Position numbers and translations under genes: made by a program. Below the pieces are notes generated by a model, which did not search any database, was not told the DNA's origin, and worked only from the letters and a program-made list of their open reading frames with translations. Shown one piece after another: positions 1 through 63,952 of a DNA stretch of 63,952 bases (position 1 is its first letter; each line of letters opens with the position of its first letter). Source of the stretch: an uncultured Gammaproteobacteria bacterium (GTDB lineage Bacteria; Pseudomonadota; Gammaproteobacteria; SZUA-229); the NCBI GenBank assembly GCA_913065105.1, contig CAJXZZ010000003.1, positions 1 to 63,952 of the forward strand, written 5' to 3'.

Positions 1-474
1 TCGAGTTTGATCGCTCGCCGTTTTGCGCCAGTTAAAACTGTTATGTGTGCTAGTCCAGATTATCTCGAACACAGGGGTATACCCCAGTCACCGGATGAAT
101 TGATAGAACATCAATGTATTGTTTACAGCCTGTTACGTGACTACGAATACTGGCATTTAACTGATGCCAAGGGTAACGAGATCAAGACAAAAGTACACCC
201 TTACCTAAAAGCCAGCACGGGTGAATTTATTAGAGACGCCGCTGTAGAAGGCCGGGGTATCATTCTCGTGCCAACATTTATCGTATATAAAGAAATTGAA
301 CGTGGCGCACTGGTGCCAGTGCTCAACGATTACACATTCCCACAGATTAATGCCTATGCGATCTATCCGCAGACACGCCATCTTTCGCAACGCGTCAGAA
401 CTTTTGTTGATTATCTTGTAAATCGATTTGAGGGGACACCCTATTGGGATCTATGCCTGCAGAAATCAACATAA
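1..474 (+). CDS. LysR-family transcriptional regulator, C-terminal part (cut by window edge)
   Basis: The reading frame is open to the left edge, so only the effector-binding half is present (about 157 residues); the DNA-binding helix-turn-helix lies outside the window. The visible part has the typical LysR substrate-binding pattern: a CASPDYL strand, a GIPQSPDEL segment, a conserved block ending in GRGIILVPTF, and a C-terminal PQTRHLSQRVRTFVDYL helix region. LysR proteins sense small molecules and usually control a nearby, often divergent gene, so its target may lie to the left. The next gene (MerB-like) is convergent and need not be related. Family assignment is firm; the ligand is unknown. 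Confidence 0.85.
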   Translation, partial: SSLIARRFAPVKTVMCASPDYLEHRGIPQSPDELIEHQCIVYSLLRDYEYWHLTDAKGNEIKTKVHPYLKASTGEFIRDAAVEGRGIILVPTFIVYKEIERGALVPVLNDYTFPQINAYAIYPQTRHLSQRVRTFVDYLVNRFEGTPYWDLCLQKST

Positions 475-513
475 GGATCATCATCACCCAGTGCCTGCGT
501 GAATAAAAACTAA

Positions 514-1158
514 TTAAGACATAAGCGGTACAAAAAACCGTGCGCTAAACTCAACCGCTTCTTGCAAGTTAAATATTTCTCTATTTTCTGAATCGTCCAT
601 AAGCCACTGCTGTGCAGTGTCTTCATCGCGTAAGAAAATCATTTCCATACATAAGTTATTCGCGCAACTGCCAGCTTCGCTTGCTGCTGCCCAGATGATG
701 CCGAAAAAAATTGCGCCTGCTTCATCAACATTCAAAATCGTTTTATTCGATTGTTTTATTTTGATCAGATCATGTGTGACACGACATCGAGAAGTAATTT
801 CTGTTTCTAGTTCAAACATTGGACTTACTGCCAACGCATCCAGAGCACACATGGCATACACTGTATGATTATTAACTTGTACAGTATGTTCACGCTTTTC
901 CATCGTTAGCGGGTAAGCGCCAATAGCTTCGTTTGTTGCAGAAAAAACGACCATGTCATAGTTCTTTAGAACATTAACGGCATTATCTATATCGTCAGTA
1001 AACTGCATCATTTCTTCACGCGAAAGAATACGACCTTTCGTGACAAAGGAACGGAGGATCTCCTGATGCAGTTTTTTTATCTCTGCGCTGCACTTATCCT
1101 GATTGTCTTTTAGCGGCAAGATGCTAATCAATCGATCTAAAGCCTTATCAAGCTTCAT
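514..1158 (-). CDS. merB: MerB-like organomercurial (alkylmercury) lyase
   Basis: The 214-residue protein resembles bacterial organomercurial lyase, which breaks carbon-mercury bonds by protonolysis in the cytoplasm. The active-site CALD motif (Cys104, Asp107) matches Cys96 and Asp99 of plasmid R831b MerB, Cys125 matches the structural Cys117, and Cys170 falls on Cys159 when aligned without gaps from the preceding Glu-Ala pair; the neighbouring Cys160 is Met here. The N-terminal helical region is weakly conserved, as is usual. No merR, merT, merP or merA lies beside it. It converges on the LysR gene and is separated from the antiporter by about 180 bp. The role could be mercury detoxification or a related function of MerB homologues; the alignment was made from memory. 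Confidence 0.75.
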   Translation of the reverse strand: MKLDKALDRLISILPLKDNQDKCSAEIKKLHQEILRSFVTKGRILSREEMMQFTDDIDNAVNVLKNYDMVVFSATNEAIGAYPLTMEKREHTVQVNNHTVYAMCALDALAVSPMFELETEITSRCRVTHDLIKIKQSNKTILNVDEAGAIFFGIIWAAASEAGSCANNLCMEMIFLRDEDTAQQWLMDDSENREIFNLQEAVEFSARFFVPLMS

Positions 1159-1338
1159 TGTTTATGCCCCACGACTTGAGTTTCATTCTTTATTATTATT
1201 TAATTTGCCGTAATGACTCTAATGAAATTTTATTAGTATTATTCATCTCACAAACGGTTATATCTCTGAGCCACATCAATTGGTCTGTGCACAAGTGCAT
1301 AGTTAGCATTAACTATTTTTAGCAAAAATTAAGCACCA

Positions 1339-2546
1339 TTAATTATTCATCAAATGTGAATAGCGCTTGTAAAACCACTTTATAGTAAATGGAGGGATGA
1401 TTGTTGTAAGCACTATAACAATGACCATTCCAGCATGAATCTCGTTATTAAAAATCCCGCTGAAACGGCCAAGCTCTGCAAAAATCAGCCCGACTTCACC
1501 ACGAGGGACCATCGACATCCCTATCATGAGTCTTGACGCCAGGTTTTCTCGAATGAGAAATGAACCCATCATCTTGCCAACGATTGCAACCGCGAGTAGT
1601 ACTAAAGAAAAGCCCCAGATATGGGATGAGGTCCAGTCAATTTCTCTAAGATTAATAGACAGTCCGACAACAACAAAAAAGATAGGTGTGAACAGGCTGA
1701 TGATAGGTTGCATCTGTTCTTCAATGATTTTGGCAAAGTTCTCATCTCTGCGCAATGTGACACCCAGCGGCAGAAAAAAGCGCCGTGACAGGGCGAGTCC
1801 AGCAGCAAAACCACCCAGCAATTCTGGTGCCCCAACTGCATGTGCCAACCATGCAAAAAACAACACCAGGGAGACGATAGTAGTTGGAATCAGGCCTGGT
1901 ATTTCACTGCTGGCATGGAAGCGTTTGATAACTATCGACATGAGTTTTGCCAGCATCGGGGCCAGTACAAAAAATGCACTGACAAATATCAGTACCTTGG
2001 TTGCATTGACCCAGTTAACACCGCCACCAAATGAAAACTCATACAACAGCGCCAGTAATATAACACCGAGTATGTCATCGAGCACCGCAGCACCCAGTAC
2101 AATTTGGCCTTCATGAGAATTATTGAACTTTAGATCGGTAAGCACGCGCACGGTTATACCGATACTGGTGGCCGTAAGTGTACCGCCAATAAATAATGAT
2201 ATAAGCAATGATAGCTCGAACAGCCAGTAAGCGATTGAGAAGCCGAAGACCAAAGGCGCGATAAAACCAATAATGGCGACGATAGTGGATTTCGTTCCAG
2301 ATTGAATCAGGCGTTTGATATCCGTGTTCAAACCGACTTCAAACAACAACAGGATAATGCCTATCTCAGCCATTAGCTTGAGTGCTTCTACCGGTTCGAT
2401 CCAGCCGAATAAACTGGGCCGATAACAATACCAGCAAACAGTTCACCGATAACAGAAGGTGATTTAAGACGAACAGCGAGTTCAGCAAACAGACGCGCTG
2501 AGAGTAAAATAACCAGCAGATACAGAAAAAAAGTATGTGCTTCCAT
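1339..2546 (-). pseudogene. KefB/CPA2-type cation:proton antiporter, broken by a frameshift
   Basis: This gene should encode a membrane Na+(K+)/H+ antiporter of the CPA2 family. From the ATG at 2546 the frame gives a normal first transmembrane helix and the SPSVIGELFAGIVIGP motif, then shifts out of frame at 2416-2420 and stops within a few codons. One frame over, the protein resumes as SLFGWIEPVEALKLMAEIG and continues for about 350 residues to 1339, with roughly eleven further hydrophobic segments. One base is missing: GGG at 2416-2418 would need to be GGGG. It is either a recent inactivating mutation or a homopolymer sequencing error. No KTN/TrkA domain follows; the protein would be about 400 residues. 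The K+-channel gene upstream is on the same strand and may be functionally related. Confidence 0.85.
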
Positions 2547-2644
2547 TTTAAAAATGTTCCGCCACGGAGGTCACTCTTGAGTATCGATACACCTGCGACA
2601 TTAGTGAAATAATGCACGTCGTCCTTAAATACAGAGAAAAAATT

Positions 2645-3451
2645 TTATTCATTGCTGTCTTCATTCAGCCGTTTCTCGATCCGCTGCAGCGTTTTCTCCA
2701 TAGTTGCTATTCGAATTTCGATGTCCTTCAGCTGATTAATTTCCTCTTCCTCTTCCTCTTCGATCTCTACTTCACCGCGTGAAACAAAATAGGCTGAAAA
2801 ACTGGCTGTCAGTAGCGAAAAGAAACCGACACCGAATAAGATCACCACTGCGCCAAACACCTTGCCGGCAACACTCACTGGCACAGTATCGCCGTATCCC
2901 ACCGTTGCTACTGTCACCCAGGCCCACCAGATACCCTGCCATGCATTATCGATAGCCGGATCGATACCAGCCATGAGCAGACCAGACATCAGGGTAAATA
3001 TCAGCGCTACCAGTAAAACCGTACCGAGATAATTACGTTCCAGAACTTTACGCGCAGCGACTGAAGCATTCAACATGATCGGAAAAAACAGCAGCAATCT
3101 AAATGTCCGCAAAATAGCGGCATAATTACTGCCGACCCACAGCAGCGGTACACCAATGCTGATAATAACCAGGTTCATCCAGTTGCCGCGCAGATAGCGG
3201 GACTTGTCATCGACCAGACTGGTAAGCACCACGGTTTCCAGTACAAACACCAGCCAGATGAGCCAGTCGGTGAACAGATCAAAATTCACTGAATAAATAT
3301 TTTTTCCTCTTAGATACCACTCGATCAGTATCCAGAGAGCCAGCAGGATCATCGGCCATTCGAATCGGTGAGCCCAGCGCTGAGCGACAGGATTTTCATC
3401 CTTTGCCACACCAGACAGGCCGGTCAGTAAAATGAGTATTCGGTTGGACAT
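2645..3451 (-). CDS. Voltage-gated-like K+ channel (ion transport protein)
   Basis: A 268-residue integral membrane protein with six predicted helices and the potassium selectivity filter TVGYGD at residues 183-188, preceded by the pore helix WWAWVTV. The Arg-containing segment around residues 112-120 may be an S4-like sensor, but it has few charges. The cytoplasmic tail holds a run of glutamates (about 229-237) and then a heptad-like stretch ending at residue 268 that probably forms a short tetramerising coiled coil. It lies about 100 bp upstream of the broken antiporter on the same strand, suggesting a small ion-homeostasis unit. Family assignment is firm; gating and physiological role are unknown. 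Confidence 0.85.
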   Translation of the reverse strand: MSNRILILLTGLSGVAKDENPVAQRWAHRFEWPMILLALWILIEWYLRGKNIYSVNFDLFTDWLIWLVFVLETVVLTSLVDDKSRYLRGNWMNLVIISIGVPLLWVGSNYAAILRTFRLLLFFPIMLNASVAARKVLERNYLGTVLLVALIFTLMSGLLMAGIDPAIDNAWQGIWWAWVTVATVGYGDTVPVSVAGKVFGAVVILFGVGFFSLLTASFSAYFVSRGEVEIEEEEEEEINQLKDIEIRIATMEKTLQRIEKRLNEDSNE

Positions 3452-3526
3452 AGTCGCACTATTTAGTTTCTGTTTATCCTATACATCTGATAGTCGGGTA
3501 CTATTATTTACCCCACGGACCGTCGT

Positions 3527-4525
3527 TCAACAGATACGCGGAAGCGGATCATCTTCAAGTTCTTCGAGTATACGTTCACCACCGATATCGGTCTGCATTA
3601 GAACATAGTTTAAACTCGAATCTATACTTCCTATGATGGCAGCACCTTTGCCTTCTTCAATATTTTCCCAGGTTTCTAATAACGCTCGTGCCTCAGCAGG
3701 ATCGACCACAGCAACGACACGGCCTTCACAGGCAAGGTACATGGGGTCATAACCCAGCATGTCACAGACTGACTGTACGGGATCACGCACCGGAAGATTT
3801 TTCTCTGACAGGCGAACACCAAAACCGGTTGCACGCAATAATTCTGAGCAGACGGTAGCAATGCCACCTCGTGTTGGATCACGCATGAAACGCAGGCCTT
3901 TATGATTCATCGCGGCGGTAGTCAGATTTAATACGCTGGCAGCATCAGACTGAATATCACCGCGCAAGCCAAATGCTTCGCGCGCAAGCATCACAGCAAT
4001 ACCGTGATCACCTACCGGACCACTGACAATAATTACATCACCATGTTTAATATTTTTCATCGACATCACATGCCCCTGACGGATGCCGACACCCGTGGTG
4101 GCAAGATACAGACCGCCACCCTCACCGCGAGGTAAAACTTTTGTATCACCGCAGACCACTTTGACTCCGATCGCGGCGGCAGTTTCTGCCAGTGTTTTTA
4201 TTATGCGCTCCAGAGTAGCTATCTCCAGACCTTCTTCGATGAACGCATTCAGGCTTAAGTATTTTGGAATAGCACCGGCAACAGCAAGATCATTGGTGGT
4301 GCCGTGGACGGCTAGCGAACCGATATTGCCACCAGGAAATTCTAATGGCTGCACGGTGAAACCATCAGTAGTAAACAGCACATCACCATCAAGCTCTATC
4401 GGAACGGCATCAGCCTGGACATCAAGTTCCGGGTTGGCAAGGTGACGCGCAAAAATCTCTTCGATGAGCTCTCGCATGTAGCGGCCGCCATTGCCATGCG
4501 CTAGAGAGATGTGTGTATCCTGCAT
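3527..4525 (-). CDS. hypE: Hydrogenase maturation protein HypE (carbamoyl dehydratase)
   Basis: HypE receives a carbamoyl group from HypF on its C-terminal cysteine and dehydrates it with ATP to the thiocyanate that becomes the CN ligand of the NiFe centre. The 332-residue protein has the PurM/ThiL-like fold signature HGNGGRYMREL near the N-terminus, a GGNIGSLAVHGTTNDLA block, DPTRGGIATV in the C-terminal half, and ends in the diagnostic PRIC with the acceptor cysteine last. It is the final gene of the leftward hypCABDFE operon, 20 bp after hypF. Length and all key features are normal. Confidence 0.97.
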   Translation of the reverse strand: MQDTHISLAHGNGGRYMRELIEEIFARHLANPELDVQADAVPIELDGDVLFTTDGFTVQPLEFPGGNIGSLAVHGTTNDLAVAGAIPKYLSLNAFIEEGLEIATLERIIKTLAETAAAIGVKVVCGDTKVLPRGEGGGLYLATTGVGIRQGHVMSMKNIKHGDVIIVSGPVGDHGIAVMLAREAFGLRGDIQSDAASVLNLTTAAMNHKGLRFMRDPTRGGIATVCSELLRATGFGVRLSEKNLPVRDPVQSVCDMLGYDPMYLACEGRVVAVVDPAEARALLETWENIEEGKGAAIIGSIDSSLNYVLMQTDIGGERILEELEDDPLPRIC

Positions 4526-4545
4526 AAATTTTTATCTTCTCAGTT

Positions 4546-6861
4546 TTATTTATTATAACCATATTCCATAACTTGCCCGAAACTGATACCCGCATCATTG
4601 ACCGGTATCAACTCAGGCAAACAAACTTCAAAACCATCAGCAGACAACAATGTTATCGCGCGTTCAGTTAAAACTCGGTTTTGAAATACTCCGCCGGAGA
4701 AACTGACGGTATTCACATCATGTTTTTCACGCAGCTGTTTTGCCTGCTGCAAGATAGAGTGCGCTAACGAATTATGAAACAGAGTAGCACGTGTTTTAAC
4801 ACTTAAAGTAGAATCTAACATAGCCTGTATCAATGACTTCCAATTTATTATCAGAAAGTTACCGTCATCTTCCAATTCAAGTTCCAGGTAATTATCAGCG
4901 TTTTGTTCAGCATCGTCACACAATGCCTCGAACTCCATAGGCCCCTGCCCTTCAAAACTTGCGACTGTACGCACGCCGGTAAGCGCTGCGGCAGCATCAA
5001 ATAACCGCCCCACTGATGTTGATTGCGGGGCATTGATTTTTTTCTGCCAGGCCTGTTTAATCATTGGATGTAACAACGGATCCTTTTCTGGAATTGCGTC
5101 ATAAGCCAGACCGACTTCCCAGCATAATGCTGCGGCGCTTCGCCAGGGTTGCCTGCCGGCTTTGTCACCGCCGGGCAGGTTGAATGCTCGCATACTGGCA
5201 ACACGTTGCCAGACACCCGGTTTACCCAAAAAAGTTTCACCGCCCCAGAGAGTGGCGTCTTCACCATAACCAACACCGTCCCAGGCAAACACGATGACGG
5301 GGATATCATTCGACACGGCGGTTTTACATTCGTAATACGCAGCCGAGGCATGTGCGTGGTGGTGGTAGACACTGTGCAGCGGAAGATCCTGTTTGTTTGC
5401 CCAGCGTGTTGTCGTGTAACCCGGGTGTGCATCACAGATTATTTTTTCAGCCTTAACGCCATAGAGTTTCTGTAAGTCACTAACTGTATTTTCGAACACT
5501 TGCAGACTGCGAACGGAATCCATCTCTCCGATATGCGGAGAAATAATGACGCGGTTTCCCCATGCCAGGGTGATGACATTTTTCATCTGCGCGCCCACCG
5601 CGAGTATCGGCTGTTCGAGTTCAAACGGCAGTGTCAGCTCTATCGGTGCAGAACCTCGACCGGTGCGTATCGGTCGGCTTTTGCCAGCGATGGTTCGGTA
5701 TACTGGATCATCCGCCGGCCGTTCGATCGGTCGATTATGATGCAGACAGGCATCAGCCACATGCCCCAGACGTTTTTCAACTTGCTGATTATCGATCAAT
5801 ACCGGTTCACCACTGATATTTGCTGACGTGGCAACTAGTGGGCCAGCAAAATCATTCAGCAATAAATGATGCAGCGGACTGTACGGCAACATCATGCCGA
5901 CCTCGTTTAATCCCGGCGCAAGCTGATCAGATAATTTTGTCTCTGTGTTTTTTTTCACCAGCAGAATCGGCCTTGCTGGCTGCAGCAAAAACGCTTTATC
6001 TTTTTCGCTCAATGTTACCGAGAGCTCTGCAAATTTAAACGGATTTTCTAGCGGCGCTGGGAACATGACTGCCAGTGGTTTATCTGGTCTGGGTTTGTTT
6101 TTTCGTAGGCGGCCAACCGCTTCGTTGTTAGCAGCATCACACATCAGATGATAACCACCAATACCTTTTACCGCGACTACCTTGCCCTGTTTTAATGCCT
6201 CTACAGTTTTTGTGAGAGCTTCATTATTATCATTAACTTTTGTCTTTCCATCATGAAACGTCAATGAAGGTCCACACTCTGCACAGGCGACTGGCTCAGC
6301 GTGAAAACGACGATTCGATGGATCTTCATATTCGGCAAGACATAGCGGACATAACTCAAAATCGGCCATCGTTGTATTAGGCCGGTCATAGGGCAACCGT
6401 CGAATCAAGGTATAACGCGGCCCGCACTGCGTGCAGTTAATAAACGGATAATGGTAACGGCGATCTAAGGGATCGTTTAATTCGGACAGGCAATCATCAC
6501 ACAGGAAAAGATCAGCCGGTACACTGGCATGCGCCCCACCGATGTCCTGACTTTCTAAAATACTAAAATTATCATATTCAGCAACATCGATTCGTATATC
6601 AGACTCGAGTTGAGGATTTGCTAACGGCGGTTTTTTAGTAAATAGTTCGCTTAAGAAATTCTCCAGGTTGTGAGACTGACCCTGAACCTGTATCTCGACA
6701 ACACCGACACAGTTTCTTACCCAGCCATTTAACTTATGCTCGATAGCAAGACGATAAATAAAAGGCCGAAAACCGACACCCTGAACCTGCCCGGATAAAG
6801 TTATCTGTCTAGCAGATACTTCGGGTCTTACTTTGATTTTACTGTTTAAGTATATAGCCAT
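4546..6861 (-). CDS. hypF: Carbamoyltransferase HypF
   Basis: HypF turns carbamoyl phosphate into carbamoyl-adenylate and loads HypE. Domains in order: acylphosphatase (motif GQVQGVGFRPF at 24-34), two zinc fingers with CxxC pairs at Cys121/124 with 143/146 and Cys171/174 with 193/196, a YrdC-like nucleotide domain (about 205-390, with SANISGEP), and a Kae1-like carbamoyltransferase domain with the metal-binding HHHAHA motif near residue 495 and SFSGGVFQNRVL near the C-terminus. The 771-residue length is usual. There is an 83-bp gap to hypD that carries a short 10-bp tandem repeat; 20 bp separate it from hypE. Confidence 0.97.
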   Translation of the reverse strand: MAIYLNSKIKVRPEVSARQITLSGQVQGVGFRPFIYRLAIEHKLNGWVRNCVGVVEIQVQGQSHNLENFLSELFTKKPPLANPQLESDIRIDVAEYDNFSILESQDIGGAHASVPADLFLCDDCLSELNDPLDRRYHYPFINCTQCGPRYTLIRRLPYDRPNTTMADFELCPLCLAEYEDPSNRRFHAEPVACAECGPSLTFHDGKTKVNDNNEALTKTVEALKQGKVVAVKGIGGYHLMCDAANNEAVGRLRKNKPRPDKPLAVMFPAPLENPFKFAELSVTLSEKDKAFLLQPARPILLVKKNTETKLSDQLAPGLNEVGMMLPYSPLHHLLLNDFAGPLVATSANISGEPVLIDNQQVEKRLGHVADACLHHNRPIERPADDPVYRTIAGKSRPIRTGRGSAPIELTLPFELEQPILAVGAQMKNVITLAWGNRVIISPHIGEMDSVRSLQVFENTVSDLQKLYGVKAEKIICDAHPGYTTTRWANKQDLPLHSVYHHHAHASAAYYECKTAVSNDIPVIVFAWDGVGYGEDATLWGGETFLGKPGVWQRVASMRAFNLPGGDKAGRQPWRSAAALCWEVGLAYDAIPEKDPLLHPMIKQAWQKKINAPQSTSVGRLFDAAAALTGVRTVASFEGQGPMEFEALCDDAEQNADNYLELELEDDGNFLIINWKSLIQAMLDSTLSVKTRATLFHNSLAHSILQQAKQLREKHDVNTVSFSGGVFQNRVLTERAITLLSADGFEVCLPELIPVNDAGISFGQVMEYGYNK

Positions 6862-6904
6862 GATCTATAAATCAGATGATGTTTTTCCGAAACAAAATAT
6901 TTCT

Positions 6905-6934
6905 ATTCGCGTTTATTCGCGCTCATTTGCGGAA
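6905..6934. repeat. Three-copy degenerate 10-bp tandem repeat in the hypD-hypF gap
   Basis: Three consecutive decamers of the form ATTCGCGTTT, ATTCGCGCTC and ATTTGCGGAA occupy most of the 83-bp gap between hypD and hypF. The TTCGCG core looks like a short dispersed intergenic repeat. No function can be assigned from the sequence. Confidence 0.6.
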
Positions 6935-6944
6935 AAATAATTCA

Positions 6945-8042
6945 TCATGCCGATTCACGCATGCCACCGGCCCACCAAATTCTGCAGGCACCTTCATCTG
7001 AGACCATGCATGGGCCAATAGGATTTCTTGGCACACAGGCTTTGCCGAACAGCCTGCATTGATTAGGATAAATTTTACCGAGTACCACCTGCGCGCAATC
7101 ACAACCTGGCGGCATCTGCCCTGCGCGTTTACGGGCATCATCGGCATAAGATGGAAATAATTTTCTGGCATCATGTTTGCTATAAACTTTATCCAGCATG
7201 TAACCGGACTGAGGAATAATACCAACACCCCGCCAGTTAGCATCGTACACTTTCATCGCCGTATTGAGATGTGCCTGGGCAGATTTATTACCTCCAGGTT
7301 TTACCAGCTGCGGATAACAGTTATCCAGAAAATAACGTCCATCATTAAGCTGACGCAATGTTGAATACATCGCCGCTAGCAAACTTTCTGGCTGAAAGCC
7401 GGCAACTGCTGCAGGGATGTTGTGTTTATCCACAACAAACTCCCACTCTTCCGGCCCCATGATGGTAGATACGTGGCCCGGTGCAATCAGCGCATCGAAT
7501 CCAGGAGTGCCCGAATCGAGCAACATCGCTACTGCTGGCCAGGTCAGTCGACCAGACAATAAAACAGAAAGATTGTCCGGCACACCTTCTACCAGCATCG
7601 CCGCTACGGGCGCAGTGGTGGTTTCAAAACCAGCGGCAAAAAATACTACTGATCTATCAGGATTCGCTTTGGCGATGTTTACCGCTTCGGTCGGAGAGGC
7701 TATAGGCCGGATGTCTGCGCCCTGAGCTTTTGCCTGCTCCATGGTTCGTGCCCGCGCTTTTGGAACATTGACTGGAACGCGTAACATGTCGCCAAAAGCA
7801 ACCATGATAATGTCTTCATGAAGTGCCAGCTGTATCGCTTCAAACACATCTTCTTCCGGACAGATACAGACCGGGCAACCTGGGCCGGGCACCAGTTCGA
7901 TATAATCAGGCAAGGCTTTACGCAGACCCGCCATGGTTATCGAACGCTCATGACCGCCACAGACATTCATTATCTTCACCTTGTCCTTTTGGTGCGGTAA
8001 CGCATGAATGCGTTCAAGCCATTGTTTTGCGCCGGCTGCCAT
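6945..8042 (-). CDS. hypD: Hydrogenase maturation protein HypD
   Basis: HypD is the [4Fe-4S] scaffold that, with HypC, assembles the Fe(CN)2CO unit. The 365-residue protein carries the CGGHE motif (Cys28), the GPGCPVCICP motif (Cys56, 59, 61) and a C-terminal iron-sulfur region rich in cysteine (GCDCAQV, followed by further Cys over about 40 residues). Length is normal. The annotated ATG lies 16 bp after the hypB stop, consistent with translational coupling in the hyp operon. Nothing is missing. Confidence 0.97.
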   Translation of the reverse strand: MAAGAKQWLERIHALPHQKDKVKIMNVCGGHERSITMAGLRKALPDYIELVPGPGCPVCICPEEDVFEAIQLALHEDIIMVAFGDMLRVPVNVPKARARTMEQAKAQGADIRPIASPTEAVNIAKANPDRSVVFFAAGFETTTAPVAAMLVEGVPDNLSVLLSGRLTWPAVAMLLDSGTPGFDALIAPGHVSTIMGPEEWEFVVDKHNIPAAVAGFQPESLLAAMYSTLRQLNDGRYFLDNCYPQLVKPGGNKSAQAHLNTAMKVYDANWRGVGIIPQSGYMLDKVYSKHDARKLFPSYADDARKRAGQMPPGCDCAQVVLGKIYPNQCRLFGKACVPRNPIGPCMVSDEGACRIWWAGGMRESA

Positions 8043-8058
8043 TATCTAATTACCAATA

Positions 8059-8889
8059 TTAAGTTCTTGCTTCTTCATGGTCATGGTGGTGATGACTATG
8101 GTCAGCGACAACGGGATGTTGTTCGAGGTAGGTTTTACGACTTTCTATCTGCTGGTTGATCCAGTTTATCCACTGCGACATACCCGATTTATCTTTCGAA
8201 GAAATTTCCATTACTGGTGCCGTACTGGCGATATCACGCAAGTAGCGTTTTGCATTTTCAGGTTTGAAGTCATCGAGTATCGGCAACAGGTCACTCTTAC
8301 TGATCATGACCAGATCAGCCACACGGAACATGACCGGATATTTTGCCGGTTTATCATCCCCTTCCGGGACAGAGAGCAAGACAACATTCTGATGTTGCCC
8401 CAGATCAAAACTTGCAGGACAGACCAGATTGCCGACGTTTTCGATAAACACGATATCAAATTCAGCAAGGTCTAGATTGTGCAATGCTTGATGGATCATG
8501 TGCGCGTCTAAGTGACAGGCACTGCCAGTGGCGATCTGTATCGCTTTAACACCGTGTTTACGAATTCGCTCGGCATCGTTCTCGGTTTCAAGATCACCCT
8601 CGATCACCGCTATTTTTATCTTGCTATTTGAATTCAAGCCGAGTTGCTGGATAGTCGCTTCGAGCAATGCCGTTTTACCGGCACCGGGTGATGACATTAA
8701 GTTAACCGCGAGTACATTGTGCTGATCAAAATGCTCGCGGTTATGTTGCGCGGTGTGATCGTTTTCATGCAACAGACTGTGAAGAACGCTAACGGCTTCT
8801 TTGCCGCTTTCTGTCTTATGAAGTTTACCGCCAGGCCGGATTAAATTTTCGTTGCCATGGGTTACGTTGCATCCGCATGTATCACACAT
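8059..8889 (-). CDS. hypB: Hydrogenase nickel incorporation GTPase HypB
   Basis: HypB is the SIMIBI-class GTPase that delivers Ni2+ with HypA. The 276-residue protein begins with the N-terminal CxxCGC nickel site (MCDTCGCN), has a P-loop GAGKT at 69-73 inside MSSPGAGKT, the GDLETENDAERI switch region, and ends in a histidine cluster (HSHHHHDH, residues 264-271). It therefore combines the high-affinity N-terminal motif with a possible nickel-storage tail. A 208-bp gap filled with intergenic repeats separates it from hypA, unlike the tight spacing elsewhere in this operon. Confidence 0.97.
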   Translation of the reverse strand: MCDTCGCNVTHGNENLIRPGGKLHKTESGKEAVSVLHSLLHENDHTAQHNREHFDQHNVLAVNLMSSPGAGKTALLEATIQQLGLNSNSKIKIAVIEGDLETENDAERIRKHGVKAIQIATGSACHLDAHMIHQALHNLDLAEFDIVFIENVGNLVCPASFDLGQHQNVVLLSVPEGDDKPAKYPVMFRVADLVMISKSDLLPILDDFKPENAKRYLRDIASTAPVMEISSKDKSGMSQWINWINQQIESRKTYLEQHPVVADHSHHHHDHEEART

Positions 8890-8910
8890 AATTTTGTCTC
8901 CAAATATTCA

Positions 8911-9037
8911 CGTCATTGCGAGCGAAACGTGGCAATCTCTTTTTGTAATACAGTAACTGACTAGAGATTGCTTCGTGCCTCGGTAACTGCTCCTGCGTTA
9001 CCCTAATAACCTACATCCATGTAGGGATCGCAATGAA
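8911..9037. repeat. Palindromic intergenic repeat between hypB and hypA
   Basis: The block opens with CGTCATTGCGAGCGAAACG and contains nested inverted repeats: CATTGCGA (8914-8921) pairs exactly with TCGCAATG (9028-9035), and GCAATCTCT (8932-8940) pairs with AGAGATTGC (8963-8971). A third palindrome, CTACAT-CC-ATGTAG, sits at 9011-9024. The sequence has the look of the widespread CGTCATTGCGAG-type bacterial interspersed palindromes. As RNA it would form a branched structure in the hypA-hypB spacer, which could affect mRNA stability or operon polarity. An AT-rich stretch of degenerate ATTCACT-like repeats follows at about 9058-9100. Confidence 0.75.
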
Positions 9038-9097
9038 GGCACTGTTTTTTATCTTTTATAACTATTCACTATTAACTATTCGTTATTCACTGCTCAT

Positions 9098-9472
9098 TCA
9101 GTGTACCGCCTCTGATGTTACATCCTTCTGCTTCTCAAGCTCAACACTCATCAGCATCATCTCATCACCACTGATCAATGTCGTTCGCCAGTCACCACAT
9201 TGTTTACAGATTAATTTATTCGGTAAAGCATCCGATTCACTATCACACTGTGTACATTTTACGCGGATCGGTAGATATTCAATAACAAGTTCAGCATGTT
9301 CTGCGATCGTGCCAGCACTGGCAAGAGGGTAAGCATTTTTTAGTAACTGCGCTTCTACGCCAGACAGTGGCCCTATACCGATAACGATAGACGTTACTGA
9401 GAGTGCATTACGTTCCAGGGCAATATTTTCGACCTGGTCCATTAACGACTGACAGATAGCAAGTTCATGCAT
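9098..9472 (-). CDS. hypA: Hydrogenase nickel metallochaperone HypA
   Basis: HypA hands nickel from HypB to the hydrogenase large subunit. I place the start at the ATG ending at 9472 because the conserved MHELAICQSL N-terminus, with nickel ligand His2, begins there; the open frame upstream only overlaps hypC in another frame. The 124-residue protein has the four zinc cysteines as two CxxC pairs (Cys73/76 and Cys89/92). It lies 16 bp downstream of hypC. Downstream, a repeat-filled spacer separates it from hypB. Confidence 0.95.
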   Translation of the reverse strand: MHELAICQSLMDQVENIALERNALSVTSIVIGIGPLSGVEAQLLKNAYPLASAGTIAEHAELVIEYLPIRVKCTQCDSESDALPNKLICKQCGDWRTTLISGDEMMLMSVELEKQKDVTSEAVH

Positions 9473-9488
9473 GCATCTATTTCCCTTC

Positions 9489-9716
9489 CTAAGGCTCCGC
9501 CGCCAGCATCTCATCATACAATTCCCACGCGGTCTGTGCTTCCTGCGGAGAAATTTTCTGAATGGCATATCCCACATGCACAACGATAAAATCATCCACT
9601 TCCAGCTTGTCTTCCTGCATCATGAACAAACTGACATCACGCGTTACCCCTTTAGCCTCGCAATTTGCTGTAAAGCCATCGATGGATTTGATCTGCATGG
9701 GTATACCAAGACACAT
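9489..9716 (-). CDS. hypC: Hydrogenase assembly chaperone HypC
   Basis: HypC binds HypD and then the large-subunit precursor during Fe(CN)2CO insertion. The start at 9716 gives the invariant MCLGIP N-terminus, whose Cys2 is essential; the longer frame upstream lacks family support. The 75-residue length is normal, with the DFIVVHVGYAIQKI motif in the middle. It is the first gene of the leftward hyp operon and sits next to the shared divergent promoter region. Confidence 0.95.
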   Translation of the reverse strand: MCLGIPMQIKSIDGFTANCEAKGVTRDVSLFMMQEDKLEVDDFIVVHVGYAIQKISPQEAQTAWELYDEMLAAEP

Positions 9717-9870
9717 AATACAATCCTGAAAAAAATCGTTAAACGTAATCACTCACCAGATTACTTATACACATTTAACTTTATAAAATACGCCAGCCAT
9801 TTGACATATGTCAATAAGAGTAGCACGATACACTGATAAAAAGTTACATACAATCTATCCAGGAAACTCG
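9717..9870. promoter_or_regulatory. Divergent promoter region of the hyp and hydrogenase structural operons
   Basis: This 154-bp AT-rich interval lies between the first codons of hypC (leftward) and the maturation protease gene (rightward), so both operons must start here. It contains the palindrome at 9801-9814. On the right, GATAAA at 9835-9840 sits where a -10 element would fall if an FNR-type activator bound at about -41. On the left, TATAAG (complement of 9765-9770) is a possible -10. No sigma-54 signature (GG-N10-GC) is evident. Promoter elements are inferred by eye. Confidence 0.6.
9801..9814. promoter_or_regulatory. Perfect 14-bp palindrome, candidate FNR/Crp-family operator
   Basis: TTGACATATGTCAA is its own reverse complement. 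It matches the general FNR/DNR-type pattern TTGA(T/C)-N4-(A/G)TCAA. Its centre lies about 63 bp upstream of the protease ATG and about 91 bp upstream of the hypC ATG. An Fnr-family regulator with an E-T-V-S-R recognition helix is encoded at 23694-24425. Alternative: TTGACA is also the sigma-70 -35 consensus and occurs on both strands here, although no good -10 at 17-bp spacing is visible on either side. Confidence 0.5.
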
Positions 9871-10410
9871 ATGAGCGTTAGTGAAACTTTAATCCTTGGC
9901 ATTGGCAACACCTTACTCACAGATGAAGGTGCTGGCATTCATGCACTCAACCACCTTCAATCACTATACCCTGATAGCCCAAATTTAAACTTCATCGATG
10001 GCGGCACGCTTAGCTTCACCCTCGCCGTGTGGATCGAAGACTGCACTAATCTTATTGTTTTTGATGCCGCCGAATTAAATAAACCAGTCGGTACAGTTAA
10101 GGCCTTTATCGGCACAGAATTTGATGATTTCCTGGGTGCCGCTAAACGCAGTGCACATGAAGTAGGACTGCTGGATCTTATGGATATTGCCCGTCTTACC
10201 GGCCACTTCCCTGAAAACCGTGCTTTGATCGGCATTCAACCGGATGTAATGACCTGGGGCATGAAACCAACAGCAGCCGTTCAAAACGCATTAGATGAAG
10301 CAATCAATGAAGCCGTGAAATTAATCAATCAATGGCAGAAAGTTAGTACAGATCAAAAATTGACTGCATCAAAAAATTATTCTAATAGCAATAGCGAAGT
10401 GTTGAGGTAA
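9871..10410 (+). CDS. [NiFe] hydrogenase maturation endopeptidase (HyaD/HupD family)
   Basis: This protease removes the C-terminal tail of the large subunit after nickel insertion. I choose the ATG at 9871, preceded by AGGA, which gives MSVSETLILGIGNTLLTDEG; the open frame upstream runs through the promoter. The 179-residue protein has the GIGN-x-LL-x-DEG motif with the nickel-sensing acidic residue, and a FDAAELNKPVG strand with the second metal-ligand region. The last 25 or so residues are a polar extension. Its substrate is probably the large subunit at 14461-16203, which still carries a cleavable tail. It is the first gene of the rightward operon. Confidence 0.92.
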   Translation: MSVSETLILGIGNTLLTDEGAGIHALNHLQSLYPDSPNLNFIDGGTLSFTLAVWIEDCTNLIVFDAAELNKPVGTVKAFIGTEFDDFLGAAKRSAHEVGLLDLMDIARLTGHFPENRALIGIQPDVMTWGMKPTAAVQNALDEAINEAVKLINQWQKVSTDQKLTASKNYSNSNSEVLR

Positions 10411-10412
10411 TC

Positions 10413-10844
10413 ATGTCCAGTTCTACGGTGGTGCCGTTTAATATTCAAAACGGTGATGAGATGACACAGAATGTTAAACCTCTGCTGCATGAAATTAAAC
10501 ATGCGTTAGACAGCCTCATCGAAACCGGCAAAAGCACAATTATCGATCTACGTAGCATTCCACTTGCGCCTGGCGAAGAAGACAAGATTTTAAACACGCT
10601 CGGCCAGGGTGAAGTTAAGGCTCAACTCAATGCACTGGGATTAAGCGAAGTTAACGAAACACAGTATGCAGGTGTGTGGACAGTTACCCACTACAACGAT
10701 GAGGATCAGATCATCAGTCGTTTTATTGAAGTTACAACCATGCCAGAAATTCTTTGTTCACAGACAGAGGACATCATGGCCGCTTATAGCCGTCTTGCCA
10801 TAACGCTGGATGATATCGTGGAAGACAATCTGGAAACCAATTAG
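10413..10844 (+). CDS. HupH-like hydrogenase expression/formation protein (single-domain)
   Basis: The 143-residue protein carries the conserved HupH/HyaF/HoxQ C-terminal domain: LLHEIKHALDSLIETG, DLRSIPLAPGE, GVWTVTHYN and RFIEVTTMPEILCSQ-x-EDI. Known HupH/HoxQ proteins are about twice as long and act in small-subunit or Fe-S maturation. Only the C-terminal domain is present here. It begins 2 bp after the protease stop with GAGGT just upstream. The family is recognised with confidence; the precise role in Isp-type systems is not established. Confidence 0.8.
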   Translation: MSSSTVVPFNIQNGDEMTQNVKPLLHEIKHALDSLIETGKSTIIDLRSIPLAPGEEDKILNTLGQGEVKAQLNALGLSEVNETQYAGVWTVTHYNDEDQIISRFIEVTTMPEILCSQTEDIMAAYSRLAITLDDIVEDNLETN

Positions 10845-10864
10845 TCCTCGGTGGAGAAATCAGA

Positions 10865-11971
10865 ATGACCATTAACAAAGATAAGTCCCGATTTGATATG
10901 ACACTAGGCGAAACCTTACGTAGCCAGGGGATCTCACGTCGAAGTTTTCTAAAGTTCTGTGCTGCCACAGCTTCGATGATGGCAATGTCACCTGCGATGA
11001 TTCCTAAGATTGCTCACGCATTGGAAAGTGCCCGAAGACCTTCTGTTATATGGCTGTCTTTTCAGGAATGTACCGGCTGTACTGAATCACTCACCCGAGC
11101 GCATACAGCAACTATCGAGAGTCTGATTTTTGATTATATTTCACTGGATTATCACCATACACTGATGGCTGCATCTGGCCATGGTGCCGAAGATGCACGC
11201 AAGGCTGCCATGGAAGAAAATTTTGGGAAATATTTACTGGTGGTTGACGGCTCTATACCCATGGGCAATCCTGGCTACTCCACCATTGCCGGCATCAGTA
11301 ATTACGATATGTTGATGGAAACCGCCAAAGGAGCCGCAGCGATTATTGCCGTCGGCACCTGCGCCACATATGGTGGCATTCCACATGCGAACCCAAATCC
11401 GACCGGTGCAGTGTCAGTCGGTGAACTCATTAAGGACAAACCGATTATAAATGTTCCCGGCTGTCCACCAATACCAGTGGTTATCACCGGTGTACTTACC
11501 CACTTTCTTACCTTTGGCACAATCCCGGAACTTGATCACATCGGTCGTCCTAAAGTGTTTTACGGTCAAAGTATTCATGACCGCTGTTACCGTCGACCTT
11601 TTTATGACAAAGGTCTGTTCGCAGAAACATTTGATGATGAAGGCGCAAGAAAAGGCTGGTGTTTGTACAAACTTGGCTGCAAGGGACCGACGACTTACAA
11701 CGCCTGCGCAACCACTAAGTGGAATAATGGTACCAGCTTCCCGATCGAATCAGGACACCCCTGCCTGGGTTGCTCTGAACCTGATTTCTGGGATGGCGGC
11801 GGTTTCTACAAGGCGCTTTCAATGCCAACTGAAAACATTACTAAAACTGCCATCTATACCGCTGCGGGTGCAGTAGCTGCGGGGGTTGCCTTAGGGGCAA
11901 TGAACAAGAGCAAAAAGAACAGCGCCACAAAAGCGCACAACAAAACAACAATAGATGACCTGGAAAAGTAA
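10865..11971 (+). CDS. hynS: Isp-type [NiFe] hydrogenase small subunit, Tat-exported
   Basis: The electron-transfer subunit with three Fe-S clusters. The 368-residue protein has a twin-arginine signal (SRRSFLK at 24-30, likely cleavage near AHA at 50-52), the proximal-cluster ECTGC motif (Cys69, Cys72), GTCATYGGIP, NVPGCPPIP, and medial/distal cluster regions DRCYRR, GWCLYKLGCKGP and HPCLGCSEPDFWD. The proximal site is CTGC, not the CTCC-type six-cysteine site of oxygen-tolerant group 1d enzymes. A C-terminal hydrophobic stretch (about 333-350) followed by a lysine-rich tail probably anchors it in the membrane. Gene order with isp1 and isp2 following is that of the HynS-Isp1-Isp2-HynL (group 1e) type. 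Confidence 0.95.
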   Translation: MTINKDKSRFDMTLGETLRSQGISRRSFLKFCAATASMMAMSPAMIPKIAHALESARRPSVIWLSFQECTGCTESLTRAHTATIESLIFDYISLDYHHTLMAASGHGAEDARKAAMEENFGKYLLVVDGSIPMGNPGYSTIAGISNYDMLMETAKGAAAIIAVGTCATYGGIPHANPNPTGAVSVGELIKDKPIINVPGCPPIPVVITGVLTHFLTFGTIPELDHIGRPKVFYGQSIHDRCYRRPFYDKGLFAETFDDEGARKGWCLYKLGCKGPTTYNACATTKWNNGTSFPIESGHPCLGCSEPDFWDGGGFYKALSMPTENITKTAIYTAAGAVAAGVALGAMNKSKKNSATKAHNKTTIDDLEK

Positions 11972-12018
11972 TTCAGTGGATCGATTATTGAATGTAGATA
12001 CAATATGAGGACTAAACG

Positions 12019-12678
12019 ATGAGTGAGATAGAATTCCTGAGCTGGGTGCGTGGCCCTGGTTTTCAGATCGCGGTAATAATCTTTATTGCTGGTGTGTTGA
12101 TACGTTTCGGTGAAATATTATTGTTGGGTCGTAAAAAGAATTTAGCGGAAGCTAAGGGTTCTGAGATGAGCAGCGGACTTCGCACTATTATTACAAGATC
12201 AATCCCTGATAAGACTACGTTTCAACGTTCAACGTTTACCCTTGTCGCAGGTTACATCTTTCATATCGGTATTTTTGTAACCCTGTTTTTATTTGCACCG
12301 CACATATTGATGTTTAAAGAGGTGATCGGTTTCGGCTGGCCCTCTATACCCACACCCATTATTGATGCCACTGCTGTAGTCACTATCATCGCTTTGCTCG
12401 CAGTGCTTGCTCATCGCATGAGTAATACCGTACTTAAATTTCTATCTACCAAAGAAGATTATCTTGTCTGGCTGGTTACCATACTGCCATTAATTACCGG
12501 CTATATTGCCTTCCACCGAATTGGCACAACCGCACCAACGCTACTCGCCATTCACATACTTAGTGTTGAGTTATTACTTGTTATTTTCCCGTTTACCAAA
12601 TTGATGCACAGCTTCACTGTTGCTTTATCACGCTGGTATAACGGTGCCATTTCAGGATATAGAGGAGTTGAGTCATGA
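12019..12678 (+). CDS. isp1: Isp1, cytochrome-b-like membrane subunit of the hydrogenase
   Basis: A 219-residue integral membrane protein with about five hydrophobic segments (roughly 13-35, 75-95, 112-130, 150-168, 175-197) and histidines in or near helices, as in NarI/HdrE/DsrM-type haem b subunits. In Isp-type hydrogenases it links the periplasmic HynSL dimer to Isp2. Its last codons overlap the isp2 start by 4 bp (ATGA), which indicates coupled translation. Identification rests on topology plus operon position; haem ligands are not assigned. Confidence 0.88.
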   Translation: MSEIEFLSWVRGPGFQIAVIIFIAGVLIRFGEILLLGRKKNLAEAKGSEMSSGLRTIITRSIPDKTTFQRSTFTLVAGYIFHIGIFVTLFLFAPHILMFKEVIGFGWPSIPTPIIDATAVVTIIALLAVLAHRMSNTVLKFLSTKEDYLVWLVTILPLITGYIAFHRIGTTAPTLLAIHILSVELLLVIFPFTKLMHSFTVALSRWYNGAISGYRGVES

Positions 12679-13931
12679 GTGCATCGTTAGATAAAGGCAT
12701 TAATGCATTAAAGGAACAGGTCGACTCAACGGTTGCCGCATTTTTCAGCAGCTGCGTGCATTGCGGCATGTGTGCCGATGCCTGCTTGTTCTATACCGAG
12801 ATAGGTGACCCAACGGCAACGCCCATTAATAAAACTGAACCATTACGCCGTATCTGGAAATCAGAATACACCCTACTGGGTCGCGTCGGAAAAATGTTCG
12901 GCCTGACTGCTAAGGTTGATGATGCGTTACTGACCGAATGGGAAACGCTGGTTTATGACAACTGCACATTATGCGGACGCTGCTCGATGGTCTGCCCAAT
13001 GGGCATCGATATCGCATTGCTGATCCGAAAAACACGTGAAGGTATGGCCGCGGCAGGTCACGCGCCAGAAGGATTAATTGGCGCTACTAAACGCGCAGTC
13101 ACCATCGGTAGTCCTATGGGCGTAAAACTTCCGGCATTGATGGCGCAGATCAACCATGTCGAAAAAGATACGGGTATGAAGATACCTCTCGATGTCGAAG
13201 GCGCAGAGTACATGCTGCTGCTATCGTCGATGGAGATCATGAACTTCCCTGAATTTATCGAAGCCACTGCAAAGATATTTAATAAAGCCGGTGTTAGCTG
13301 GACAATTTCAACAGAAGCATTCGAAGCAACCAACAGCGGCATACAGATCGGTGTTGCTGATATTGCGGCTGAGCTGGTACAACGCATCGTTGATGCTGCC
13401 GAGAAACTAAAAGTTAAAACCGTCATCAGCCCTGAATGCGGACACGCTTACATGGCTATCCGCTGGGAAGGGCCTAACCTGGTCGGCAAACCATTCAGTT
13501 TTAAGGTACGTCATATTCTCGAAGTGCTCGATGAGTTCCGCAAAGATGGTCGTTTAAAAATCACCGGTAAAGAAACGCAGCGTCTTACTTATCACGACCC
13601 CTGCCAGATCTCACGCCGCGGCGGTGTGATCGAACAACCGCGTAACCTGATCGATATGTTCGCTGACAACTTTGTTGAGATGCCCGATGCCGGCAAGATG
13701 AACTGGTGCTGTGGTGCTGGAGGGGGTGTCAGCTCTAATGAACGCGCCGATGAAGTTCGTCTCAAGGTATTTCAGCGTAAAAAAGATCAGCTCGACGAGA
13801 TAAAACCCGATGCCATTATCAGCGCCTGTTCAAACTGTCGCATTCATCTTGAAGATGGACTTGAGGAATACAACATGGATATTCCGTTGATGAGTCTGAC
13901 TGAAACCCTTGCCGAACATCTGGCAGATTGA
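12675..13931 (+). CDS. isp2: Isp2, HdrD/DsrK-like iron-sulfur subunit of the hydrogenase
   Basis: A 418-residue cytoplasmic protein with an N-terminal pair of [4Fe-4S] motifs (Cys27/30/33/37 and CTLCGRCSMVCP at about 97-108) and two cysteine-rich CCG-type regions: SPECGHAY (about residue 255) and DPCQISRRGG ... WCCGAGGG ... CSNC in the C-terminal half. CCG domains hold the noncubane cluster that reduces disulfides in HdrB/HdrD and DsrK. In the Isp-type complex it would accept electrons from Isp1 on the cytoplasmic side. The physiological acceptor is unknown; a thiol/disulfide sulfur carrier is a reasonable inference. Confidence 0.92.
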   Translation: MSASLDKGINALKEQVDSTVAAFFSSCVHCGMCADACLFYTEIGDPTATPINKTEPLRRIWKSEYTLLGRVGKMFGLTAKVDDALLTEWETLVYDNCTLCGRCSMVCPMGIDIALLIRKTREGMAAAGHAPEGLIGATKRAVTIGSPMGVKLPALMAQINHVEKDTGMKIPLDVEGAEYMLLLSSMEIMNFPEFIEATAKIFNKAGVSWTISTEAFEATNSGIQIGVADIAAELVQRIVDAAEKLKVKTVISPECGHAYMAIRWEGPNLVGKPFSFKVRHILEVLDEFRKDGRLKITGKETQRLTYHDPCQISRRGGVIEQPRNLIDMFADNFVEMPDAGKMNWCCGAGGGVSSNERADEVRLKVFQRKKDQLDEIKPDAIISACSNCRIHLEDGLEEYNMDIPLMSLTETLAEHLAD

Positions 13932-13963
13932 CCATCAATAATCAAAGATGGGGAGCGCGTGAT

Positions 13964-14425
13964 ATGAGCCAAATAAGTAATGACACAGAATTCAGACAGG
14001 CATTGCATGATCTGGATGCAGCGCAGCAAAGGATGGTTGCGGCTATGTTTGTCGAACACGTTCTTTCATTGAGTGATGATGAGCGGATAAAGCGTGCGGT
14101 TAAAGTCGCAACTGACAACAACGCATCAGAAAGTGAAATAGCGGATGCATTGAAATCAGCGAAAGCTGCCATCATGGACAGTTCCACACGTTGTGGTGCT
14201 GAAGGTAACTGGACTGATCAGGCGGGTTATTTTGTTGCCAGGGCAGCAATTGCTGCAATAACACCATCGGCGCAATCAAAATCAGGTGGTCCAGCGTGGC
14301 AGGCAGCTATGAGCAGCAGAATGGCACAGACCAGCATTGAAATAGACAATGACTCTAATGAAGTACCAACACACTCAGAAAGCGAATGGCAGTACGGTAT
14401 GTTGTCAAACTATCTAAAGTCATAA
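13964..14425 (+). CDS. Unrecognised hydrogenase-operon protein (153 residues)
   Basis: I do not recognise this protein. The ATG at 13964 is preceded by GGGAG; a longer frame from 13928 overlaps isp2 by 4 bp and cannot be excluded. The protein is soluble, acidic and mostly helical, with a segment FVEHVLSLSDDERIKRAVKVA, an alanine-rich helix and an invariant-looking TRCGAEGNWTDQAG stretch holding its single cysteine. No signal peptide or membrane helix is visible. It sits between isp2 and the large-subunit gene, an operon position otherwise occupied by structural or maturation genes, so a role as an assembly factor or extra subunit of the Isp-type hydrogenase is likely but unproven. Confidence 0.75.
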   Translation: MSQISNDTEFRQALHDLDAAQQRMVAAMFVEHVLSLSDDERIKRAVKVATDNNASESEIADALKSAKAAIMDSSTRCGAEGNWTDQAGYFVARAAIAAITPSAQSKSGGPAWQAAMSSRMAQTSIEIDNDSNEVPTHSESEWQYGMLSNYLKS

Positions 14426-14460
14426 CTTTTATTGAAAAGCGAAATTCTTAAAAAGAGAGA

Positions 14461-16203
14461 ATGAACATGAGCGAATCCGGTGGAAACGAAAGAATTGTAG
14501 TTGACCCGATTACCCGAATCGAAGGCCACCTGCGAATTGAAGCACAGATGGATGGCAACAAGATTGAGAAAGCCTATTCATCCGGTACCATGGTGCGTGG
14601 TATTGAAACTATTCTTAAAGGTCGCGACCCTAGGGATGCGTGGGCATTTGCACAACGTATCTGCGGTGTATGCACATTGGTGCATGGTCTTGCCTCCATC
14701 CGCTCAGTAGAAAATGCACTGGACTATAAAATCCCTAAAAATGCGGATCTGATTCGCAACCTGATGAGCGGTGCGCAATATATCCATGACCATGTAATGC
14801 ACTTTTATCATCTGCATGCACTCGACTGGGTCGATGTTGTATCTGCGTTAAGCGCCGACCCGAAAGCCACATCAGAACTTGCGCAATCATTGAGCAATTA
14901 TCCAAAATCTTCACCCGGTTATTTCGCCGACCAGCAGAAGAAACTGAAAGGTTTTGTCGAAGCCGGTCAGCTGGGTATTTTTGCCAAAGCTTACTGGGGA
15001 CACCCTGCTTACAAACTACCGCCAGAAGCAAACCTGATGGCCGTTTCGCATTACCTCGAAGCACTCTCATGGCAACGTGATGTCGCACGTTTACAGACCA
15101 TCTTCGGTGGTAAGAATCCACACCCAAATTTTGTTGTCGGTGGCGTACCCTGCGCTATTGATCTAAATTCTGATTCAGCGCTCAATATGAAAAAACTGTC
15201 CCAGGTACAGGACATCATCAACCAGATGAAAACCTTCGTCGATCAGGTTTATGTGCCAGATACACTGGCTATTGCCAGTTACTATAAAGACTGGGGCAGC
15301 CGCGGCGAAGGCCTCGGCAACTTCCTGACCTATGGTGATTTCCCATCTAACGGTATGAGCGACCCATCAGGTTTTATGATTCCTGCAGGTGCTATCCTCA
15401 ATCGTGACCTGAGCACTATCCACGAGGTTGATATGAATGCCCCGGAAGAGATTCAGGAATTTGTTTCACACTCATGGTATGACTACGAAGACGGTAAAGA
15501 TGCTGGCCTGCATCCATATGATGGTGAAACCACCTTAAATTACACCGGTCCTAAACCGCCCTATGATCATCTTGATGTAGACCAGTCGTATTCCTGGTTG
15601 AAATCACCACGCTGGAAAGGTCATTCGATGGAAGTGGGCCCACTGGCGCGCGTATTAATGTTATATGCCACCGGACACGAACAAACCAAAGAACTGGTCG
15701 GTATGACACTGAATAAATTGGATGTGCCAGTAGAAGCATTGTTCTCCACACTGGGAAGGACTGCGGCAAGAACACTTGAAACAAAGATTTTTGCAGACGC
15801 CATGCAGGGCTGGTTTGACGATTTAATTATTAATATCAAAGCCGGTGAAACAAGAACTTTCAACGAAATTTTATGGGAACCTTCGTCCTGGCCAAAAAGT
15901 GCTCGAGGCGTTGGTTATATGGAGGCACCTCGTGGTGGGCTTGCACACTGGATCGTTATCGAAGATGAGATGATCAAAAACTATCAGTGTGTCGTGCCCA
16001 GTACCTGGAATGCCGGCCCGCGTGATGCCAACGGTGTGCCCGGTGCGTATGAAGCGGCACTTGAAGACAACCATACCTTGCACGATGTAAAACAGCCTGT
16101 GGAAATACTGCGTACTATTCACAGTTTTGATCCCTGTCTCGCCTGCGCGGTACATTTAACCGATCCAGACGGAGAAGAAATTATTAAGGTAAAGGTGAAA
16201 TGA
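14461..16203 (+). CDS. hynL: Isp-type [NiFe] hydrogenase large subunit
   Basis: The catalytic subunit. The 580-residue protein has the N-terminal nickel motif RICGVCTLVHG (Cys68, Cys71), the C-terminal motif DPCLACAVH (Cys559, Cys562, His565) and, after the His cleavage site, a 15-residue tail (LTDPDGEEIIKVKVK) for removal by the protease encoded at 9871. DPITRIEGHL near the N-terminus is the family signature. There is no own Tat signal; it would be co-exported with the small subunit. The start at 14461 follows AGAGAGA. Gene order small subunit-isp1-isp2-unknown-large subunit matches Isp-type operons except for the extra gene. Confidence 0.96.
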   Translation: MNMSESGGNERIVVDPITRIEGHLRIEAQMDGNKIEKAYSSGTMVRGIETILKGRDPRDAWAFAQRICGVCTLVHGLASIRSVENALDYKIPKNADLIRNLMSGAQYIHDHVMHFYHLHALDWVDVVSALSADPKATSELAQSLSNYPKSSPGYFADQQKKLKGFVEAGQLGIFAKAYWGHPAYKLPPEANLMAVSHYLEALSWQRDVARLQTIFGGKNPHPNFVVGGVPCAIDLNSDSALNMKKLSQVQDIINQMKTFVDQVYVPDTLAIASYYKDWGSRGEGLGNFLTYGDFPSNGMSDPSGFMIPAGAILNRDLSTIHEVDMNAPEEIQEFVSHSWYDYEDGKDAGLHPYDGETTLNYTGPKPPYDHLDVDQSYSWLKSPRWKGHSMEVGPLARVLMLYATGHEQTKELVGMTLNKLDVPVEALFSTLGRTAARTLETKIFADAMQGWFDDLIINIKAGETRTFNEILWEPSSWPKSARGVGYMEAPRGGLAHWIVIEDEMIKNYQCVVPSTWNAGPRDANGVPGAYEAALEDNHTLHDVKQPVEILRTIHSFDPCLACAVHLTDPDGEEIIKVKVK

Positions 16204-16421
16204 TGAAAAAATTACTCGCTGCTAAATTGTATCTGGCTAAATTATCACTGACGGGTTTGTCACTGGCTTCAATGGCTGCACTGCTTCCTGAAACAGCGTT
16301 AGCACATACCGGTCACTTACCGAATGATACGGTTCACGGTTTTCTTCATGTCGAACATATCATCGCGATTATAGCCATTGGCTTCATTGCATACTCTGTA
16401 AATGTATTACGCAAAAAATAA
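16200..16421 (+). CDS. Mini HupE-like exported/membrane peptide
   Basis: A 73-residue protein starting in a 4-bp ATGA overlap with the large-subunit stop. It has a long lysine-rich signal sequence with a likely cleavage after ETALA, so the mature chain would begin HTGH. A histidine-rich segment (VHGFLHVEHI) leads directly into a single hydrophobic helix and a RKK end. This resembles the first transmembrane unit of HupE/UreJ nickel permeases (mature N-terminal His, H-x-x-(D/E)-H before a helix), but those have six or more helices. A nickel-binding or assembly role is inference. A terminator follows, making it the last gene of the operon. Confidence 0.75.
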   Translation: MMKKLLAAKLYLAKLSLTGLSLASMAALLPETALAHTGHLPNDTVHGFLHVEHIIAIIAIGFIAYSVNVLRKK

Positions 16422-16461
16422 GTTTTTCTAAACTTGTTTCAGGTATTAAATATACCTACTA

Positions 16462-16488
16462 CGTCCGGTGCCAGCCGGACGGTTTTTA
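16462..16488 (+). terminator. Rho-independent terminator of the hydrogenase operon
   Basis: Stem CGTCCGG (16462-16468) pairs with CCGGACG (16475-16481) across a 6-nt loop and is followed by a T-rich tail. A second AT-rich inverted repeat, AGGTAT-TAAAT-ATACCT, lies just upstream at 16441-16457. Confidence 0.85.
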
Positions 16489-16618
16489 TTGGGTCTATTT
16501 ATAACGTTGTCTAAATCTTTTTTTATTTCATACATACTTTCACTATCAACTAAACCGTGTACAAAATAGAGCATCCTATGGTGACATCCTCACTACTTTC
16601 TCGTCGTATAATCTGATA

Positions 16619-18178
16619 ATGAAATTCGATATATTAAATATGTTAAAACCGCAGGTTTATAATCATCCTGTAAAACAGATAGAACTCATCGAAACACATA
16701 TTTCCTGGGTAATATTAACCGGTGCCTTCGCTTACAAGATAAAAAAACCGGTCAACTTTGGTTTTCTTGATTTTTCTACACTTGAGAAAAGACACCACTG
16801 CTGCGAACAGGAGTTATACTTGAACAGCAGATTGGCGCCCGCCATTTATCTTGAGGTTGTTGCCATCAGCGGGACACAGATGAAACCACAAATATCTGGT
16901 GACGGCGATGTATTTGAATACGCGGTAAAAATGACGCAGTTTCCACAGTCTGCGCAGTTAGATAATATGTTGGCTGCTGGTAAACTCGGTGTTGAGCACA
17001 TGGACGCGATTGCTCAAATGGTCGCTGATTTTCATCAAACCATAGCGTCCACTGATGATGTTATGGATTATGGTAATAAAGAGGCCGTATATCAGCCAGT
17101 TGATGAGAACTTTAAACAGATATACCAGCATCTAAACACCGAACCATACGCACTTACTCTGGCCGCACTTTCACAATGGAGCCAGGTTGAGTTTGAGAAA
17201 TTAGCGTCTGTATTTACCCAACGCAAAGCGGATGGTTTTATCCGTGAATGCCATGGTGACATGCATCTGCGTAATCTGGTATGGCTAGGTGACAAGCCGA
17301 TGGCATTCGACTGTATCGAATTTAATCCACAGTTAAGGTGGATCGATGTTATCAGTGAAGTAGCATTTTTAGTGATGGACTTGCAGGATAGAAAACAGCA
17401 TCAATCAGCAAATCGATTTTTGAACACCTATCTTGAGTTCACTGGTGACTATCAGGGACTGTCTGTATTACCCTTCTATCTTTGTTATCGCGCACTGGTA
17501 CGTGCCAAGGTGAATGCCTTACGTCTCGAACAGAAAAACATCACTAAAGTGGCAAGACAATCATTACTTACTGAATTCGAATCATACCTTGCACTAGCAA
17601 CAACTTATACGCAGCAACCCGCACCGAAGTTAATTATCATGCGTGGTTTATCTGCCTCAGGAAAAAGCACCGTCTCTCAACAGTTACTGGAAAAGTTGCC
17701 AGCGATACGTATCAGATCAGATGTGGAACGTAAGCGATTATTCGATGCTTTATCAATAGATCCTTCTTTAGATAACAAAGAATCAAATAAAATTGATAGT
17801 GGCATCTATACGGCACAGGCATCACAGCAGACTTATGCGAAACTGGCGATGCTTACATCACAGGTAATTAGTGCTGGTTACAGTGTCATCGTCGATGCCG
17901 CATTTCTACAGCATGGACAACGTGAATCTTTTCAAACACTCGCACAGCGTTTATCTGTGCCATATATTATTGTCGAGTTAACTGCATCTACTGAAACGTT
18001 ACGACAACGTATTGCAGCTAGAGAAAATGATGTTTCCGATGCGGATCTTGTAGTACTCGAACATCAGCTTAACAACTGGCAACCTCTGCATGAAGATGAG
18101 ATTAATCATGCAATTTCTGTGGATACTGAAGCAGCGCTGGAGATTAATACGTTGATAGATGCAATCGATGTAATCTGA
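16619..18178 (+). CDS. Fused APH-like kinase and P-loop nucleotide kinase (bifunctional AAA-type protein)
   Basis: A 519-residue fusion. The N-terminal part (about 1-330) is an aminoglycoside-phosphotransferase-like fold with the catalytic ECHGDMHLRNLVW loop near residue 213 and the metal-binding FDCIEFNP segment. The C-terminal part (about 335-519) is a P-loop kinase with Walker A GLSASGKST near 343-351 and a RSDVERKR segment, resembling gluconate/zeta-toxin-type small-molecule kinases. The family is widespread in proteobacteria, but substrates are unknown. It begins about 130 bp after the hydrogenase terminator and is probably its own transcription unit. Confidence 0.85.
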   Translation: MKFDILNMLKPQVYNHPVKQIELIETHISWVILTGAFAYKIKKPVNFGFLDFSTLEKRHHCCEQELYLNSRLAPAIYLEVVAISGTQMKPQISGDGDVFEYAVKMTQFPQSAQLDNMLAAGKLGVEHMDAIAQMVADFHQTIASTDDVMDYGNKEAVYQPVDENFKQIYQHLNTEPYALTLAALSQWSQVEFEKLASVFTQRKADGFIRECHGDMHLRNLVWLGDKPMAFDCIEFNPQLRWIDVISEVAFLVMDLQDRKQHQSANRFLNTYLEFTGDYQGLSVLPFYLCYRALVRAKVNALRLEQKNITKVARQSLLTEFESYLALATTYTQQPAPKLIIMRGLSASGKSTVSQQLLEKLPAIRIRSDVERKRLFDALSIDPSLDNKESNKIDSGIYTAQASQQTYAKLAMLTSQVISAGYSVIVDAAFLQHGQRESFQTLAQRLSVPYIIVELTASTETLRQRIAARENDVSDADLVVLEHQLNNWQPLHEDEINHAISVDTEAALEINTLIDAIDVI

Positions 18179-18224
18179 TCGAAACAAGTATCGCCTCTGT
18201 CCTCCCGTCCATTCTTCTGTTGCT

Positions 18225-18265
18225 ATCACTGTGCACGGCGTACTTTTCAGCCCTTGCGCAGTGAT
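18225..18265. repeat. Inverted repeat between convergent genes
   Basis: ATCACTGTGC (18225-18234) and GCGCAGTGAT (18256-18265) can form a 10-bp stem with one G-T pair around a 21-nt loop. It lies between the kinase fusion and the convergent host-attachment-family gene. There is no T-run, so it is at best a weak terminator. Confidence 0.4.
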
Positions 18266-18287
18266 GGATCATCTCCACATGAAAGCG

Positions 18288-18737
18288 TTAAAGACTGGGC
18301 AAACGTTCCGGTAAATGGTTTCTGATTTCTTCGGCTTCAAGATGAGACAGGTTTTTTGCCAGTTCAAAACATGCCAGCTTCTGTGTTTGTGCATTCATCT
18401 GATTGCGAAGATTGCCTAAAAATCCAGGCCCGGCGACCAGTACGAACTGTTTGAATTTGTTTTCTTTACGTGCGACATCCAGCTCATGGGCAATTTCTTT
18501 GGCAAAGTTTATATTTTCCTGCTCTTTAGGACTCGTCTCATCCTGATAGGCATGTCCGGCACCACCACTATTACTGCTGGCACGTCCAGGCAGATCACTG
18601 GTCATATCCCGCTCACGTAATCGAGCCTCCGTGTGGACAATACTTTTGACTTCAGTTATTGGTCCAGTACGAGTTTCCATTGTGAAAAAACGGGCTCTAC
18701 CATTATCAGCAACAACTAACCATGTTGAATTCATCAC
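18288..18737 (-). CDS. Host attachment family protein
   Basis: A 149-residue soluble protein with the features of the 'protein required for attachment to host cells' family: N-terminal WLVVADNGRARFF strand, a central disordered region with DLPGRASSN and GGAGHAY, and a C-terminal FVLVAGPGFLGNLR segment ending in NHLPERLPSL. The fold is thought to be related to the eRF1/Pelota central domain. The name comes from a plant-associated bacterium; the family occurs in many free-living proteobacteria and the biochemical function is unknown. It stands alone between two units on the other strand. Confidence 0.85.
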   Translation of the reverse strand: MMNSTWLVVADNGRARFFTMETRTGPITEVKSIVHTEARLRERDMTSDLPGRASSNSGGAGHAYQDETSPKEQENINFAKEIAHELDVARKENKFKQFVLVAGPGFLGNLRNQMNAQTQKLACFELAKNLSHLEAEEIRNHLPERLPSL

Positions 18738-19069
18738 CGTACCTCGCTATTTGTGTATTTATATCACATTAGACATCAGACAAGAAGCCTGTTTATTGAT
18801 TCTAGTCAAGTAACAGACATGCCACATAACCTGAGATAACCCAGGGTTCTTTTTCTATGTGTTTATTTCAATAGTAATAGTTATATTTGATAGAATATGA
18901 AACCATTTATATATAGAGATCTGTTGTTGAAATCGCCCGGTAAATTAAATAATTATAACTGTCATGGCGAAGAACATTTTACAGTAAGGTATGTCATACA
19001 GCTTTGCCTGACCGTACTGGTAAAATGGCGACAGGCTCCATTTTTAACTAACGGTTACTTCAAATAACA
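18738..19069. other. Intergenic region upstream of the RND efflux operon
   Basis: AT-rich 332-bp interval between divergent genes; promoters for both should lie here. The only structure I see is a hairpin AAAATGG (19022-19028) with CCATTTT (19038-19044), 25 bp before the adaptor ATG. No small ORF with convincing start and codon pattern is visible. Confidence 0.5.
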
Positions 19070-20401
19070 ATGCTAGCGAACTTATCACAATATTTTAGGT
19101 TATTTTGGCAACAAAATCGCCACAATCCTAAGATGCTACCGTTAGTGATCATTCTACTAACTCTAGTACTACTGGTCATTTTTAAATCAATTCAGCCAGA
19201 GCCTCCGATCAAAGCGCAGGCTGAGAAAATCTGGGTGGTGCAGACACATCAACTAGTTGCCGGTCAAAAATCACCTCAACTGGAATTATATGGTCAGGTC
19301 GAGTCCCCCTATACAGCAGCGATCACATCCATCATCAACGCCGATGTTAAATCACTTGATGTTAAAGAAGGCCAGCAAGTCATCGATGGTCAGCTACTCA
19401 TTACACTGGATGAGAGCGATGTAAAACTGACCTTTGATGATAGAGCTTCATACGTGGCTGAACTTGAAGCATTGATTGATTCAGAAAAAAATCGCTATAA
19501 GAATGATCTTGCCGCATTAAAGCTGGAAAAATCGCTGGTGGCATTGGCAGAAAAGAAACTAGAACGTGAAGCGAAAACCAGTAAGACTAACTTAACCAGT
19601 CAGAGTAGTTTTGATACACAGAAACAGGCATTACATAATCAGAAGCTGGCATTAAATGCAAGACAGTTAAGCGTTACCGATCACCCTGCGCGTCTGGCGC
19701 AGCTTGAAGCAAGACTTAGTCGTAATCGCGCACTCGCGCAACAGGCGCAAAACGATTTATCACGCGCAACCGTGGTTGCACCGTTTGACGGTATTGTACT
19801 CAAAACCATGGTATCTCCGGGCGAACGTGTGCGTCCGGGTGAGCTGTTACTTGAGATCTACGCTACTGATCAGGTGGAACTGCGTGCACAGTTGCCACAA
19901 AAATTTATTACCATTGTTAAACAGTCGTTAGCACGTCAGCTACCGTTAACAGCGTCAATACTGACTGATACTGGCAAACACGTTGTTTCGATGAGCCGGA
20001 TTTCAGGTTCGATTGCCAGTGGTGGTCACGGTGTCGATGCATTATTTGTGATCAACAGTGAAGAGGTGACTAACCTAACTATCGGCGATACTCTGGAAAT
20101 GACTTTAGACTTACCGGCTATCGATAATGTTTTCAGCGTACCGGTTTCGTCTATCTATGGTACCGATCGAATCTACCGTGTTGAGGATGAAAGGCTGGTG
20201 GCATTGACGGCAGAAAAAATGGGAAGACAGTACAGGGAGGGTAAACAGTTCATCCTTGTCCGCAGTGAAAGCCTCAAGGCCGGCGATGAGATCATTACAA
20301 CGCAGCTGCCGCATGCCGTCAATGGTCTTAAAGTTAAAATCCATAATGCGACGATAGCTGACACTGCATTATCTCAGCAGATAACAAGTGATCATCCATG
20401 A
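19070..20401 (+). CDS. RND efflux periplasmic adaptor (membrane fusion protein)
   Basis: A 443-residue HlyD/AcrA-family adaptor bridging an inner-membrane RND pump to an outer-membrane channel. It has a single N-terminal membrane helix (about 23-41), no lipobox, a lipoyl half-motif (LDVKEGQQVIDGQLLITLDE), a helical hairpin of about 100 residues rich in Leu/Lys/Ala, a second lipoyl half with ATVVAPFDGIVLKTMVSPGERVRPG split around it, and beta-barrel domains. It overlaps the pump gene by 4 bp (ATGA). No TolC-type gene lies nearby, so it probably uses a channel encoded elsewhere. Confidence 0.9.
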   Translation: MLANLSQYFRLFWQQNRHNPKMLPLVIILLTLVLLVIFKSIQPEPPIKAQAEKIWVVQTHQLVAGQKSPQLELYGQVESPYTAAITSIINADVKSLDVKEGQQVIDGQLLITLDESDVKLTFDDRASYVAELEALIDSEKNRYKNDLAALKLEKSLVALAEKKLEREAKTSKTNLTSQSSFDTQKQALHNQKLALNARQLSVTDHPARLAQLEARLSRNRALAQQAQNDLSRATVVAPFDGIVLKTMVSPGERVRPGELLLEIYATDQVELRAQLPQKFITIVKQSLARQLPLTASILTDTGKHVVSMSRISGSIASGGHGVDALFVINSEEVTNLTIGDTLEMTLDLPAIDNVFSVPVSSIYGTDRIYRVEDERLVALTAEKMGRQYREGKQFILVRSESLKAGDEIITTQLPHAVNGLKVKIHNATIADTALSQQITSDHP

Positions 20402-23400
20402 GTTCTGAGAAAGTGACGTCCTCGCCGTCGTCTGACGATCCTCCAGGCAATAATTTAACCATAGGCTCCGGTGGTTTTATTCACCTGTTTGCCCAGCACC
20501 GTGTCGCCGCAAATTTATTGATGGCGATGATGATCATCTTTGGCGCCTACAGTTTGACCAAGCTGAATAAGCAGTTTTTTCCAAACTTTGCACTCGATTA
20601 CATAAGCGTCCGTGTTATCTGGCCAGGGGCAAGCGCGGAAGATGTTGAGCGTTCTATTACCGTACCGCTGGAGCAGGCACTGCGTACACTCGACGGTGCC
20701 AAGGAGATGACCTCGACCTCCGCCCGTAGCGCCAGCCTCATCGTCATCGAGTACAAAGAAAACAGTGACATGGGCGTAGCACTGGATGAGGTAAAACAGT
20801 TTGTTTCTAATATCCGTCATCTGCCTACCGATGCCGAAGATCCGGTAGTAACAAAAATTGCACGTTATGAGGCGGTCGCCACCATCATCTTAACCGCTGA
20901 TGGCGAACTGGAAGAACTGCGGCCGCTTGCATATACCTTCGAACGCGAACTGCTGGACAGGGGGATCGCCAGGGTAGACTTTAGCGGTTTGCCTGAACAG
21001 GAAATTGCTATCGAGGTCAGTGCAAAACAGGTTCAGCAGCTGGGGCTGTCCTTGAATCAGATCGGCAATCACATAGTCAATCAGAGCCAGGATATACCTG
21101 CCGGCACGGTCGCTGAAAGTGAAGCTGCCAGGGAGGTACGAGGTTTACAGCGGAAACGTGACGTGCAGGCATTTGCCTCTCTCGATCTGTTAACGACCGC
21201 ATCCGGGCAAAAACTGACACTGGATGATATTGCCGATATACAGCGCCGCCCTAAAGAAAACCAGGTAGAAATTTTTCACCAGGGAAAACCTGCAATCCTG
21301 ATGAACCTGCAGCGTACCGAGAGTACCGATGCCCTGCGATCAGCTGAGATCATGCAGCAGTGGCTGACAGAGACCGCGACGACATTACCCCCATCAGTAA
21401 AATTACTGGTGTTCGATGAGAAGTATTCGCTGATCCAGCAACGGATCGATCTGTTACTTAAAAACGGTGCCACCGGTCTGATACTGGTTCTCGCCATCCT
21501 GTATATCTTTCTCAACGGCCGCGTCGCATTCTGGGTAGCCGTTGGCATTCCAACATCATTTTTAGGCGCGCTTGCTGTTCTGTATTTTTTCGGTGGCAGC
21601 ATCAATATGATCAGCCTGTTTGGCCTGATAATGACACTCGGCATCATCGTCGATGACGCGATAGTGGTTGGTGAAGATGCACTCACCCATTATCAATCTG
21701 GCGAAAATTCGTTAATGGCCGCCGAAGGCGGTGCTCTGCGCATGCTCGCGCCGGTAATGTCATCATCATTAACCACCGTTGCAGCGTTTCTACCATTGAT
21801 GATGGTCACCGGTATTATCGGCCATATCTTATTTGATATACCCTTCGTCGTTATCTGCGTGATCATCGCTTCACTGATAGAAAGTTTTCTTATCTTACCC
21901 GGCCATCTGCGTAATAGTTTTCACAAGAACCACCATAGAAAAAACAGTCCTTTACGCAATAAGCTTGAAAATGGTTTCATCAAGTTTCGCGATCAAACTT
22001 TCCGGCCGGCGATTACGCATGCTCTCAATCATCGCAGCACGACGCTTACCGTCGCTGCCTGTTCACTCGTACTTGCCATCTCAATGGTTATTTTTGGCCA
22101 GGTTAAGTTTCAGTTTTTTCCGCAGCCGGAAAGCACCGTTGTTATCGCCAGCGTAAAATTCGCTGCCGGCACGCCACCTGAACAGGTACTTGCATTCGCC
22201 AGACAGATGGAACAGAAACTTACTGAAACTGACAAAGCTCTAAGCGAAGATCATTCATTAATAACTGCCGCGCTATTACGTCTCAATACCGCATCGTTTG
22301 ATGGCGGACGCAACTATCAGAGCGGCAGTCAATATGCCATGTTACAGGTTGAGCTGCTGCAGCCGGATGAACGCGATGTAAGAAATAGCACGATCATCGA
22401 TAAGTGGGATTCGATGCTCGACAAACCAGCCGGTGTCGAACAATTATCCATCAGCAGTCCTCGAGGCGGACCTCCGGGTCTCGACCTGGATATCTTTTTA
22501 TCAGGCGCAGATGCTATCACGCTGAAACACGCTGCTGAAGATCTCGCTCAGGAGATGAGAAGTTTTGACGGTCTGAGCAATATCCTTGATGACTTACCTT
22601 ACGGCAGGCAGCAGTATATTTTTGAACTCACACCGCTGGCACAGTCTGCAGGACTAACCATTGCCGAAGTTGGTCGTCAGCTACGTACTGCCTTAGACGG
22701 GCAGCTGCTGCAGATATTTTATGATTCTCACGAAGAGATAGAAGTACGAATAATGCTGCCATCGAACGAGCGTAAGTTTCAGAGCATACTGGAAACTCTT
22801 CCTATTATTACTGCTACGGGAAAAGCGCTGTCATTAAACAACGTAGTCGATCTAAGCTCTCAACAGGGCCTCGAACTGCTGCGCCACACTAACGCTAAAC
22901 TCGGCGTACATGTGACAGCAGAAGTAAACGCCAAAGTAACCAACGCCAATGAAGTGTTGAAGAAACTGCAGCAATCAACGATACCTGACATATTACAAAA
23001 ATACGGCTTACAGGTTAACTACAAGGGCCGGGCTGAAGAAGAGCGCGAGACCAGCAGCGACATGAAACAGGGCGGCCTGCTGGCGCTGGTGATGATCTAC
23101 ATCATCCTTGCCTGGGTCTTTGCTTCATACAGCTGGCCATTTGCTGTCATGATCATCATCCCATTCGGTATATGCGGTGCAATATTCGGCCACTGGTTAT
23201 TGGGTATCGATCTGACCATACTGTCTCAGTTCGGCATGTTTGGCCTGTCGGGAATCGTGATCAACGACTCGATTATCCTGGTCACTTTCTACAAACAGCT
23301 CAAAGCAAAAGGTCTGGCCATTCGTGAGGCACTCATCGAATCGGCCTGTCTGCGTTTAAGAGCCGTAATGCTAACCTCGCTAACAACTATTGCAGGTTTG

Positions 23401-23601
23401 ACCCCCCTGCTCTTTGAGACTTCACTGCAAGCACAGTTCCTTATTCCGATGGCTGTCAGCATCTCCTTTGGACTTGGTTTTGCGACTTTACTGGTATTGT
23501 TCGTGGTCCCGGTTTTACTTTCATATATTGAGCAGTTTTCTGAGCGCATCGGACAGATACATAATAACGAAACCTTAATAGACAATGTTAAAACAAATTA
23601 A
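20398..23601 (+). CDS. RND-family efflux transporter permease (AcrB/HAE1-like)
   Basis: A 1067-residue inner-membrane proton-driven efflux pump. It has the two-fold RND layout: TM1, a large periplasmic loop, TM2-6, TM7, a second loop, TM8-12. The proton-relay acidic pair is present in TLGIIVDDAIVVGEDA near residues 413-428. FFPNFALDYISVRVIWPGASAEDVE near the N-terminus and FGLSGIVINDSIILV near the C-terminus are family motifs. The N-terminus has about 35 extra polar residues before TM1. Substrates cannot be deduced; the sequence looks more like the broad environmental RND group than classical AcrB. Confidence 0.92.
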   Translation: MSSEKVTSSPSSDDPPGNNLTIGSGGFIHLFAQHRVAANLLMAMMIIFGAYSLTKLNKQFFPNFALDYISVRVIWPGASAEDVERSITVPLEQALRTLDGAKEMTSTSARSASLIVIEYKENSDMGVALDEVKQFVSNIRHLPTDAEDPVVTKIARYEAVATIILTADGELEELRPLAYTFERELLDRGIARVDFSGLPEQEIAIEVSAKQVQQLGLSLNQIGNHIVNQSQDIPAGTVAESEAAREVRGLQRKRDVQAFASLDLLTTASGQKLTLDDIADIQRRPKENQVEIFHQGKPAILMNLQRTESTDALRSAEIMQQWLTETATTLPPSVKLLVFDEKYSLIQQRIDLLLKNGATGLILVLAILYIFLNGRVAFWVAVGIPTSFLGALAVLYFFGGSINMISLFGLIMTLGIIVDDAIVVGEDALTHYQSGENSLMAAEGGALRMLAPVMSSSLTTVAAFLPLMMVTGIIGHILFDIPFVVICVIIASLIESFLILPGHLRNSFHKNHHRKNSPLRNKLENGFIKFRDQTFRPAITHALNHRSTTLTVAACSLVLAISMVIFGQVKFQFFPQPESTVVIASVKFAAGTPPEQVLAFARQMEQKLTETDKALSEDHSLITAALLRLNTASFDGGRNYQSGSQYAMLQVELLQPDERDVRNSTIIDKWDSMLDKPAGVEQLSISSPRGGPPGLDLDIFLSGADAITLKHAAEDLAQEMRSFDGLSNILDDLPYGRQQYIFELTPLAQSAGLTIAEVGRQLRTALDGQLLQIFYDSHEEIEVRIMLPSNERKFQSILETLPIITATGKALSLNNVVDLSSQQGLELLRHTNAKLGVHVTAEVNAKVTNANEVLKKLQQSTIPDILQKYGLQVNYKGRAEEERETSSDMKQGGLLALVMIYIILAWVFASYSWPFAVMIIIPFGICGAIFGHWLLGIDLTILSQFGMFGLSGIVINDSIILVTFYKQLKAKGLAIREALIESACLRLRAVMLTSLTTIAGLTPLLFETSLQAQFLIPMAVSISFGLGFATLLVLFVVPVLLSYIEQFSERIGQIHNNETLIDNVKTN

Positions 23602-23693
23602 GCTTGTCATCTGCAACCTGCGCATACAAAATAACCGTCTCGTAATACTGCCTTATCTTTTTTGTTTAAGTTCTTTCAGCTACACTATCAGCT

Positions 23694-24425
23694 ATGAATA
23701 AAGAAAATGAAGGGTCCTTCTGTACGAATGTAGAATGGGTTGGTCGTGCGCATTGTGAAAAATGCCACATCCGTTACCTGATGTTATTTTCCGAACTTCC
23801 CAATACGGCGTTTGAAAAAACACTATACCCTATAGACCATTTACTATACCCTGCCGGATCAACAATTTACGACATCGATTCACAGAAACAGTATACCTAT
23901 TCGATAAGACGGGGCATGGTTAAGCTCATACATACAGGACTCGATGGTGAATACAGAATCGTACGCCTGCTGGGTCCTGGGTCAGTCATTGGTCTTGAGT
24001 TACTCGAAGGTGCCAGAAGTTATCATCATACTGCCATAGCCATTACAGATATCGACCTGTGCAGGATTCCTGTAACGACGATCGAACAGCTTGAGGATAA
24101 GCACCCTGTTCTCTGTACACGGGTAGGTAAGCAGTTACAGGCGCAACTCGACCTCGCCGACCAGTGGATCATCGCCCTGAGTGCAGGCTCGGCAAAACAA
24201 CGTGTAGCCCAGTTAGTACTTATGCTGAATGAATTCTATGCCGATAAGACTGGTTCTTTCGTATTACTCAGCCGTGAAGATATGGCTGCAATGATAGGCA
24301 TCGCAACCGAAACCGTCAGCCGCATGATCGCTGAGTTCAAACGTCAAAACCTCTTACAAAAAACAAATGAAAAGAATTACAGATGTGATATTGCAGCACT
24401 GCAGCAGATCACCAGGAATGATTAG
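23694..24425 (+). CDS. Crp/Fnr-family transcriptional regulator with FNR-like cysteines
   Basis: A 243-residue regulator with a cyclic-nucleotide-binding-like domain and a C-terminal winged helix. Cysteines at 10, 21 and 24 and at 123 are notable: Cys123 (DIDLCRIP) aligns with FNR Cys122, and CEKC resembles the FNR N-terminal pair, but the third N-terminal ligand is before, not after, that pair. The recognition helix ATETVSRMI carries the E-x-x-S-R residues typical of proteins that bind TTGA-N6-TCAA sites. It is therefore a plausible oxygen/redox sensor and could act at the palindrome 9801-9814. The terminator at 24449 follows it. Confidence 0.88.
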   Translation: MNKENEGSFCTNVEWVGRAHCEKCHIRYLMLFSELPNTAFEKTLYPIDHLLYPAGSTIYDIDSQKQYTYSIRRGMVKLIHTGLDGEYRIVRLLGPGSVIGLELLEGARSYHHTAIAITDIDLCRIPVTTIEQLEDKHPVLCTRVGKQLQAQLDLADQWIIALSAGSAKQRVAQLVLMLNEFYADKTGSFVLLSREDMAAMIGIATETVSRMIAEFKRQNLLQKTNEKNYRCDIAALQQITRND

Positions 24426-24448
24426 ATCACATTTGAGTAACTGATCAT

Positions 24449-24503
24449 AAAATAATCCAATAAAAAAGCCCGAACAAGTCGGGCTTTTTTATTGGATTAT
24501 TTT
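24449..24503. terminator. Strong bidirectional terminator, 25-bp perfect stem
   Basis: The arms 24449-24473 and 24479-24503 are perfect reverse complements around the 5-nt loop ACAAG. The GC core GCCCGA/TCGGGC is flanked by A- and T-runs, so it works in both directions. It separates the rightward Fnr-type gene (ends 24425) from the leftward hdrB gene (ends 24561). Confidence 0.95.
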
Positions 24504-24560
24504 GCAGCTTATTTACAGGCTGCTTCACAGACCTTTATTACAAACCTTTATTACCAACCA

Positions 24561-25457
24561 TTATTTACTGGCAATAGCTTCCAGTTGTTTAGCTCTGATA
24601 ATCTGTCCGTCAAGACCAGATTCTTTACCCGTTTTACCATAAGCAACAGACATCAATGTGCTGTAGTAAGTTACAGGAATGTTAAATTTAGTGCCATGTT
24701 TGGCATTAATTTTATCCTGATACACCTCTACATTCATCTGACATACTGGACATGGTGTAACGATCATGTCTGCACCACCATCATAAGCCGCTTCGATGAT
24801 GTCTTTTATCAGTAATTGTGACTTATCTGGCTCAGAGAACGCTAACGCACCACCGCAACAAGATACTTTCTTGTCGTAGTTTTCAACAGGCTCAGCGCCC
24901 ATCGTTTCGATGAACTTATCCAGATATTTTGGATTTTCGAAAGACTCGCCTTCGATACCGAATGGACGGTTAGTCTGACAACCAACATAACCAGCAATCT
25001 TGATGCCGTCTAGTGGTTTCTTCACATGTTTGGCCATCTCTTCATAGCCAACATCTTCGATCAGAACTTCTACCATGTGACGAATTTTTGATTTGTTTTC
25101 CAGTTTAAGACCTGCTTCAGCCAATGCTTCATTGGTCTCAGACATCAGGCCTGCATCACTATCAAGACGTTCCTGGGTTTCTTTTGTCGATAACCAGCAA
25201 GCGGCGCAGGTGGCAACGATGTCCTGACCAGCATTATGTTGCTCTGACAACGCGATGTTACGTGCAGACAGGGCTAGACGTGGCAGCTCACCACCGCCAC
25301 AGTAACCGATAGACGCTGAACAACAGTTCCAGTCGGGAATGATGTTAAGTTTAATATCGAGTACATCGCACATTGCGTTTACTGACTTCAGGTAGTTAGA
25401 AGATGAAGCGCCTTCCTGTGAAGAACAGCCTGGATAAAATGAATATTCTTTTGACAT
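24561..25457 (-). CDS. hdrB: HdrB-like subunit (CCG-domain protein) of the Qmo-Hdr complex
   Basis: A 298-residue cytoplasmic protein with two CCG cysteine-rich domains. The first holds FYPGCSSQ, DWNCCSASIGYC and CAACW; the second YVGCQTNRP, SCCGGALAF and TPCPVCQMN. These bind the paired noncubane [4Fe-4S] clusters that carry out disulfide reduction in HdrB. It is the last gene of qmoA-qmoB-hdrC-hdrB and begins 15 bp after hdrC. In sulfur bacteria that lack the membrane subunit QmoC, such HdrCB pairs replace it. Substrate is unknown. Confidence 0.9.
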   Translation of the reverse strand: MSKEYSFYPGCSSQEGASSSNYLKSVNAMCDVLDIKLNIIPDWNCCSASIGYCGGGELPRLALSARNIALSEQHNAGQDIVATCAACWLSTKETQERLDSDAGLMSETNEALAEAGLKLENKSKIRHMVEVLIEDVGYEEMAKHVKKPLDGIKIAGYVGCQTNRPFGIEGESFENPKYLDKFIETMGAEPVENYDKKVSCCGGALAFSEPDKSQLLIKDIIEAAYDGGADMIVTPCPVCQMNVEVYQDKINAKHGTKFNIPVTYYSTLMSVAYGKTGKESGLDGQIIRAKQLEAIASK

Positions 25458-25472
25458 TACTCTATACCTACC

Positions 25473-26090
25473 TTAATTATCAATACGAGCTGCTTCAAGC
25501 TCTTGTGCTTTTTTGATCATCGCCTGGAAGCCTTTTTTGTCTTTCACGGTATGGCCGCCAACAAGTTCTTTAAGACTCAAACGACCGGTCTTAAGCATGC
25601 CTAAACCAATACCTGCCATGCCCAGGGCAACCTTGATACCATTAACAAAACCGTTCATGAAATAAAGATTAACGCCTAACCATAACTCATTCACACGACC
25701 GTTTTTAGCCAGATTATCCCAGAACAATTGTGCGAACTGGCGAGTAGGCTGATTTTTAGGCTCGATGCCCAGACGCGTCGCATAATGCGCAAGACCGTGC
25801 ATGATGTGTGTGATAGGTAATTCACGTGGACAACGTACGATACAGTTGTAACAGGAAGTACACATCCACATAGAAGTCGATTGCAATACTTCATCACGTT
25901 TACCTGCACGAATCATCATAAATAATTCTTGAGGCGGATGATCCCAATCGCTACCTAATGGACATGAGCCGGAGCACACGCCACATTGCATACACATCTT
26001 CACCCAATCGCCTTCTTCGACATTGGCTTCAACTTCTTTAAGGAAGTCATTGCGGTATTTTTCAACCATGCCTGTATTTATATCAGTCAT
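25473..26090 (-). CDS. hdrC: HdrC-like iron-sulfur subunit of the Qmo-Hdr complex
   Basis: A 205-residue protein with two [4Fe-4S] motifs, Cys33/36/39/43 (CMQCGVCSGSCP) and Cys77/80/83/87 (CTSCYNCIVRCP), passing electrons between QmoAB and HdrB. The C-terminal part includes one mildly hydrophobic glycine-rich segment (FVNGIKVALGMAGIGLGML) but not the haem-bearing six-helix domain of QmoC. It is 12 bp downstream of qmoB. Length fits stand-alone HdrC. Confidence 0.9.
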   Translation of the reverse strand: MTDINTGMVEKYRNDFLKEVEANVEEGDWVKMCMQCGVCSGSCPLGSDWDHPPQELFMMIRAGKRDEVLQSTSMWMCTSCYNCIVRCPRELPITHIMHGLAHYATRLGIEPKNQPTRQFAQLFWDNLAKNGRVNELWLGVNLYFMNGFVNGIKVALGMAGIGLGMLKTGRLSLKELVGGHTVKDKKGFQAMIKKAQELEAARIDN

Positions 26091-26102
26091 TACTAACTCC
26101 TA

Positions 26103-28340
26103 TTAGAACTTGAATGGGCTCATGCCGATCTGCTCGATCGTATCAGCCATATCGTTAATTATCTTCACTACTTTGTCAGATTCAGTGATCGAAATTTCAT
26201 AAGTCTGAACACGTTCTGGCTCAAGACTTAGTGTCTCAAGTGTATCTGCTACTTTCGACATACGCTCTTGTGCAGTACCTGAACCTTTCACGAAGTGACA
26301 CTGGTAATCATCACCTGAAGGACAACCCATCAGGATGATACCGTCGTAACCACTGTTCATCGAGTCTGTGATCCAGCTCAAACTGACAGAACCCAAACAA
26401 CGTACTGGAATAACACGTGTGAACGCACTGTAATCCATCTTGTTTTGAGCAGCCATGTCTAATGCAGGGTATGCATCGTTCTCACAAGCCAATACAAGGA
26501 TACGTGGTTTTTCGTCAAATTCTTCTGGAATATCAACCGCTTTAAGCTGTTGACCAACGGTGTCGATCGAGTAGTTATCGAATGAGATAACACGAACCGG
26601 ACAAGCACCCATACAGGTACCACAACGGCGACAACGTGATTCGTTAAACTGCGGGAAGCCTTTTTCGTCTTCATCAATCGCACCGAACGGACACTCAACT
26701 GTACAACGTTTACACTGTGTACAACCTTCCAGACGAGCCGTTGGGAAACTCAAATCTGCAACACGAGGATGCGCCGCTTTACCTAAACCTGCGTTTTCAG
26801 CAGCAGCAATCGCTTTCATCGCTGCGCCCATCGCATCATCCATCGACTGACCGATATCCATCGGACGGCGTGTAGGACCGGCAGCATACATACCCGTACG
26901 CTGTGTCTCATATGGGAAACAGATAAAGTGTGAATCAGCAAAACCGTTATCCATGTGAGGCATGTCTTTACCTTGACGGTAGTCAAGATTCAGAATTGAC
27001 TCAACAGAAACGGTGTATTCATTACCTGCTTCTTTCGCTTCGTTTTCTGCGATAGTAATCTGTTCACGAGTCGGTTCACCTGCATTAGCAACCATACCTG
27101 TTGCCAGTACAACCAGGTCAACCTCATCTTCAACTTCTTCATCCAGAATAAGGTCTTTAAATTTAACGATTGGGTTCTTGCTATGAACAACTTCAGATGC
27201 GATACCTTTAGTAAAGATAATGCCTTTCTTCTGACCTGAGCGGTAGAAGTTCTCGCCACCCGCACCTGGAGTACGCAAATCTGAATACAGTACCGTAGTA
27301 TCTATATCAGGGTTCTGATCTTTAAAGTACATCGCCTGTTTGATAGAAGCAGAACAACAGTAACCAGAACAATGTTCCAGATGACCTTCTTTCTTGCTGC
27401 GCTGACCAGCACACTGAATAAACATCACGTTAGTCACTTCTTTACCGTCTGATGGGCGTTTGATTGCACCACCGTCAGCTGCGATAGCTAATGCTTCAAG
27501 TTCTGCCTGAGTGATAACATCCTGACTCTTGCTGTAAGAAAACTCAGTAAGATTGTTAGCATCATAAGGGGTGAAACCAGATGCCTGAACAATCGCACCA
27601 AAACTTTTAGTCTCAGTGCTGCCGCTTTCTGTGCTGATGTCCGCTTCGAAACGACCCGGTGCACCCGCAGTTTTAGTCAATGTAGAATTCAGACAAACCG
27701 TAATATTACTGTCCGCTTCGATTGTCGCAACCATTTCAGCGATGCCGTTATCCTGTGGATCAGCATAAGGTGCTTTTGTTGGAATCTTTTTATACAGCTG
27801 CGCAGTCGCGCCACCTAATGCAGCCGTTTTCTCAACGATAGTACAAGGATAACCGGCTTTTGATGCTTCGATTGCAGCCGTCATACCAGAAACACCACCA
27901 CCGGCAATCAGGATGTTCTTATTGACTTCCTGCTGACCACTAGCTGCTGGAACTTTCATGTATTTAGATTCTGCACAGGCCATACGGATGTAATCGTCTG
28001 CCATTTCCTGTGTGGTTTCGCGCTGGTCATCCTCATCAGGACGAACCCAGATAACACCTTCACGAAGGTTTGCACGAGACAGAGTCACATTTTCAAAAGA
28101 AAAAGCTTCTATCTTAGCGCGACGAGAACATGCAGCGATAACAACGTGGTTAACACCTTCGTTATCGATGTCGTCCTGAATCATTTTTACGCCAGCTTCT
28201 GAACATAAGAAATCAGATTGCTGACAGACCGCTGCTTTACCGTCACGGGTAGCCGTCATTTCTAATTGACCAGAATCTAGACGGTCACCGATGCCACAAC
28301 CATTACAGATGTAAGCGCCAATTTTCATTTCATCAGCCAT
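26103..28340 (-). CDS. qmoB: QmoB-like HdrA/MvhD fusion flavoprotein
   Basis: A 745-residue HdrA-type flavoprotein. N-terminal cysteines (Cys12, 15, 39, 46) are followed by an FAD-binding GGGVSG at 147-152, a second dinucleotide region, a ferredoxin-like pair of [4Fe-4S] motifs (CTQCKRCTVECP and CRRCGTCMGACP, about 541-585), and a C-terminal MvhD-like domain (about 615-745) with ILVLACEND and MGCPSGDDYQCHF. This domain order defines QmoB. With QmoA it normally exchanges electrons between APS reductase and the quinone pool. It starts 3 bp after the qmoA stop. Confidence 0.92.
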   Translation of the reverse strand: MADEMKIGAYICNGCGIGDRLDSGQLEMTATRDGKAAVCQQSDFLCSEAGVKMIQDDIDNEGVNHVVIAACSRRAKIEAFSFENVTLSRANLREGVIWVRPDEDDQRETTQEMADDYIRMACAESKYMKVPAASGQQEVNKNILIAGGGVSGMTAAIEASKAGYPCTIVEKTAALGGATAQLYKKIPTKAPYADPQDNGIAEMVATIEADSNITVCLNSTLTKTAGAPGRFEADISTESGSTETKSFGAIVQASGFTPYDANNLTEFSYSKSQDVITQAELEALAIAADGGAIKRPSDGKEVTNVMFIQCAGQRSKKEGHLEHCSGYCCSASIKQAMYFKDQNPDIDTTVLYSDLRTPGAGGENFYRSGQKKGIIFTKGIASEVVHSKNPIVKFKDLILDEEVEDEVDLVVLATGMVANAGEPTREQITIAENEAKEAGNEYTVSVESILNLDYRQGKDMPHMDNGFADSHFICFPYETQRTGMYAAGPTRRPMDIGQSMDDAMGAAMKAIAAAENAGLGKAAHPRVADLSFPTARLEGCTQCKRCTVECPFGAIDEDEKGFPQFNESRCRRCGTCMGACPVRVISFDNYSIDTVGQQLKAVDIPEEFDEKPRILVLACENDAYPALDMAAQNKMDYSAFTRVIPVRCLGSVSLSWITDSMNSGYDGIILMGCPSGDDYQCHFVKGSGTAQERMSKVADTLETLSLEPERVQTYEISITESDKVVKIINDMADTIEQIGMSPFKF

Positions 28341-28343
28341 TTC

Positions 28344-29630
28344 TTAGCCCTCCGCCTGTGCTACTTTATTAATAACCTGAATGGCTCTTAATGCAGATGC
28401 TGTTGCACTTTGTACTGCACGGTTAACGTCCAATGCATCAGATGAACAACCCGCAGCAAATACGCCACCGTTAGCTTCGTCCTGTTCGATGAAGCCTTCG
28501 TCGTTCACCTTAATCTCGATCGGGAATGTGTTTTTATCGACACTAGGTTCCATACCGATAGCAAGCACGACCAGATCATGCTCAGTTTCGTAGCGGTGGT
28601 AGCCTTCAGTGTCCACACCCTTCAGTGTTGGATTACCATTTTCTTTATTTTCAACGATGTTGGCAACTTTCGATTTTATGAAAGTCACGTTTTTGTCGTC
28701 CTGTACTTTCTGATAGAAATTATCAAAGCGATCAATGGCACGGATGTCGATGTAGTAGATAGACACGTTTGCATCATCACCAAATTTCTCAGAAACATAA
28801 GTAGATTGTTTCAGTGATGCCATGCAACAGATGCGTGAACAATGCTTCAGGTAGTTACGATCACGTGAACCGGCACATTGAATGAAAGCAACGTTTTTAG
28901 CTTCTTTACCGTCAGAAGGACGTACCAGTTTACCGCCAGTAGGACCTTTAGGGTCCATCAGACGTTCGAACTCAACGCTAGTGATAACGTTGTCGATACG
29001 ATCGTAACCATATGGCTGAATTTTTGCTGCATCGAAAGGACGCCAGCCTGTTGCCCAGATAACGGCACCTGCTTTAAGTTCTAATGTCTCTTCCTGCATA
29101 TCCAGATCGATAGCATCAAACTTACATGCATCTTTAGCTTTCTGCGCATCATCAGTACCGATCATGCCTGGCTCTAATACATAACGTTTTGGCATTGCCA
29201 TGTCATGTGCCAGATAAGCACCTTTGTGCTTATCCATGTTGTAGTTGTGCTCGTTATCAAATTCAGCTTCTACTGCGTCACCACAAGCGCCACAAGCAGT
29301 ACAATTTGAATTTACATAACGCGGGCTTATTTTCACAGTTGCTGTGTAATTGCCAGCTTCACCTTGAAGATCAGTCACTTCTGCCATGGTAAGAACCGTG
29401 ATGTTCTTATTCGCAGCCATACGACGTTGATTGATTTCCAGGCCACAGGTCGGGAAACACAATTTAGGGAAGTATTTATAAAGTTTGGTAACACGACCAC
29501 CAACAGAAGGTGTCTTTTCGATAACAATAACCTGTTTGCCGACTTCGGCAGCTTCTAACGCAGCAGTCATGCCGCTGATGCCACCGCCAACAACCAGAAT
29601 TGTCTGATTAGTTGCAACTATATCCGACAT
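28344..29630 (-). CDS. qmoA: QmoA-like HdrA-family flavoprotein
   Basis: A 428-residue HdrA-type flavoprotein with an N-terminal FAD site (VVGGGISGM at about 14-22, GGRVTKLYKYFP), cysteines CFPTC and CTACGACGDA, and a C-terminal GVFAAGCSSDALDVNRAVQSA flavin motif. It lacks the separate ferredoxin domain found in QmoB, as expected for QmoA. It is the first gene of the operon. APS reductase genes, usually immediately upstream of qmoA, are absent here; the upstream 260 bp hold only a leader and then a gene on the other strand. Confidence 0.9.
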   Translation of the reverse strand: MSDIVATNQTILVVGGGISGMTAALEAAEVGKQVIVIEKTPSVGGRVTKLYKYFPKLCFPTCGLEINQRRMAANKNITVLTMAEVTDLQGEAGNYTATVKISPRYVNSNCTACGACGDAVEAEFDNEHNYNMDKHKGAYLAHDMAMPKRYVLEPGMIGTDDAQKAKDACKFDAIDLDMQEETLELKAGAVIWATGWRPFDAAKIQPYGYDRIDNVITSVEFERLMDPKGPTGGKLVRPSDGKEAKNVAFIQCAGSRDRNYLKHCSRICCMASLKQSTYVSEKFGDDANVSIYYIDIRAIDRFDNFYQKVQDDKNVTFIKSKVANIVENKENGNPTLKGVDTEGYHRYETEHDLVVLAIGMEPSVDKNTFPIEIKVNDEGFIEQDEANGGVFAAGCSSDALDVNRAVQSATASALRAIQVINKVAQAEG

Positions 29631-29890
29631 CTTATTCCTCCAAAGGATTTGTGTCAGTTTGAAAAATCCAGAAAAATTAATTATTAAATCAATAACTTAG
29701 CCTGGATAAGTATTTTTTATCATCGCGCGCTAAATGTAGCCCAAACGCTTGGAGTGCGTATAATACATGGTTCATGTAAATTTCTCCATAAAATGAGTAA
29801 AAATCAGGCCTTGTTTGTTGTATGTTCAGATAAGTTTTATTTATGACTAAAACCTAATTGATACCATGAATTGCATGGCTCAGAGTTGCA
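29631..29890. promoter_or_regulatory. Divergent intergenic region qmoA / ychJ-like gene
   Basis: AT-rich 260-bp region that must contain the promoters of the leftward qmo-hdr operon and the rightward YchJ-like gene. GGAGGAA lies just upstream of the qmoA ATG (complement near 29636-29642). I see no clear palindromic operator or riboswitch. Confidence 0.45.
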
Positions 29891-30286
29891 ATGAAAAATG
29901 ACAAAGATAACAACGCGCCGACCTGCCCTTGCGGTAGTGGCCATGCCTACAAACATTGCTGCCAACCTTATGTTGAACAGATTAGTAATGCACCCACTGC
30001 CGAAGCACTGATGCGTTCACGTTACTGCGCTTTTGTCTTACTCGATGAAGATTATTTACGTTATAGCTGGCATCCAGACACCTGCCCGAAGATTATCCAT
30101 CTGCACAAAGAGACAAACTGGCTGGGATTAAACATTAAAAATACTGAAGACGGTTTATCCGATGATGACAACGGCTGCGTTGAATTTATTGCCCGCTACA
30201 AAACCAACGGTAAAGCCACACGGTTACATGAGAACAGTCGTTTCACTCGATATAAAAATCGCTGGGTTTACCTTGATGCAAATTAA
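29891..30286 (+). CDS. YchJ/UPF0225-family SEC-C motif protein
   Basis: A 131-residue protein with the zinc-binding SEC-C motif CPCGSGHAYKHCCQPY at the N-terminus and the family signature AEALMRSRYCAFVLLDEDYLRYSWHP, then a cystatin-like NTF2-type domain ending in GRWVYL-like residues. UPF0225 proteins are common in gammaproteobacteria; function is unknown. It converges on the YgiM-like gene with a 54-bp gap. Confidence 0.88.
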   Translation: MKNDKDNNAPTCPCGSGHAYKHCCQPYVEQISNAPTAEALMRSRYCAFVLLDEDYLRYSWHPDTCPKIIHLHKETNWLGLNIKNTEDGLSDDDNGCVEFIARYKTNGKATRLHENSRFTRYKNRWVYLDAN

Positions 30287-30340
30287 AGACAGCCATGAAA
30301 ACGCATAGACGTTAAATCAGGGCCATCCTGTTTGGCTTAT

Positions 30341-31045
30341 TTAGAAGCTATCGCCCCAGCTATCTTTTTTACGGCGCCAGTTGATACGGGTGAGAATAAG
30401 ACCAAGTACCAAACTACCGATCGATACCGCACCGCCGATCATAAACCATTCCTGTGCGACATTACTGCGAAGTTGCTGGTTATCCTTGTCCAGCATAGCC
30501 GCATTGGCTTCTGCTTTTTGCAGATCTTTCTTCAGCTGCTTGTTCTTTTTAGATAGCGACAACGGGTTAGCGGCGGTAATTTTTAGATCATCCAGTGAAT
30601 TACTTAAGTTGGTTCGCTCATTCTGTAACGCCCCTTTCTCATTTTTTAACTGTTTGATTTCTGATTTTAATTCTGTAAACGATTTTTTTAAATTTTTATT
30701 TTCTTGCCTGACAGTTGCCAGCTTCTTATTCACAGAGACTAAGCGATCTCGACCACTGGGAATATCCATTATATTTTTAGTTTCAACCCAGCCAGTCTTG
30801 CCGTCAGAAAGCTCAATCTCAGTAAATTTATCATCGTTTTCAGTGTCCAGCACCGTAAACGCCTTGCCACTATTAAGAAATTTAATAATACGGTGCCCGT
30901 TAGTAGCGCCTGAGCGTAATGGTATCTGCAGCTGATCACTGACATAGCCTGTTTTTGCATGCGCTGGCATACTTATCATTGCAACTAACACGACCATTGC
31001 CGAGAAGATAAAAGTACGAATAGACTGAATTTTTTTATTAAACAT
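30341..31045 (-). CDS. YgiM-like SH3-domain membrane protein
   Basis: This protein has an N-terminal signal (cleavage after SMPAHA), a bacterial SH3 domain (VSDQLQIPLRSGATNGHRIIKFL ... GWVETKNI), a long coiled coil of about 90 residues, and one C-terminal transmembrane helix (WFMIGGAVSIGSLVLGLILTRI) followed by basic residues. This is the TIGR04211/YgiM layout: a periplasmic SH3 and coiled coil held by the inner membrane. I take the ATG at 31045; a TTG start at 31066 would add seven residues but lies only a few bases from the AGGAA sequence. Role unknown, possibly envelope-related. Confidence 0.85.
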   Translation of the reverse strand: MFNKKIQSIRTFIFSAMVVLVAMISMPAHAKTGYVSDQLQIPLRSGATNGHRIIKFLNSGKAFTVLDTENDDKFTEIELSDGKTGWVETKNIMDIPSGRDRLVSVNKKLATVRQENKNLKKSFTELKSEIKQLKNEKGALQNERTNLSNSLDDLKITAANPLSLSKKNKQLKKDLQKAEANAAMLDKDNQQLRSNVAQEWFMIGGAVSIGSLVLGLILTRINWRRKKDSWGDSF

Positions 31046-31182
31046 TTTATTTTTGACCACTTTCAATTCCTAAAAACAATAAATCAGCCTCGCTTTCCAG
31101 CAAAGCATTATAAAAGATGCCTATTATGACGAAGTTGGCGACTTTCGTCACTTCCAGTTAAAAAATATAAAACCGCGAGAAG

Positions 31183-32613
31183 CTATCGGTCCTTGTAGGC
31201 GAACACGCTGTCTTCATTTTCAACATGATTTTCTCCCATCCAGGAAAGCTTTTCATGCAATGTAACAACTTCACCAACGATAATTAATGTCGGTGGTTTT
31301 ATGTCTTTACTGGCAATCACATCAAGCAAGGTATCCAGTGTTGCTATATATACACGTTGCTGGGGTGTCGTGCCCTGCTCTACCAAGGCAACCGGCGTAC
31401 TTGCGGGCAAGCCATGAGCAACCATTTCTTTACACAGTGTGGGTGCGCCATGTAAGCCCATGTAAAAAACGACGGTTTGATTCGGGTGCGCCAGGGCTTT
31501 CCAGTTAAGATCCACCGAGCCATCTTTTAAATGACCGGTCACAAAGACACAGGACTGCGCGTAATCACGATGTGTTAAAGGAATACCTGCGTAAGCCGAG
31601 CAACCATTGGCGGCTGTGATTCCCGGTACCACCTGAAACGCTACACCTTCCTGTGCGAGCAGTTCGATCTCTTCGCCACCGCGTCCAAAAATGAAAGGAT
31701 CACCACCTTTTAATCGTAAAACGCGTTTACCTTCTTTCGCCAGGCGAACCAGCAACTGGTTTATATTTTCCTGTTGCATGGTGTGTTTGTCACGCTCCTT
31801 ACCTACATAAACAATTTCTGCATCACGCCTCACCATTTCCATAATAGCGGGTGAAACTAAACGATCATAGACCACCACATCGGCCTGCTGCATCAAACGC
31901 AATGCACGGAATGTTAGCAGGTCAGGGTCACCAGGACCGGCACCGACCAGAAACACTTCGCCTGACATCTCAGGTTTTTCTGATTGTGTTTCAATCGCTT
32001 TATCCAGTGTCTGACGCGCTTCCTCTTCATGGCCGGTGAAAACCAGTTCGGCGACTTTACCTTCAAGAATTGTTTCCCAGAAACCGCGGCGTGATTCCAC
32101 ATTAGGGAAAGCACTTTTTACTTTATCGCGAAAGCCCTCAACTAGCTTTGCCAATCGCCCGTAAGCCGCAGGAATGCTGCCTTCGAGTTTGGTACGGATT
32201 AATCGTGCCAGCACCGGTGATGAACCGCCCGTGGAAACAGCTATAACGACAGGTGAGCGATCAATGATCGAAGGCATGATAAAACTGCATAGATCAGGAT
32301 TATCGACCACATTAACCGGCAGGCGCAGCTGCTTAGCCAGTTCAGATACTGCCTCATTCACCGGGCGCTGATCTGTCGCGGCAATAACCAGTACGCATGC
32401 TTCCAGGTCGTATTCTTCATACTCACGCGATTGATGCTGTATTAAGCCATCATCTTTTAGCTGTTGTAACTCAGTACAAAGTTCGGGAGAAACGACCGTT
32501 ACATCCGCCTGCGCTTTTCGCAATAATGCCACCTTGCGCGCTGCTATAGAACCACCACCAACAACCAGACAGGGGCGATTTTTAATTTGAATAAATATCG
32601 GTAAATATTCCAT
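31183..32613 (-). CDS. cysG: Siroheme synthase CysG
   Basis: A 476-residue trifunctional enzyme making siroheme from uroporphyrinogen III for sulfite/nitrite reductases. The N-terminal half (CysGB) has the NAD-binding [12 protein letters not shown] motif and the phosphoserine-type [14 protein letters not shown] segment; the C-terminal half (CysGA, SUMT) has [41 protein letters not shown] and [12 protein letters not shown]. Length is normal. It fits a sulfur-metabolising host and is followed on the same strand by hypothetical sequence only. Confidence 0.96.
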
Positions 32614-32675
32614 AGCAGCTATATCTTGACGTTAAAAAATATAAAACGTGATGTGGTTAAAATAATGAAACGAAA

Positions 32676-32933
32676 TTAAGCAAGCAATTCGTCGAGCTTA
32701 CCACTTTGATTTAAAGCCGCCAGGTCATCAAAACCACCGACATGAAAATCATTGATAAAGATCTGTGGGATCGTGCGACGGCCGGTAATTTCCATCATGT
32801 GATCAAACATGGCCGGGTCTTCATCGACTTTTATCAACTCATACTCTGCTTTTTTACTTTGTAAGAGACGCTCAGCTGCAGTGCAATATCCACAGAAACG
32901 ACCACTATAAATTACGATTTTTGCTTGTGACAT
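32676..32933 (-). CDS. grxC: Glutaredoxin (GrxC-like)
   Basis: An 85-residue glutaredoxin with the active site CGYC in YSGRFCGYCTAAERLL (the classical version is CPYC), the cis-proline motif RRTIPQIFI and the GGFDDLAAL glutathione-binding segment. It lies 4 bp after the DUF302 gene, implying co-transcription, and about 60 bp before cysG. Confidence 0.93.
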   Translation of the reverse strand: MSQAKIVIYSGRFCGYCTAAERLLQSKKAEYELIKVDEDPAMFDHMMEITGRRTIPQIFINDFHVGGFDDLAALNQSGKLDELLA

Positions 32934-32937
32934 ATTC

Positions 32938-33324
32938 TTATAAACCTTCGATAACGTTCTTCAGCATGGCTTGCACTTGCGTTGCAACACTACCCAGAGT
33001 CTCGTTTTGTATTGCCATCATTGAAGCCATAGGGTCAACTGCAGCCACTTCCACTTTGCCGTCTTTGGTTTCCTGCACGATAACGTTGCAGGGCAACATG
33101 ACGCCTATCTTGTCTTCAGCCTGTAAAGCTTTATAGGCAAAACCCGGATTGCAGGCACCTAAAATTGTGTAACGCTGAAAATCAACATCAAGTTTCTTTT
33201 TTAAAGTAGCGCTAACATCTATAGTGGTTAACACACCAAACCCGGCATCAGCCAGATGTTTCGTGACTCGTTCGATAGCATCATCAAAATTGTCATCGAC
33301 AATCTTAGAAAAATAATAACTCAT
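32938..33324 (-). CDS. DUF302 family protein
   Basis: A 128-residue soluble protein with the DUF302 pattern: an N-terminal YYFSKIVDDNFDDAIERV strand-helix, GFGVLTTIDV, LGACNPGFAYKALQAEDKIGVMLPCNVIVQE and a conserved ATQVQAML C-terminal helix. DUF302 proteins are common in sulfur-oxidising and metal-stressed bacteria; function unknown. The conserved cysteines in GACNP and PCN could bind a ligand. Paired with glutaredoxin. Confidence 0.88.
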   Translation of the reverse strand: MSYYFSKIVDDNFDDAIERVTKHLADAGFGVLTTIDVSATLKKKLDVDFQRYTILGACNPGFAYKALQAEDKIGVMLPCNVIVQETKDGKVEVAAVDPMASMMAIQNETLGSVATQVQAMLKNVIEGL

Positions 33325-33477
33325 GGATAAAACCTCAGTTTCGTAAAAAGCAGAAATACTTAGCCGAATATTATAACCCGCTAATGCTTATGCACAAAAT
33401 CTAACTAGTGGGGTATATTTTAAACCTATAAACCGTAGGGTTAGTTAGCTATTATACCGGCCTGCTCCCGCCACGGA

Positions 33478-35265
33478 TCAACCGTCTAACGGTGGCGGTG
33501 CAACACGAAGTACTTCTTCGACAGTGGTTTCACCCTTGGCGACCTTATTTGCGCCGCTTAATCTTAGTGGCTGCAGACCATCTTTGATAGCAGCACGTCG
33601 CAACTCATGAATGTCGGTATCTTTATTAATCATTAAACGTGTTTCATTAGAAAACTTAAACATCTCGTAGATACCTTTACGTCCCTGATAACCGGTATCA
33701 CGACATTCCAGGCAACCGACCGGTTCATAGACTGTTTCAGGTTTTTTTGCTTTCCAGGGATGTACTAATTCATGCCAGGTCTGGTCACTGATCTCTGTCG
33801 CCTGTTTACAATGCGGACATAATGTTCTCACCAGACGTTGCGCCATAATACCTAACACAGATGACTGGATTAAATACGGTGGCACACCAATATCAAGCAG
33901 TCTGGTGACCGCAGCGGGTGCATCATTAGTATGTAATGTTGAAAGCACCAGATGACCGGTCAAAGCCGCCTGAATAGCAATATCAGCGGTTTCCTTGTCA
34001 CGAATCTCACCGATCATGATGATATCCGGATCCTGCCGTAATAATGTGCGCACGCCACTGGCAAAATCAAGGTCAATATTTTTCTGCACCTGCATCTGGT
34101 TAAAGGCAGGCTCGACCAGTTCGATAGGATCTTCGATACTGCAAACATTCACTTCAGGTTTCGCCAGCAGTTTCAGGGTGGAGTACAAAGTGGTGGTTTT
34201 GCCCGAACCGGTGGGGCCGGTGACCAGAATAATGCCATGTGGCTGCTCGATCATTGACTGCCAGATTTCATTATCATTCTTACTAAAGCCTAACTGCCTG
34301 AAGTTTTTTACCAGTACTTCAGGGTCAAAAATACGCATTACTAATTTTTCACCAAATGCTGTTGGCATTGTCGATAAACGCAGCTCAACTTCCTTTCCAT
34401 CTTCAGTGCGTGTTTTTAAGCGGCCATCCTGCGGGCGACGTTTTTCAGCTACGTCCATACGGCCAATAATTTTTATACGGCTGGTTACCGCTTTCATTAC
34501 TGCCGTAGGAATCTGATAGACCTCCTGTAGCACACCATCGATCCGAAAACGTACCGGGCACATTTCACGGCGTGGCTCGAGATGAATATCACTGGCACGT
34601 TGTTCAAACGCATACTGAAATAACCAGTCGACGATATTGACTACATGCTGATCATTGGCATCGAGTTTGCCGCTACGACCCAGCTCCATCAACTGTTCAA
34701 GGTTCTGAATATTACCGCCGCCGGTATCTGCCGAGGTTTTTGCCCCATGAACGGATTTGGCGATAGTATAAAATTCCAGCAATAAACGGCGTATATCTTC
34801 CGGGCTGGAAATAACTCGTATAAATTCTTTATTATGGATACGTGATAGTTCAGTTTCCCAGTCACGTTCAAACGGTTGCGCAGTAGCGACCGTTATCGTT
34901 GTAGCATCAACCTTAATCGGTAATACATTGTATCTGGCCGCATAGGCGTAGGACATCACCTCGGTAATTTCAGCGACTTCAATTTTTAGCGGGTCGATAC
35001 GCACAAAAGGTAAGTCTACGCGTGCCGCGAACCACTGGGTGAGTGACTCAAGATTCAGTACTTTTTCAGTTTTAGCGTTAACCCAGTTTCGATCAGCGAT
35101 GATTTCCAGAGGATTTTTTTTCTTGTATTCAGTGCCCACTGCCAGCATACGCAACATATGTGAATTTTCAACATCAACCATTTCATCTTCTTCAAGCCAT
35201 TTTAAAATATCATGGACTTCTAGATGTTGATTTTGCTTTAGGTTGTTATCAAACACTGCGCTCAT
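33478..35265 (-). CDS. GspE/PilB-type secretion or pilus assembly ATPase
   Basis: A 595-residue hexameric ATPase powering type II secretion or type IV pilus extension. Features: N-terminal GspE-N-like domain (about 15-150), Walker A GPTGSGKTTT, Asp box and Walker B (DIIMIGEIRD), His box (TGHLVLSTLHTNDAP), and a tetracysteine zinc site (LCPHC ... CLECRDTGYQG). It stands alone without other gsp or pil genes, and an acylphosphatase follows upstream on the same strand. PilB versus GspE cannot be settled from the sequence; orphan PilB-like ATPases of this kind are frequent in gammaproteobacteria. Confidence 0.88.
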   Translation of the reverse strand: MSAVFDNNLKQNQHLEVHDILKWLEEDEMVDVENSHMLRMLAVGTEYKKKNPLEIIADRNWVNAKTEKVLNLESLTQWFAARVDLPFVRIDPLKIEVAEITEVMSYAYAARYNVLPIKVDATTITVATAQPFERDWETELSRIHNKEFIRVISSPEDIRRLLLEFYTIAKSVHGAKTSADTGGGNIQNLEQLMELGRSGKLDANDQHVVNIVDWLFQYAFEQRASDIHLEPRREMCPVRFRIDGVLQEVYQIPTAVMKAVTSRIKIIGRMDVAEKRRPQDGRLKTRTEDGKEVELRLSTMPTAFGEKLVMRIFDPEVLVKNFRQLGFSKNDNEIWQSMIEQPHGIILVTGPTGSGKTTTLYSTLKLLAKPEVNVCSIEDPIELVEPAFNQMQVQKNIDLDFASGVRTLLRQDPDIIMIGEIRDKETADIAIQAALTGHLVLSTLHTNDAPAAVTRLLDIGVPPYLIQSSVLGIMAQRLVRTLCPHCKQATEISDQTWHELVHPWKAKKPETVYEPVGCLECRDTGYQGRKGIYEMFKFSNETRLMINKDTDIHELRRAAIKDGLQPLRLSGANKVAKGETTVEEVLRVAPPPLDG

Positions 35266-35297
35266 TTTTTAACTACTCATGGGTAATATTTTTATAA

Positions 35298-35591
35298 TTA
35301 TAGTGTCGGCCAGATTTCAAAATGGCCTTCTTTATGATCCAGTAGAAAATTTTCCGCTAAATCTACTACCTCAATAGTAGACACTTTTGCGAATTTCGGT
35401 CCAATTTTCAACCATTTAATTAGCTCCTGTACTGTCACTGCATCGCCTGCTACCAGTACTTCAACACGCCCATCAGCCAGGTTTCTAACACCACCTGTCA
35501 GCTTTAATTCAGTCGCGAACTGTCGGGTGCCATCTCTGAAAAACACACCCTGAACTTGCCCACTAACAAAAATTTGTTTACAGATTTCCAT
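35298..35591 (-). CDS. acyP: Acylphosphatase
   Basis: A 97-residue acylphosphatase. The start at 35591 begins MEICKQIFVSGQVQGVFFR; the frame continues open upstream only through the repeat array and that part is not protein-like. The catalytic Arg19 (in GVFFRDG) and Asn37 (in GVRNLADG) are present. The usual Trp in GWVRN is Gly here. It lies 32 bp upstream of the ATPase gene. Confidence 0.92.
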   Translation of the reverse strand: MEICKQIFVSGQVQGVFFRDGTRQFATELKLTGGVRNLADGRVEVLVAGDAVTVQELIKWLKIGPKFAKVSTIEVVDLAENFLLDHKEGHFEIWPTL

Positions 35592-35644
35592 TCGATACGA
35601 CAAAACTGTTAATTTATAAAAAATGCCACGACACGCCACACCAC

Positions 35645-35840
35645 ACCGCCATCCCTGGCTCTTTGTGGCATACCGTCCATCCCTGGACATAACCGCCATC
35701 CCTGGCTCTCTGCGGAATACGACCACCACGGATGGTGGAAGTGCAGATATTGCAGGAGCAAATATCTGTCCGCCCATCCATGGGCATAAGCGCACCGCCG
35801 TCCCTGGCTCCTTGCGCAATACCGTCCATCCATGGACATA
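35645..35840. repeat. Degenerate array of 47-bp repeats with internal palindromes
   Basis: Units at 35645-35691 and 35794-35840 are both 47 bp and start ACCGCC(A/G)TCCCTGGCTC, ending in the palindromic GTCCATCC(C/A)TGGACATA. A middle unit (35692 to about 35787) keeps the first 29 bp and then carries an insertion with its own hairpins (CCACCA-CGGA-TGGTGG; AGATATTGC with GCAAATATCT) and a GCCCAT-CC-ATGGGC end. The array fills the space between the acylphosphatase start and the LysM terminator; the ORFs crossing it are not genes. Confidence 0.8.
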
Positions 35841-35869
35841 AAAAAAGGTCCGCAAGCGGACCTTTTTTT
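35840..35869 (-). terminator. Rho-independent terminator after the LysM lipoprotein gene
   Basis: A7-GGTCCG, loop CAAG, CGGACC-T7: a perfect 13-bp stem including the A/T arms. It is 38 bp downstream of the LysM gene stop on the minus strand and can work in both directions. Confidence 0.92.
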
Positions 35870-35907
35870 ATCTGATTTAAATATAACTGATAAAAGTTAT
35901 AACAGAC

Positions 35908-36549
35908 TTATTTTGCCAGATAATCACGATCTGACTGTTCAGTATCACCTACTGACCATGCACCACGAGTTTTTGCGTGATTAATCGCCGCATCGATTTC
36001 AGATGCTGATGCGTTTTGGTCGATATCCAGAACCTGTCCTGGGTGAATCAAATCTGCATCTTTGATTTTATTACGGTTTGTTTTGTATATCAGTGGCCAT
36101 TGGTAAGGATCAGCATAGACATCATCTTTTCCAGAAATACTCCAAAGATTATCGCCACGAACAACAGAGTAACTACTTACACCGCCACCTGCGTTAGCAG
36201 ATGAAGATGAAGCTGTGGTCATTGCAACAGCACCACTATTAAGGAATTTTTTGTTTTCTTCTTCAGCTTGAGCTACAGCAATCTCAGCCTGTTTTTTTGC
36301 TTTATTGGCAAGCTTGATAGCAGCCGCATCATCACCAGCTTTAAGCTTCGCTTCAGCTTTTTTAATGACTTTTCCAGTATCTCGCCACTCATAATTTACA
36401 GCTTTTGCTGCAGCATTTGCGGTTTTTGCTTCAGCAATAGCTTGTTCAGCTGATACTGATTCGGCATCACCTGTTGATGCACAACCTGTAATCAGGCCTA
36501 AACTTAAAAGGGCTACGCTAAACAGACGGGCAATTGTACGCTTGGTCAT
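35908..36549 (-). CDS. LysM-domain lipoprotein
   Basis: The ATG at 36549 with GGAGAT upstream gives MTKRTIARLF, a signal peptide and the lipobox LITGC (Cys about 23), so it is a lipoprotein. An alanine/lysine-rich helical region (about 30-105, probably coiled coil) follows, then a LysM domain (YSVVRGDNLWSISG ... LIHPGQVLDI) for peptidoglycan binding, and a short C-terminal tail with RGAWSVGDTEQSDRDYL. The frame upstream to 36594 is not needed. The architecture suggests an envelope-stabilising or substrate-binding lipoprotein of unknown specific role. Confidence 0.9.
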   Translation of the reverse strand: MTKRTIARLFSVALLSLGLITGCASTGDAESVSAEQAIAEAKTANAAAKAVNYEWRDTGKVIKKAEAKLKAGDDAAAIKLANKAKKQAEIAVAQAEEENKKFLNSGAVAMTTASSSSANAGGGVSSYSVVRGDNLWSISGKDDVYADPYQWPLIYKTNRNKIKDADLIHPGQVLDIDQNASASEIDAAINHAKTRGAWSVGDTEQSDRDYLAK

Positions 36550-36707
36550 AATATCTCCAATTTGGATGGTTAATGTTATTTTAGTTATTGTCATGGATTA
36601 TAGCCCTAAAAAATAACAATGTAAGCCCTTAGTGTCAAGAATGTTTTCTACCTAAACGTTTAAATTCAGATAAAATTCAACAATGGATAAAAAGAGACCA
36701 AAACACC

Positions 36708-37061
36708 ATGAGCGATGAAGTCCGAATTTTTTATAATCCCAATTGCAGTAAATGCCGCCTAACCATGGATATTTTGAATGAAAAAGGGGCCAATACCGTT
36801 GTTGTGGAGTATCTTAATACACCACCTAGCCAAACTGAGTTAACGGATATACTTGATATCCTGGGTCTTGAACCACGAGATTTAATGCGCAAACACGAGG
36901 CTCCGTATAAAGAGAATAACCTGGATAATCCAGATCTAAACCGCGAACAGCTCATACAGGCGATGATAGACTACCCTATTTTGATCGAACGCCCCATCGT
37001 CATTAAAGGCAATAAAGCGATCATTGGTCGTCCACCAGAAAAAATTCTGGATATTTTATAA
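36708..37061 (+). CDS. arsC: ArsC-family arsenate reductase (glutaredoxin-type)
   Basis: A 117-residue thioredoxin-fold protein with NPNCSKCR at the N-terminus. The first cysteine matches the catalytic Cys of glutaredoxin-dependent ArsC, and YNPNCSK is typical. LMRKHEAPYKE and ERPIVIKGNKAIIGRPPEKIL match the arsenate-binding arginine regions. No other ars gene is near; such single copies occur widely in the same operon as wrbA. The stop overlaps the wrbA start (TAATG). Confidence 0.9.
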   Translation: MSDEVRIFYNPNCSKCRLTMDILNEKGANTVVVEYLNTPPSQTELTDILDILGLEPRDLMRKHEAPYKENNLDNPDLNREQLIQAMIDYPILIERPIVIKGNKAIIGRPPEKILDIL

Positions 37062-37672
37062 TGTCACAAACATCCAAATTACAAGAAATTTTAGTTTTGT
37101 ATTACAGCCCAGGCGGCACCACGGCCGAAATGGCGAATATTATTGCGCGCGGTGTTGAAGAAATTGACGGTGTGCAGGCACGCGTACGAACTGTACCTGA
37201 TGTATCCCCTACTACAGAACAATCAGCAACCAGCATCCCTGAAAATGGCCCACTTTACGCCACCAGCGACGATCTGATTGAATGCGACGGATTAATTTTG
37301 GGTTGCCCTACGCATTTTGGCAATATGCCCGCAGCAATGAAATATTTCATCGATGGCACCAGCGCCTTATGGATGGGTGGAAAACTGGCCGGTAAACCTG
37401 CGGCGGTTTTTTCTGCCAGTACCAGTATGCACGGTGGCCAGGAAAGCACATTACTCACTATGATGCTGCCACTGCTGCATCACGGCATGTTAATTGTTGG
37501 CCTTCCTTATACTGAAACCGCACTGTTTGAGACGAAAACCGGTGGCAGCCCCTACGGTGTTACCCGCTTAACAGACAACCTGGAAGATACCCCTTTAAGC
37601 GACGATGAACGCAAGCTCTGCCTGGCAATAGGCAAACGAGTCGCCTCTATAGCAAAGAAATTATCCGCATGA
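37061..37672 (+). CDS. wrbA: NAD(P)H:quinone oxidoreductase WrbA
   Basis: A 203-residue flavodoxin-like FMN protein. The FMN-binding loop YYSPGGTTAEMA, the PTHFGNMPAAMKYFIDG segment and the FSASTSMHGGQE(S/T)T motif are classical WrbA. It performs two-electron quinone reduction. Middle gene of arsC-wrbA-DUF2069, with both joints overlapping. Confidence 0.93.
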   Translation: MSQTSKLQEILVLYYSPGGTTAEMANIIARGVEEIDGVQARVRTVPDVSPTTEQSATSIPENGPLYATSDDLIECDGLILGCPTHFGNMPAAMKYFIDGTSALWMGGKLAGKPAAVFSASTSMHGGQESTLLTMMLPLLHHGMLIVGLPYTETALFETKTGGSPYGVTRLTDNLEDTPLSDDERKLCLAIGKRVASIAKKLSA

Positions 37673-38046
37673 ACCAGCAGCAATTTATAAAACTGGGCCG
37701 ATGGTTAACCCTGTCCGGGTATTTTTCACTATTATTCGGTTTATTCGCCTGGCACCTGATACTGCGGCCGCCGGCTGAACATCTTATATCAGTGATTATC
37801 TTCTTCCAGCTAGGGCCATTAATGTTCCCGCTATTTGGCCTGCTCAATGGCAAGTTATACACCCACGCCTGGTCGATGTATCTCGCCATTTTCTATTTTA
37901 TCGTTGGTGTCTGGTATGCCGGTAATAGTGAAGATTTAATGATTGGGCTGTATGTTATCTTTGCCAGCCTGGTGTTTTTTCTGGGTACGGTTCTTTATAC
38001 ACGGTTCATGGGGAAACAGATGAAGGCGCAGGAATCATCTGATTGA
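37669..38046 (+). CDS. DUF2069 membrane protein
   Basis: A 125-residue protein with four hydrophobic helices and the WHLILRPPAEHL motif of DUF2069 (YjhB-like inner-membrane family), often next to wrbA. It overlaps the wrbA stop by 4 bp. Function unknown. Confidence 0.85.
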   Translation: MNQQQFIKLGRWLTLSGYFSLLFGLFAWHLILRPPAEHLISVIIFFQLGPLMFPLFGLLNGKLYTHAWSMYLAIFYFIVGVWYAGNSEDLMIGLYVIFASLVFFLGTVLYTRFMGKQMKAQESSD

Positions 38047-38105
38047 ATTCTTATGTTTTTATTCAGCAGTATTTTAATTATTTGATATCGCGTCACTCTT
38101 AGAGG

Positions 38106-38704
38106 TTGCGGGTCTCGCCCCGCTGGCGAATGTATCTTTAGCTTTTACGACTTTTATGAATTTGATCCGTGTGTTTCGCCTTTTACGGGCGAGTCACTTT
38201 TCTTTCAGTAGCAAAAGAAAAGTAACCAAAAGAATGCCATCCCGCTCCGTTTGCCCCGAGAAAAGCGCTCGGGGTGCCTGACTGCCCAGGTGTTGCCTAC
38301 GAGCCCGCCTTGACGCGCTGTCCGTGCGCGCAAGGCTAAATTCGCCTTCCCTGGCGAATTTACTCTACCAACACCTGAGCATTCAGCAAACGAAAGGGGA
38401 ATCCAAAAACTAACAAACACAAACAAGAGTCGTCGCTGAAGTACACATTATAAATTAACGCTGTTTTATTCTTTTTCTCGTCCTTCCACTTTTAAGCAAG
38501 CCATTGAGGCGGTGCGGGTGTCATGGGTTTTCTGTGAAAACTGTCTGAGCGTCTTCTGCGAGTTTTTTCACAGCATGATAGCTGTGCTGACTCAGTGGGA
38601 ACCCCTGTGTCTTTTACAGGGGCGTAGCTGTAGTGGCGGCCTTTTCTGGTTACTCTTTTGGGCTGTAGCAAAAGAGTGGCTCGCCAGCGGGGCGAGACCC
38701 GCAA
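38106..38704. mobile_element. Intergenic repeat element with exact 24-bp inverted ends
   Basis: Positions 38106-38129 and 38681-38704 are perfect reverse complements (core CGGGTCTCGCCCCGCTGG). Just inside, GGCGAGTCACTTTTCTTT near 38189 and its diverged complement near 38650-38685 form a second inverted pair (both contain AGTAACC or GGTTACT next to a GTAGCAAAAGA core). The interior has no real gene; two halves face each other. The right half from about 38493 recurs, diverged, at 63370-63670. It behaves like a non-autonomous, MITE-like or REP-like element; the class is not identified. Confidence 0.65.
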
Positions 38705-38757
38705 ACCCCAACTAAAAATAAACTGTAAATACCAAACATACAACTACAGAGACAACA

Positions 38758-39399
38758 TCAGTCCTTCTGTAATAACGTCATCGCATTACCGCTATGTTCA
38801 ACGTCGAGCTTCCCTAGAAATGTCATACCCAGTAGAATTGGCCCGGGGTGAGTCCCATCTATCACAAAAGCTTCAACGTTCTTCTGCGTGATTCCCCCTA
38901 CCGAAACAGACTTCAGGCGGATACGATATGCTTTTGCAAGCCCCGAAGCAGTACTGACGCTGGCAGGCGTGCCAATTTTATCGTAGAGAATACCTAATTT
39001 TTTTGCCTGATCAACATTCATAGCGATAGCACTGGCACCTGTATCAACTAAAAAACGTACCGAACGACCGTTGATGTTGCCAAAGGTCATATACATTCCA
39101 CCAGAATTTTTATAGATGGTTTCTTTTTTAGATGTACGAGCAGTAAATGAAGTACTAACAGTATTGCCAAGATTGTATTGTTTTTGCTGACCATTTACCT
39201 CTAGAATCGCACCACGACTATTAGCTGAAATCAGCTTCACACCTTCTGGGCTGGTTTTACCAACGGCCAGAATATGTCGCGTACCATCTATCAACAAAAC
39301 TGCTTTATTAGAGAACAGGCCCTGCACTTCTATTTTTTCAACAGCATGCACCGCTACAGAAACACATAAAATCAGCAATGTTAAAATAAGCCGACTCAT
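38758..39399 (-). CDS. Secreted retropepsin-like aspartic protease (clan AA)
   Basis: The ATG at 39399 overlaps the pgpA stop (ATGA) and gives a 213-residue protein with a signal peptide (cleavage near VAVHA), an N-terminal domain of about 75 residues (VQGLFSNKAVLLIDG) and a C-terminal retropepsin-like domain with the catalytic FLVDTGASAIAMN motif and the ILLGMTFLGKLDVEH loop. It is the single-domain TIGR02281-type protease that would act as a homodimer in the periplasm. Substrate unknown. It is the last gene of the leftward block starting at glyA or ribD. Confidence 0.88.
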   Translation of the reverse strand: MSRLILTLLILCVSVAVHAVEKIEVQGLFSNKAVLLIDGTRHILAVGKTSPEGVKLISANSRGAILEVNGQQKQYNLGNTVSTSFTARTSKKETIYKNSGGMYMTFGNINGRSVRFLVDTGASAIAMNVDQAKKLGILYDKIGTPASVSTASGLAKAYRIRLKSVSVGGITQKNVEAFVIDGTHPGPILLGMTFLGKLDVEHSGNAMTLLQKD

Positions 39400-39890
39400 A
39401 CCATCGGATACCAGTGCTGCAACAACATCAAACACGATAAACTGATGATGCCGGCTATCACGTCATCAAACATGATGCCAAAACCACCATGCACGTTTTT
39501 ATCAAACCAGGAAATCGGCCATGGTTTAACTGCGTCAAAAAATCGAAACAAGGCGAAACCTATAAGCATCAAAATCCAGCTTTCAGGCACCATAAACATG
39601 GTAATCAAAAACCCGGCAACTTCATCATAAACAATTCCCGAATGATCATGTACCTGTAATTTTTTTGTGGCATAACCACAGATCCATGAACCGGTAAGCA
39701 GCACAAATAAAGTAACCAGGATATACACCAGCAATGTTTGTTGCTGCAGTAAATATACCAGCGGTACCGCCATCAACGTACCCGCAGTACCGGGTGCTTT
39801 CGGCGATAGACCACTACCAAAACCCATCGCTACAAAAACAACAGGATCCTTTAATTCCGTTAAATAAATTTTTCTGTTTTTATCAGACAT
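39396..39890 (-). CDS. pgpA: Phosphatidylglycerophosphatase A
   Basis: A 164-residue inner-membrane enzyme removing phosphate from phosphatidylglycerophosphate. FGSGLSPKAPGTAGTL at the N-terminus, HDHSGIVYDEVAGF in the middle and KPWPISWFDKNVHGGFGIMFDDVIAG near the C-terminus are the PgpA catalytic segments. About three hydrophobic helices. It follows thiL by 13 bp, the standard gammaproteobacterial order. Confidence 0.94.
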   Translation of the reverse strand: MSDKNRKIYLTELKDPVVFVAMGFGSGLSPKAPGTAGTLMAVPLVYLLQQQTLLVYILVTLFVLLTGSWICGYATKKLQVHDHSGIVYDEVAGFLITMFMVPESWILMLIGFALFRFFDAVKPWPISWFDKNVHGGFGIMFDDVIAGIISLSCLMLLQHWYPMV

Positions 39891-39903
39891 TCAATATATG
39901 TAA

Positions 39904-40887
39904 TTAAAAATGTTTAAATCCTGAATTTGTAAAAGCAAATGGTTTATTATTATCATCGATAAAAACCAGCTCATCTGAATCAGTCACTTCACCAATACAG
40001 CTGATCTGCAACTGATGCTTTTCAGCCAACGCTAAAACTGCAGATTCGTTCTCATTGCTAACGGTAAAACACAGTTCATAATCATCACCGCTTGTTAATA
40101 GCATAGACCAGTCCATTTTATTATTATGATACTGCTTAAAATAGTGTTTAGCTGAGGATGAAACTGGTATCGCAGTCAGATCAATGCAGGCACCACAGTG
40201 ACTCGCACTGAGCACATGCCCAAGATCTGCGACTAAACCATCAGATATATCGATCGCACATTTTGAATATTGAGTCAGTTCTTCAGCAAACCTTACTCTG
40301 GCTTCAGGCCGGTTGAGTCTTTTGATACAAGGCTTTAGAACTTCATCATCAAGTTCATCTGAAATTGCCTGCAGGCCTATCGCTGCATCGCCCAACCAAC
40401 CCGTTACAAATACCTTATCGTCAACTACAGCTGCATCACGACGTAATATTTTATCTTTATCACACAACCCCATCGCCTGAACAGTAATAGACAAAACGCC
40501 TTTTGTGGTATCACCACCGATCAAGCTAACATGCAAGCTTGATAGAACTGTAGAGAGCTGACCTGAGAACAGCTGTAACCATGTTTCATTAATATCAGGC
40601 AGTGAGATAGCCAAAGTTACCCATGCAGGTTTGGCTCCCATCGCAGCTAAATCACTTAGATTAACCATCAATGCCTTGTACGCAATATCTTCTGCAGAAG
40701 TGTTTTCTGGAAAATGGACGCCCGATATGAGTGTGTCAGTGGTGATCAATAATTGTTTATTATCAGGGACAGAAACAATTGCGCAGTCGTCGCCGCCCGC
40801 GAGGATTACATCATCACGCGAATCAGGGAAAGTGAAATATTTTTTGATGACATCAAATTCAGAGTTATTCATAAATAAAGATGTCAC
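39904..40887 (-). CDS. thiL: Thiamine-monophosphate kinase
   Basis: A 327-residue PurM-fold kinase making thiamine pyrophosphate. GGDDCAIV, TTDTLISGVHF, GGDTTKG and CAIDISDGLVADLGH are ThiL motifs. It lies 26 bp after nusB. Normal length. Confidence 0.95.
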   Translation of the reverse strand: MTSLFMNNSEFDVIKKYFTFPDSRDDVILAGGDDCAIVSVPDNKQLLITTDTLISGVHFPENTSAEDIAYKALMVNLSDLAAMGAKPAWVTLAISLPDINETWLQLFSGQLSTVLSSLHVSLIGGDTTKGVLSITVQAMGLCDKDKILRRDAAVVDDKVFVTGWLGDAAIGLQAISDELDDEVLKPCIKRLNRPEARVRFAEELTQYSKCAIDISDGLVADLGHVLSASHCGACIDLTAIPVSSSAKHYFKQYHNNKMDWSMLLTSGDDYELCFTVSNENESAVLALAEKHQLQISCIGEVTDSDELVFIDDNNKPFAFTNSGFKHF

Positions 40888-40913
40888 ACAGGTTTATGTG
40901 TTAGAAAGAAAAG

Positions 40914-41378
40914 TTAAGACTTTACGGATTTAACTTCGATGTGTCGAACTTCTTGAGCCACTTTATCTAAAACAGCGTTGACGAACCCATGGCTATTTTC
41001 GGCACAGTATTCTTTTGCAATATTGACGGCTTCATTTAACACCACTCGATATGGCACATCAAAACGATGAATGAACTCATATGTTGCTATACGCATAATA
41101 GATCGCTCTACTGGGTCAACAGATTCAACACTGCGAGTCATGTTTTTTTCAAGGAAGGGATCAAGTTCACTGATAGATGATGCAACACCACTGACCAGTT
41201 CAGAAAAATATTCTGCATCTATCACAGAAAAATTATTGTCTTCAAAAAATTGTTGTTTGATACCAGTAATACTATCACCAGTCATCTGCCATTGATAAAT
41301 AGCCTGCATAGCAAAACGTCGAGATTTACCTCTCGCTTTGGCCATACTTTTTTTTGATGTTTGTTTTTCTTCTGACAT
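40914..41378 (-). CDS. nusB: Transcription antitermination factor NusB
   Basis: A 154-residue helical RNA-binding protein. ARGKSRRFAMQAIYQWQMTG at the N-terminus and YRVVLNEAVNIAKEYC ... FVNAVLDK at the C-terminus are NusB signatures. It binds boxA with S10. It is downstream of ribH by 32 bp. Confidence 0.96.
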   Translation of the reverse strand: MSEEKQTSKKSMAKARGKSRRFAMQAIYQWQMTGDSITGIKQQFFEDNNFSVIDAEYFSELVSGVASSISELDPFLEKNMTRSVESVDPVERSIMRIATYEFIHRFDVPYRVVLNEAVNIAKEYCAENSHGFVNAVLDKVAQEVRHIEVKSVKS

Positions 41379-41410
41379 TAATAATCTACTACTGTGATCA
41401 GACAGTTTAT

Positions 41411-41884
41411 TTAATCCAACTGTTTAAAAATATTAACCATTTCAATAGCAGCGGAAGCGGCTTCCGAACCTTTATTACCTGCTTTAGTGCCTGCGCGCTC
41501 TATCGTTTGCTCAATATTTTCTGTGGTTAAAATACCGTTGATTACCGGCAGGCCATGGTCTAATGCAATAGCAGATAAACCTTTAGCTGACTCGTTTGCA
41601 ACAATATCAAAATGCGGCGTTGAACCACGAATTACAGCACCGAGCGCGATAATTGCGTTATATTTTCCCGACTGTGCCAGATTTTGTACAGTCACAGGCA
41701 TTTCAAATGCACCGGGCACGCGCACAACGGTGATATCAGATGCCGCAACACCATGACGCAGTAGAGTATCCATTGCCCCAGCAAGTAAACTTTCAACGAT
41801 AAAACCATTAAACCGTGCAACCACAATCGCAAACCGCCCTTCTGTATATTGCAGACTACCTTCAACTATATTACTTTCACTCAT
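41411..41884 (-). CDS. ribH: 6,7-dimethyl-8-ribityllumazine synthase
   Basis: A 157-residue enzyme condensing the ribityl pyrimidine with dihydroxybutanone phosphate. Signatures: [43 protein letters not shown] (with catalytic His) and [28 protein letters not shown]. Follows ribBX. Normal. Confidence 0.97.
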
Positions 41885-41928
41885 TATTTATCTCGCCATG
41901 TTCTAAAAATACTTTTACTAAAATGAAA

Positions 41929-43041
41929 TCAATCATCACCCGATACATAATCAACAACTTCCAGGCCGAAACCAGCCAGGCCATGAATTACTTTTGGCGC
42001 TGTCATCAGGCGCATTTTTCTAACACCTAAATCCACAAGTATCTGCGCACCAACACCATCAGTTCTTATATCGGTCGGTTGTTTTGTTTTAACAGCATCA
42101 GGTGCCGTACCTGTTTGCTCAGCCATCCATTGTAATATACCAGTATTCTGATCAACCATGCTTAATACTACAACAACACCTTGTTTCGCTTCAGCCACCT
42201 GTTTTAACGCATCATCTAATGGCCATGACTTTGAGTCTAACGAACCAAAAACATCCGTTAATGCATTTTTCATATGCACACGTACCAGCACAGGTTCTGC
42301 CGAATCTATCTCACCATCTGCACTAACCAGGGCATAATGTATTAACGCATCTAAATTATTTCGATATGCAGATAATTTGAAATTACCATATGTAGACGGG
42401 AAATCACATTCGGCAATACGTTCGACCGTTTTTTCATTTTTAAGCCGATAACTGATCAGGTCTTCAATCGTACCAATCTTTAAATTATGTTCTTCAGCGA
42501 AAGTTTCAAGATCCGGACGACGTGCCATCGTGCCGTCTTCATTAAGAATCTCAACAATCATTGAACTAGGCTCTAAACCAGCAAGACTTGCCAGATCACA
42601 ACCTGCTTCAGTATGCCCTGCACGTGTTAGCACGCCGCCAGGTTGCGCCATTAAAGGAAAAATATGACCCGGCTGTACAATATCTTTTGGTGAGGCATCA
42701 GCCTTCACTGCTGCCTGGATAGTCACTGCACGATCGCCTGCAGAGATACCTGTAGTTACACCTTCAGCCGCTTCTATAGACATGGTGAAATTAGTGCTTT
42801 CAATAAGATCAGTACCATGGACCATTAGCGGTAAATTCAATTGTTTACAACGCTGTTCGGTTAACGTTATACAGATCAAACCGCGACCATACCGCGCCAT
42901 GAAATTTACATCATCCGCAGTCACTGCACTCGACGCCATCAAAAGGTCGCCTTCATTTTCTCGATCTTCGTCATCCATGATAACGACCATCTTGCCCTGA
43001 CGGATATCTTCGATAATTTCTTCTGTTGTATTCAGCTTCAT
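41929..43041 (-). CDS. ribB: RibBX: DHBP synthase fused to a degenerate GTP cyclohydrolase II domain
   Basis: A 370-residue protein. The N-terminal 200 residues are 3,4-dihydroxy-2-butanone-4-phosphate synthase, with DDEDRENEGDL (23-33) and GHTEAGCDLASLAGL intact. The C-terminal domain resembles GTP cyclohydrolase II (VRVHMKNALTDVFGS, TDIRTDGVGAQILVDLGVRKMRLMT) but has none of the three zinc cysteines or the RCDC motif, so it cannot be an active cyclohydrolase. This is the RibBX arrangement known in some gammaproteobacteria. An active RibA must be encoded outside the window. Confidence 0.93.
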   Translation of the reverse strand: MKLNTTEEIIEDIRQGKMVVIMDDEDRENEGDLLMASSAVTADDVNFMARYGRGLICITLTEQRCKQLNLPLMVHGTDLIESTNFTMSIEAAEGVTTGISAGDRAVTIQAAVKADASPKDIVQPGHIFPLMAQPGGVLTRAGHTEAGCDLASLAGLEPSSMIVEILNEDGTMARRPDLETFAEEHNLKIGTIEDLISYRLKNEKTVERIAECDFPSTYGNFKLSAYRNNLDALIHYALVSADGEIDSAEPVLVRVHMKNALTDVFGSLDSKSWPLDDALKQVAEAKQGVVVVLSMVDQNTGILQWMAEQTGTAPDAVKTKQPTDIRTDGVGAQILVDLGVRKMRLMTAPKVIHGLAGFGLEVVDYVSGDD

Positions 43042-43074
43042 AATAATTAATTTAGTTAGTACGTGATATAAATG

Positions 43075-43728
43075 TTAGCCAGCAAAACCGGCTTTTGCTA
43101 AAGCTTCGAGTGTGATTCCGTTTCCTGTCCCATCATCCTTTTTGGTCAACAGTCTTTCCAGATAACGCGCGATCAAATCTACTTCGAGATTAACCTTGGT
43201 TCCCGGTTTGTAATTTTTAATAATAGTCTGCTGCTGCGTATGAGGAACAATATTTATTTCAAAATCTGTATCGGTAATTTTATTTACTGTCAGGCTGGTA
43301 CCATCTATACAGATAGACCCCTTCATCGCTACGTAATGTTTAAGTTCTTCCGGCGCTTTAATAATTAACTGGACCGAGCGGGATTCTTCTTTTATTGAAA
43401 GCACCTCACCTAAACCATCAACATGACCACTCACTAGATGGCCGCCTAAACGTGTCGTTGGTAACAGCGCTTTCTCCAGGTTAACCTCACTGCCGATATC
43501 AAGATCTTTTAAACTTGTTAAGCTGATCGTTTCATTTGAAACATCTGCCGCAAAATATTTCTTATCAAATTCAATCGCAGTTAAACATACACCGTTCACC
43601 GCAATACTGTCACCAAGTTGCACATCAGTCATATCCAGAGTGCCGACTTCAACGTGCAGGCGCATGTCGCCACCAACAGGCTCAATCTTTTTAATGTGGC
43701 CAACGGCCTCAATGATTCCGGTAAACAT
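43075..43728 (-). CDS. ribE: Riboflavin synthase, alpha subunit
   Basis: A 217-residue two-repeat enzyme. The start at 43728 gives the invariant MFTGIIEAVGHI; the longer open frame overlaps the upstream gene. The two lumazine-binding repeats show DSIAVNGVCLTA and GSICIDGTSLTV. It follows the Ntn hydrolase gene with essentially no gap. Confidence 0.95.
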   Translation of the reverse strand: MFTGIIEAVGHIKKIEPVGGDMRLHVEVGTLDMTDVQLGDSIAVNGVCLTAIEFDKKYFAADVSNETISLTSLKDLDIGSEVNLEKALLPTTRLGGHLVSGHVDGLGEVLSIKEESRSVQLIIKAPEELKHYVAMKGSICIDGTSLTVNKITDTDFEINIVPHTQQQTIIKNYKPGTKVNLEVDLIARYLERLLTKKDDGTGNGITLEALAKAGFAG

Positions 43729-43729
43729 A

Positions 43730-44329
43730 TTAATTTGCCGGTGACTTCTGCAGATCAATCATATAACTTGATAAGGGCATTGACGATGCATTATTAAATT
43801 CAGCGCCAGCTGCAACACCCGCATGAGCAATCTCTTCTGCCGATGCCGCACTATCATAAACAGCAAACATGGCGCCTAATGCATATTCTGCACCAGAACC
43901 AATCGCCCAGAATTTTTTATATTCTGTTACTTCACGTAGCGAATGCACACCAAAGATGCCAAAGGGATTTGCAATCAACGCATCGATCTGTGTTGATTCG
44001 TAAGGATCATCATCCTCGTCTTTGGCATTTAAAAAATATTTCTCTTTCAATAGTGGATGCAAGGCAAGGAAGCTTTCGAAGATAGCCAGGCGTGATGAAA
44101 AGTCCATTTCAATTTTTTTATCAATCACCTTCTTACTGGCAAAGACACTTTCCAGCACCAGTTGATGCGCAGCACTACCGACAATACCTAGATAATTTTC
44201 ATCATGGCGTAAAATTTTATCGTGCGCAGAGTCATAAACAGAACTGAGTCTCAGATCACCGAAACTGGTGAGACTATCTGCCGCGATACAAATCTTACCG
44301 TCTTTTTTAGCAACTACAACTGTAGACAT
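43730..44329 (-). CDS. Proteasome/HslV-like Ntn hydrolase inside the riboflavin operon
   Basis: A 199-residue protein with the peptidase T1 (HslV/20S beta) fold signature: MSTVVVAKKDGKICIAADSLTSFGD, with the acidic residue of AADS and the lysine of AHDKI at the places of HslV Asp17 and Lys33, and EYALGAMFAVYDSAASAEEIAHAGVAAGAEF near the C-terminus. After Met removal residue 1 would be Ser, whereas HslV and most relatives I recall have Thr. It belongs to a proteobacterial family often mislabelled as a transporter. No HslU-type ATPase is beside it. It sits between ribD (45 bp) and ribE (1 bp). Confidence 0.82.
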   Translation of the reverse strand: MSTVVVAKKDGKICIAADSLTSFGDLRLSSVYDSAHDKILRHDENYLGIVGSAAHQLVLESVFASKKVIDKKIEMDFSSRLAIFESFLALHPLLKEKYFLNAKDEDDDPYESTQIDALIANPFGIFGVHSLREVTEYKKFWAIGSGAEYALGAMFAVYDSAASAEEIAHAGVAAGAEFNNASSMPLSSYMIDLQKSPAN

Positions 44330-44373
44330 TACTAACCTCGTGTTTGAACTAGTCTATAACTTTACAAGCAATT

Positions 44374-45480
44374 TTATTTGCAACGTTCTGGTTGCGCAGT
44401 AATCCGAATATCATTACCGATCGATCTCACATCTTTTATCTTCAATGAAACCCTGTCTTTCATCTGTTCTAATTCGGGTAGATGAAACAGCCCTTTTGCA
44501 TTGTCGCCCATGATATGCGGCGCCATATAAATAATAATTTCATCCACAAGGTCATTTTTTAAAAGAGCACCGCATAGAACCGAACCGGCTTCTACGTGAA
44601 GTAGATTAATTTCTTTTTTTGCCAGATCTTTCATCAAAAACTGAAGATCTATTCTGCCATCCTGCGCATCACAAGTTTCGATTATAAATGGATAGCTACT
44701 CTTGTTATCCGCATTCACTGTGGTATATACGATACATTCCCCGCCTATAGAGGATATTTTCGCACCCGATGGCATTTTAAACTGACTATCAAGTACTATG
44801 CGTTTCGGTTGTCTGACTTCGTCATCAGAGCCGCTAATAAATCGATCAGCAGTCAGGCGGACATTCATCGACGGATTATCTGCCAGCACGGTATCAATGC
44901 CGGTCAATATAGCCGAACTTTCTGCCCGTAAACGCTGCACATCATCACGCGATGCTTCACCGCTGATCCATTGGCTCTCGCCTGAAGCCATGGCTGTACG
45001 ACCATCGAGACTCATGGCCAGTTTTATCCGTACAAATGGACGCCCTGTCTCCATGCGTTTGATAAAACCCAGGTTTAATTCACGCGCCTGTGCTTCCAGT
45101 AATCCATCTTCAGTTTCTATACCCGCATCATGTAACTTTTTTAATCCGCTGCCGGCAACCAGCGGATTAGGATCTTTCATTGCAACAATAACTTTTTTTA
45201 CACCGGCATCAATTAGAGCATCAGCACACGGTGGTGTTTTTCCGGTGTGACTGCACGGTTCCAGAGTAACAAAAACCGTCGCATCTTTTGCTTTAGCGCC
45301 TGCCTGTTTTAACGCATTAATTTCCGCATGCGCTTCACCTGCACGTTGATGCCAACCCTCGCCTACAATCTTTTCATTTTTTACGATGACACAGCCAACA
45401 GACGGATTAGGGTCCGTCGTATACAGACCTTTCCTGGCCAGCCTTATTGCATGCTGCATATATTCAACGCTACTAATCAT
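44374..45480 (-). CDS. ribD: Bifunctional riboflavin deaminase-reductase RibD
   Basis: A 368-residue enzyme. The deaminase domain has the zinc HAEINALKQAG and PCSHTGKTPPC motifs; the reductase domain has RPFVRIKLAMSLDGRTAM and NLLHVEAGSVLCGALL. It acts on the pyrimidine intermediate. It begins 63 bp after nrdR on the minus strand. Normal. Confidence 0.96.
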   Translation of the reverse strand: MISSVEYMQHAIRLARKGLYTTDPNPSVGCVIVKNEKIVGEGWHQRAGEAHAEINALKQAGAKAKDATVFVTLEPCSHTGKTPPCADALIDAGVKKVIVAMKDPNPLVAGSGLKKLHDAGIETEDGLLEAQARELNLGFIKRMETGRPFVRIKLAMSLDGRTAMASGESQWISGEASRDDVQRLRAESSAILTGIDTVLADNPSMNVRLTADRFISGSDDEVRQPKRIVLDSQFKMPSGAKISSIGGECIVYTTVNADNKSSYPFIIETCDAQDGRIDLQFLMKDLAKKEINLLHVEAGSVLCGALLKNDLVDEIIIYMAPHIMGDNAKGLFHLPELEQMKDRVSLKIKDVRSIGNDIRITAQPERCK

Positions 45481-45542
45481 GGTGACTGATCATATTTTCA
45501 ATACAGGACTCTGACTAGAAACTTCAGTAGACGTTTATATAA

Positions 45543-46019
45543 TTATGGCTTCTTTTTTTTTGTCGCTTTCGATTTTTCAATTTTTTCTATGGCATCACGA
45601 AATGCATTTACATCGGTAAAATCGAGATACACAGAGGCAAAACGTATGTAAGCCACATGATCTAAAGCCAACAGTTGCTCCATAACAAGATTACCAATTT
45701 TCGCGGAACTTACTTCTCGTTCTCCGGCTGCCAGTAATTGATGTGTAATACTATTGATGGCGGCATCTATCTGCTCTGTACTTACTGGTCTTTTCTCCAG
45801 CGCTCGCATAACCCCTGCACATAGTTTTTCTTCCTTAAATGGCATGCGGCTACCGTCCTGCTTGACAATGCGCGGCATATTTAACTCAGCACTCTCATAC
45901 GTAGTGAAGCGTTCATTACATGAAACACATTCACGTCGACGACGTACCTGAGCGCCATCATTGGCTAATCGCGAATCGATAACACGCGTATCAGGCGCCG
46001 AACAAAATGGACAGTACAT
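45543..46019 (-). CDS. nrdR: Transcriptional repressor NrdR
   Basis: A 158-residue regulator of ribonucleotide reductase genes with an N-terminal zinc ribbon (MYCPFC ... RRRECVSC) and an ATP-cone ([18 protein letters not shown]). The C-terminus has a lysine-rich tail KKKKP. It lies between glyA and ribD, a common arrangement. Confidence 0.96.
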
Positions 46020-46056
46020 GTCTTCTCTTTATTAAATTTCGTGGTCAGTTCTTGTA

Positions 46057-47340
46057 CTAGACTTCATACACAGGTAATCGTGCACAGATCGCGGTGACTT
46101 TTTCACGAACGCTATCAACGATGGCTGTATCTGCGACATCATCATTTATGCTATCGATAATGTCACACATCCAGGTCGCCAGATCGGTTGAATCCTGCTC
46201 GCTAAATCCACGCGTCGTCATCGCTGGTGTGCCAACACGTATACCGCTGGTAACAAACGGTGATTGCGGATCATTTGGCACTGCATTTTTATTGACTGTG
46301 ATATGCGCCTTACCTAATTCTGCTTCAACAACCTTACCGGTTAGACTCTTCGGCGTAAGATCCCACAGGAACAGATGGTTATCGGTACCGCCAGATACCA
46401 CCTTGTAACCACGATCAAGCACGACTTTTGCCATCGCCTGGGCGTTAACGATAACCTGCTTCTGATAGACAATAAACCCTGGCTCCTGCGCTTCTTTAAA
46501 TGCAACCGCTTTAGCCGCAATAACATGCATCAGAGGACCACCCTGTGTACCGGGGAAAATTGCAGAGTTTAATTTTTTTGCAAGATCTTCATTTTTAAGT
46601 AAAGAATCATCACCCGCAAGAATAATTCCACCACGTGGGCCACGTAAGGTTTTATGCGTAGTCGAAGTAACAACATCAGCCACACCCACAGGATTAGGAT
46701 ATAAACCTGCGGCGACCAAACCAGCAACATGGGCCATATCAACAAAAAGATAAGCCCCACAGGAATCAGCAATCGCACGGAAACGATCCCAGTCCATCAC
46801 CCGTGAATAAGCAGAGAAACCAGCAACAATCATCTTCGGTTTATGTTCATCGGCTAAACGCTGAACTTCATCATAATCAACAACACCAGTTTCATTATTC
46901 AGGCCATACTGAACGGCGTTATAAATTTTCCCTGAAAAACTAACGTGTGAACCGTGAGTAAGGTGACCACCGTCAGCCAGCGACATACCTAATACCGTAT
47001 CACCGGGTTTACAGAGGGCCATATAAACAGCCGCATTAGCCTGCGAACCAGAATGTGGCTGAACATTGGCATAACCAGCACCAAACAGGTTTTTTACACG
47101 ATCAATAGCAAGCTGCTCAGCCACATCGACGTTTTCACAGCCACCATAATAACGACGTGCCGGGTAACCTTCTGCGTATTTATTGGTTAATACCGAACCT
47201 TGCGCCTGCATCACACGCTGACTGGCATAATTCTCAGAGGCAATTAACTCAATATGCTCTTCCTGGCGCTTAACCTCATGCTGCATCGCAGCCCATAAAG
47301 CCTCGTCATAACCTTCAATCGTTGTATCTTTGGGAAACAT
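46057..47340 (-). CDS. glyA: Serine hydroxymethyltransferase
   Basis: A 427-residue PLP enzyme interconverting serine and glycine with tetrahydrofolate. Signatures: [35 protein letters not shown], and [14 protein letters not shown] with the PLP lysine. It begins with ATG and GGAGTT upstream. Normal length for gammaproteobacteria. Confidence 0.97.
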
Positions 47341-47690
47341 TGAAACTCCTACATTACTGCAACACCAGAAAGCTGGTGCCTGTTATCAAGAAAATGGCGC
47401 AATCTTATCAAAAAAGCACTATAACGTATATCAATAACTTACTGATATCACTAAAGAATGGAGTGGCTGGCTGAAAACAGAGACAATGGATATTAAACCT
47501 ACCCAGTCAAAACAAACTTTCATTACATCGCCTCGATTAAAATCAGAAAATACTTTAAAAACCCTATTATCTATTTCATAATCAATGATTTATAAAAAAC
47601 GCTCTCACGATTCAGGAACAACCGGAAATTACACGTGAATAGACATAAACACACTGGCGTGAATCCTAAACGTGTACATAAAATTTAAAA
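47341..47690. other. Region upstream of glyA
   Basis: 350 bp, AT-rich. The glyA leader contains a tight hairpin, CACCAG-AAAG-CTGGTG at 47363-47378, about 25 bp before the ATG. The rest holds no ORF or repeat that I can support; it should include promoters for glyA and for the small gene at 47691. Confidence 0.45.
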
Positions 47691-47897
47691 ATGGATGATA
47701 GCTCGCTACTTATTTGGGGAATGGTGTTCGGGTCAATCGGACTAGGTTTCTTTTTATATGGAAAAAAACAGAAGGCGATAGTGCCCTTAATTACTGGTAT
47801 CGCTCTATTTATCTTTCCTTATTTTATGTCAAACATATATGTACTTATAATTTCGGGCGTTTCCATAATGGCGGTGCCTTATTTCGTGAGAATATAA
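47691..47897 (+). CDS. Small membrane protein (68 residues)
   Basis: A 68-residue protein with two or three hydrophobic helices and a central YGKKQKAIVPLITGIALFIFPYF motif. Similar small proteins with FGSIGLGFFLYGKKQK are widespread in gammaproteobacteria, sometimes labelled amino-acid transport protein. Function unknown. An alternative frame at 47714 is a shadow. Confidence 0.7.
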   Translation: MDDSSLLIWGMVFGSIGLGFFLYGKKQKAIVPLITGIALFIFPYFMSNIYVLIISGVSIMAVPYFVRI

Positions 47898-48055
47898 AGC
47901 TAAAAAGTCAGGGCATTTGATAGATGTTCATCTGACAGTTACCATGAACACATGATAAAACCTTCAATCGTGATGCTGAAACGTAACATGCAGCCAGCAA
48001 CTCGAACCTTAGATAAAACACCAAATTTACAATTACATGAGTCAGGAGCTACTCA

Positions 48056-48949
48056 ATGAAGTCAATTTCTATACTAATACTTGCATTTATTCTTACAGGT
48101 TGTAGCGGCGGAGGTTCTGATGCAGCAGCCACAGACCCAGGTACAATAACGCTCACCGCCACTTTAAATTTACAATGTGATTTAAATGCGATTTACTCAC
48201 CTGTCACTCCTCCGATAACCTCTGCTGGGACAGGCACACCAACGACTACAGTCATAGCCCTTCATGGTAAAAGCGGCTCCCCGCTTAATGGTGTTATAAG
48301 TACATTAGCGACAGATCTTAATGCAAAAGGGTACAATATAATAAGGCCTTACATGCCATGGTCGAGTTTGGTTTGGAGCGGAACATTATGCGATGGCATT
48401 TCTTATATTAACGAATTGATCGTTGCAGAAAAAGCGATCGGAAATTCTGTAATTCTTTTAGGACACAGTCTTGGAGGAGTTGTTGTACTGAGTTATACAG
48501 CATTAGCGAACACAACAAAACCAGATGGATTAACTGTAATGGCACCAGGGCATTACGTTCCTAACTCAAGCGGTTTAAATACCAAACACGCAGCAAGTAT
48601 CCTAGAGGCTAAAAACAAGATTGCTGCCGGTCAGGGGGATGTGCTAGAAACATTTCAGACCTCAGATTATGATATCAGTGCTACACCCAATGTCTATTTA
48701 ACTTTCCATGGCATCGATCAACTCACTGATCAATTTTCTGACATTAAAGCTGGCATTTCATTAATTTCTGTTCCAACACTTTGGTTGCCTGGGTCAAGCG
48801 ACCCACTTACTGGTACAACAAAAAGTCTTGGGATTATTGATACGGTCTCAGCAAATTCTTTTTTTACATATAAAGAAATTGTAGGTGATCATTATACTTT
48901 GGTTGATAACGTTACCGATGTACTCGACCCGTGGTTTAAAGGTTTATAG
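48056..48949 (+). CDS. Secreted alpha/beta-hydrolase-like lipoprotein
   Basis: A 297-residue protein. The signal with lipobox LTGC (cysteine at 16) predicts a lipoprotein. The mature part is an alpha/beta hydrolase: a strand ending IALHGKSGSPL, nucleophile elbow GHSLGG, a SSDPLTG loop likely holding the acidic residue, and GDHYTL with the catalytic His. Residues 20-60 form a Thr/Pro-rich linker. The base composition is more AT-rich than the neighbouring EttA gene. Substrate unknown. Confidence 0.85.
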   Translation: MKSISILILAFILTGCSGGGSDAAATDPGTITLTATLNLQCDLNAIYSPVTPPITSAGTGTPTTTVIALHGKSGSPLNGVISTLATDLNAKGYNIIRPYMPWSSLVWSGTLCDGISYINELIVAEKAIGNSVILLGHSLGGVVVLSYTALANTTKPDGLTVMAPGHYVPNSSGLNTKHAASILEAKNKIAAGQGDVLETFQTSDYDISATPNVYLTFHGIDQLTDQFSDIKAGISLISVPTLWLPGSSDPLTGTTKSLGIIDTVSANSFFTYKEIVGDHYTLVDNVTDVLDPWFKGL

Positions 48950-49062
48950 CGAGTAAAATATTCTGTGAAAGCGTTCGAATGGTGAGTTCAGTCCATTTTT
49001 TAAAACGTCAGAAGCAATAGAAGCGTATAATTCATTCTTCCTAAATCATTTATCTTTCAGCT

Positions 49063-50730
49063 ATGGCTCAATACGTATTTACTATGAACGGCGTTGGCAA
49101 AGTCGTCCCGCCTAAAAAAGTTATTCTTGAAGACATCAGTTTAAACTTTTTCCCGGGCGCGAAGATTGGCGTACTAGGTTACAACGGTGCTGGTAAATCG
49201 ACACTGCTTCGTATCATGGCAGGCGTAGATACGGATTTTATTGGTGAAGCCCGACCAGCCCCTGGTTTACGTATCGGTTATTTACAGCAAGAACCACAAC
49301 TCGATGAAAACAAGGATGTACGCGGTAATGTTGAAGAAGGTTTAAGCGTGATCATCGATGCACAGAAACGTCTGGAGGAAGTTTATGCTGCCTATGCTGA
49401 AGCTGATGCAGACTTTGATGCACTCGCCAATGAACAGGCGAAACTCGAAAATATAATTCAGGCGGCCGACGCACATAATCTGGACAACAAACTGGAGGTT
49501 GCTGCCGATGCTCTGCGCCTGCCGCCCTGGGATGCAGACGTAAGCAAACTCTCTGGTGGTGAACGCCGTCGTGTTGCTTTATGTCGCCTGCTCCTGTCTG
49601 CTCCTGACATGTTGATCCTTGATGAACCAACCAATCATCTTGATGCTGAGTCTGTTGCCTGGCTGGAACGTTTCCTTAAAGAATACGCTGGCACTGTTGT
49701 TGCTGTAACCCATGATCGCTATTTCCTTGATAATGTCGCTGGCTGGATATTAGAACTTGACCGTGGTCGTGGTATTCCGTGGGAAGGCAATTATTCATCA
49801 TGGCTGGAACAAAAAGAGCAGCGTCTTGCCGGCGAAGAGAAAAAGGAAGCCAACCGTCAGAAGACGATTAAAGCCGAACTGGAGTGGGTGCGCTCAAGTC
49901 CAAAGGCACGACAGGCAAAAAGTAAAGCCCGCATGCAACGCTTTGAAGAACTGTCTTCTGCTGATTTCCAGAAACGCTCTGAAACACAGTCACTTTACAT
50001 TCCACCCGGCCCTCGTCTTGGTGAACTGGTTATCGAAGCAAAAAATATCAGCAAAAAATTTGATCACAAATTACTCTATGAAGATTTGAGTTTTAATCTA
50101 CCGCGTGGTGGTATCGTTGGTATTATCGGTGCCAATGGTACAGGTAAAACCACCTTGTTCCGTTTAATAACCGGAGAGGAAAAACCTGACTCCGGTGAAT
50201 TTAAAATAGGCGAAACAGTAAAAATCGCCTATGTCGATCAATCGCGTGACAGCCTGAATGATAACAACACGGTATTTACTGAGATTTCAGACGGACTGGA
50301 TAACATCACCATCGGCAACTACACCGTGCCATCACGTGGTTATGTCAGCCGTTTTAACTTCAAAGGGGAAGACCAGCAAAAATTCATCAAAGACTTGTCC
50401 GGTGGTGAGCGCAATCGTCTTCATCTGGCCAAGCTGTTAAAGAGTGGCGGCAATCTATTGTTGCTCGATGAACCGACCAATGACCTCGATGTTGAAACCT
50501 TGCGCGCATTGGAAGAAGCAATACTCAACTTCCCTGGCTGCGTCGTCGTCATCTCGCATGACCGCTGGTTCCTTGATCGTATTGCAACACATATCCTGGC
50601 ATTTGAAGGTGATAGCAAAACCACCTGGTTTGAAGGTAACTACAGCGAATATGAAGCAGACCGTGTTAAACGTTTAGGGGAAGAAGCAGCGATTAATCCA
50701 CATAGGATTAAGTTTAAGAATATAAGTTAA
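49063..50730 (+). CDS. ettA: Energy-dependent translational throttle protein EttA (ABC-F ATPase)
   Basis: A 555-residue ABC-F protein without membrane helices that binds the ribosomal E site. Two ATPase cassettes have Walker [10 protein letters not shown] and GANGTGKTT and signatures [11 protein letters not shown] and [11 protein letters not shown]. The EttA-type ending is recognisable ([13 protein letters not shown]) and the PtIM linker lies between about 240 and 320. Normal length. Confidence 0.95.
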
Positions 50731-50768
50731 AAATACGGGAAAAACTAAAATTTGCTGTAACTGTGTTA

Positions 50769-51083
50769 TTAACCAGCAGAAGAGCGAAGCGAATAAAACC
50801 CATCCATTACACTAAAACCAAAAGCGGTCTGCTCAGAATCGAGATTATCACTGTAACAGATACGCCCCAGAACCTCCTGTGAATGGCCATCAGGAAAACG
50901 CAATAACACCTGAACTCTATCTTCAAGCTCGAATTTCACATCAGAAACAAAACGAAAACCGCCTTTACCGATATTTTCTATGTAATAGGATTTCAGAGAG
51001 AGTTGATTTTGCACTTCACCATTGATAATTAATACCTGTATGCAATATCCGTCTGCGGTGGATCTGTCCTGTGCTCTATTCAT
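50769..51083 (-). CDS. PilZ domain protein
   Basis: A 104-residue protein with a PilZ-like beta-barrel pattern: NIGKGGFRF matches the conserved N/D-x-S-x-x-G-like segment and a preceding RAQDRSTADG may supply the RxxxR-like motif, though spacing is unusual. It could bind c-di-GMP, but the degenerate RxxxR makes this uncertain. Alone between EttA and rarA. Confidence 0.65.
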   Translation of the reverse strand: MNRAQDRSTADGYCIQVLIINGEVQNQLSLKSYYIENIGKGGFRFVSDVKFELEDRVQVLLRFPDGHSQEVLGRICYSDNLDSEQTAFGFSVMDGFYSLRSSAG

Positions 51084-51225
51084 GTCCTTAAGCTGGTAGT
51101 GAAATTTGTAATAGAAGTATAGTAAAAAAATATATTACTTTTGTATCCTGGAGAAATTATCAGATGAACGGTATTTTGCAGCCAATAAGCAACATAACGA
51201 AAGCTGACCATAACTAACCTTTAAG

Positions 51226-52563
51226 CTAATTTTTATTTGCCAGGTTTAACGCTCTAAGACGGTCCAGTTTTTCTTTAATCTTTAGTTCCAAACCACGTTC
51301 TACCGGCTGGTAATACTGCCTCTCTCCCATCTCATCAGGGAAATAGCTCTCACCCGCTGCAAATGCAGCTTCCTCGTCATGCGCATAACGGTAGTTTTCA
51401 CCGTAACCTAAATCTTTCATAAATTGCGTTGGCGCATTTCTTAGGTGTTCCGGCACATCATAAGAGGCAGAATTTTTTGCATCCGTCATCGCTTGTTTAT
51501 AAGCCACGTACACCGCATTACTTTTAGCCGTTGATGCCAGATAAACCACCGCCTGTGCAAGCGCCAGCTCACCTTCAGGGCTACCCAAACGCTCATAAGT
51601 CTGCCAGGCATCCAGCGCCAGCTGCAAACCACGCGGATCCGCATTACCAACATCTTCTGATGCCATACGCACTACGCGACGTGCGATATAAAGCGGATCG
51701 CAGCCTCCGTCTATCATTCTGGCGAACCAGTAAAGCGAAGCATCCGGGTCAGAACCACGCACAGACTTATGCAGTGCTGAGATCTGCTCATAAAACAGGT
51801 CACCACCCTTATCAAAACGGCGGATACTTTGTGAGGTAACATCCTGAACGATGTTTTGACTGATAATTTTTTTATCAGGATTATCGCTATCAGGTTCAGC
51901 CAGATCACAGGCAATTTCCAGAAAGTTTAATGCACGCCTGGCGTCACCATCTGACACCTGCGCCAGTAATTCTAATGACGATTGATCAATACGTATATCC
52001 AGCTCTTTAAGCTGCTCGTCACTGTTTAAAGCATGTTGAATAACTGCTTTTAAATTTTCTACTGTCAGCGCTTTTAAAACATACGTTTTTACCCGTGACA
52101 ATAACGCATTATTTAATTCAAATGACGGATTTTCTGTGGTCGCACCGATAAAATAAATCGTACCATCTTCCACATAAGGTAAAAATGCGTCCTGTTGTGA
52201 TTTATTAAACCGGTGCACTTCATCAACAAATAAAATGGTTAATTCACCTTGTGCCTGCCACTGCTTTGCCTGTGCGATTGCCTCACGTATGTCTTTAACA
52301 CCTGAGAGCACTGCCGATAAATTGATAAAATGCGCCTGCACGGAATTAGCAATGATTTTTGCCAGTGTTGTTTTTCCAGTCCCCGGTGGTCCCCAGAAAA
52401 CCATGGAATGCAGCGTCTGATTTTCGATCGCCTGAGTAAGTGTTTTAGCTTCACCGATGATATGATCCTGGCCGATATAATCGGTCAGCGACTGCGGTCG
52501 CATCCTGTCGGCGAGTGGTCGATAGGGTTGCGTTATATGCTCTGAAAAAAGTTCGTCTGACAT
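51226..52563 (-). CDS. rarA: Replication-associated recombination ATPase RarA/MgsA
   Basis: A 445-residue AAA+ ATPase. Start at 52563 (MSDELFSEHI) lies just after the lolA stop; the ORF upstream overlaps lolA. RMRPQSLTDYIGQ, Walker A GPPGTGKTTLA, DEVHRFNKSQQDAFL and GATTENPSFELN are RarA motifs. It works at stalled replication forks. Normal. Confidence 0.95.
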   Translation of the reverse strand: MSDELFSEHITQPYRPLADRMRPQSLTDYIGQDHIIGEAKTLTQAIENQTLHSMVFWGPPGTGKTTLAKIIANSVQAHFINLSAVLSGVKDIREAIAQAKQWQAQGELTILFVDEVHRFNKSQQDAFLPYVEDGTIYFIGATTENPSFELNNALLSRVKTYVLKALTVENLKAVIQHALNSDEQLKELDIRIDQSSLELLAQVSDGDARRALNFLEIACDLAEPDSDNPDKKIISQNIVQDVTSQSIRRFDKGGDLFYEQISALHKSVRGSDPDASLYWFARMIDGGCDPLYIARRVVRMASEDVGNADPRGLQLALDAWQTYERLGSPEGELALAQAVVYLASTAKSNAVYVAYKQAMTDAKNSASYDVPEHLRNAPTQFMKDLGYGENYRYAHDEEAAFAAGESYFPDEMGERQYYQPVERGLELKIKEKLDRLRALNLANKN

Positions 52564-52579
52564 GGCGCGTAGAGGCAAG

Positions 52580-53218
52580 CTAGCCGCCAAAAACATCTAC
52601 CCCTTCGGGTGGTATGAATTCGAAAATTTCTTTTGCCAGTTCGGTATTGATTATTATCTCAGAAAACACGATATCGGTTACCTGCTCGAACTGATCATGT
52701 AATTGTAAAAAACGCAGTCCTTTAGCATCAACACCAACAACGATCTCACCAAAATCAGATTCTTTGCTTTTACTATTCAATCTTAAACGGTAGATGCCAT
52801 CGCGCTCATCGAGAGGAGAAACAGTAAAACTTTTATGTAATTTCGAACTGTCTTCCAATAACGCCATTGGTGTTGATGGCAATCCTGCTTCCTTTCTTTG
52901 AACGGTTACCTGATCAAGATCTACATCATAGATCCATATTCTTTCACCATCCGAAACAATGATCTGTTCATAAGGTGATTGATAATTCCAGCGAAACTTT
53001 CCAGGACGGTTGAGATAAAACTTACCTTCGGTTTGCTGTAACACCTCACCATCACTTGCCCGCATGATTTGCTGAAAATTTGCTTCCAGTGTCTGGGTGT
53101 TCTCCAAAAAATTTTCAAGATAAGTTTCACCTTTAGAAATTTTATTTTCTTCAGCGAAGGCGACGTTCATTGAAAAAACACTCAGCCCTAGAATGATATT
53201 AATTAAAAATGTTTTCAT
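52580..53218 (-). CDS. lolA: Outer-membrane lipoprotein carrier protein LolA
   Basis: A 212-residue periplasmic chaperone moving lipoproteins from LolCDE to LolB. N-terminal signal (cleavage near AFA), then LENTQTLEANFQQIM, RPGKFRWNYQSPYEQIIVSDG and the C-terminal FEFIPPEGVDV are family patterns. It lies between ftsK and rarA, the typical gammaproteobacterial order. Confidence 0.94.
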   Translation of the reverse strand: MKTFLINIILGLSVFSMNVAFAEENKISKGETYLENFLENTQTLEANFQQIMRASDGEVLQQTEGKFYLNRPGKFRWNYQSPYEQIIVSDGERIWIYDVDLDQVTVQRKEAGLPSTPMALLEDSSKLHKSFTVSPLDERDGIYRLRLNSKSKESDFGEIVVGVDAKGLRFLQLHDQFEQVTDIVFSEIIINTELAKEIFEFIPPEGVDVFGG

Positions 53219-53247
53219 AATGAATTTTTTCGACAGGACTATCTGTT

Positions 53248-55596
53248 TTAATGTTCAGGCGGTGGCGGCGCCAGTACTTCACGCGAACCATTTGATTGCA
53301 TAGCAGAAACCACCCCTGCCGCTTCCATCTCTTCGATCATGCGTGCGGCACGGTTATAACCAATTTTTAAACGCCGCTGCACATAAGAGATCGAAGCTTT
53401 ACGCGTCTGTGTCACGATAGCTACCGCCTCATCGTATAACGCATCAACATCTTCTCCACTGGCACCCGAAGGTTTTTCACCGGGTAATACTGTGGTATTT
53501 TCCTGGAGGATGGCTTCGATATAATCTGGATCATTCTGCTCTTTCAGGAAGGCAACCACTCGGTGAACCTCATGATCATCAACAAAGGCACCATGTATAC
53601 GTACCGGCAGACCACTGCCCGCTTCCATATACAACATATCACCATGGCCGAGCAGGTTTTCTGCACCCATCTGATCAAGAATGGTACGAGAATCGACACG
53701 CGACGACACCTGAAAAGCAATTCGTGTCGGTATGTTCGACTTGATCAAACCTGTGACCACATCGACCGAAGGACGTTGTGTCGCCAGGATTAAATGAATA
53801 CCAGCAGCACGTGCCTTTTGCGTAATACGAGCAATTAATTCTTCAATTTTTTTACCGACGACCATAAACAGATCAGCAAACTCATCAACCACAACCACGA
53901 TATATGGCAGTTTGACTAATTTTTGTGGCTGCGCCCCCGGTGGATGGTTATCGGGATTAAAGGTTGGATCTTCGAGCGGTGTCCCCGCATCGATAGCCTC
54001 TTTAACTTTACGATTAAAACCCGTAATGTTTCTTACGCCCAGGCCAGACATCAATTCATAGCGACGTTCCATTTCGCCAACACACCAGCGCAAAGCATTG
54101 GCGGCTTCTTTCATGTCGGTAACGACCGGTGTCAGCAGATGCGCGATGCCTTCATAAACATTCAACTCGAGCATTTTCGGGTCGATCAAGATCAGACGTA
54201 CTTCGTCTGGTTTCGCTTTGTATAATAAGCTCATCAACAAGGCATTTACACAAACAGACTTACCCGAACCCGTGGTACCGGCAACCAGTAGATGCGGCAT
54301 CTTGCTTAAATCTGCCACCACAGGATGGCCTGCGATATCTTTACCTAGACCCAGCGTCAGTGGTGATGCAGATTTATCATACTGTTTGGACATGAGGATT
54401 TCGCTTAACGAGACGATCTCACGATGTTCATTAGGGATTTCCAGACCAACACAGGTTTTACCGGGGATGACCTCTACCACCAGGATACTGGGTACCGATA
54501 ATGAACGTGCCAGATCTTTAGATAGTGAAGTAATCTTACTGGCTTTTACCCCTGCTGCCGGTTCCATCTCAAAACGGGTAATCACTGGCCCGGGGTGTAC
54601 CGCTACAACCTCAACCTCGACACCAAAATCAGCCAGTTTAATTTCCACCAGCCGGGATAGCGCTTCCAGTGCCTCATTGGAAAAACCTTTTTCCTGGGGT
54701 TTAGGTGGGTCCAATAAACGCAGAGCGGGCAATTCAGAATCGCTTGGTGCTTCAAATAACTGAATCTGTTTTTCTCTGTCCATGCGTTCAGAGATTTCAA
54801 CTTTTTTAACTATCGGTTCAATGCGAACATCAGAGCTACCCCTGGCTTCACGCACCGCCTGTTTTTTCTTACTGGCGGCGACCACTTCCTGACGCTGTTG
54901 CTTGGCCTCCTCACCCGCCTTTTTCACCTGCCTGCTCTCAACAAAAGTAAGTACCTTCTGCTGAACCCAGTTATAGGCAAATAATGTGGTCGAACCAATG
55001 CCGTCAATTACGCGAAACCAGGAAATACCGCTAAATAAGGTGATACCGGCCAGGAAAACGGCCAGCAAGATTAAAGTTGAACCAAGTAAACCCAATGAGC
55101 TGCCCATCACATCACTTAGCCATAACCCTAAAATACCACCACCATCTAATGGCAACTGGCCGTCAGCCAGTGAAAAATGCATGCTGGTTAATGCACAACC
55201 CATGGCCACGGTTACCAAAAAACCGAGCCAACGTATGCCCATTTCGTGATAATCGATGTCTTTGTCCACTTCGATATGATTACTGCGCAGCACTAACCAG
55301 CCACTGTAGGCGATAATCACAGGAAAAAGAAATGACAGATAACCAAACAGGTTATAGAGAACATCTGAAAACCAGGCGCCAACAACCCCGGCCGCATTAT
55401 GCACCGCCTCACGTGAACCAGTGTATGACCAGCCAGGATCAGCGGTATTATAGGTAACTAATGCAGTGAACAAGAATAAAGCCAGCGCTATCAGCACCAG
55501 CATTGCACCTTCTCTCAGGCCACGTTGCAGTTGTGTCGCGATTACAGCAGTTGTTTCCGAGTTTGTTGTTGTTTTTGTACGGCGTGCTTGTGCCAA
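53248..55596 (-). CDS. ftsK: DNA translocase FtsK
   Basis: A 782-residue septal DNA pump. Four or five N-terminal membrane helices (about 35-200), a short linker (not the very long Pro/Gln linker of E. coli FtsK), the motor with Walker [14 protein letters not shown], Walker [12 protein letters not shown], and a C-terminal gamma winged-helix domain ([20 protein letters not shown]) for KOPS reading. Normal for compact FtsK proteins. Confidence 0.96.
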
Positions 55597-55692
55597 TCAA
55601 ATAGCCCCGGCTTTTATACAGCGATAATTTCTAAAATAATGCGTAAGTATAACCTCCATCCAGCAAAAATATCAGGGGTAATAGCATTGAAT

Positions 55693-56808
55693 CTATATCA
55701 GAAGCGATTCTTCTACCGCTAATTCCTGCTGCAATATTTCATCGACTACCTCACCACGATGAATAGCTATTGCCGCATGTATTGCCCTTGCCTGGACAGA
55801 ATCGCTTTGCCCCAGCTGGTCAAAATCTGTACCCGCCAGGGTCAAAACATAAGGCAATATTGCAGATGATAACGATTGCGAGGCTGTTCGTGCGACGGCA
55901 GCCGGCATATTGGGTACTGCGGAGTGAATAACCCCATTATCGACATAACACAGCTCTTCGCTGCTGGTACTGCGAATACCCTCGACACAGCCACCCTGAT
56001 CGATCGCTATATCAACGATGACACTGCCCGCATTCATCTGTTTCACCACCGAGCGTTTTAACACCACGGGTGCCCGCCGACCGGCAAGTAATACCGCACC
56101 GACGACCAGATCAGCGTCTTGACATAATGTTTCAACACGCTGTGCGTCAGATAGATGTGTCTCGATCATCGGATGTAGACGCTTTAGTGATTCCAGTTTT
56201 TTCGCATCGAGATCAAGCACGTCAACCTTCGCGCCCAGCGCAGCAAGAACAGCCACTGCATGGCTTCCCGCAACACCCGCACCCAACACCACCACGCGAC
56301 CAGTATCAGCACCATCGACACCACCAAGCAACACACCTCTGCCGCCTCGATTGGTAAATAACAGACTGGCGCCCCGTATCGCGGCGATGCGACCAGCTAC
56401 CTGACTCATAGGCGCTAATAATGGCAGCGCACCATTATTATCAGCTATAGATTCAAAAGGAATAGCCGTTAAACCAATATCACACAAAGTATGGATCAAG
56501 CCCAGGTCGGCAGCCAGGTGCAGGTAACTGAACAAAACGTGTCTATTTGTTAAATAGCCAATATCCTGATCAAGCGGCTGTTTAACTTTAATAATCAACT
56601 GTGCTGATTGATACAACTGCTCCGCTGTAGCCACTATTTCAACACCGCAATTCTCATATTCCAGGTCGCTATAACCACTGTTTTCACCCGCATGGCGTTG
56701 CAGACAGACAGAATACCCTGCCTTTATAAGACTTTCGCAAGCCTCCGGAATCAGTGCCACCCGCCCTTCGCCGGTCATTACTTCCTGTGGAATTCCAATC
56801 TTCATCAT
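55693..56808 (-). CDS. ald: Alanine dehydrogenase
   Basis: An about 371-residue NAD-dependent enzyme. The ATG at 56808 gives MMKIGIPQEV; a GTG at 56820 would add four residues. IGIPQEVMTGEGRVALIPEA, the catalytic lysine in IIKVKQPL, GRIAAIRGA, VVVLGAGVAGSHAV and VIVDIAIDQGGCVEG are signatures. It diverges from trxB. Could be confused with the alanine dehydrogenase/PNT family as a whole; length supports Ald. Confidence 0.93.
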   Translation of the reverse strand: MMKIGIPQEVMTGEGRVALIPEACESLIKAGYSVCLQRHAGENSGYSDLEYENCGVEIVATAEQLYQSAQLIIKVKQPLDQDIGYLTNRHVLFSYLHLAADLGLIHTLCDIGLTAIPFESIADNNGALPLLAPMSQVAGRIAAIRGASLLFTNRGGRGVLLGGVDGADTGRVVVLGAGVAGSHAVAVLAALGAKVDVLDLDAKKLESLKRLHPMIETHLSDAQRVETLCQDADLVVGAVLLAGRRAPVVLKRSVVKQMNAGSVIVDIAIDQGGCVEGIRSTSSEELCYVDNGVIHSAVPNMPAAVARTASQSLSSAILPYVLTLAGTDFDQLGQSDSVQARAIHAAIAIHRGEVVDEILQQELAVEESLLI

Positions 56809-56915
56809 TTTATCGTTCACTTTTTATTACCTGTTTTTATTAACCATGTGACAGTAACAGACATCACACGTTGCCATCATGCCCTGGATAATTGATATAT
56901 AAATAAAACTTTTAG

Positions 56916-57971
<1,056 letters not shown>

Positions 57972-57982
57972 TTTCAAATCGA

Positions 57983-58009
57983 TGAGGACAGAGCTAAGGC
58001 CTGTCCTCA
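57983..58009 (+). terminator. Hairpin between trxB and the FemAB-like gene
   Basis: TGAGGACAG (57983-57991) and CTGTCCTCA (58001-58009) form a perfect 9-bp stem with a 9-nt loop, followed by AAACAGTG rather than a T-run. It ends 5-8 bp before the downstream start and covers the expected ribosome-binding region, so it may attenuate translation rather than end transcription. Confidence 0.55.
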
Positions 58010-58013
58010 AACA

Positions 58014-59153
58014 GTGATGAAAATTGTTTTCAGCGATAACATTGCCAGCATATCTCCTGAACACTGGGACAACCTTGCCGGTGACTCCAACCCCTTTATC
58101 CAGCATGATTTTCTACTCGCGCTAGAACAACATGATTGTTTAAAAAGCTGGGGCTGGCTGCCGCAGCATTGTTTACTCTTTGATGAAGACACACTCATCG
58201 GCGCCTGCCCTGCTTACATAAAAGACAACTCCTATGGCGAGTTTGTGTTTGACTGGGCGTGGGCTGATGCCTATCAAAAAAATGGGCTGGACTATTATCC
58301 TAAACTGGTCACCTCTATTCCCTTTACACCCGCTCAGGGCCCACGATTACTAGCGAGTCAAAACCATAGAGATAGCAGTGGTCATCTAATTGATTCCACC
58401 ACGATAAAAAAAGGTTTGATCAGCGCCCTGATCGCACACGCTGAACAAAATAATTTATCATCCGCACATTTTCTGTTCTGTGAAAACGATGATATAAAAA
58501 TTCTTGCTGATGCCGGCTTAATGCAACGGTTTGATTTTCAATTTCACTGGAAAAATAATAACTACCAGAGCTTTGATGATTTTCTCTCGCAACTCAATTC
58601 AAAACGGCGCAAGAATATCAAACGTGAACGCAGAAAAGTTATCGAAGATAACATACAGATAAAAGTATTTAACGGCCTCGAGTTAAACGACGAACAGTGG
58701 GAAATACTATACGCTTACTACCGCGTCACCTTCATGAAAAAATCTGGCACCGCCACATTAACGCTAGATTTCTTTAAAGCCGTTGCACATAAAATACGTG
58801 CCATTTTCGCCTATCATGAAAATAGAACAGTCGCTGCGGCTATCTGTTTTCAGGGCAAAGATAAACTCTATGGCAGGCACTGGGGCTGCAGCGATAATTA
58901 CGATAGCCTGCATTTTGAAGTTTGTTATTACACGGGCATCGAATACTGCATTCAAAATAAGCTGCAGGTATTTGAACCTGGCGCCCAGGGAGAGCATAAG
59001 ATATGGCGAGGATTTTTACCCACGAAAACACGATCGGCACACTGGGTAGCGCATGCTGGCTTTAATGATGCCATACAGGATTTTTTACATCGCGAAGCCA
59101 GTGCCATGGAACATCATGGTGCGTTATTATTAGAATCATCACCCTACAAATAA
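58014..59153 (+). CDS. FemAB-like GNAT-fold acyltransferase (PF04339-type)
   Basis: A 379-residue protein (start GTG at 58014 or ATG at 58017). It resembles the proteobacterial 'peptidoglycan biosynthesis/recognition' FemAB-like family: PFIQHDFLLALEQHDC, TPAQGPRLL, LHFLFCEND-like segment, YQSFDDFLSQLNSKRRKNIKRERRKV, LYGRHWGC and FEPGAQGEHKIWRGFLPTKTRSAHW. It is usually located next to aat and trxB. The substrate is unknown. Confidence 0.88.
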   Translation: MMKIVFSDNIASISPEHWDNLAGDSNPFIQHDFLLALEQHDCLKSWGWLPQHCLLFDEDTLIGACPAYIKDNSYGEFVFDWAWADAYQKNGLDYYPKLVTSIPFTPAQGPRLLASQNHRDSSGHLIDSTTIKKGLISALIAHAEQNNLSSAHFLFCENDDIKILADAGLMQRFDFQFHWKNNNYQSFDDFLSQLNSKRRKNIKRERRKVIEDNIQIKVFNGLELNDEQWEILYAYYRVTFMKKSGTATLTLDFFKAVAHKIRAIFAYHENRTVAAAICFQGKDKLYGRHWGCSDNYDSLHFEVCYYTGIEYCIQNKLQVFEPGAQGEHKIWRGFLPTKTRSAHWVAHAGFNDAIQDFLHREASAMEHHGALLLESSPYK

Positions 59154-59164
59154 AATAAACTTTT

Positions 59165-59833
59165 ATGTCACAGATCACCTGGCTAGAAGACACAAATTAT
59201 AAATTCCCGGATGTATCCGCTGCACTCACTGAACCCGATGGTCTGCTAGTTGCCAGCGAACGACTTACCCCTGAACTTGTTATAGAAGCCTATACGAGAG
59301 GTATATTTCCCTGGTATTCAGCTGGCCAGCCTGTTTTATGGTGGTCGCCTAATCCACGCTGTGTTTTATACCCAGAAAAATTTCATGTCTCACGTAGTTT
59401 CAGACGCACACTAAATAACAGTCCATTCGAGATCAAGACCAATACCGCTTTTAAAGAAGTCATGCTGGCATGTGCTGCACCGAGAGTGGAAGAAGCTGGC
59501 ACCTGGATCACAGAGACAATGTTATCTGTCTACTGCGAGTTACATGACAAGGGGTTCGCCCACTCGATCGAATGCTGGCATCAGAATAAACTTGTTGGCG
59601 GCATGTACGGCCTGATACTTGGTGATATATTTTTTGGAGAGTCGATGTTCAGCAAGAAAAAAGATGCATCGAAGGTCGCCATGTTTCATCTATGCACCTC
59701 AATCAAACCATTCTTGATCGACGCTCAGGTCTATTCCGACCATCTGGAAACACTGGGCGCAGAAGAGATCGACAGAAGCAACTTCACAGACATCATAACA
59801 GCCCGGTTAGATCACCAGCTCAATATCGGCTAA
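59165..59833 (+). CDS. aat: Leucyl/phenylalanyl-tRNA--protein transferase
   Basis: A 222-residue enzyme adding Leu/Phe to N-terminal Arg/Lys for the N-end rule pathway. FPDVSAALTEPDGLLVASERL, YTRGIFPWYS, QPVLWWSPNPRCVL and SIECWHQNKLVGGMYGL are family signatures. 12 bp downstream of the FemAB-like gene. Confidence 0.96.
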   Translation: MSQITWLEDTNYKFPDVSAALTEPDGLLVASERLTPELVIEAYTRGIFPWYSAGQPVLWWSPNPRCVLYPEKFHVSRSFRRTLNNSPFEIKTNTAFKEVMLACAAPRVEEAGTWITETMLSVYCELHDKGFAHSIECWHQNKLVGGMYGLILGDIFFGESMFSKKKDASKVAMFHLCTSIKPFLIDAQVYSDHLETLGAEEIDRSNFTDIITARLDHQLNIG

Positions 59834-59907
59834 ATTTTTAAACAAGCATGGCCATTAATTCGCTATAATTCGCCGATATTTTTATTAAGACACTCTCTGG
59901 ATTTAGC

Positions 59908-61377
59908 ATGCAATTTATAGAAACTCGTGGCAACGATGGCCAGCATCCTGAAAAAGTTAGCTTTTCTGAGGCCATTCTTTCACCGATATCTTCCTTCGGT
60001 GGTATTTATTCACCAGAGTCTTTACCCGACCTCGGTGAGACTTTTTTAAAGACGCATATCAATTCAGACTATAAAACCCTGGCACGTGCGGTATTAACCG
60101 CCTTCGAGATCGATATTGATGCTGACATTATTGATAGCGCACTGGCTCTCTATGACAACTTTGATGACCCAACCAATCCTGTTCCGGTAGTAAAGGTCAA
60201 AGATGATCTTTTTGTCAGTGAATTATGGCATGGGCCAACACGTGCATTTAAAGATATGGCGCTGCAGCCATTTGGTACTGTCTTATCCTCCATCGCACAA
60301 AACCGTAACGAGCATTACCTTATACTCGCTGCCACCTCTGGTGACACCGGCCCGGCGGCATTAGAAACATTTAAAAACAAAGCCAACGTTCAGGTCGCCT
60401 GCATGTACCCTGATGGTGGCACCTCGGATGTGCAACGCCTGCAGATGGTTACCGAAGATGCCAAAAATCTGAAAGTGATCGGTGTGAAAGGTGACTTTGA
60501 TGATACCCAAAATGCACTCAAACATCTGCTGGCATCAAAAGCATTTAAAGACACGCTAAAAGAAAAAAATATTCTGTTATCTGCCGCTAATTCAGTTAAT
60601 TTTGGCCGCATTATTTTTCAGACTATCTATCACATCCACTCTTACCTTGAACTGGTTCGCCAGAATGCGATTCAATCTGGCGACAAAGTGTATCTGAATG
60701 TCCCCAGCGGAAACTTTGGTAATGCTTTAGGTGGTTATTACGCGATGAAGATGGGACTGCCTGTCGAAAAAATTCTGATCGCTTCAAACAATAACAACAT
60801 ACTAACCAAACTCATCAACACCGGTGCCTATGATTTAAGAAGCGCGTCTGTCATACCGACAACGTCACCGGCGATGGATATATTAAAATCATCAAATATA
60901 GAACGAATATTTTTTGACCTGTTTGGCAAAGAGCGCACCAAAGAATTAATGTCTCAACTTGATGATGAAAAATATTATCAGCTAAACGAAAACGAACTAA
61001 AACAGATTCAAGCTATCTTCTCTGCCGATTTTTGTGATGATGATCAGGGTAAAGAATATATTAAGCAGGCTTTTTCTACGGGGTACCTGATGGACCCACA
61101 CACAGCGACCTGTTTTAAAGCCTATGATACATGCCGTGAAAAACCACTTAAGACCATAGTTTATTCAACTGCAGAATGGACAAAATTCTCACCCGTTATC
61201 GCAAATGCACTGACGGGTGAAGTTGATGCACATGATCTTGATGCATTAAAGTCCATTGCTAAAGAAGCCAACATAAAAATCCCTGCAATCATCAGTGGAT
61301 TGTTCGATAAAGAGATAACACAGAAATCAATTATCGAAAAAGACGAAATCGAATCGGAGATTCTTTCGTTTTTGTAA
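59908..61377 (+). CDS. thrC: Threonine synthase
   Basis: A 489-residue PLP enzyme converting phosphohomoserine to threonine, of the long type with FGGIYSPESLP near the N-terminus, the PLP lysine in ELWHGPTRAFKDMALQPFG, AATSGDTGPAALE and NVPSGNFGNALGGYYAMKMG. The usual partner hom lies 2.3 kb away and converges on it instead of being co-directional upstream. Confidence 0.96.
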   Translation: MQFIETRGNDGQHPEKVSFSEAILSPISSFGGIYSPESLPDLGETFLKTHINSDYKTLARAVLTAFEIDIDADIIDSALALYDNFDDPTNPVPVVKVKDDLFVSELWHGPTRAFKDMALQPFGTVLSSIAQNRNEHYLILAATSGDTGPAALETFKNKANVQVACMYPDGGTSDVQRLQMVTEDAKNLKVIGVKGDFDDTQNALKHLLASKAFKDTLKEKNILLSAANSVNFGRIIFQTIYHIHSYLELVRQNAIQSGDKVYLNVPSGNFGNALGGYYAMKMGLPVEKILIASNNNNILTKLINTGAYDLRSASVIPTTSPAMDILKSSNIERIFFDLFGKERTKELMSQLDDEKYYQLNENELKQIQAIFSADFCDDDQGKEYIKQAFSTGYLMDPHTATCFKAYDTCREKPLKTIVYSTAEWTKFSPVIANALTGEVDAHDLDALKSIAKEANIKIPAIISGLFDKEITQKSIIEKDEIESEILSFL

Positions 61378-61515
61378 TTAAAACATTTCCTCATAGCGTT
61401 TTAACCATCAGGGATTTATCTCATCTGTTAGGCTGCAAGCCTCGCGTGCGAGTTACTTATTTGCAACATCTAACAAACGTCTGCTTCCGGCCGATACCGG
61501 ACAGTCAGCACAAAC
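61378..61515. repeat. thrC downstream region with a short inverted repeat
   Basis: The interval after thrC includes the hairpin TCCGG-CCGATA-CCGGA at about 61484-61499, in a context (GTCTGCTTCCGGCC) that looks like a short dispersed repeat. No ORF is supported. Confidence 0.4.
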
Positions 61516-61538
61516 AAAAACGGCTCCCGAGGGAGCCG
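61516..61538 (-). terminator. Rho-independent terminator of the methyltransferase gene
   Basis: CGGCTCCC-GA-GGGAGCCG at 61521-61538 forms a GC-rich hairpin; on the minus strand it is followed by TTTTTG. It lies about 70 bp downstream of the TylF-like gene stop. Confidence 0.85.
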
Positions 61539-61606
61539 CTATTGATTATCTTTTATAAAGTTATGCTTACTTTATCACCAAGCAAGGTTTTTTGTCTGCG
61601 CTTTGG

Positions 61607-62401
61607 CTACGTTACGACCATGTACCTTACATCCTGAGTAACATAATTCAAAAATAACGGCTTATCATTACTAGCTAAAAACTCGTCGACTGCTTTCTGG
61701 CATCCTTCATAGGTACCATAATCATCAATAATCACAAAACCTCCATTCACGACTTTATCAAATAAATAGTCCAGGCAGATTTTGGTGGAAGCAAACCAAT
61801 CGGCATCAAGTCGAAGAAGAGCAATCTTATCGATTTGGCCAGCGTCTTTCGGTAATGTATCTTGAAACCACCCTTTATGAAAATGAATATTCTTTTCAGG
61901 ATACCCAATTTTGTCGATAAGCAATTGCCTGTTATTTTCAATTGTTCCCGGCCCACCCATGTGATCATAAAATCCTGTTAGAGGAGTAAGATTACCTTTG
62001 GTGCCTCCAGATTTTGACCAGGCTTTAGCTTCATTTATTGCCCTATCACCATCGACATCCTCATCTGGCTCACATATTTCATCGTAGGCATCAAATAGAT
62101 GTAAATTCCTTCTGGTTTTTCCGTGCTTCAAGTTAACCTGCGCCATTAATCCAACAGCACCACCCTTCCAAACACCACATTCTACAAAGTCCCCTTCAAG
62201 ACCTCGTTGTTCACAAAATAGCACCTGATGATATAGAGAGAGTAAACCCGGTCGCGCGAGCATGGTATTGTCCCGTACTGTCTGGATCATGTTTTCCAGT
62301 TCTCCATCTATGCCTGAATTGTACTCGCCCAGCAAGCCAGATTTTTTACGTACCAAATCATAACCACATAAACCAGCCAACTTCCTGATTGGATTACCCA
62401 C
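61607..62401 (-). CDS. TylF/MycF-type O-methyltransferase
   Basis: A 264-residue SAM-dependent methyltransferase. EGDFVECGVWKGGAVGLMAQ is the SAM-binding motif I, LHLFDAYDE follows, and KIALLRLDADWFASTK with GGFVIIDDYGTYEGCQKAVDEF carries the Mg2+-binding acidic residues of the macrocin-O-methyltransferase family. No antibiotic or glycan cluster is nearby. It sits in the decayed region between thrC and hom and may be a transferred gene. Sugar methylation in surface glycans is a possible role. Confidence 0.88.
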   Translation of the reverse strand: MGNPIRKLAGLCGYDLVRKKSGLLGEYNSGIDGELENMIQTVRDNTMLARPGLLSLYHQVLFCEQRGLEGDFVECGVWKGGAVGLMAQVNLKHGKTRRNLHLFDAYDEICEPDEDVDGDRAINEAKAWSKSGGTKGNLTPLTGFYDHMGGPGTIENNRQLLIDKIGYPEKNIHFHKGWFQDTLPKDAGQIDKIALLRLDADWFASTKICLDYLFDKVVNGGFVIIDDYGTYEGCQKAVDEFLASNDKPLFLNYVTQDVRYMVVT

Positions 62402-62403
62402 TA

Positions 62404-62837
62404 TTACCTCCTGAAATTATGTTTTCTAATGCTGTAATCAAATAAATTATTGTTTGCCAGATGAGACGGCACCACATTCTGCAGACTACGCATGATGATA
62501 TCACTTCTGCCGGGATGCTCATCCTCCCAATCCCGCAACATTTGTTTCAATTTCTTACGCTGTAATTGATTCTGAGACCCACAAAAATTACACGGGATGA
62601 TCTGAAACTGTTGTTGCTCTGCATAACTTCGAATATCTTCTTCGCTACACAACGCCAACGGTCGAATCACAATGTGTTTTTTATCATCACTCACTTGGGC
62701 GGCATATCTTTTAACTGACCATTAAAAAATATGTTGAGAAACATTGTTTCAATAATGTCATCACGATGATGTCCAAGTGAGATTTTAGTTGCCGATTTCA
62801 TCTGCAAATTTGTAGAGTATGCCGCGACGCAAGTCTA
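62404..62837 (-). pseudogene. ttcA: Remnant of tRNA 2-thiocytidine biosynthesis gene ttcA
   Basis: Translating leftward from about 62837 gives TtcA-like pieces in shifting frames: RRGILY and FADEIG (about 62800-62830), then after a shift near 62788-62791 [20 protein letters not shown] ... MPPK, then a stop at 62691-62693 and, one frame over, SDDKKHIVIRPLALCSEEDI ... IIPCNFCGS ... NVVPSHLANNNLFDY to 62404. At least two indels (about 2 and 4 bases short against the expected protein) break it. Only the C-terminal half is left; the N-terminal half with the PP-loop and first CxxC is gone. Confidence 0.88.
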
Positions 62838-63046
62838 GGAGATATAACCACCCTTTCGAACCCACGTCAAACCAAAGAAACCTAAAGCCCCCCCCCTTCA
62901 CCTCTGCTTCCAACCAAAACATTTCACGTTTTTATCAACTCACATCAATAGAATTTTAAGCTTATTCTTTTAATTTCAACAAAACTAACAAACACCATCC
63001 TGCCAACAATCTGTAGCAATTGCTTTTACTTACCATGTCATCCATC
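62838..63046. other. Non-coding stretch between ttcA remnant and transposase tail
   Basis: No ORF, repeat or RNA signature is supported here. It includes a C9-type homopolymer near 62888 and AT-rich sequence, consistent with a decaying region. Confidence 0.5.
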
Positions 63047-63208
63047 TTAATCAACAAACAGGCTACTTTGTTGTGGTGACCGGCCTTCTGGTATTGCATA
63101 TTTTATAGTGGCAGGCATTTGCTTTTTTAAGTGTTCAAGTATTTTCTTGATAACAGCCGAGTCTACAATGCAGGCAATTACTTTCAAATCTGGGGGACAG
63201 TATACTTA
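63047..63208 (-). pseudogene. C-terminal fragment of a transposase, IS91-like by pattern
   Basis: The minus-strand frame from about 63208 to the stop at 63047-63049 encodes roughly 50 residues including LKVIACIVDSAVIKKILEHL and a polar end with SLFVD. The pattern C-P-x-x-x-K-V-I-A-x-I-x-D-x-x-V-I-x-x-I-L-x-H-L is what I associate with C-terminal ends of IS91-type (Y2) transposases. There is no start and no upstream catalytic domain. The GGGGACAGTATACTTAATT stretch at its upstream edge is a sequence often seen beside insertion elements. Class is tentative. Confidence 0.5.
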
Positions 63209-63369
63209 ATTGCACAATAGTCTTTTTTCTCTGTCAGCAGAACTTCCCAAATGTACGCTAAGTGGTGTCAGCGATACTTAAGCAAATTTCCATGACAGTC
63301 CGTTAAGGGTCGGTAGCCGACGCTCATTCTCACATTTCTTTGTTTTTTCTTTTTAACTACCAACCACTG

Positions 63370-63670
63370 TAAGTAAACCATTGAGGTTGTGTAGTTATCA
63401 TGGGCTTTCTGTAAAAACTGTCTGAGCGACTACTGCTATTTGACGTGTATGTTGTGAGCGTAAGGATGCGCAGGAACGACGCTTTCAGAGCATGATAACT
63501 GCACTGGCTCGATAGGAGCCTTGTGTCTTTTATAGGGCGTAGCTGTAGTAGCAGCTTTTTACAAACACATCCTGTGTTTTTCCCTATGGGCTAGCTAAAA
63601 ACAGCTATTCAATTTTTCTCCTAGAAAAATTAGCCTGGTTAGTCTTTTTGGCTGTAGCAAAAGAGTAACT
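63370..63670. repeat. Second, diverged copy of the 38.5-kb intergenic repeat
   Basis: Shared blocks with 38493-38680, in the same order and orientation: CCATTGAGG, CATGGG.TTTCTGT.AAAACTGTCTGAGCG, AGCATGATA.CTG..CTG, TGTGTCTTTTA.AGGG, GCGTAGCTGTAGT, and GGCTGTAGCAAAAGAGT. This copy carries two extra segments (around 63441-63475 and 63559-63635). It ends two bases before the hom stop codon. Confidence 0.8.
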
Positions 63671-63672
63671 AT

Positions 63673-63952
63673 TTAGTCAAGATGCTCCATACGAATCCGC
63701 ACAACGCCACCTTGCACTGACGATAAATTTTCTACTGCCTGTATTGCGTGATTAACACTAGATTCAACACATTTTTGTGTCAACATAATAAGGTGCACGC
63801 TGTTTTCACCAGTCGCTGGTTCTTTTTGCAGAACGGCTTCGATACTGATATTGTTTTTCGCAAAAGTATCAGATACCTCAGCCAGTACACCCGGTTTATC
63901 TGCTGCTTCCATACGCAGGTAATACGCAGTTTCAACATCATCGATTGACAGT
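63673..63952 (-). CDS. hom: Homoserine dehydrogenase, C-terminal ACT domain (cut by window edge)
   Basis: About 92 residues ending at 63673; the frame is open to the right edge. The sequence begins LSIDDVETAYYLRMEAADKPGVLAEVS and NNISIEAVLQKEP, which are the ACT-domain motifs that end bacterial homoserine dehydrogenase, the threonine-inhibited enzyme of aspartate-family synthesis. Catalytic domains lie outside the window. It converges on thrC across the decayed region. Confidence 0.9.
   Translation of the reverse strand, partial: LSIDDVETAYYLRMEAADKPGVLAEVSDTFAKNNISIEAVLQKEPATGENSVHLIMLTQKCVESSVNHAIQAVENLSSVQGGVVRIRMEHLD

Follow-up and report, generated by a model that had tools for sequence, protein, structure and literature searches.

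A proteasome homologue with a serine at its predicted N terminus is encoded inside the riboflavin operon of an uncultured gammaproteobacterium, between ribD and ribE, and the same position recurs among its relatives across 13 GTDB families. The gene lies in a stretch of 63,952 nucleotides that was analysed as a whole and is called the window here. Overall, the protein is probably a Ser1-type BPH (Betaproteobacteria proteasome homologue), a self-compartmentalizing peptidase that needs no ATP and is produced together with the enzymes of flavin synthesis. That the functional tie between BPH and flavins is real seems to us plausible but somewhat short of probable, and we hold a flavin substrate and a merely good genomic address to be nearly equal explanations of the position.

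The assignment to BPH is almost certain. Searching solved structures with phmmer recovered the two BPH structures 5ovu (E 7.7e-45, 156 bits) and 5ovs (E 1.4e-44, 155 bits) over residues 3-195, and the next, unrelated match had an E of 0.09, with none lower. The Pfam family Proteasome (PF00227) matched at 24.8 bits, just over its cut-off of 22.4. An AlphaFold2 monomer model built from 21 homologues (pLDDT 77.3, pTM 0.79; the best of five, with the other four at 45.6 to 48.2) was closest in the structure comparison (VIA) to Td-BPH (5ovs; Z 21.2, rmsd 2.6, 175 residues), followed by the Td-BPH epoxomicin complex (Z 20.8), Cm-BPH (19.6) and then HslV (about 16). These results agree with the first-pass annotation, which had recognized a proteasome/HslV-type Ntn hydrolase. 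Two related identities were rejected. As an HslV, the protein reached 26.8 bits against an NCBIfam cut-off of 157.75; the true HslV of the genome scores 279.1 and lies beside hslU. Anbu is frequently found in an operon with transglutaminase, ATP-grasp and Alpha-E genes, according to the part of PMC5666114 available to us, whereas rib genes adjoin bph.

The active site is strongly conserved. The protein starts MST, with serine directly after the initiator methionine and no propeptide (no extra residues), and Ser2 of the model is superposed on the first chain residue of each of the three BPH structures. Its catalytic set comprises Ser2 (residue 1), Asp18 (equivalent to Asp17), Lys38 (Lys33 of the proteasome and Lys37 of Td-BPH), Gly51 and Ser145, the counterpart of Ser139 of Td-BPH, which forms a hydrogen bond to residue 1 (PMC5777263, seen in part). 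Ser2, Thr3, Asp18, Lys38 and Gly51 were invariant in all 59 aligned clade members (58 plus the window protein), so both the predicted N-terminal serine and the equivalents of Asp17 and Lys33, to which the first-pass annotation had drawn attention, withstood the comparison. Ser145 is more variable, with serine in 48 of the 59 sequences and alanine in 11. Residues 99-113, which include a DEDDD stretch, carry a net charge of -5 in 50 of the 59 and fall in the same range in the Thr1 group; the loop corresponds to the acidic pore loop of solved BPHs (PMC5777263, seen in part).

Much of the likely working of the protein can be read from these relatives. Fuchs et al. (PMC5777263, cited throughout from the portion of its text available) reported the BPH structures PDB 5ovs, 5ovt and 5ovu and described Thr1 BPHs as tetradecamers from which the methionine is removed, with epoxomicin and MG132 bound at residue 1 and an acidic pore loop. 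The window protein shares with the solved BPHs its sequence, fold, active-site set and pore loop, as well as the lack of a propeptide and of an adjacent ATPase; it differs in that the solved proteins have Thr1 and occur with argG or PDC genes (PMC5777263), whereas those of the window clade have Ser1 and lie between ribD and ribE. We propose that bph is expressed as part of the rib operon and translated after ribD and before ribE; the start of ribE at its stop is observed, and translational coupling would follow from it. Methionine aminopeptidase would then remove the methionine and expose Ser1, as is known for a Thr1 BPH (PMC5777263). The Ser1 hydroxyl would attack the peptide carbonyl with the help of Lys37, Asp17 and the amino group of Ser1 itself, and Gly50 would provide the oxyanion hole; the residues themselves are observed, and the chemistry is modelled on Td-BPH with epoxomicin. 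By homology to the two solved BPHs, the subunits are expected to stack as two heptameric rings into a barrel that encloses the active sites and works without an AAA+ unfoldase, and the acidic pore loop would filter entry, probably admitting unfolded or short polypeptides. Such a barrel would be dosed in fixed proportion with the riboflavin enzymes and would most likely clear peptides or proteins without ATP; some of its substrates, at least, would presumably come from flavin metabolism or its vicinity.

That the window BPH is an active peptidase is a good deal more likely than that it is inert, a judgement drawn from geometry and inhibitor binding; it is weakened by the fact that no BPH has been seen to act as a peptidase. 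In the available portion of PMC5777263, two proteins with Thr1 were inert on peptides and casein, and pull-downs yielded no partner. The absence of an ATPase partner, noted by the first-pass annotation, holds for the adjoining genes: the neighbours of bph are glyA, nrdR, rib genes, nusB and thiL, with no AAA+ or ATPase gene among them, and hslV and hslU form a separate neighbouring pair on another contig (C9; bph is on C3). The protein could instead be an HslV paralogue that borrows the HslU of the cell, given that hslU occurs in 47 of the 54 genomes of the window's order and in 22 of the 22 of good quality. We regard this as extremely improbable, since the cell's own HslV adjoins HslU, the HslV score of BPH is far under the cut-off, and BPHs are reported neither to conserve the residues that contact HslU nor to bring HslU down in pull-downs (PMC5777263, seen in part). 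HslV (ClpQ) has the fold and family in common with the window BPH; it differs in that its gene adjoins hslU, in working with HslU and in its short pore loop. CodW, the HslV of Bacillus subtilis, likewise has serine in place of threonine at the nucleophile; it differs in working with the ATPase CodX (PMC5777263, seen in part).

The features of the locus are collected in the table below. The bph frame is open on the minus strand, a strand that the first-pass annotation had not given, with 199 codons and a stop (600 bp) and a translation beginning MSTVVVAKKDGK; the plus strand across the same interval contains 13 stops.

Table. Features of the bph locus in the window, with the evidence for each assignment.
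Feature	Position	Strand	Evidence
bph, Ser1 BPH (HslV-derived proteasome homologue)	43730..44329	-	199 aa; phmmer, PF00227, structural match (VIA), residue conservation
Acidic pore loop of BPH, about residues 100-111 (LNAKDEDDDPYE)	43997..44032	-	alignment
ribE, riboflavin synthase	43075..43728	-	TIGR00187 219.9 bits, above cut-off
ribD, bifunctional deaminase/reductase	44374..45480	-	TIGR00326 419.4 bits, above cut-off
ribBA of RibBX type (DHBP synthase fused to a GTP cyclohydrolase II-like domain that lacks the three zinc cysteines)	41929..43041	-	
ribH, lumazine synthase	41411..41884	-	TIGR00114 181.3 bits
nrdR, conserved neighbour upstream of ribD	45543..46019	-	Pfam PF22811, PF03477
glyA, conserved upstream neighbour	46057..47340	-	name by sight of the protein and conserved place
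nusB-like, conserved downstream neighbour	40914..41378	-	name from the look of the protein, without family search; place conserved

The gene order is glyA, nrdR, ribD, bph, ribE, ribBA, ribH, nusB and thiL, with thiL, nusB and glyA named from the look of their proteins. A gap of 44 bp separates ribD from bph, and a GAGG motif resembling a ribosome-binding site lies 6 nt upstream of the bph ATG. The ATG of ribE at 43728 follows the bph stop codon (43732-43730) after a single base (43729), as the first-pass annotation had noted, and yields a RibE of 217 aa (MFTGII...); the TTG at 43758 in the list of open reading frames is merely the longest reading, and we took the ATG as the start. No FMN riboswitch or other Rfam family matched within the rib operon at gathering scores, and a promoter scan gave no signal over chance level. 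Terminator-like elements in 39500-47800 numbered 17, against 6.3 in shuffled sequences (sd 2.8), on both strands; none separated bph from ribD or from ribE.

We surveyed the distribution of the family with a profile of 21 rows at a threshold of E 1e-20, in samples that were all Proteobacteria by design. In the window's order (one GTDB family), 46 of 54 genomes had a match, as did 45 of 369 genomes drawn from its class and 12 of 398 drawn from its phylum, the last all within the window's own class; together, 96 distinct genomes had a match. Eighty regions were then examined, comprising every class match from other orders (41), every additional match from the phylum draw (9) and 30 of the 46 own-order matches, with rib context judged by blastp with the proteins of the window. 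The gene occupied the rib operon in 57 regions and lay elsewhere in 23. The conserved position extends over 13 GTDB families (f1, f10, f45, f49, f52, f63, f87, f94, f127, f128, f132, f154 and f155), and serine follows the start in all 56 intact rib-operon BPHs. Similarly, an earlier scan, whose genomes partly overlap with the main survey, found 28 of 29 loci in rib context, and in two small follow-up samples bph was present in every genome searched, five from family f10 and four from the order to which f52 belongs. The remaining rib-operon gene (L126, genome G237, family f45; about 5800-6410) is disrupted in place by two frameshifts and lacks a start codon, with ATA at the position of a relative's ATG; its fragments are 86-92% identical to a relative, and the break may reflect recent decay or long-read errors.

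The spacing to ribE is tight throughout the clade. Between the bph stop and ribE, the gap was at most 10 bp in 44 of 56 loci (median 3.5 bp; a 1-base overlap in 16), and the median gap from ribD to bph was 19 (55 loci). Divergence of bph is about as rapid as that of ribE: across the 49 loci that contain all five genes, pairwise protein distances averaged 0.386 for BPH, 0.404 for RibE, 0.442 for RibD, 0.347 for NrdR and 0.344 for RibBA, and pN/pS against 10 close relatives averaged 0.119 for BPH and 0.122 for RibE, a rough ratio with synonymous sites near saturation. BPH distances correlated with those of RibE at r 0.84 and with all other genes at 0.82 to 0.84, like the correlations among the rib and nrdR genes themselves (0.78 to 0.87); with 11 family representatives, the BPH correlations were only moderate (r 0.46 to 0.64). 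These moderate values, the alanine at the Ser145 position, the frameshifted L126 gene and the departure from the operon in family f145, described below, all count against the proposal of a peptidase produced together with the flavin enzymes.

Outside the rib operon, BPH genes occurred at PDC loci (6), beside Hsp33 (1) and GDPD (3), in the order nrdR-BPH-ndk-rlmN (2) and in single contexts with YajQ, a MiaB-like gene, RF-1/LMW phosphatase, SLT and PEMT; one further locus (L155) had no informative neighbour. Residue 1 was threonine in all eight of the PDC, Hsp33 and L155 proteins and mixed in the other non-rib BPHs. In a tree rooted on HslV, from which L126 was excluded as from all our trees, the rib BPHs and the two nrdR-ndk BPHs formed one group of 58 rows with support 99/96. 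Removing residues 1-2 and HslV left the rib clade as one group, with support down to 72/95, and a quick tree built in this manner needed one more change. On the main tree, the rib label requires two changes, which we read as one gain into the rib operon and one departure. Ser1 and the rib position thus go together within the rib clade, and Ser1 arose or persisted outside it too (GDPD and PEMT loci).

This history is what would be expected if bph were simply housed there, having entered the rib operon once in an ancestor of several gammaproteobacterial families and been kept for steady expression. Its job would then be the one suggested for other BPHs, a general clearance of proteins without an unfoldase or a part in the stress response, and it would have no flavin link. 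We treat this as a serious contender, although not as the probable one. The single gain and departure speak for it, as do the unrelated neighbours of other-clade BPHs (PDC E2/E3, Hsp33, GDPD, NDK, YajQ, MiaB-like and others), the argG, PDC and hsp33 contexts given in the available portion of PMC5777263, the move of the f145 BPH away from rib genes and the many rib operons without BPH. It accounts less readily for a place held across 13 GTDB families at protein distances of up to 0.57, for a spacing to ribE near zero and for the lack of any demonstrable loss in the window's order. The neighbourhood survey supported the first-pass annotation in part: bph adjoins rib genes in the window's clade, and in the wider BPH family the Thr1 members lie elsewhere (PMC5777263, seen in part).

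At the six PDC loci (L149, L151, L152, L153, L156 and L157; all with a Thr1 BPH), lpd directly follows BPH in every case, and its product is the lipoyl-bearing E3, a flavoprotein; aceF directly precedes BPH in L149 and L151, the two loci where that gene was scanned. This arrangement, a pattern noticed post hoc, and the seat of the Ser1 clade in the rib operon would suit a regulatory or quality-control protease specific for rib enzymes or apo-flavoproteins. We consider such a protease unlikely, as the flavin theme is absent from the other contexts and pull-downs with Cm-BPH yielded no partners, PDC subunits included, in the available portion of PMC5777263. A common flavin thread over the rib, lpd and FAD oxidase contexts (the last beside L121 and L136, see below) is likewise a post hoc pattern, and many contexts do not fit it. 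Still less likely is that the Ser1 clade is a barrel dedicated to flavins, in which the difference between threonine and serine and the relocation to the rib operon signal a new task; its substrate could then be a riboflavin enzyme, an apo-flavoprotein or, most boldly, a pathway intermediate that is an amide or formamide. If this were true, vitamin synthesis would have a proteasome relative of its own, and a target would be known for a BPH for the first time.

The pattern of absences bears on the same question. Eight of the 54 own-order genomes lack BPH; seven of these also lack a RibE match and one has ribE cut at a contig end. We therefore rejected them as losses, the gaps covering the whole rib locus, and no loss is shown in the own order. 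Among 30 chosen class and phylum genomes without BPH, RibE was found in 25, at 26 places, with ribD directly upstream at 19. The gap was about 300 bp or less at 18 of the 26, too short for bph, and rib operons without BPH are thus common. Moreover, the nrdR-ribD-ribE backbone is itself very stable, so a single insertion could persist without functional meaning. In families f145 and f136, four of five genomes had a RibE match, all four with ribD next to ribE and BPH elsewhere. At two loci, L135 and L145, a BPH of the rib clade starts with TTG and has nrdR, ndk and rlmN as neighbours; the rib operon of these genomes lacks BPH and encodes a RibBA with the zinc cysteines. In f145, the neighbours of the rib-clade BPH are nrdR and ndk, and the rib operon is intact at another place without BPH. 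The common rib operons without BPH, and the BPHs of f145 and f136 that lie away from an intact rib operon, speak against the link to flavin synthesis suggested by the first-pass annotation.

The RibBA protein of the window offers a further point of contact with the pathway. Its DHBP synthase half scores 234.5 bits with TIGR00506, above cut-off, and its GTP cyclohydrolase II-like half 53.7 bits with TIGR00505, far under the cut-off of 205.85. The three zinc cysteines are absent from RibBA in all 54 rib-BPH operons and in 19 of 22 other rib operons; they are present in f145, which suggests that this family acquired another rib operon and that its BPH was left beside nrdR. A specific link between BPH and RibBX was rejected, RibBX being usual without BPH too. 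No GTP cyclohydrolase II over the family cut-off was found in the window's own genome, the one genome searched (99.7% complete, fragmented), and together with the missing zinc cysteines this leaves the first riboflavin step there without an assigned enzyme. Other Ntn-fold enzymes act on small amides, and this likeness, the vacant step and the place in the rib operon could indicate a small-molecule amidohydrolase or cyclohydrolase acting on a pathway intermediate. We judge this highly improbable: RibBX without zinc cysteines is also the rule without BPH, the search for RibA covered one fragmented genome only, rib operons often lack BPH, and the BPH geometry accommodates a peptide inhibitor (PMC5777263, seen in part).

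The first paper on BPH is reportedly that of Valas and Bourne in 2008. The first-pass annotation was aware of no described function; the family is in print, its crystal structures and its binding of inhibitors included, and so is the Ser1 variant, which was described for BPHs outside Betaproteobacteria (PMC5777263, seen in part). The available text of the same paper names argG, PDC and hsp33 as the prevailing contexts and has BPH descend from HslV. A later clustering, as far as PMC8665760 was available, shows Group I homologues (AAH, CPH, PPH and others) radiating from BPH and reports no telling genomic contexts for the new proteasome-like homologues; the window protein matches BPH proper instead. 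We found no report of a BPH, HslV or proteasome homologue in a riboflavin or ribD locus in the literature searched (titles and abstract openings), and the word riboflavin is absent from the main text of PMC5777263, whose supplement contains the Ser1 sequences (Fig. S3). The family, the fold and the Ser1 variant are therefore known, and the rib-operon clade is undescribed as far as our literature search reaches. BPH structures have been known since 2017, yet the reporting paper, in its available portion, gives no activity, substrate or partner (PMC5777263). A serine nucleophile combined with one fixed, tight operon position provides a concrete hypothesis that is testable in a culturable relative, and a first place to look for the job of the protein. 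If the gene is only a lodger in the operon, the case cautions against inferring what a gene does from its place in an operon.

Several minor observations accompany these results. Five distant proteins in the survey, at about 100 bits (L110, L121, L125, L136 and L140), are probably not BPH proper and may belong to another proteasome-like homologue group of PMC8665760 (seen in part). In L121 and L136, the distant protein overlaps the start of an ORF for an FAD-linked oxidase, and in L125 and L140 it lies beside a putative aminopeptidase (PF10023). A search for BPH relatives in viral contigs returned 35 pattern matches, none of which was confirmed. Downstream of the rib-nusB-thiL run, a gene on the minus strand at 38758-39435 encodes a clan AA retropepsin-like aspartic protease (TIGR02281, 106.7 bits) and overlaps the end of pgpA. 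The sole Rfam match in the window is a TwoAYGGAY RNA (RF01731) at 38263-38401 on the minus strand, with 52.4 bits against a gathering score of 43.
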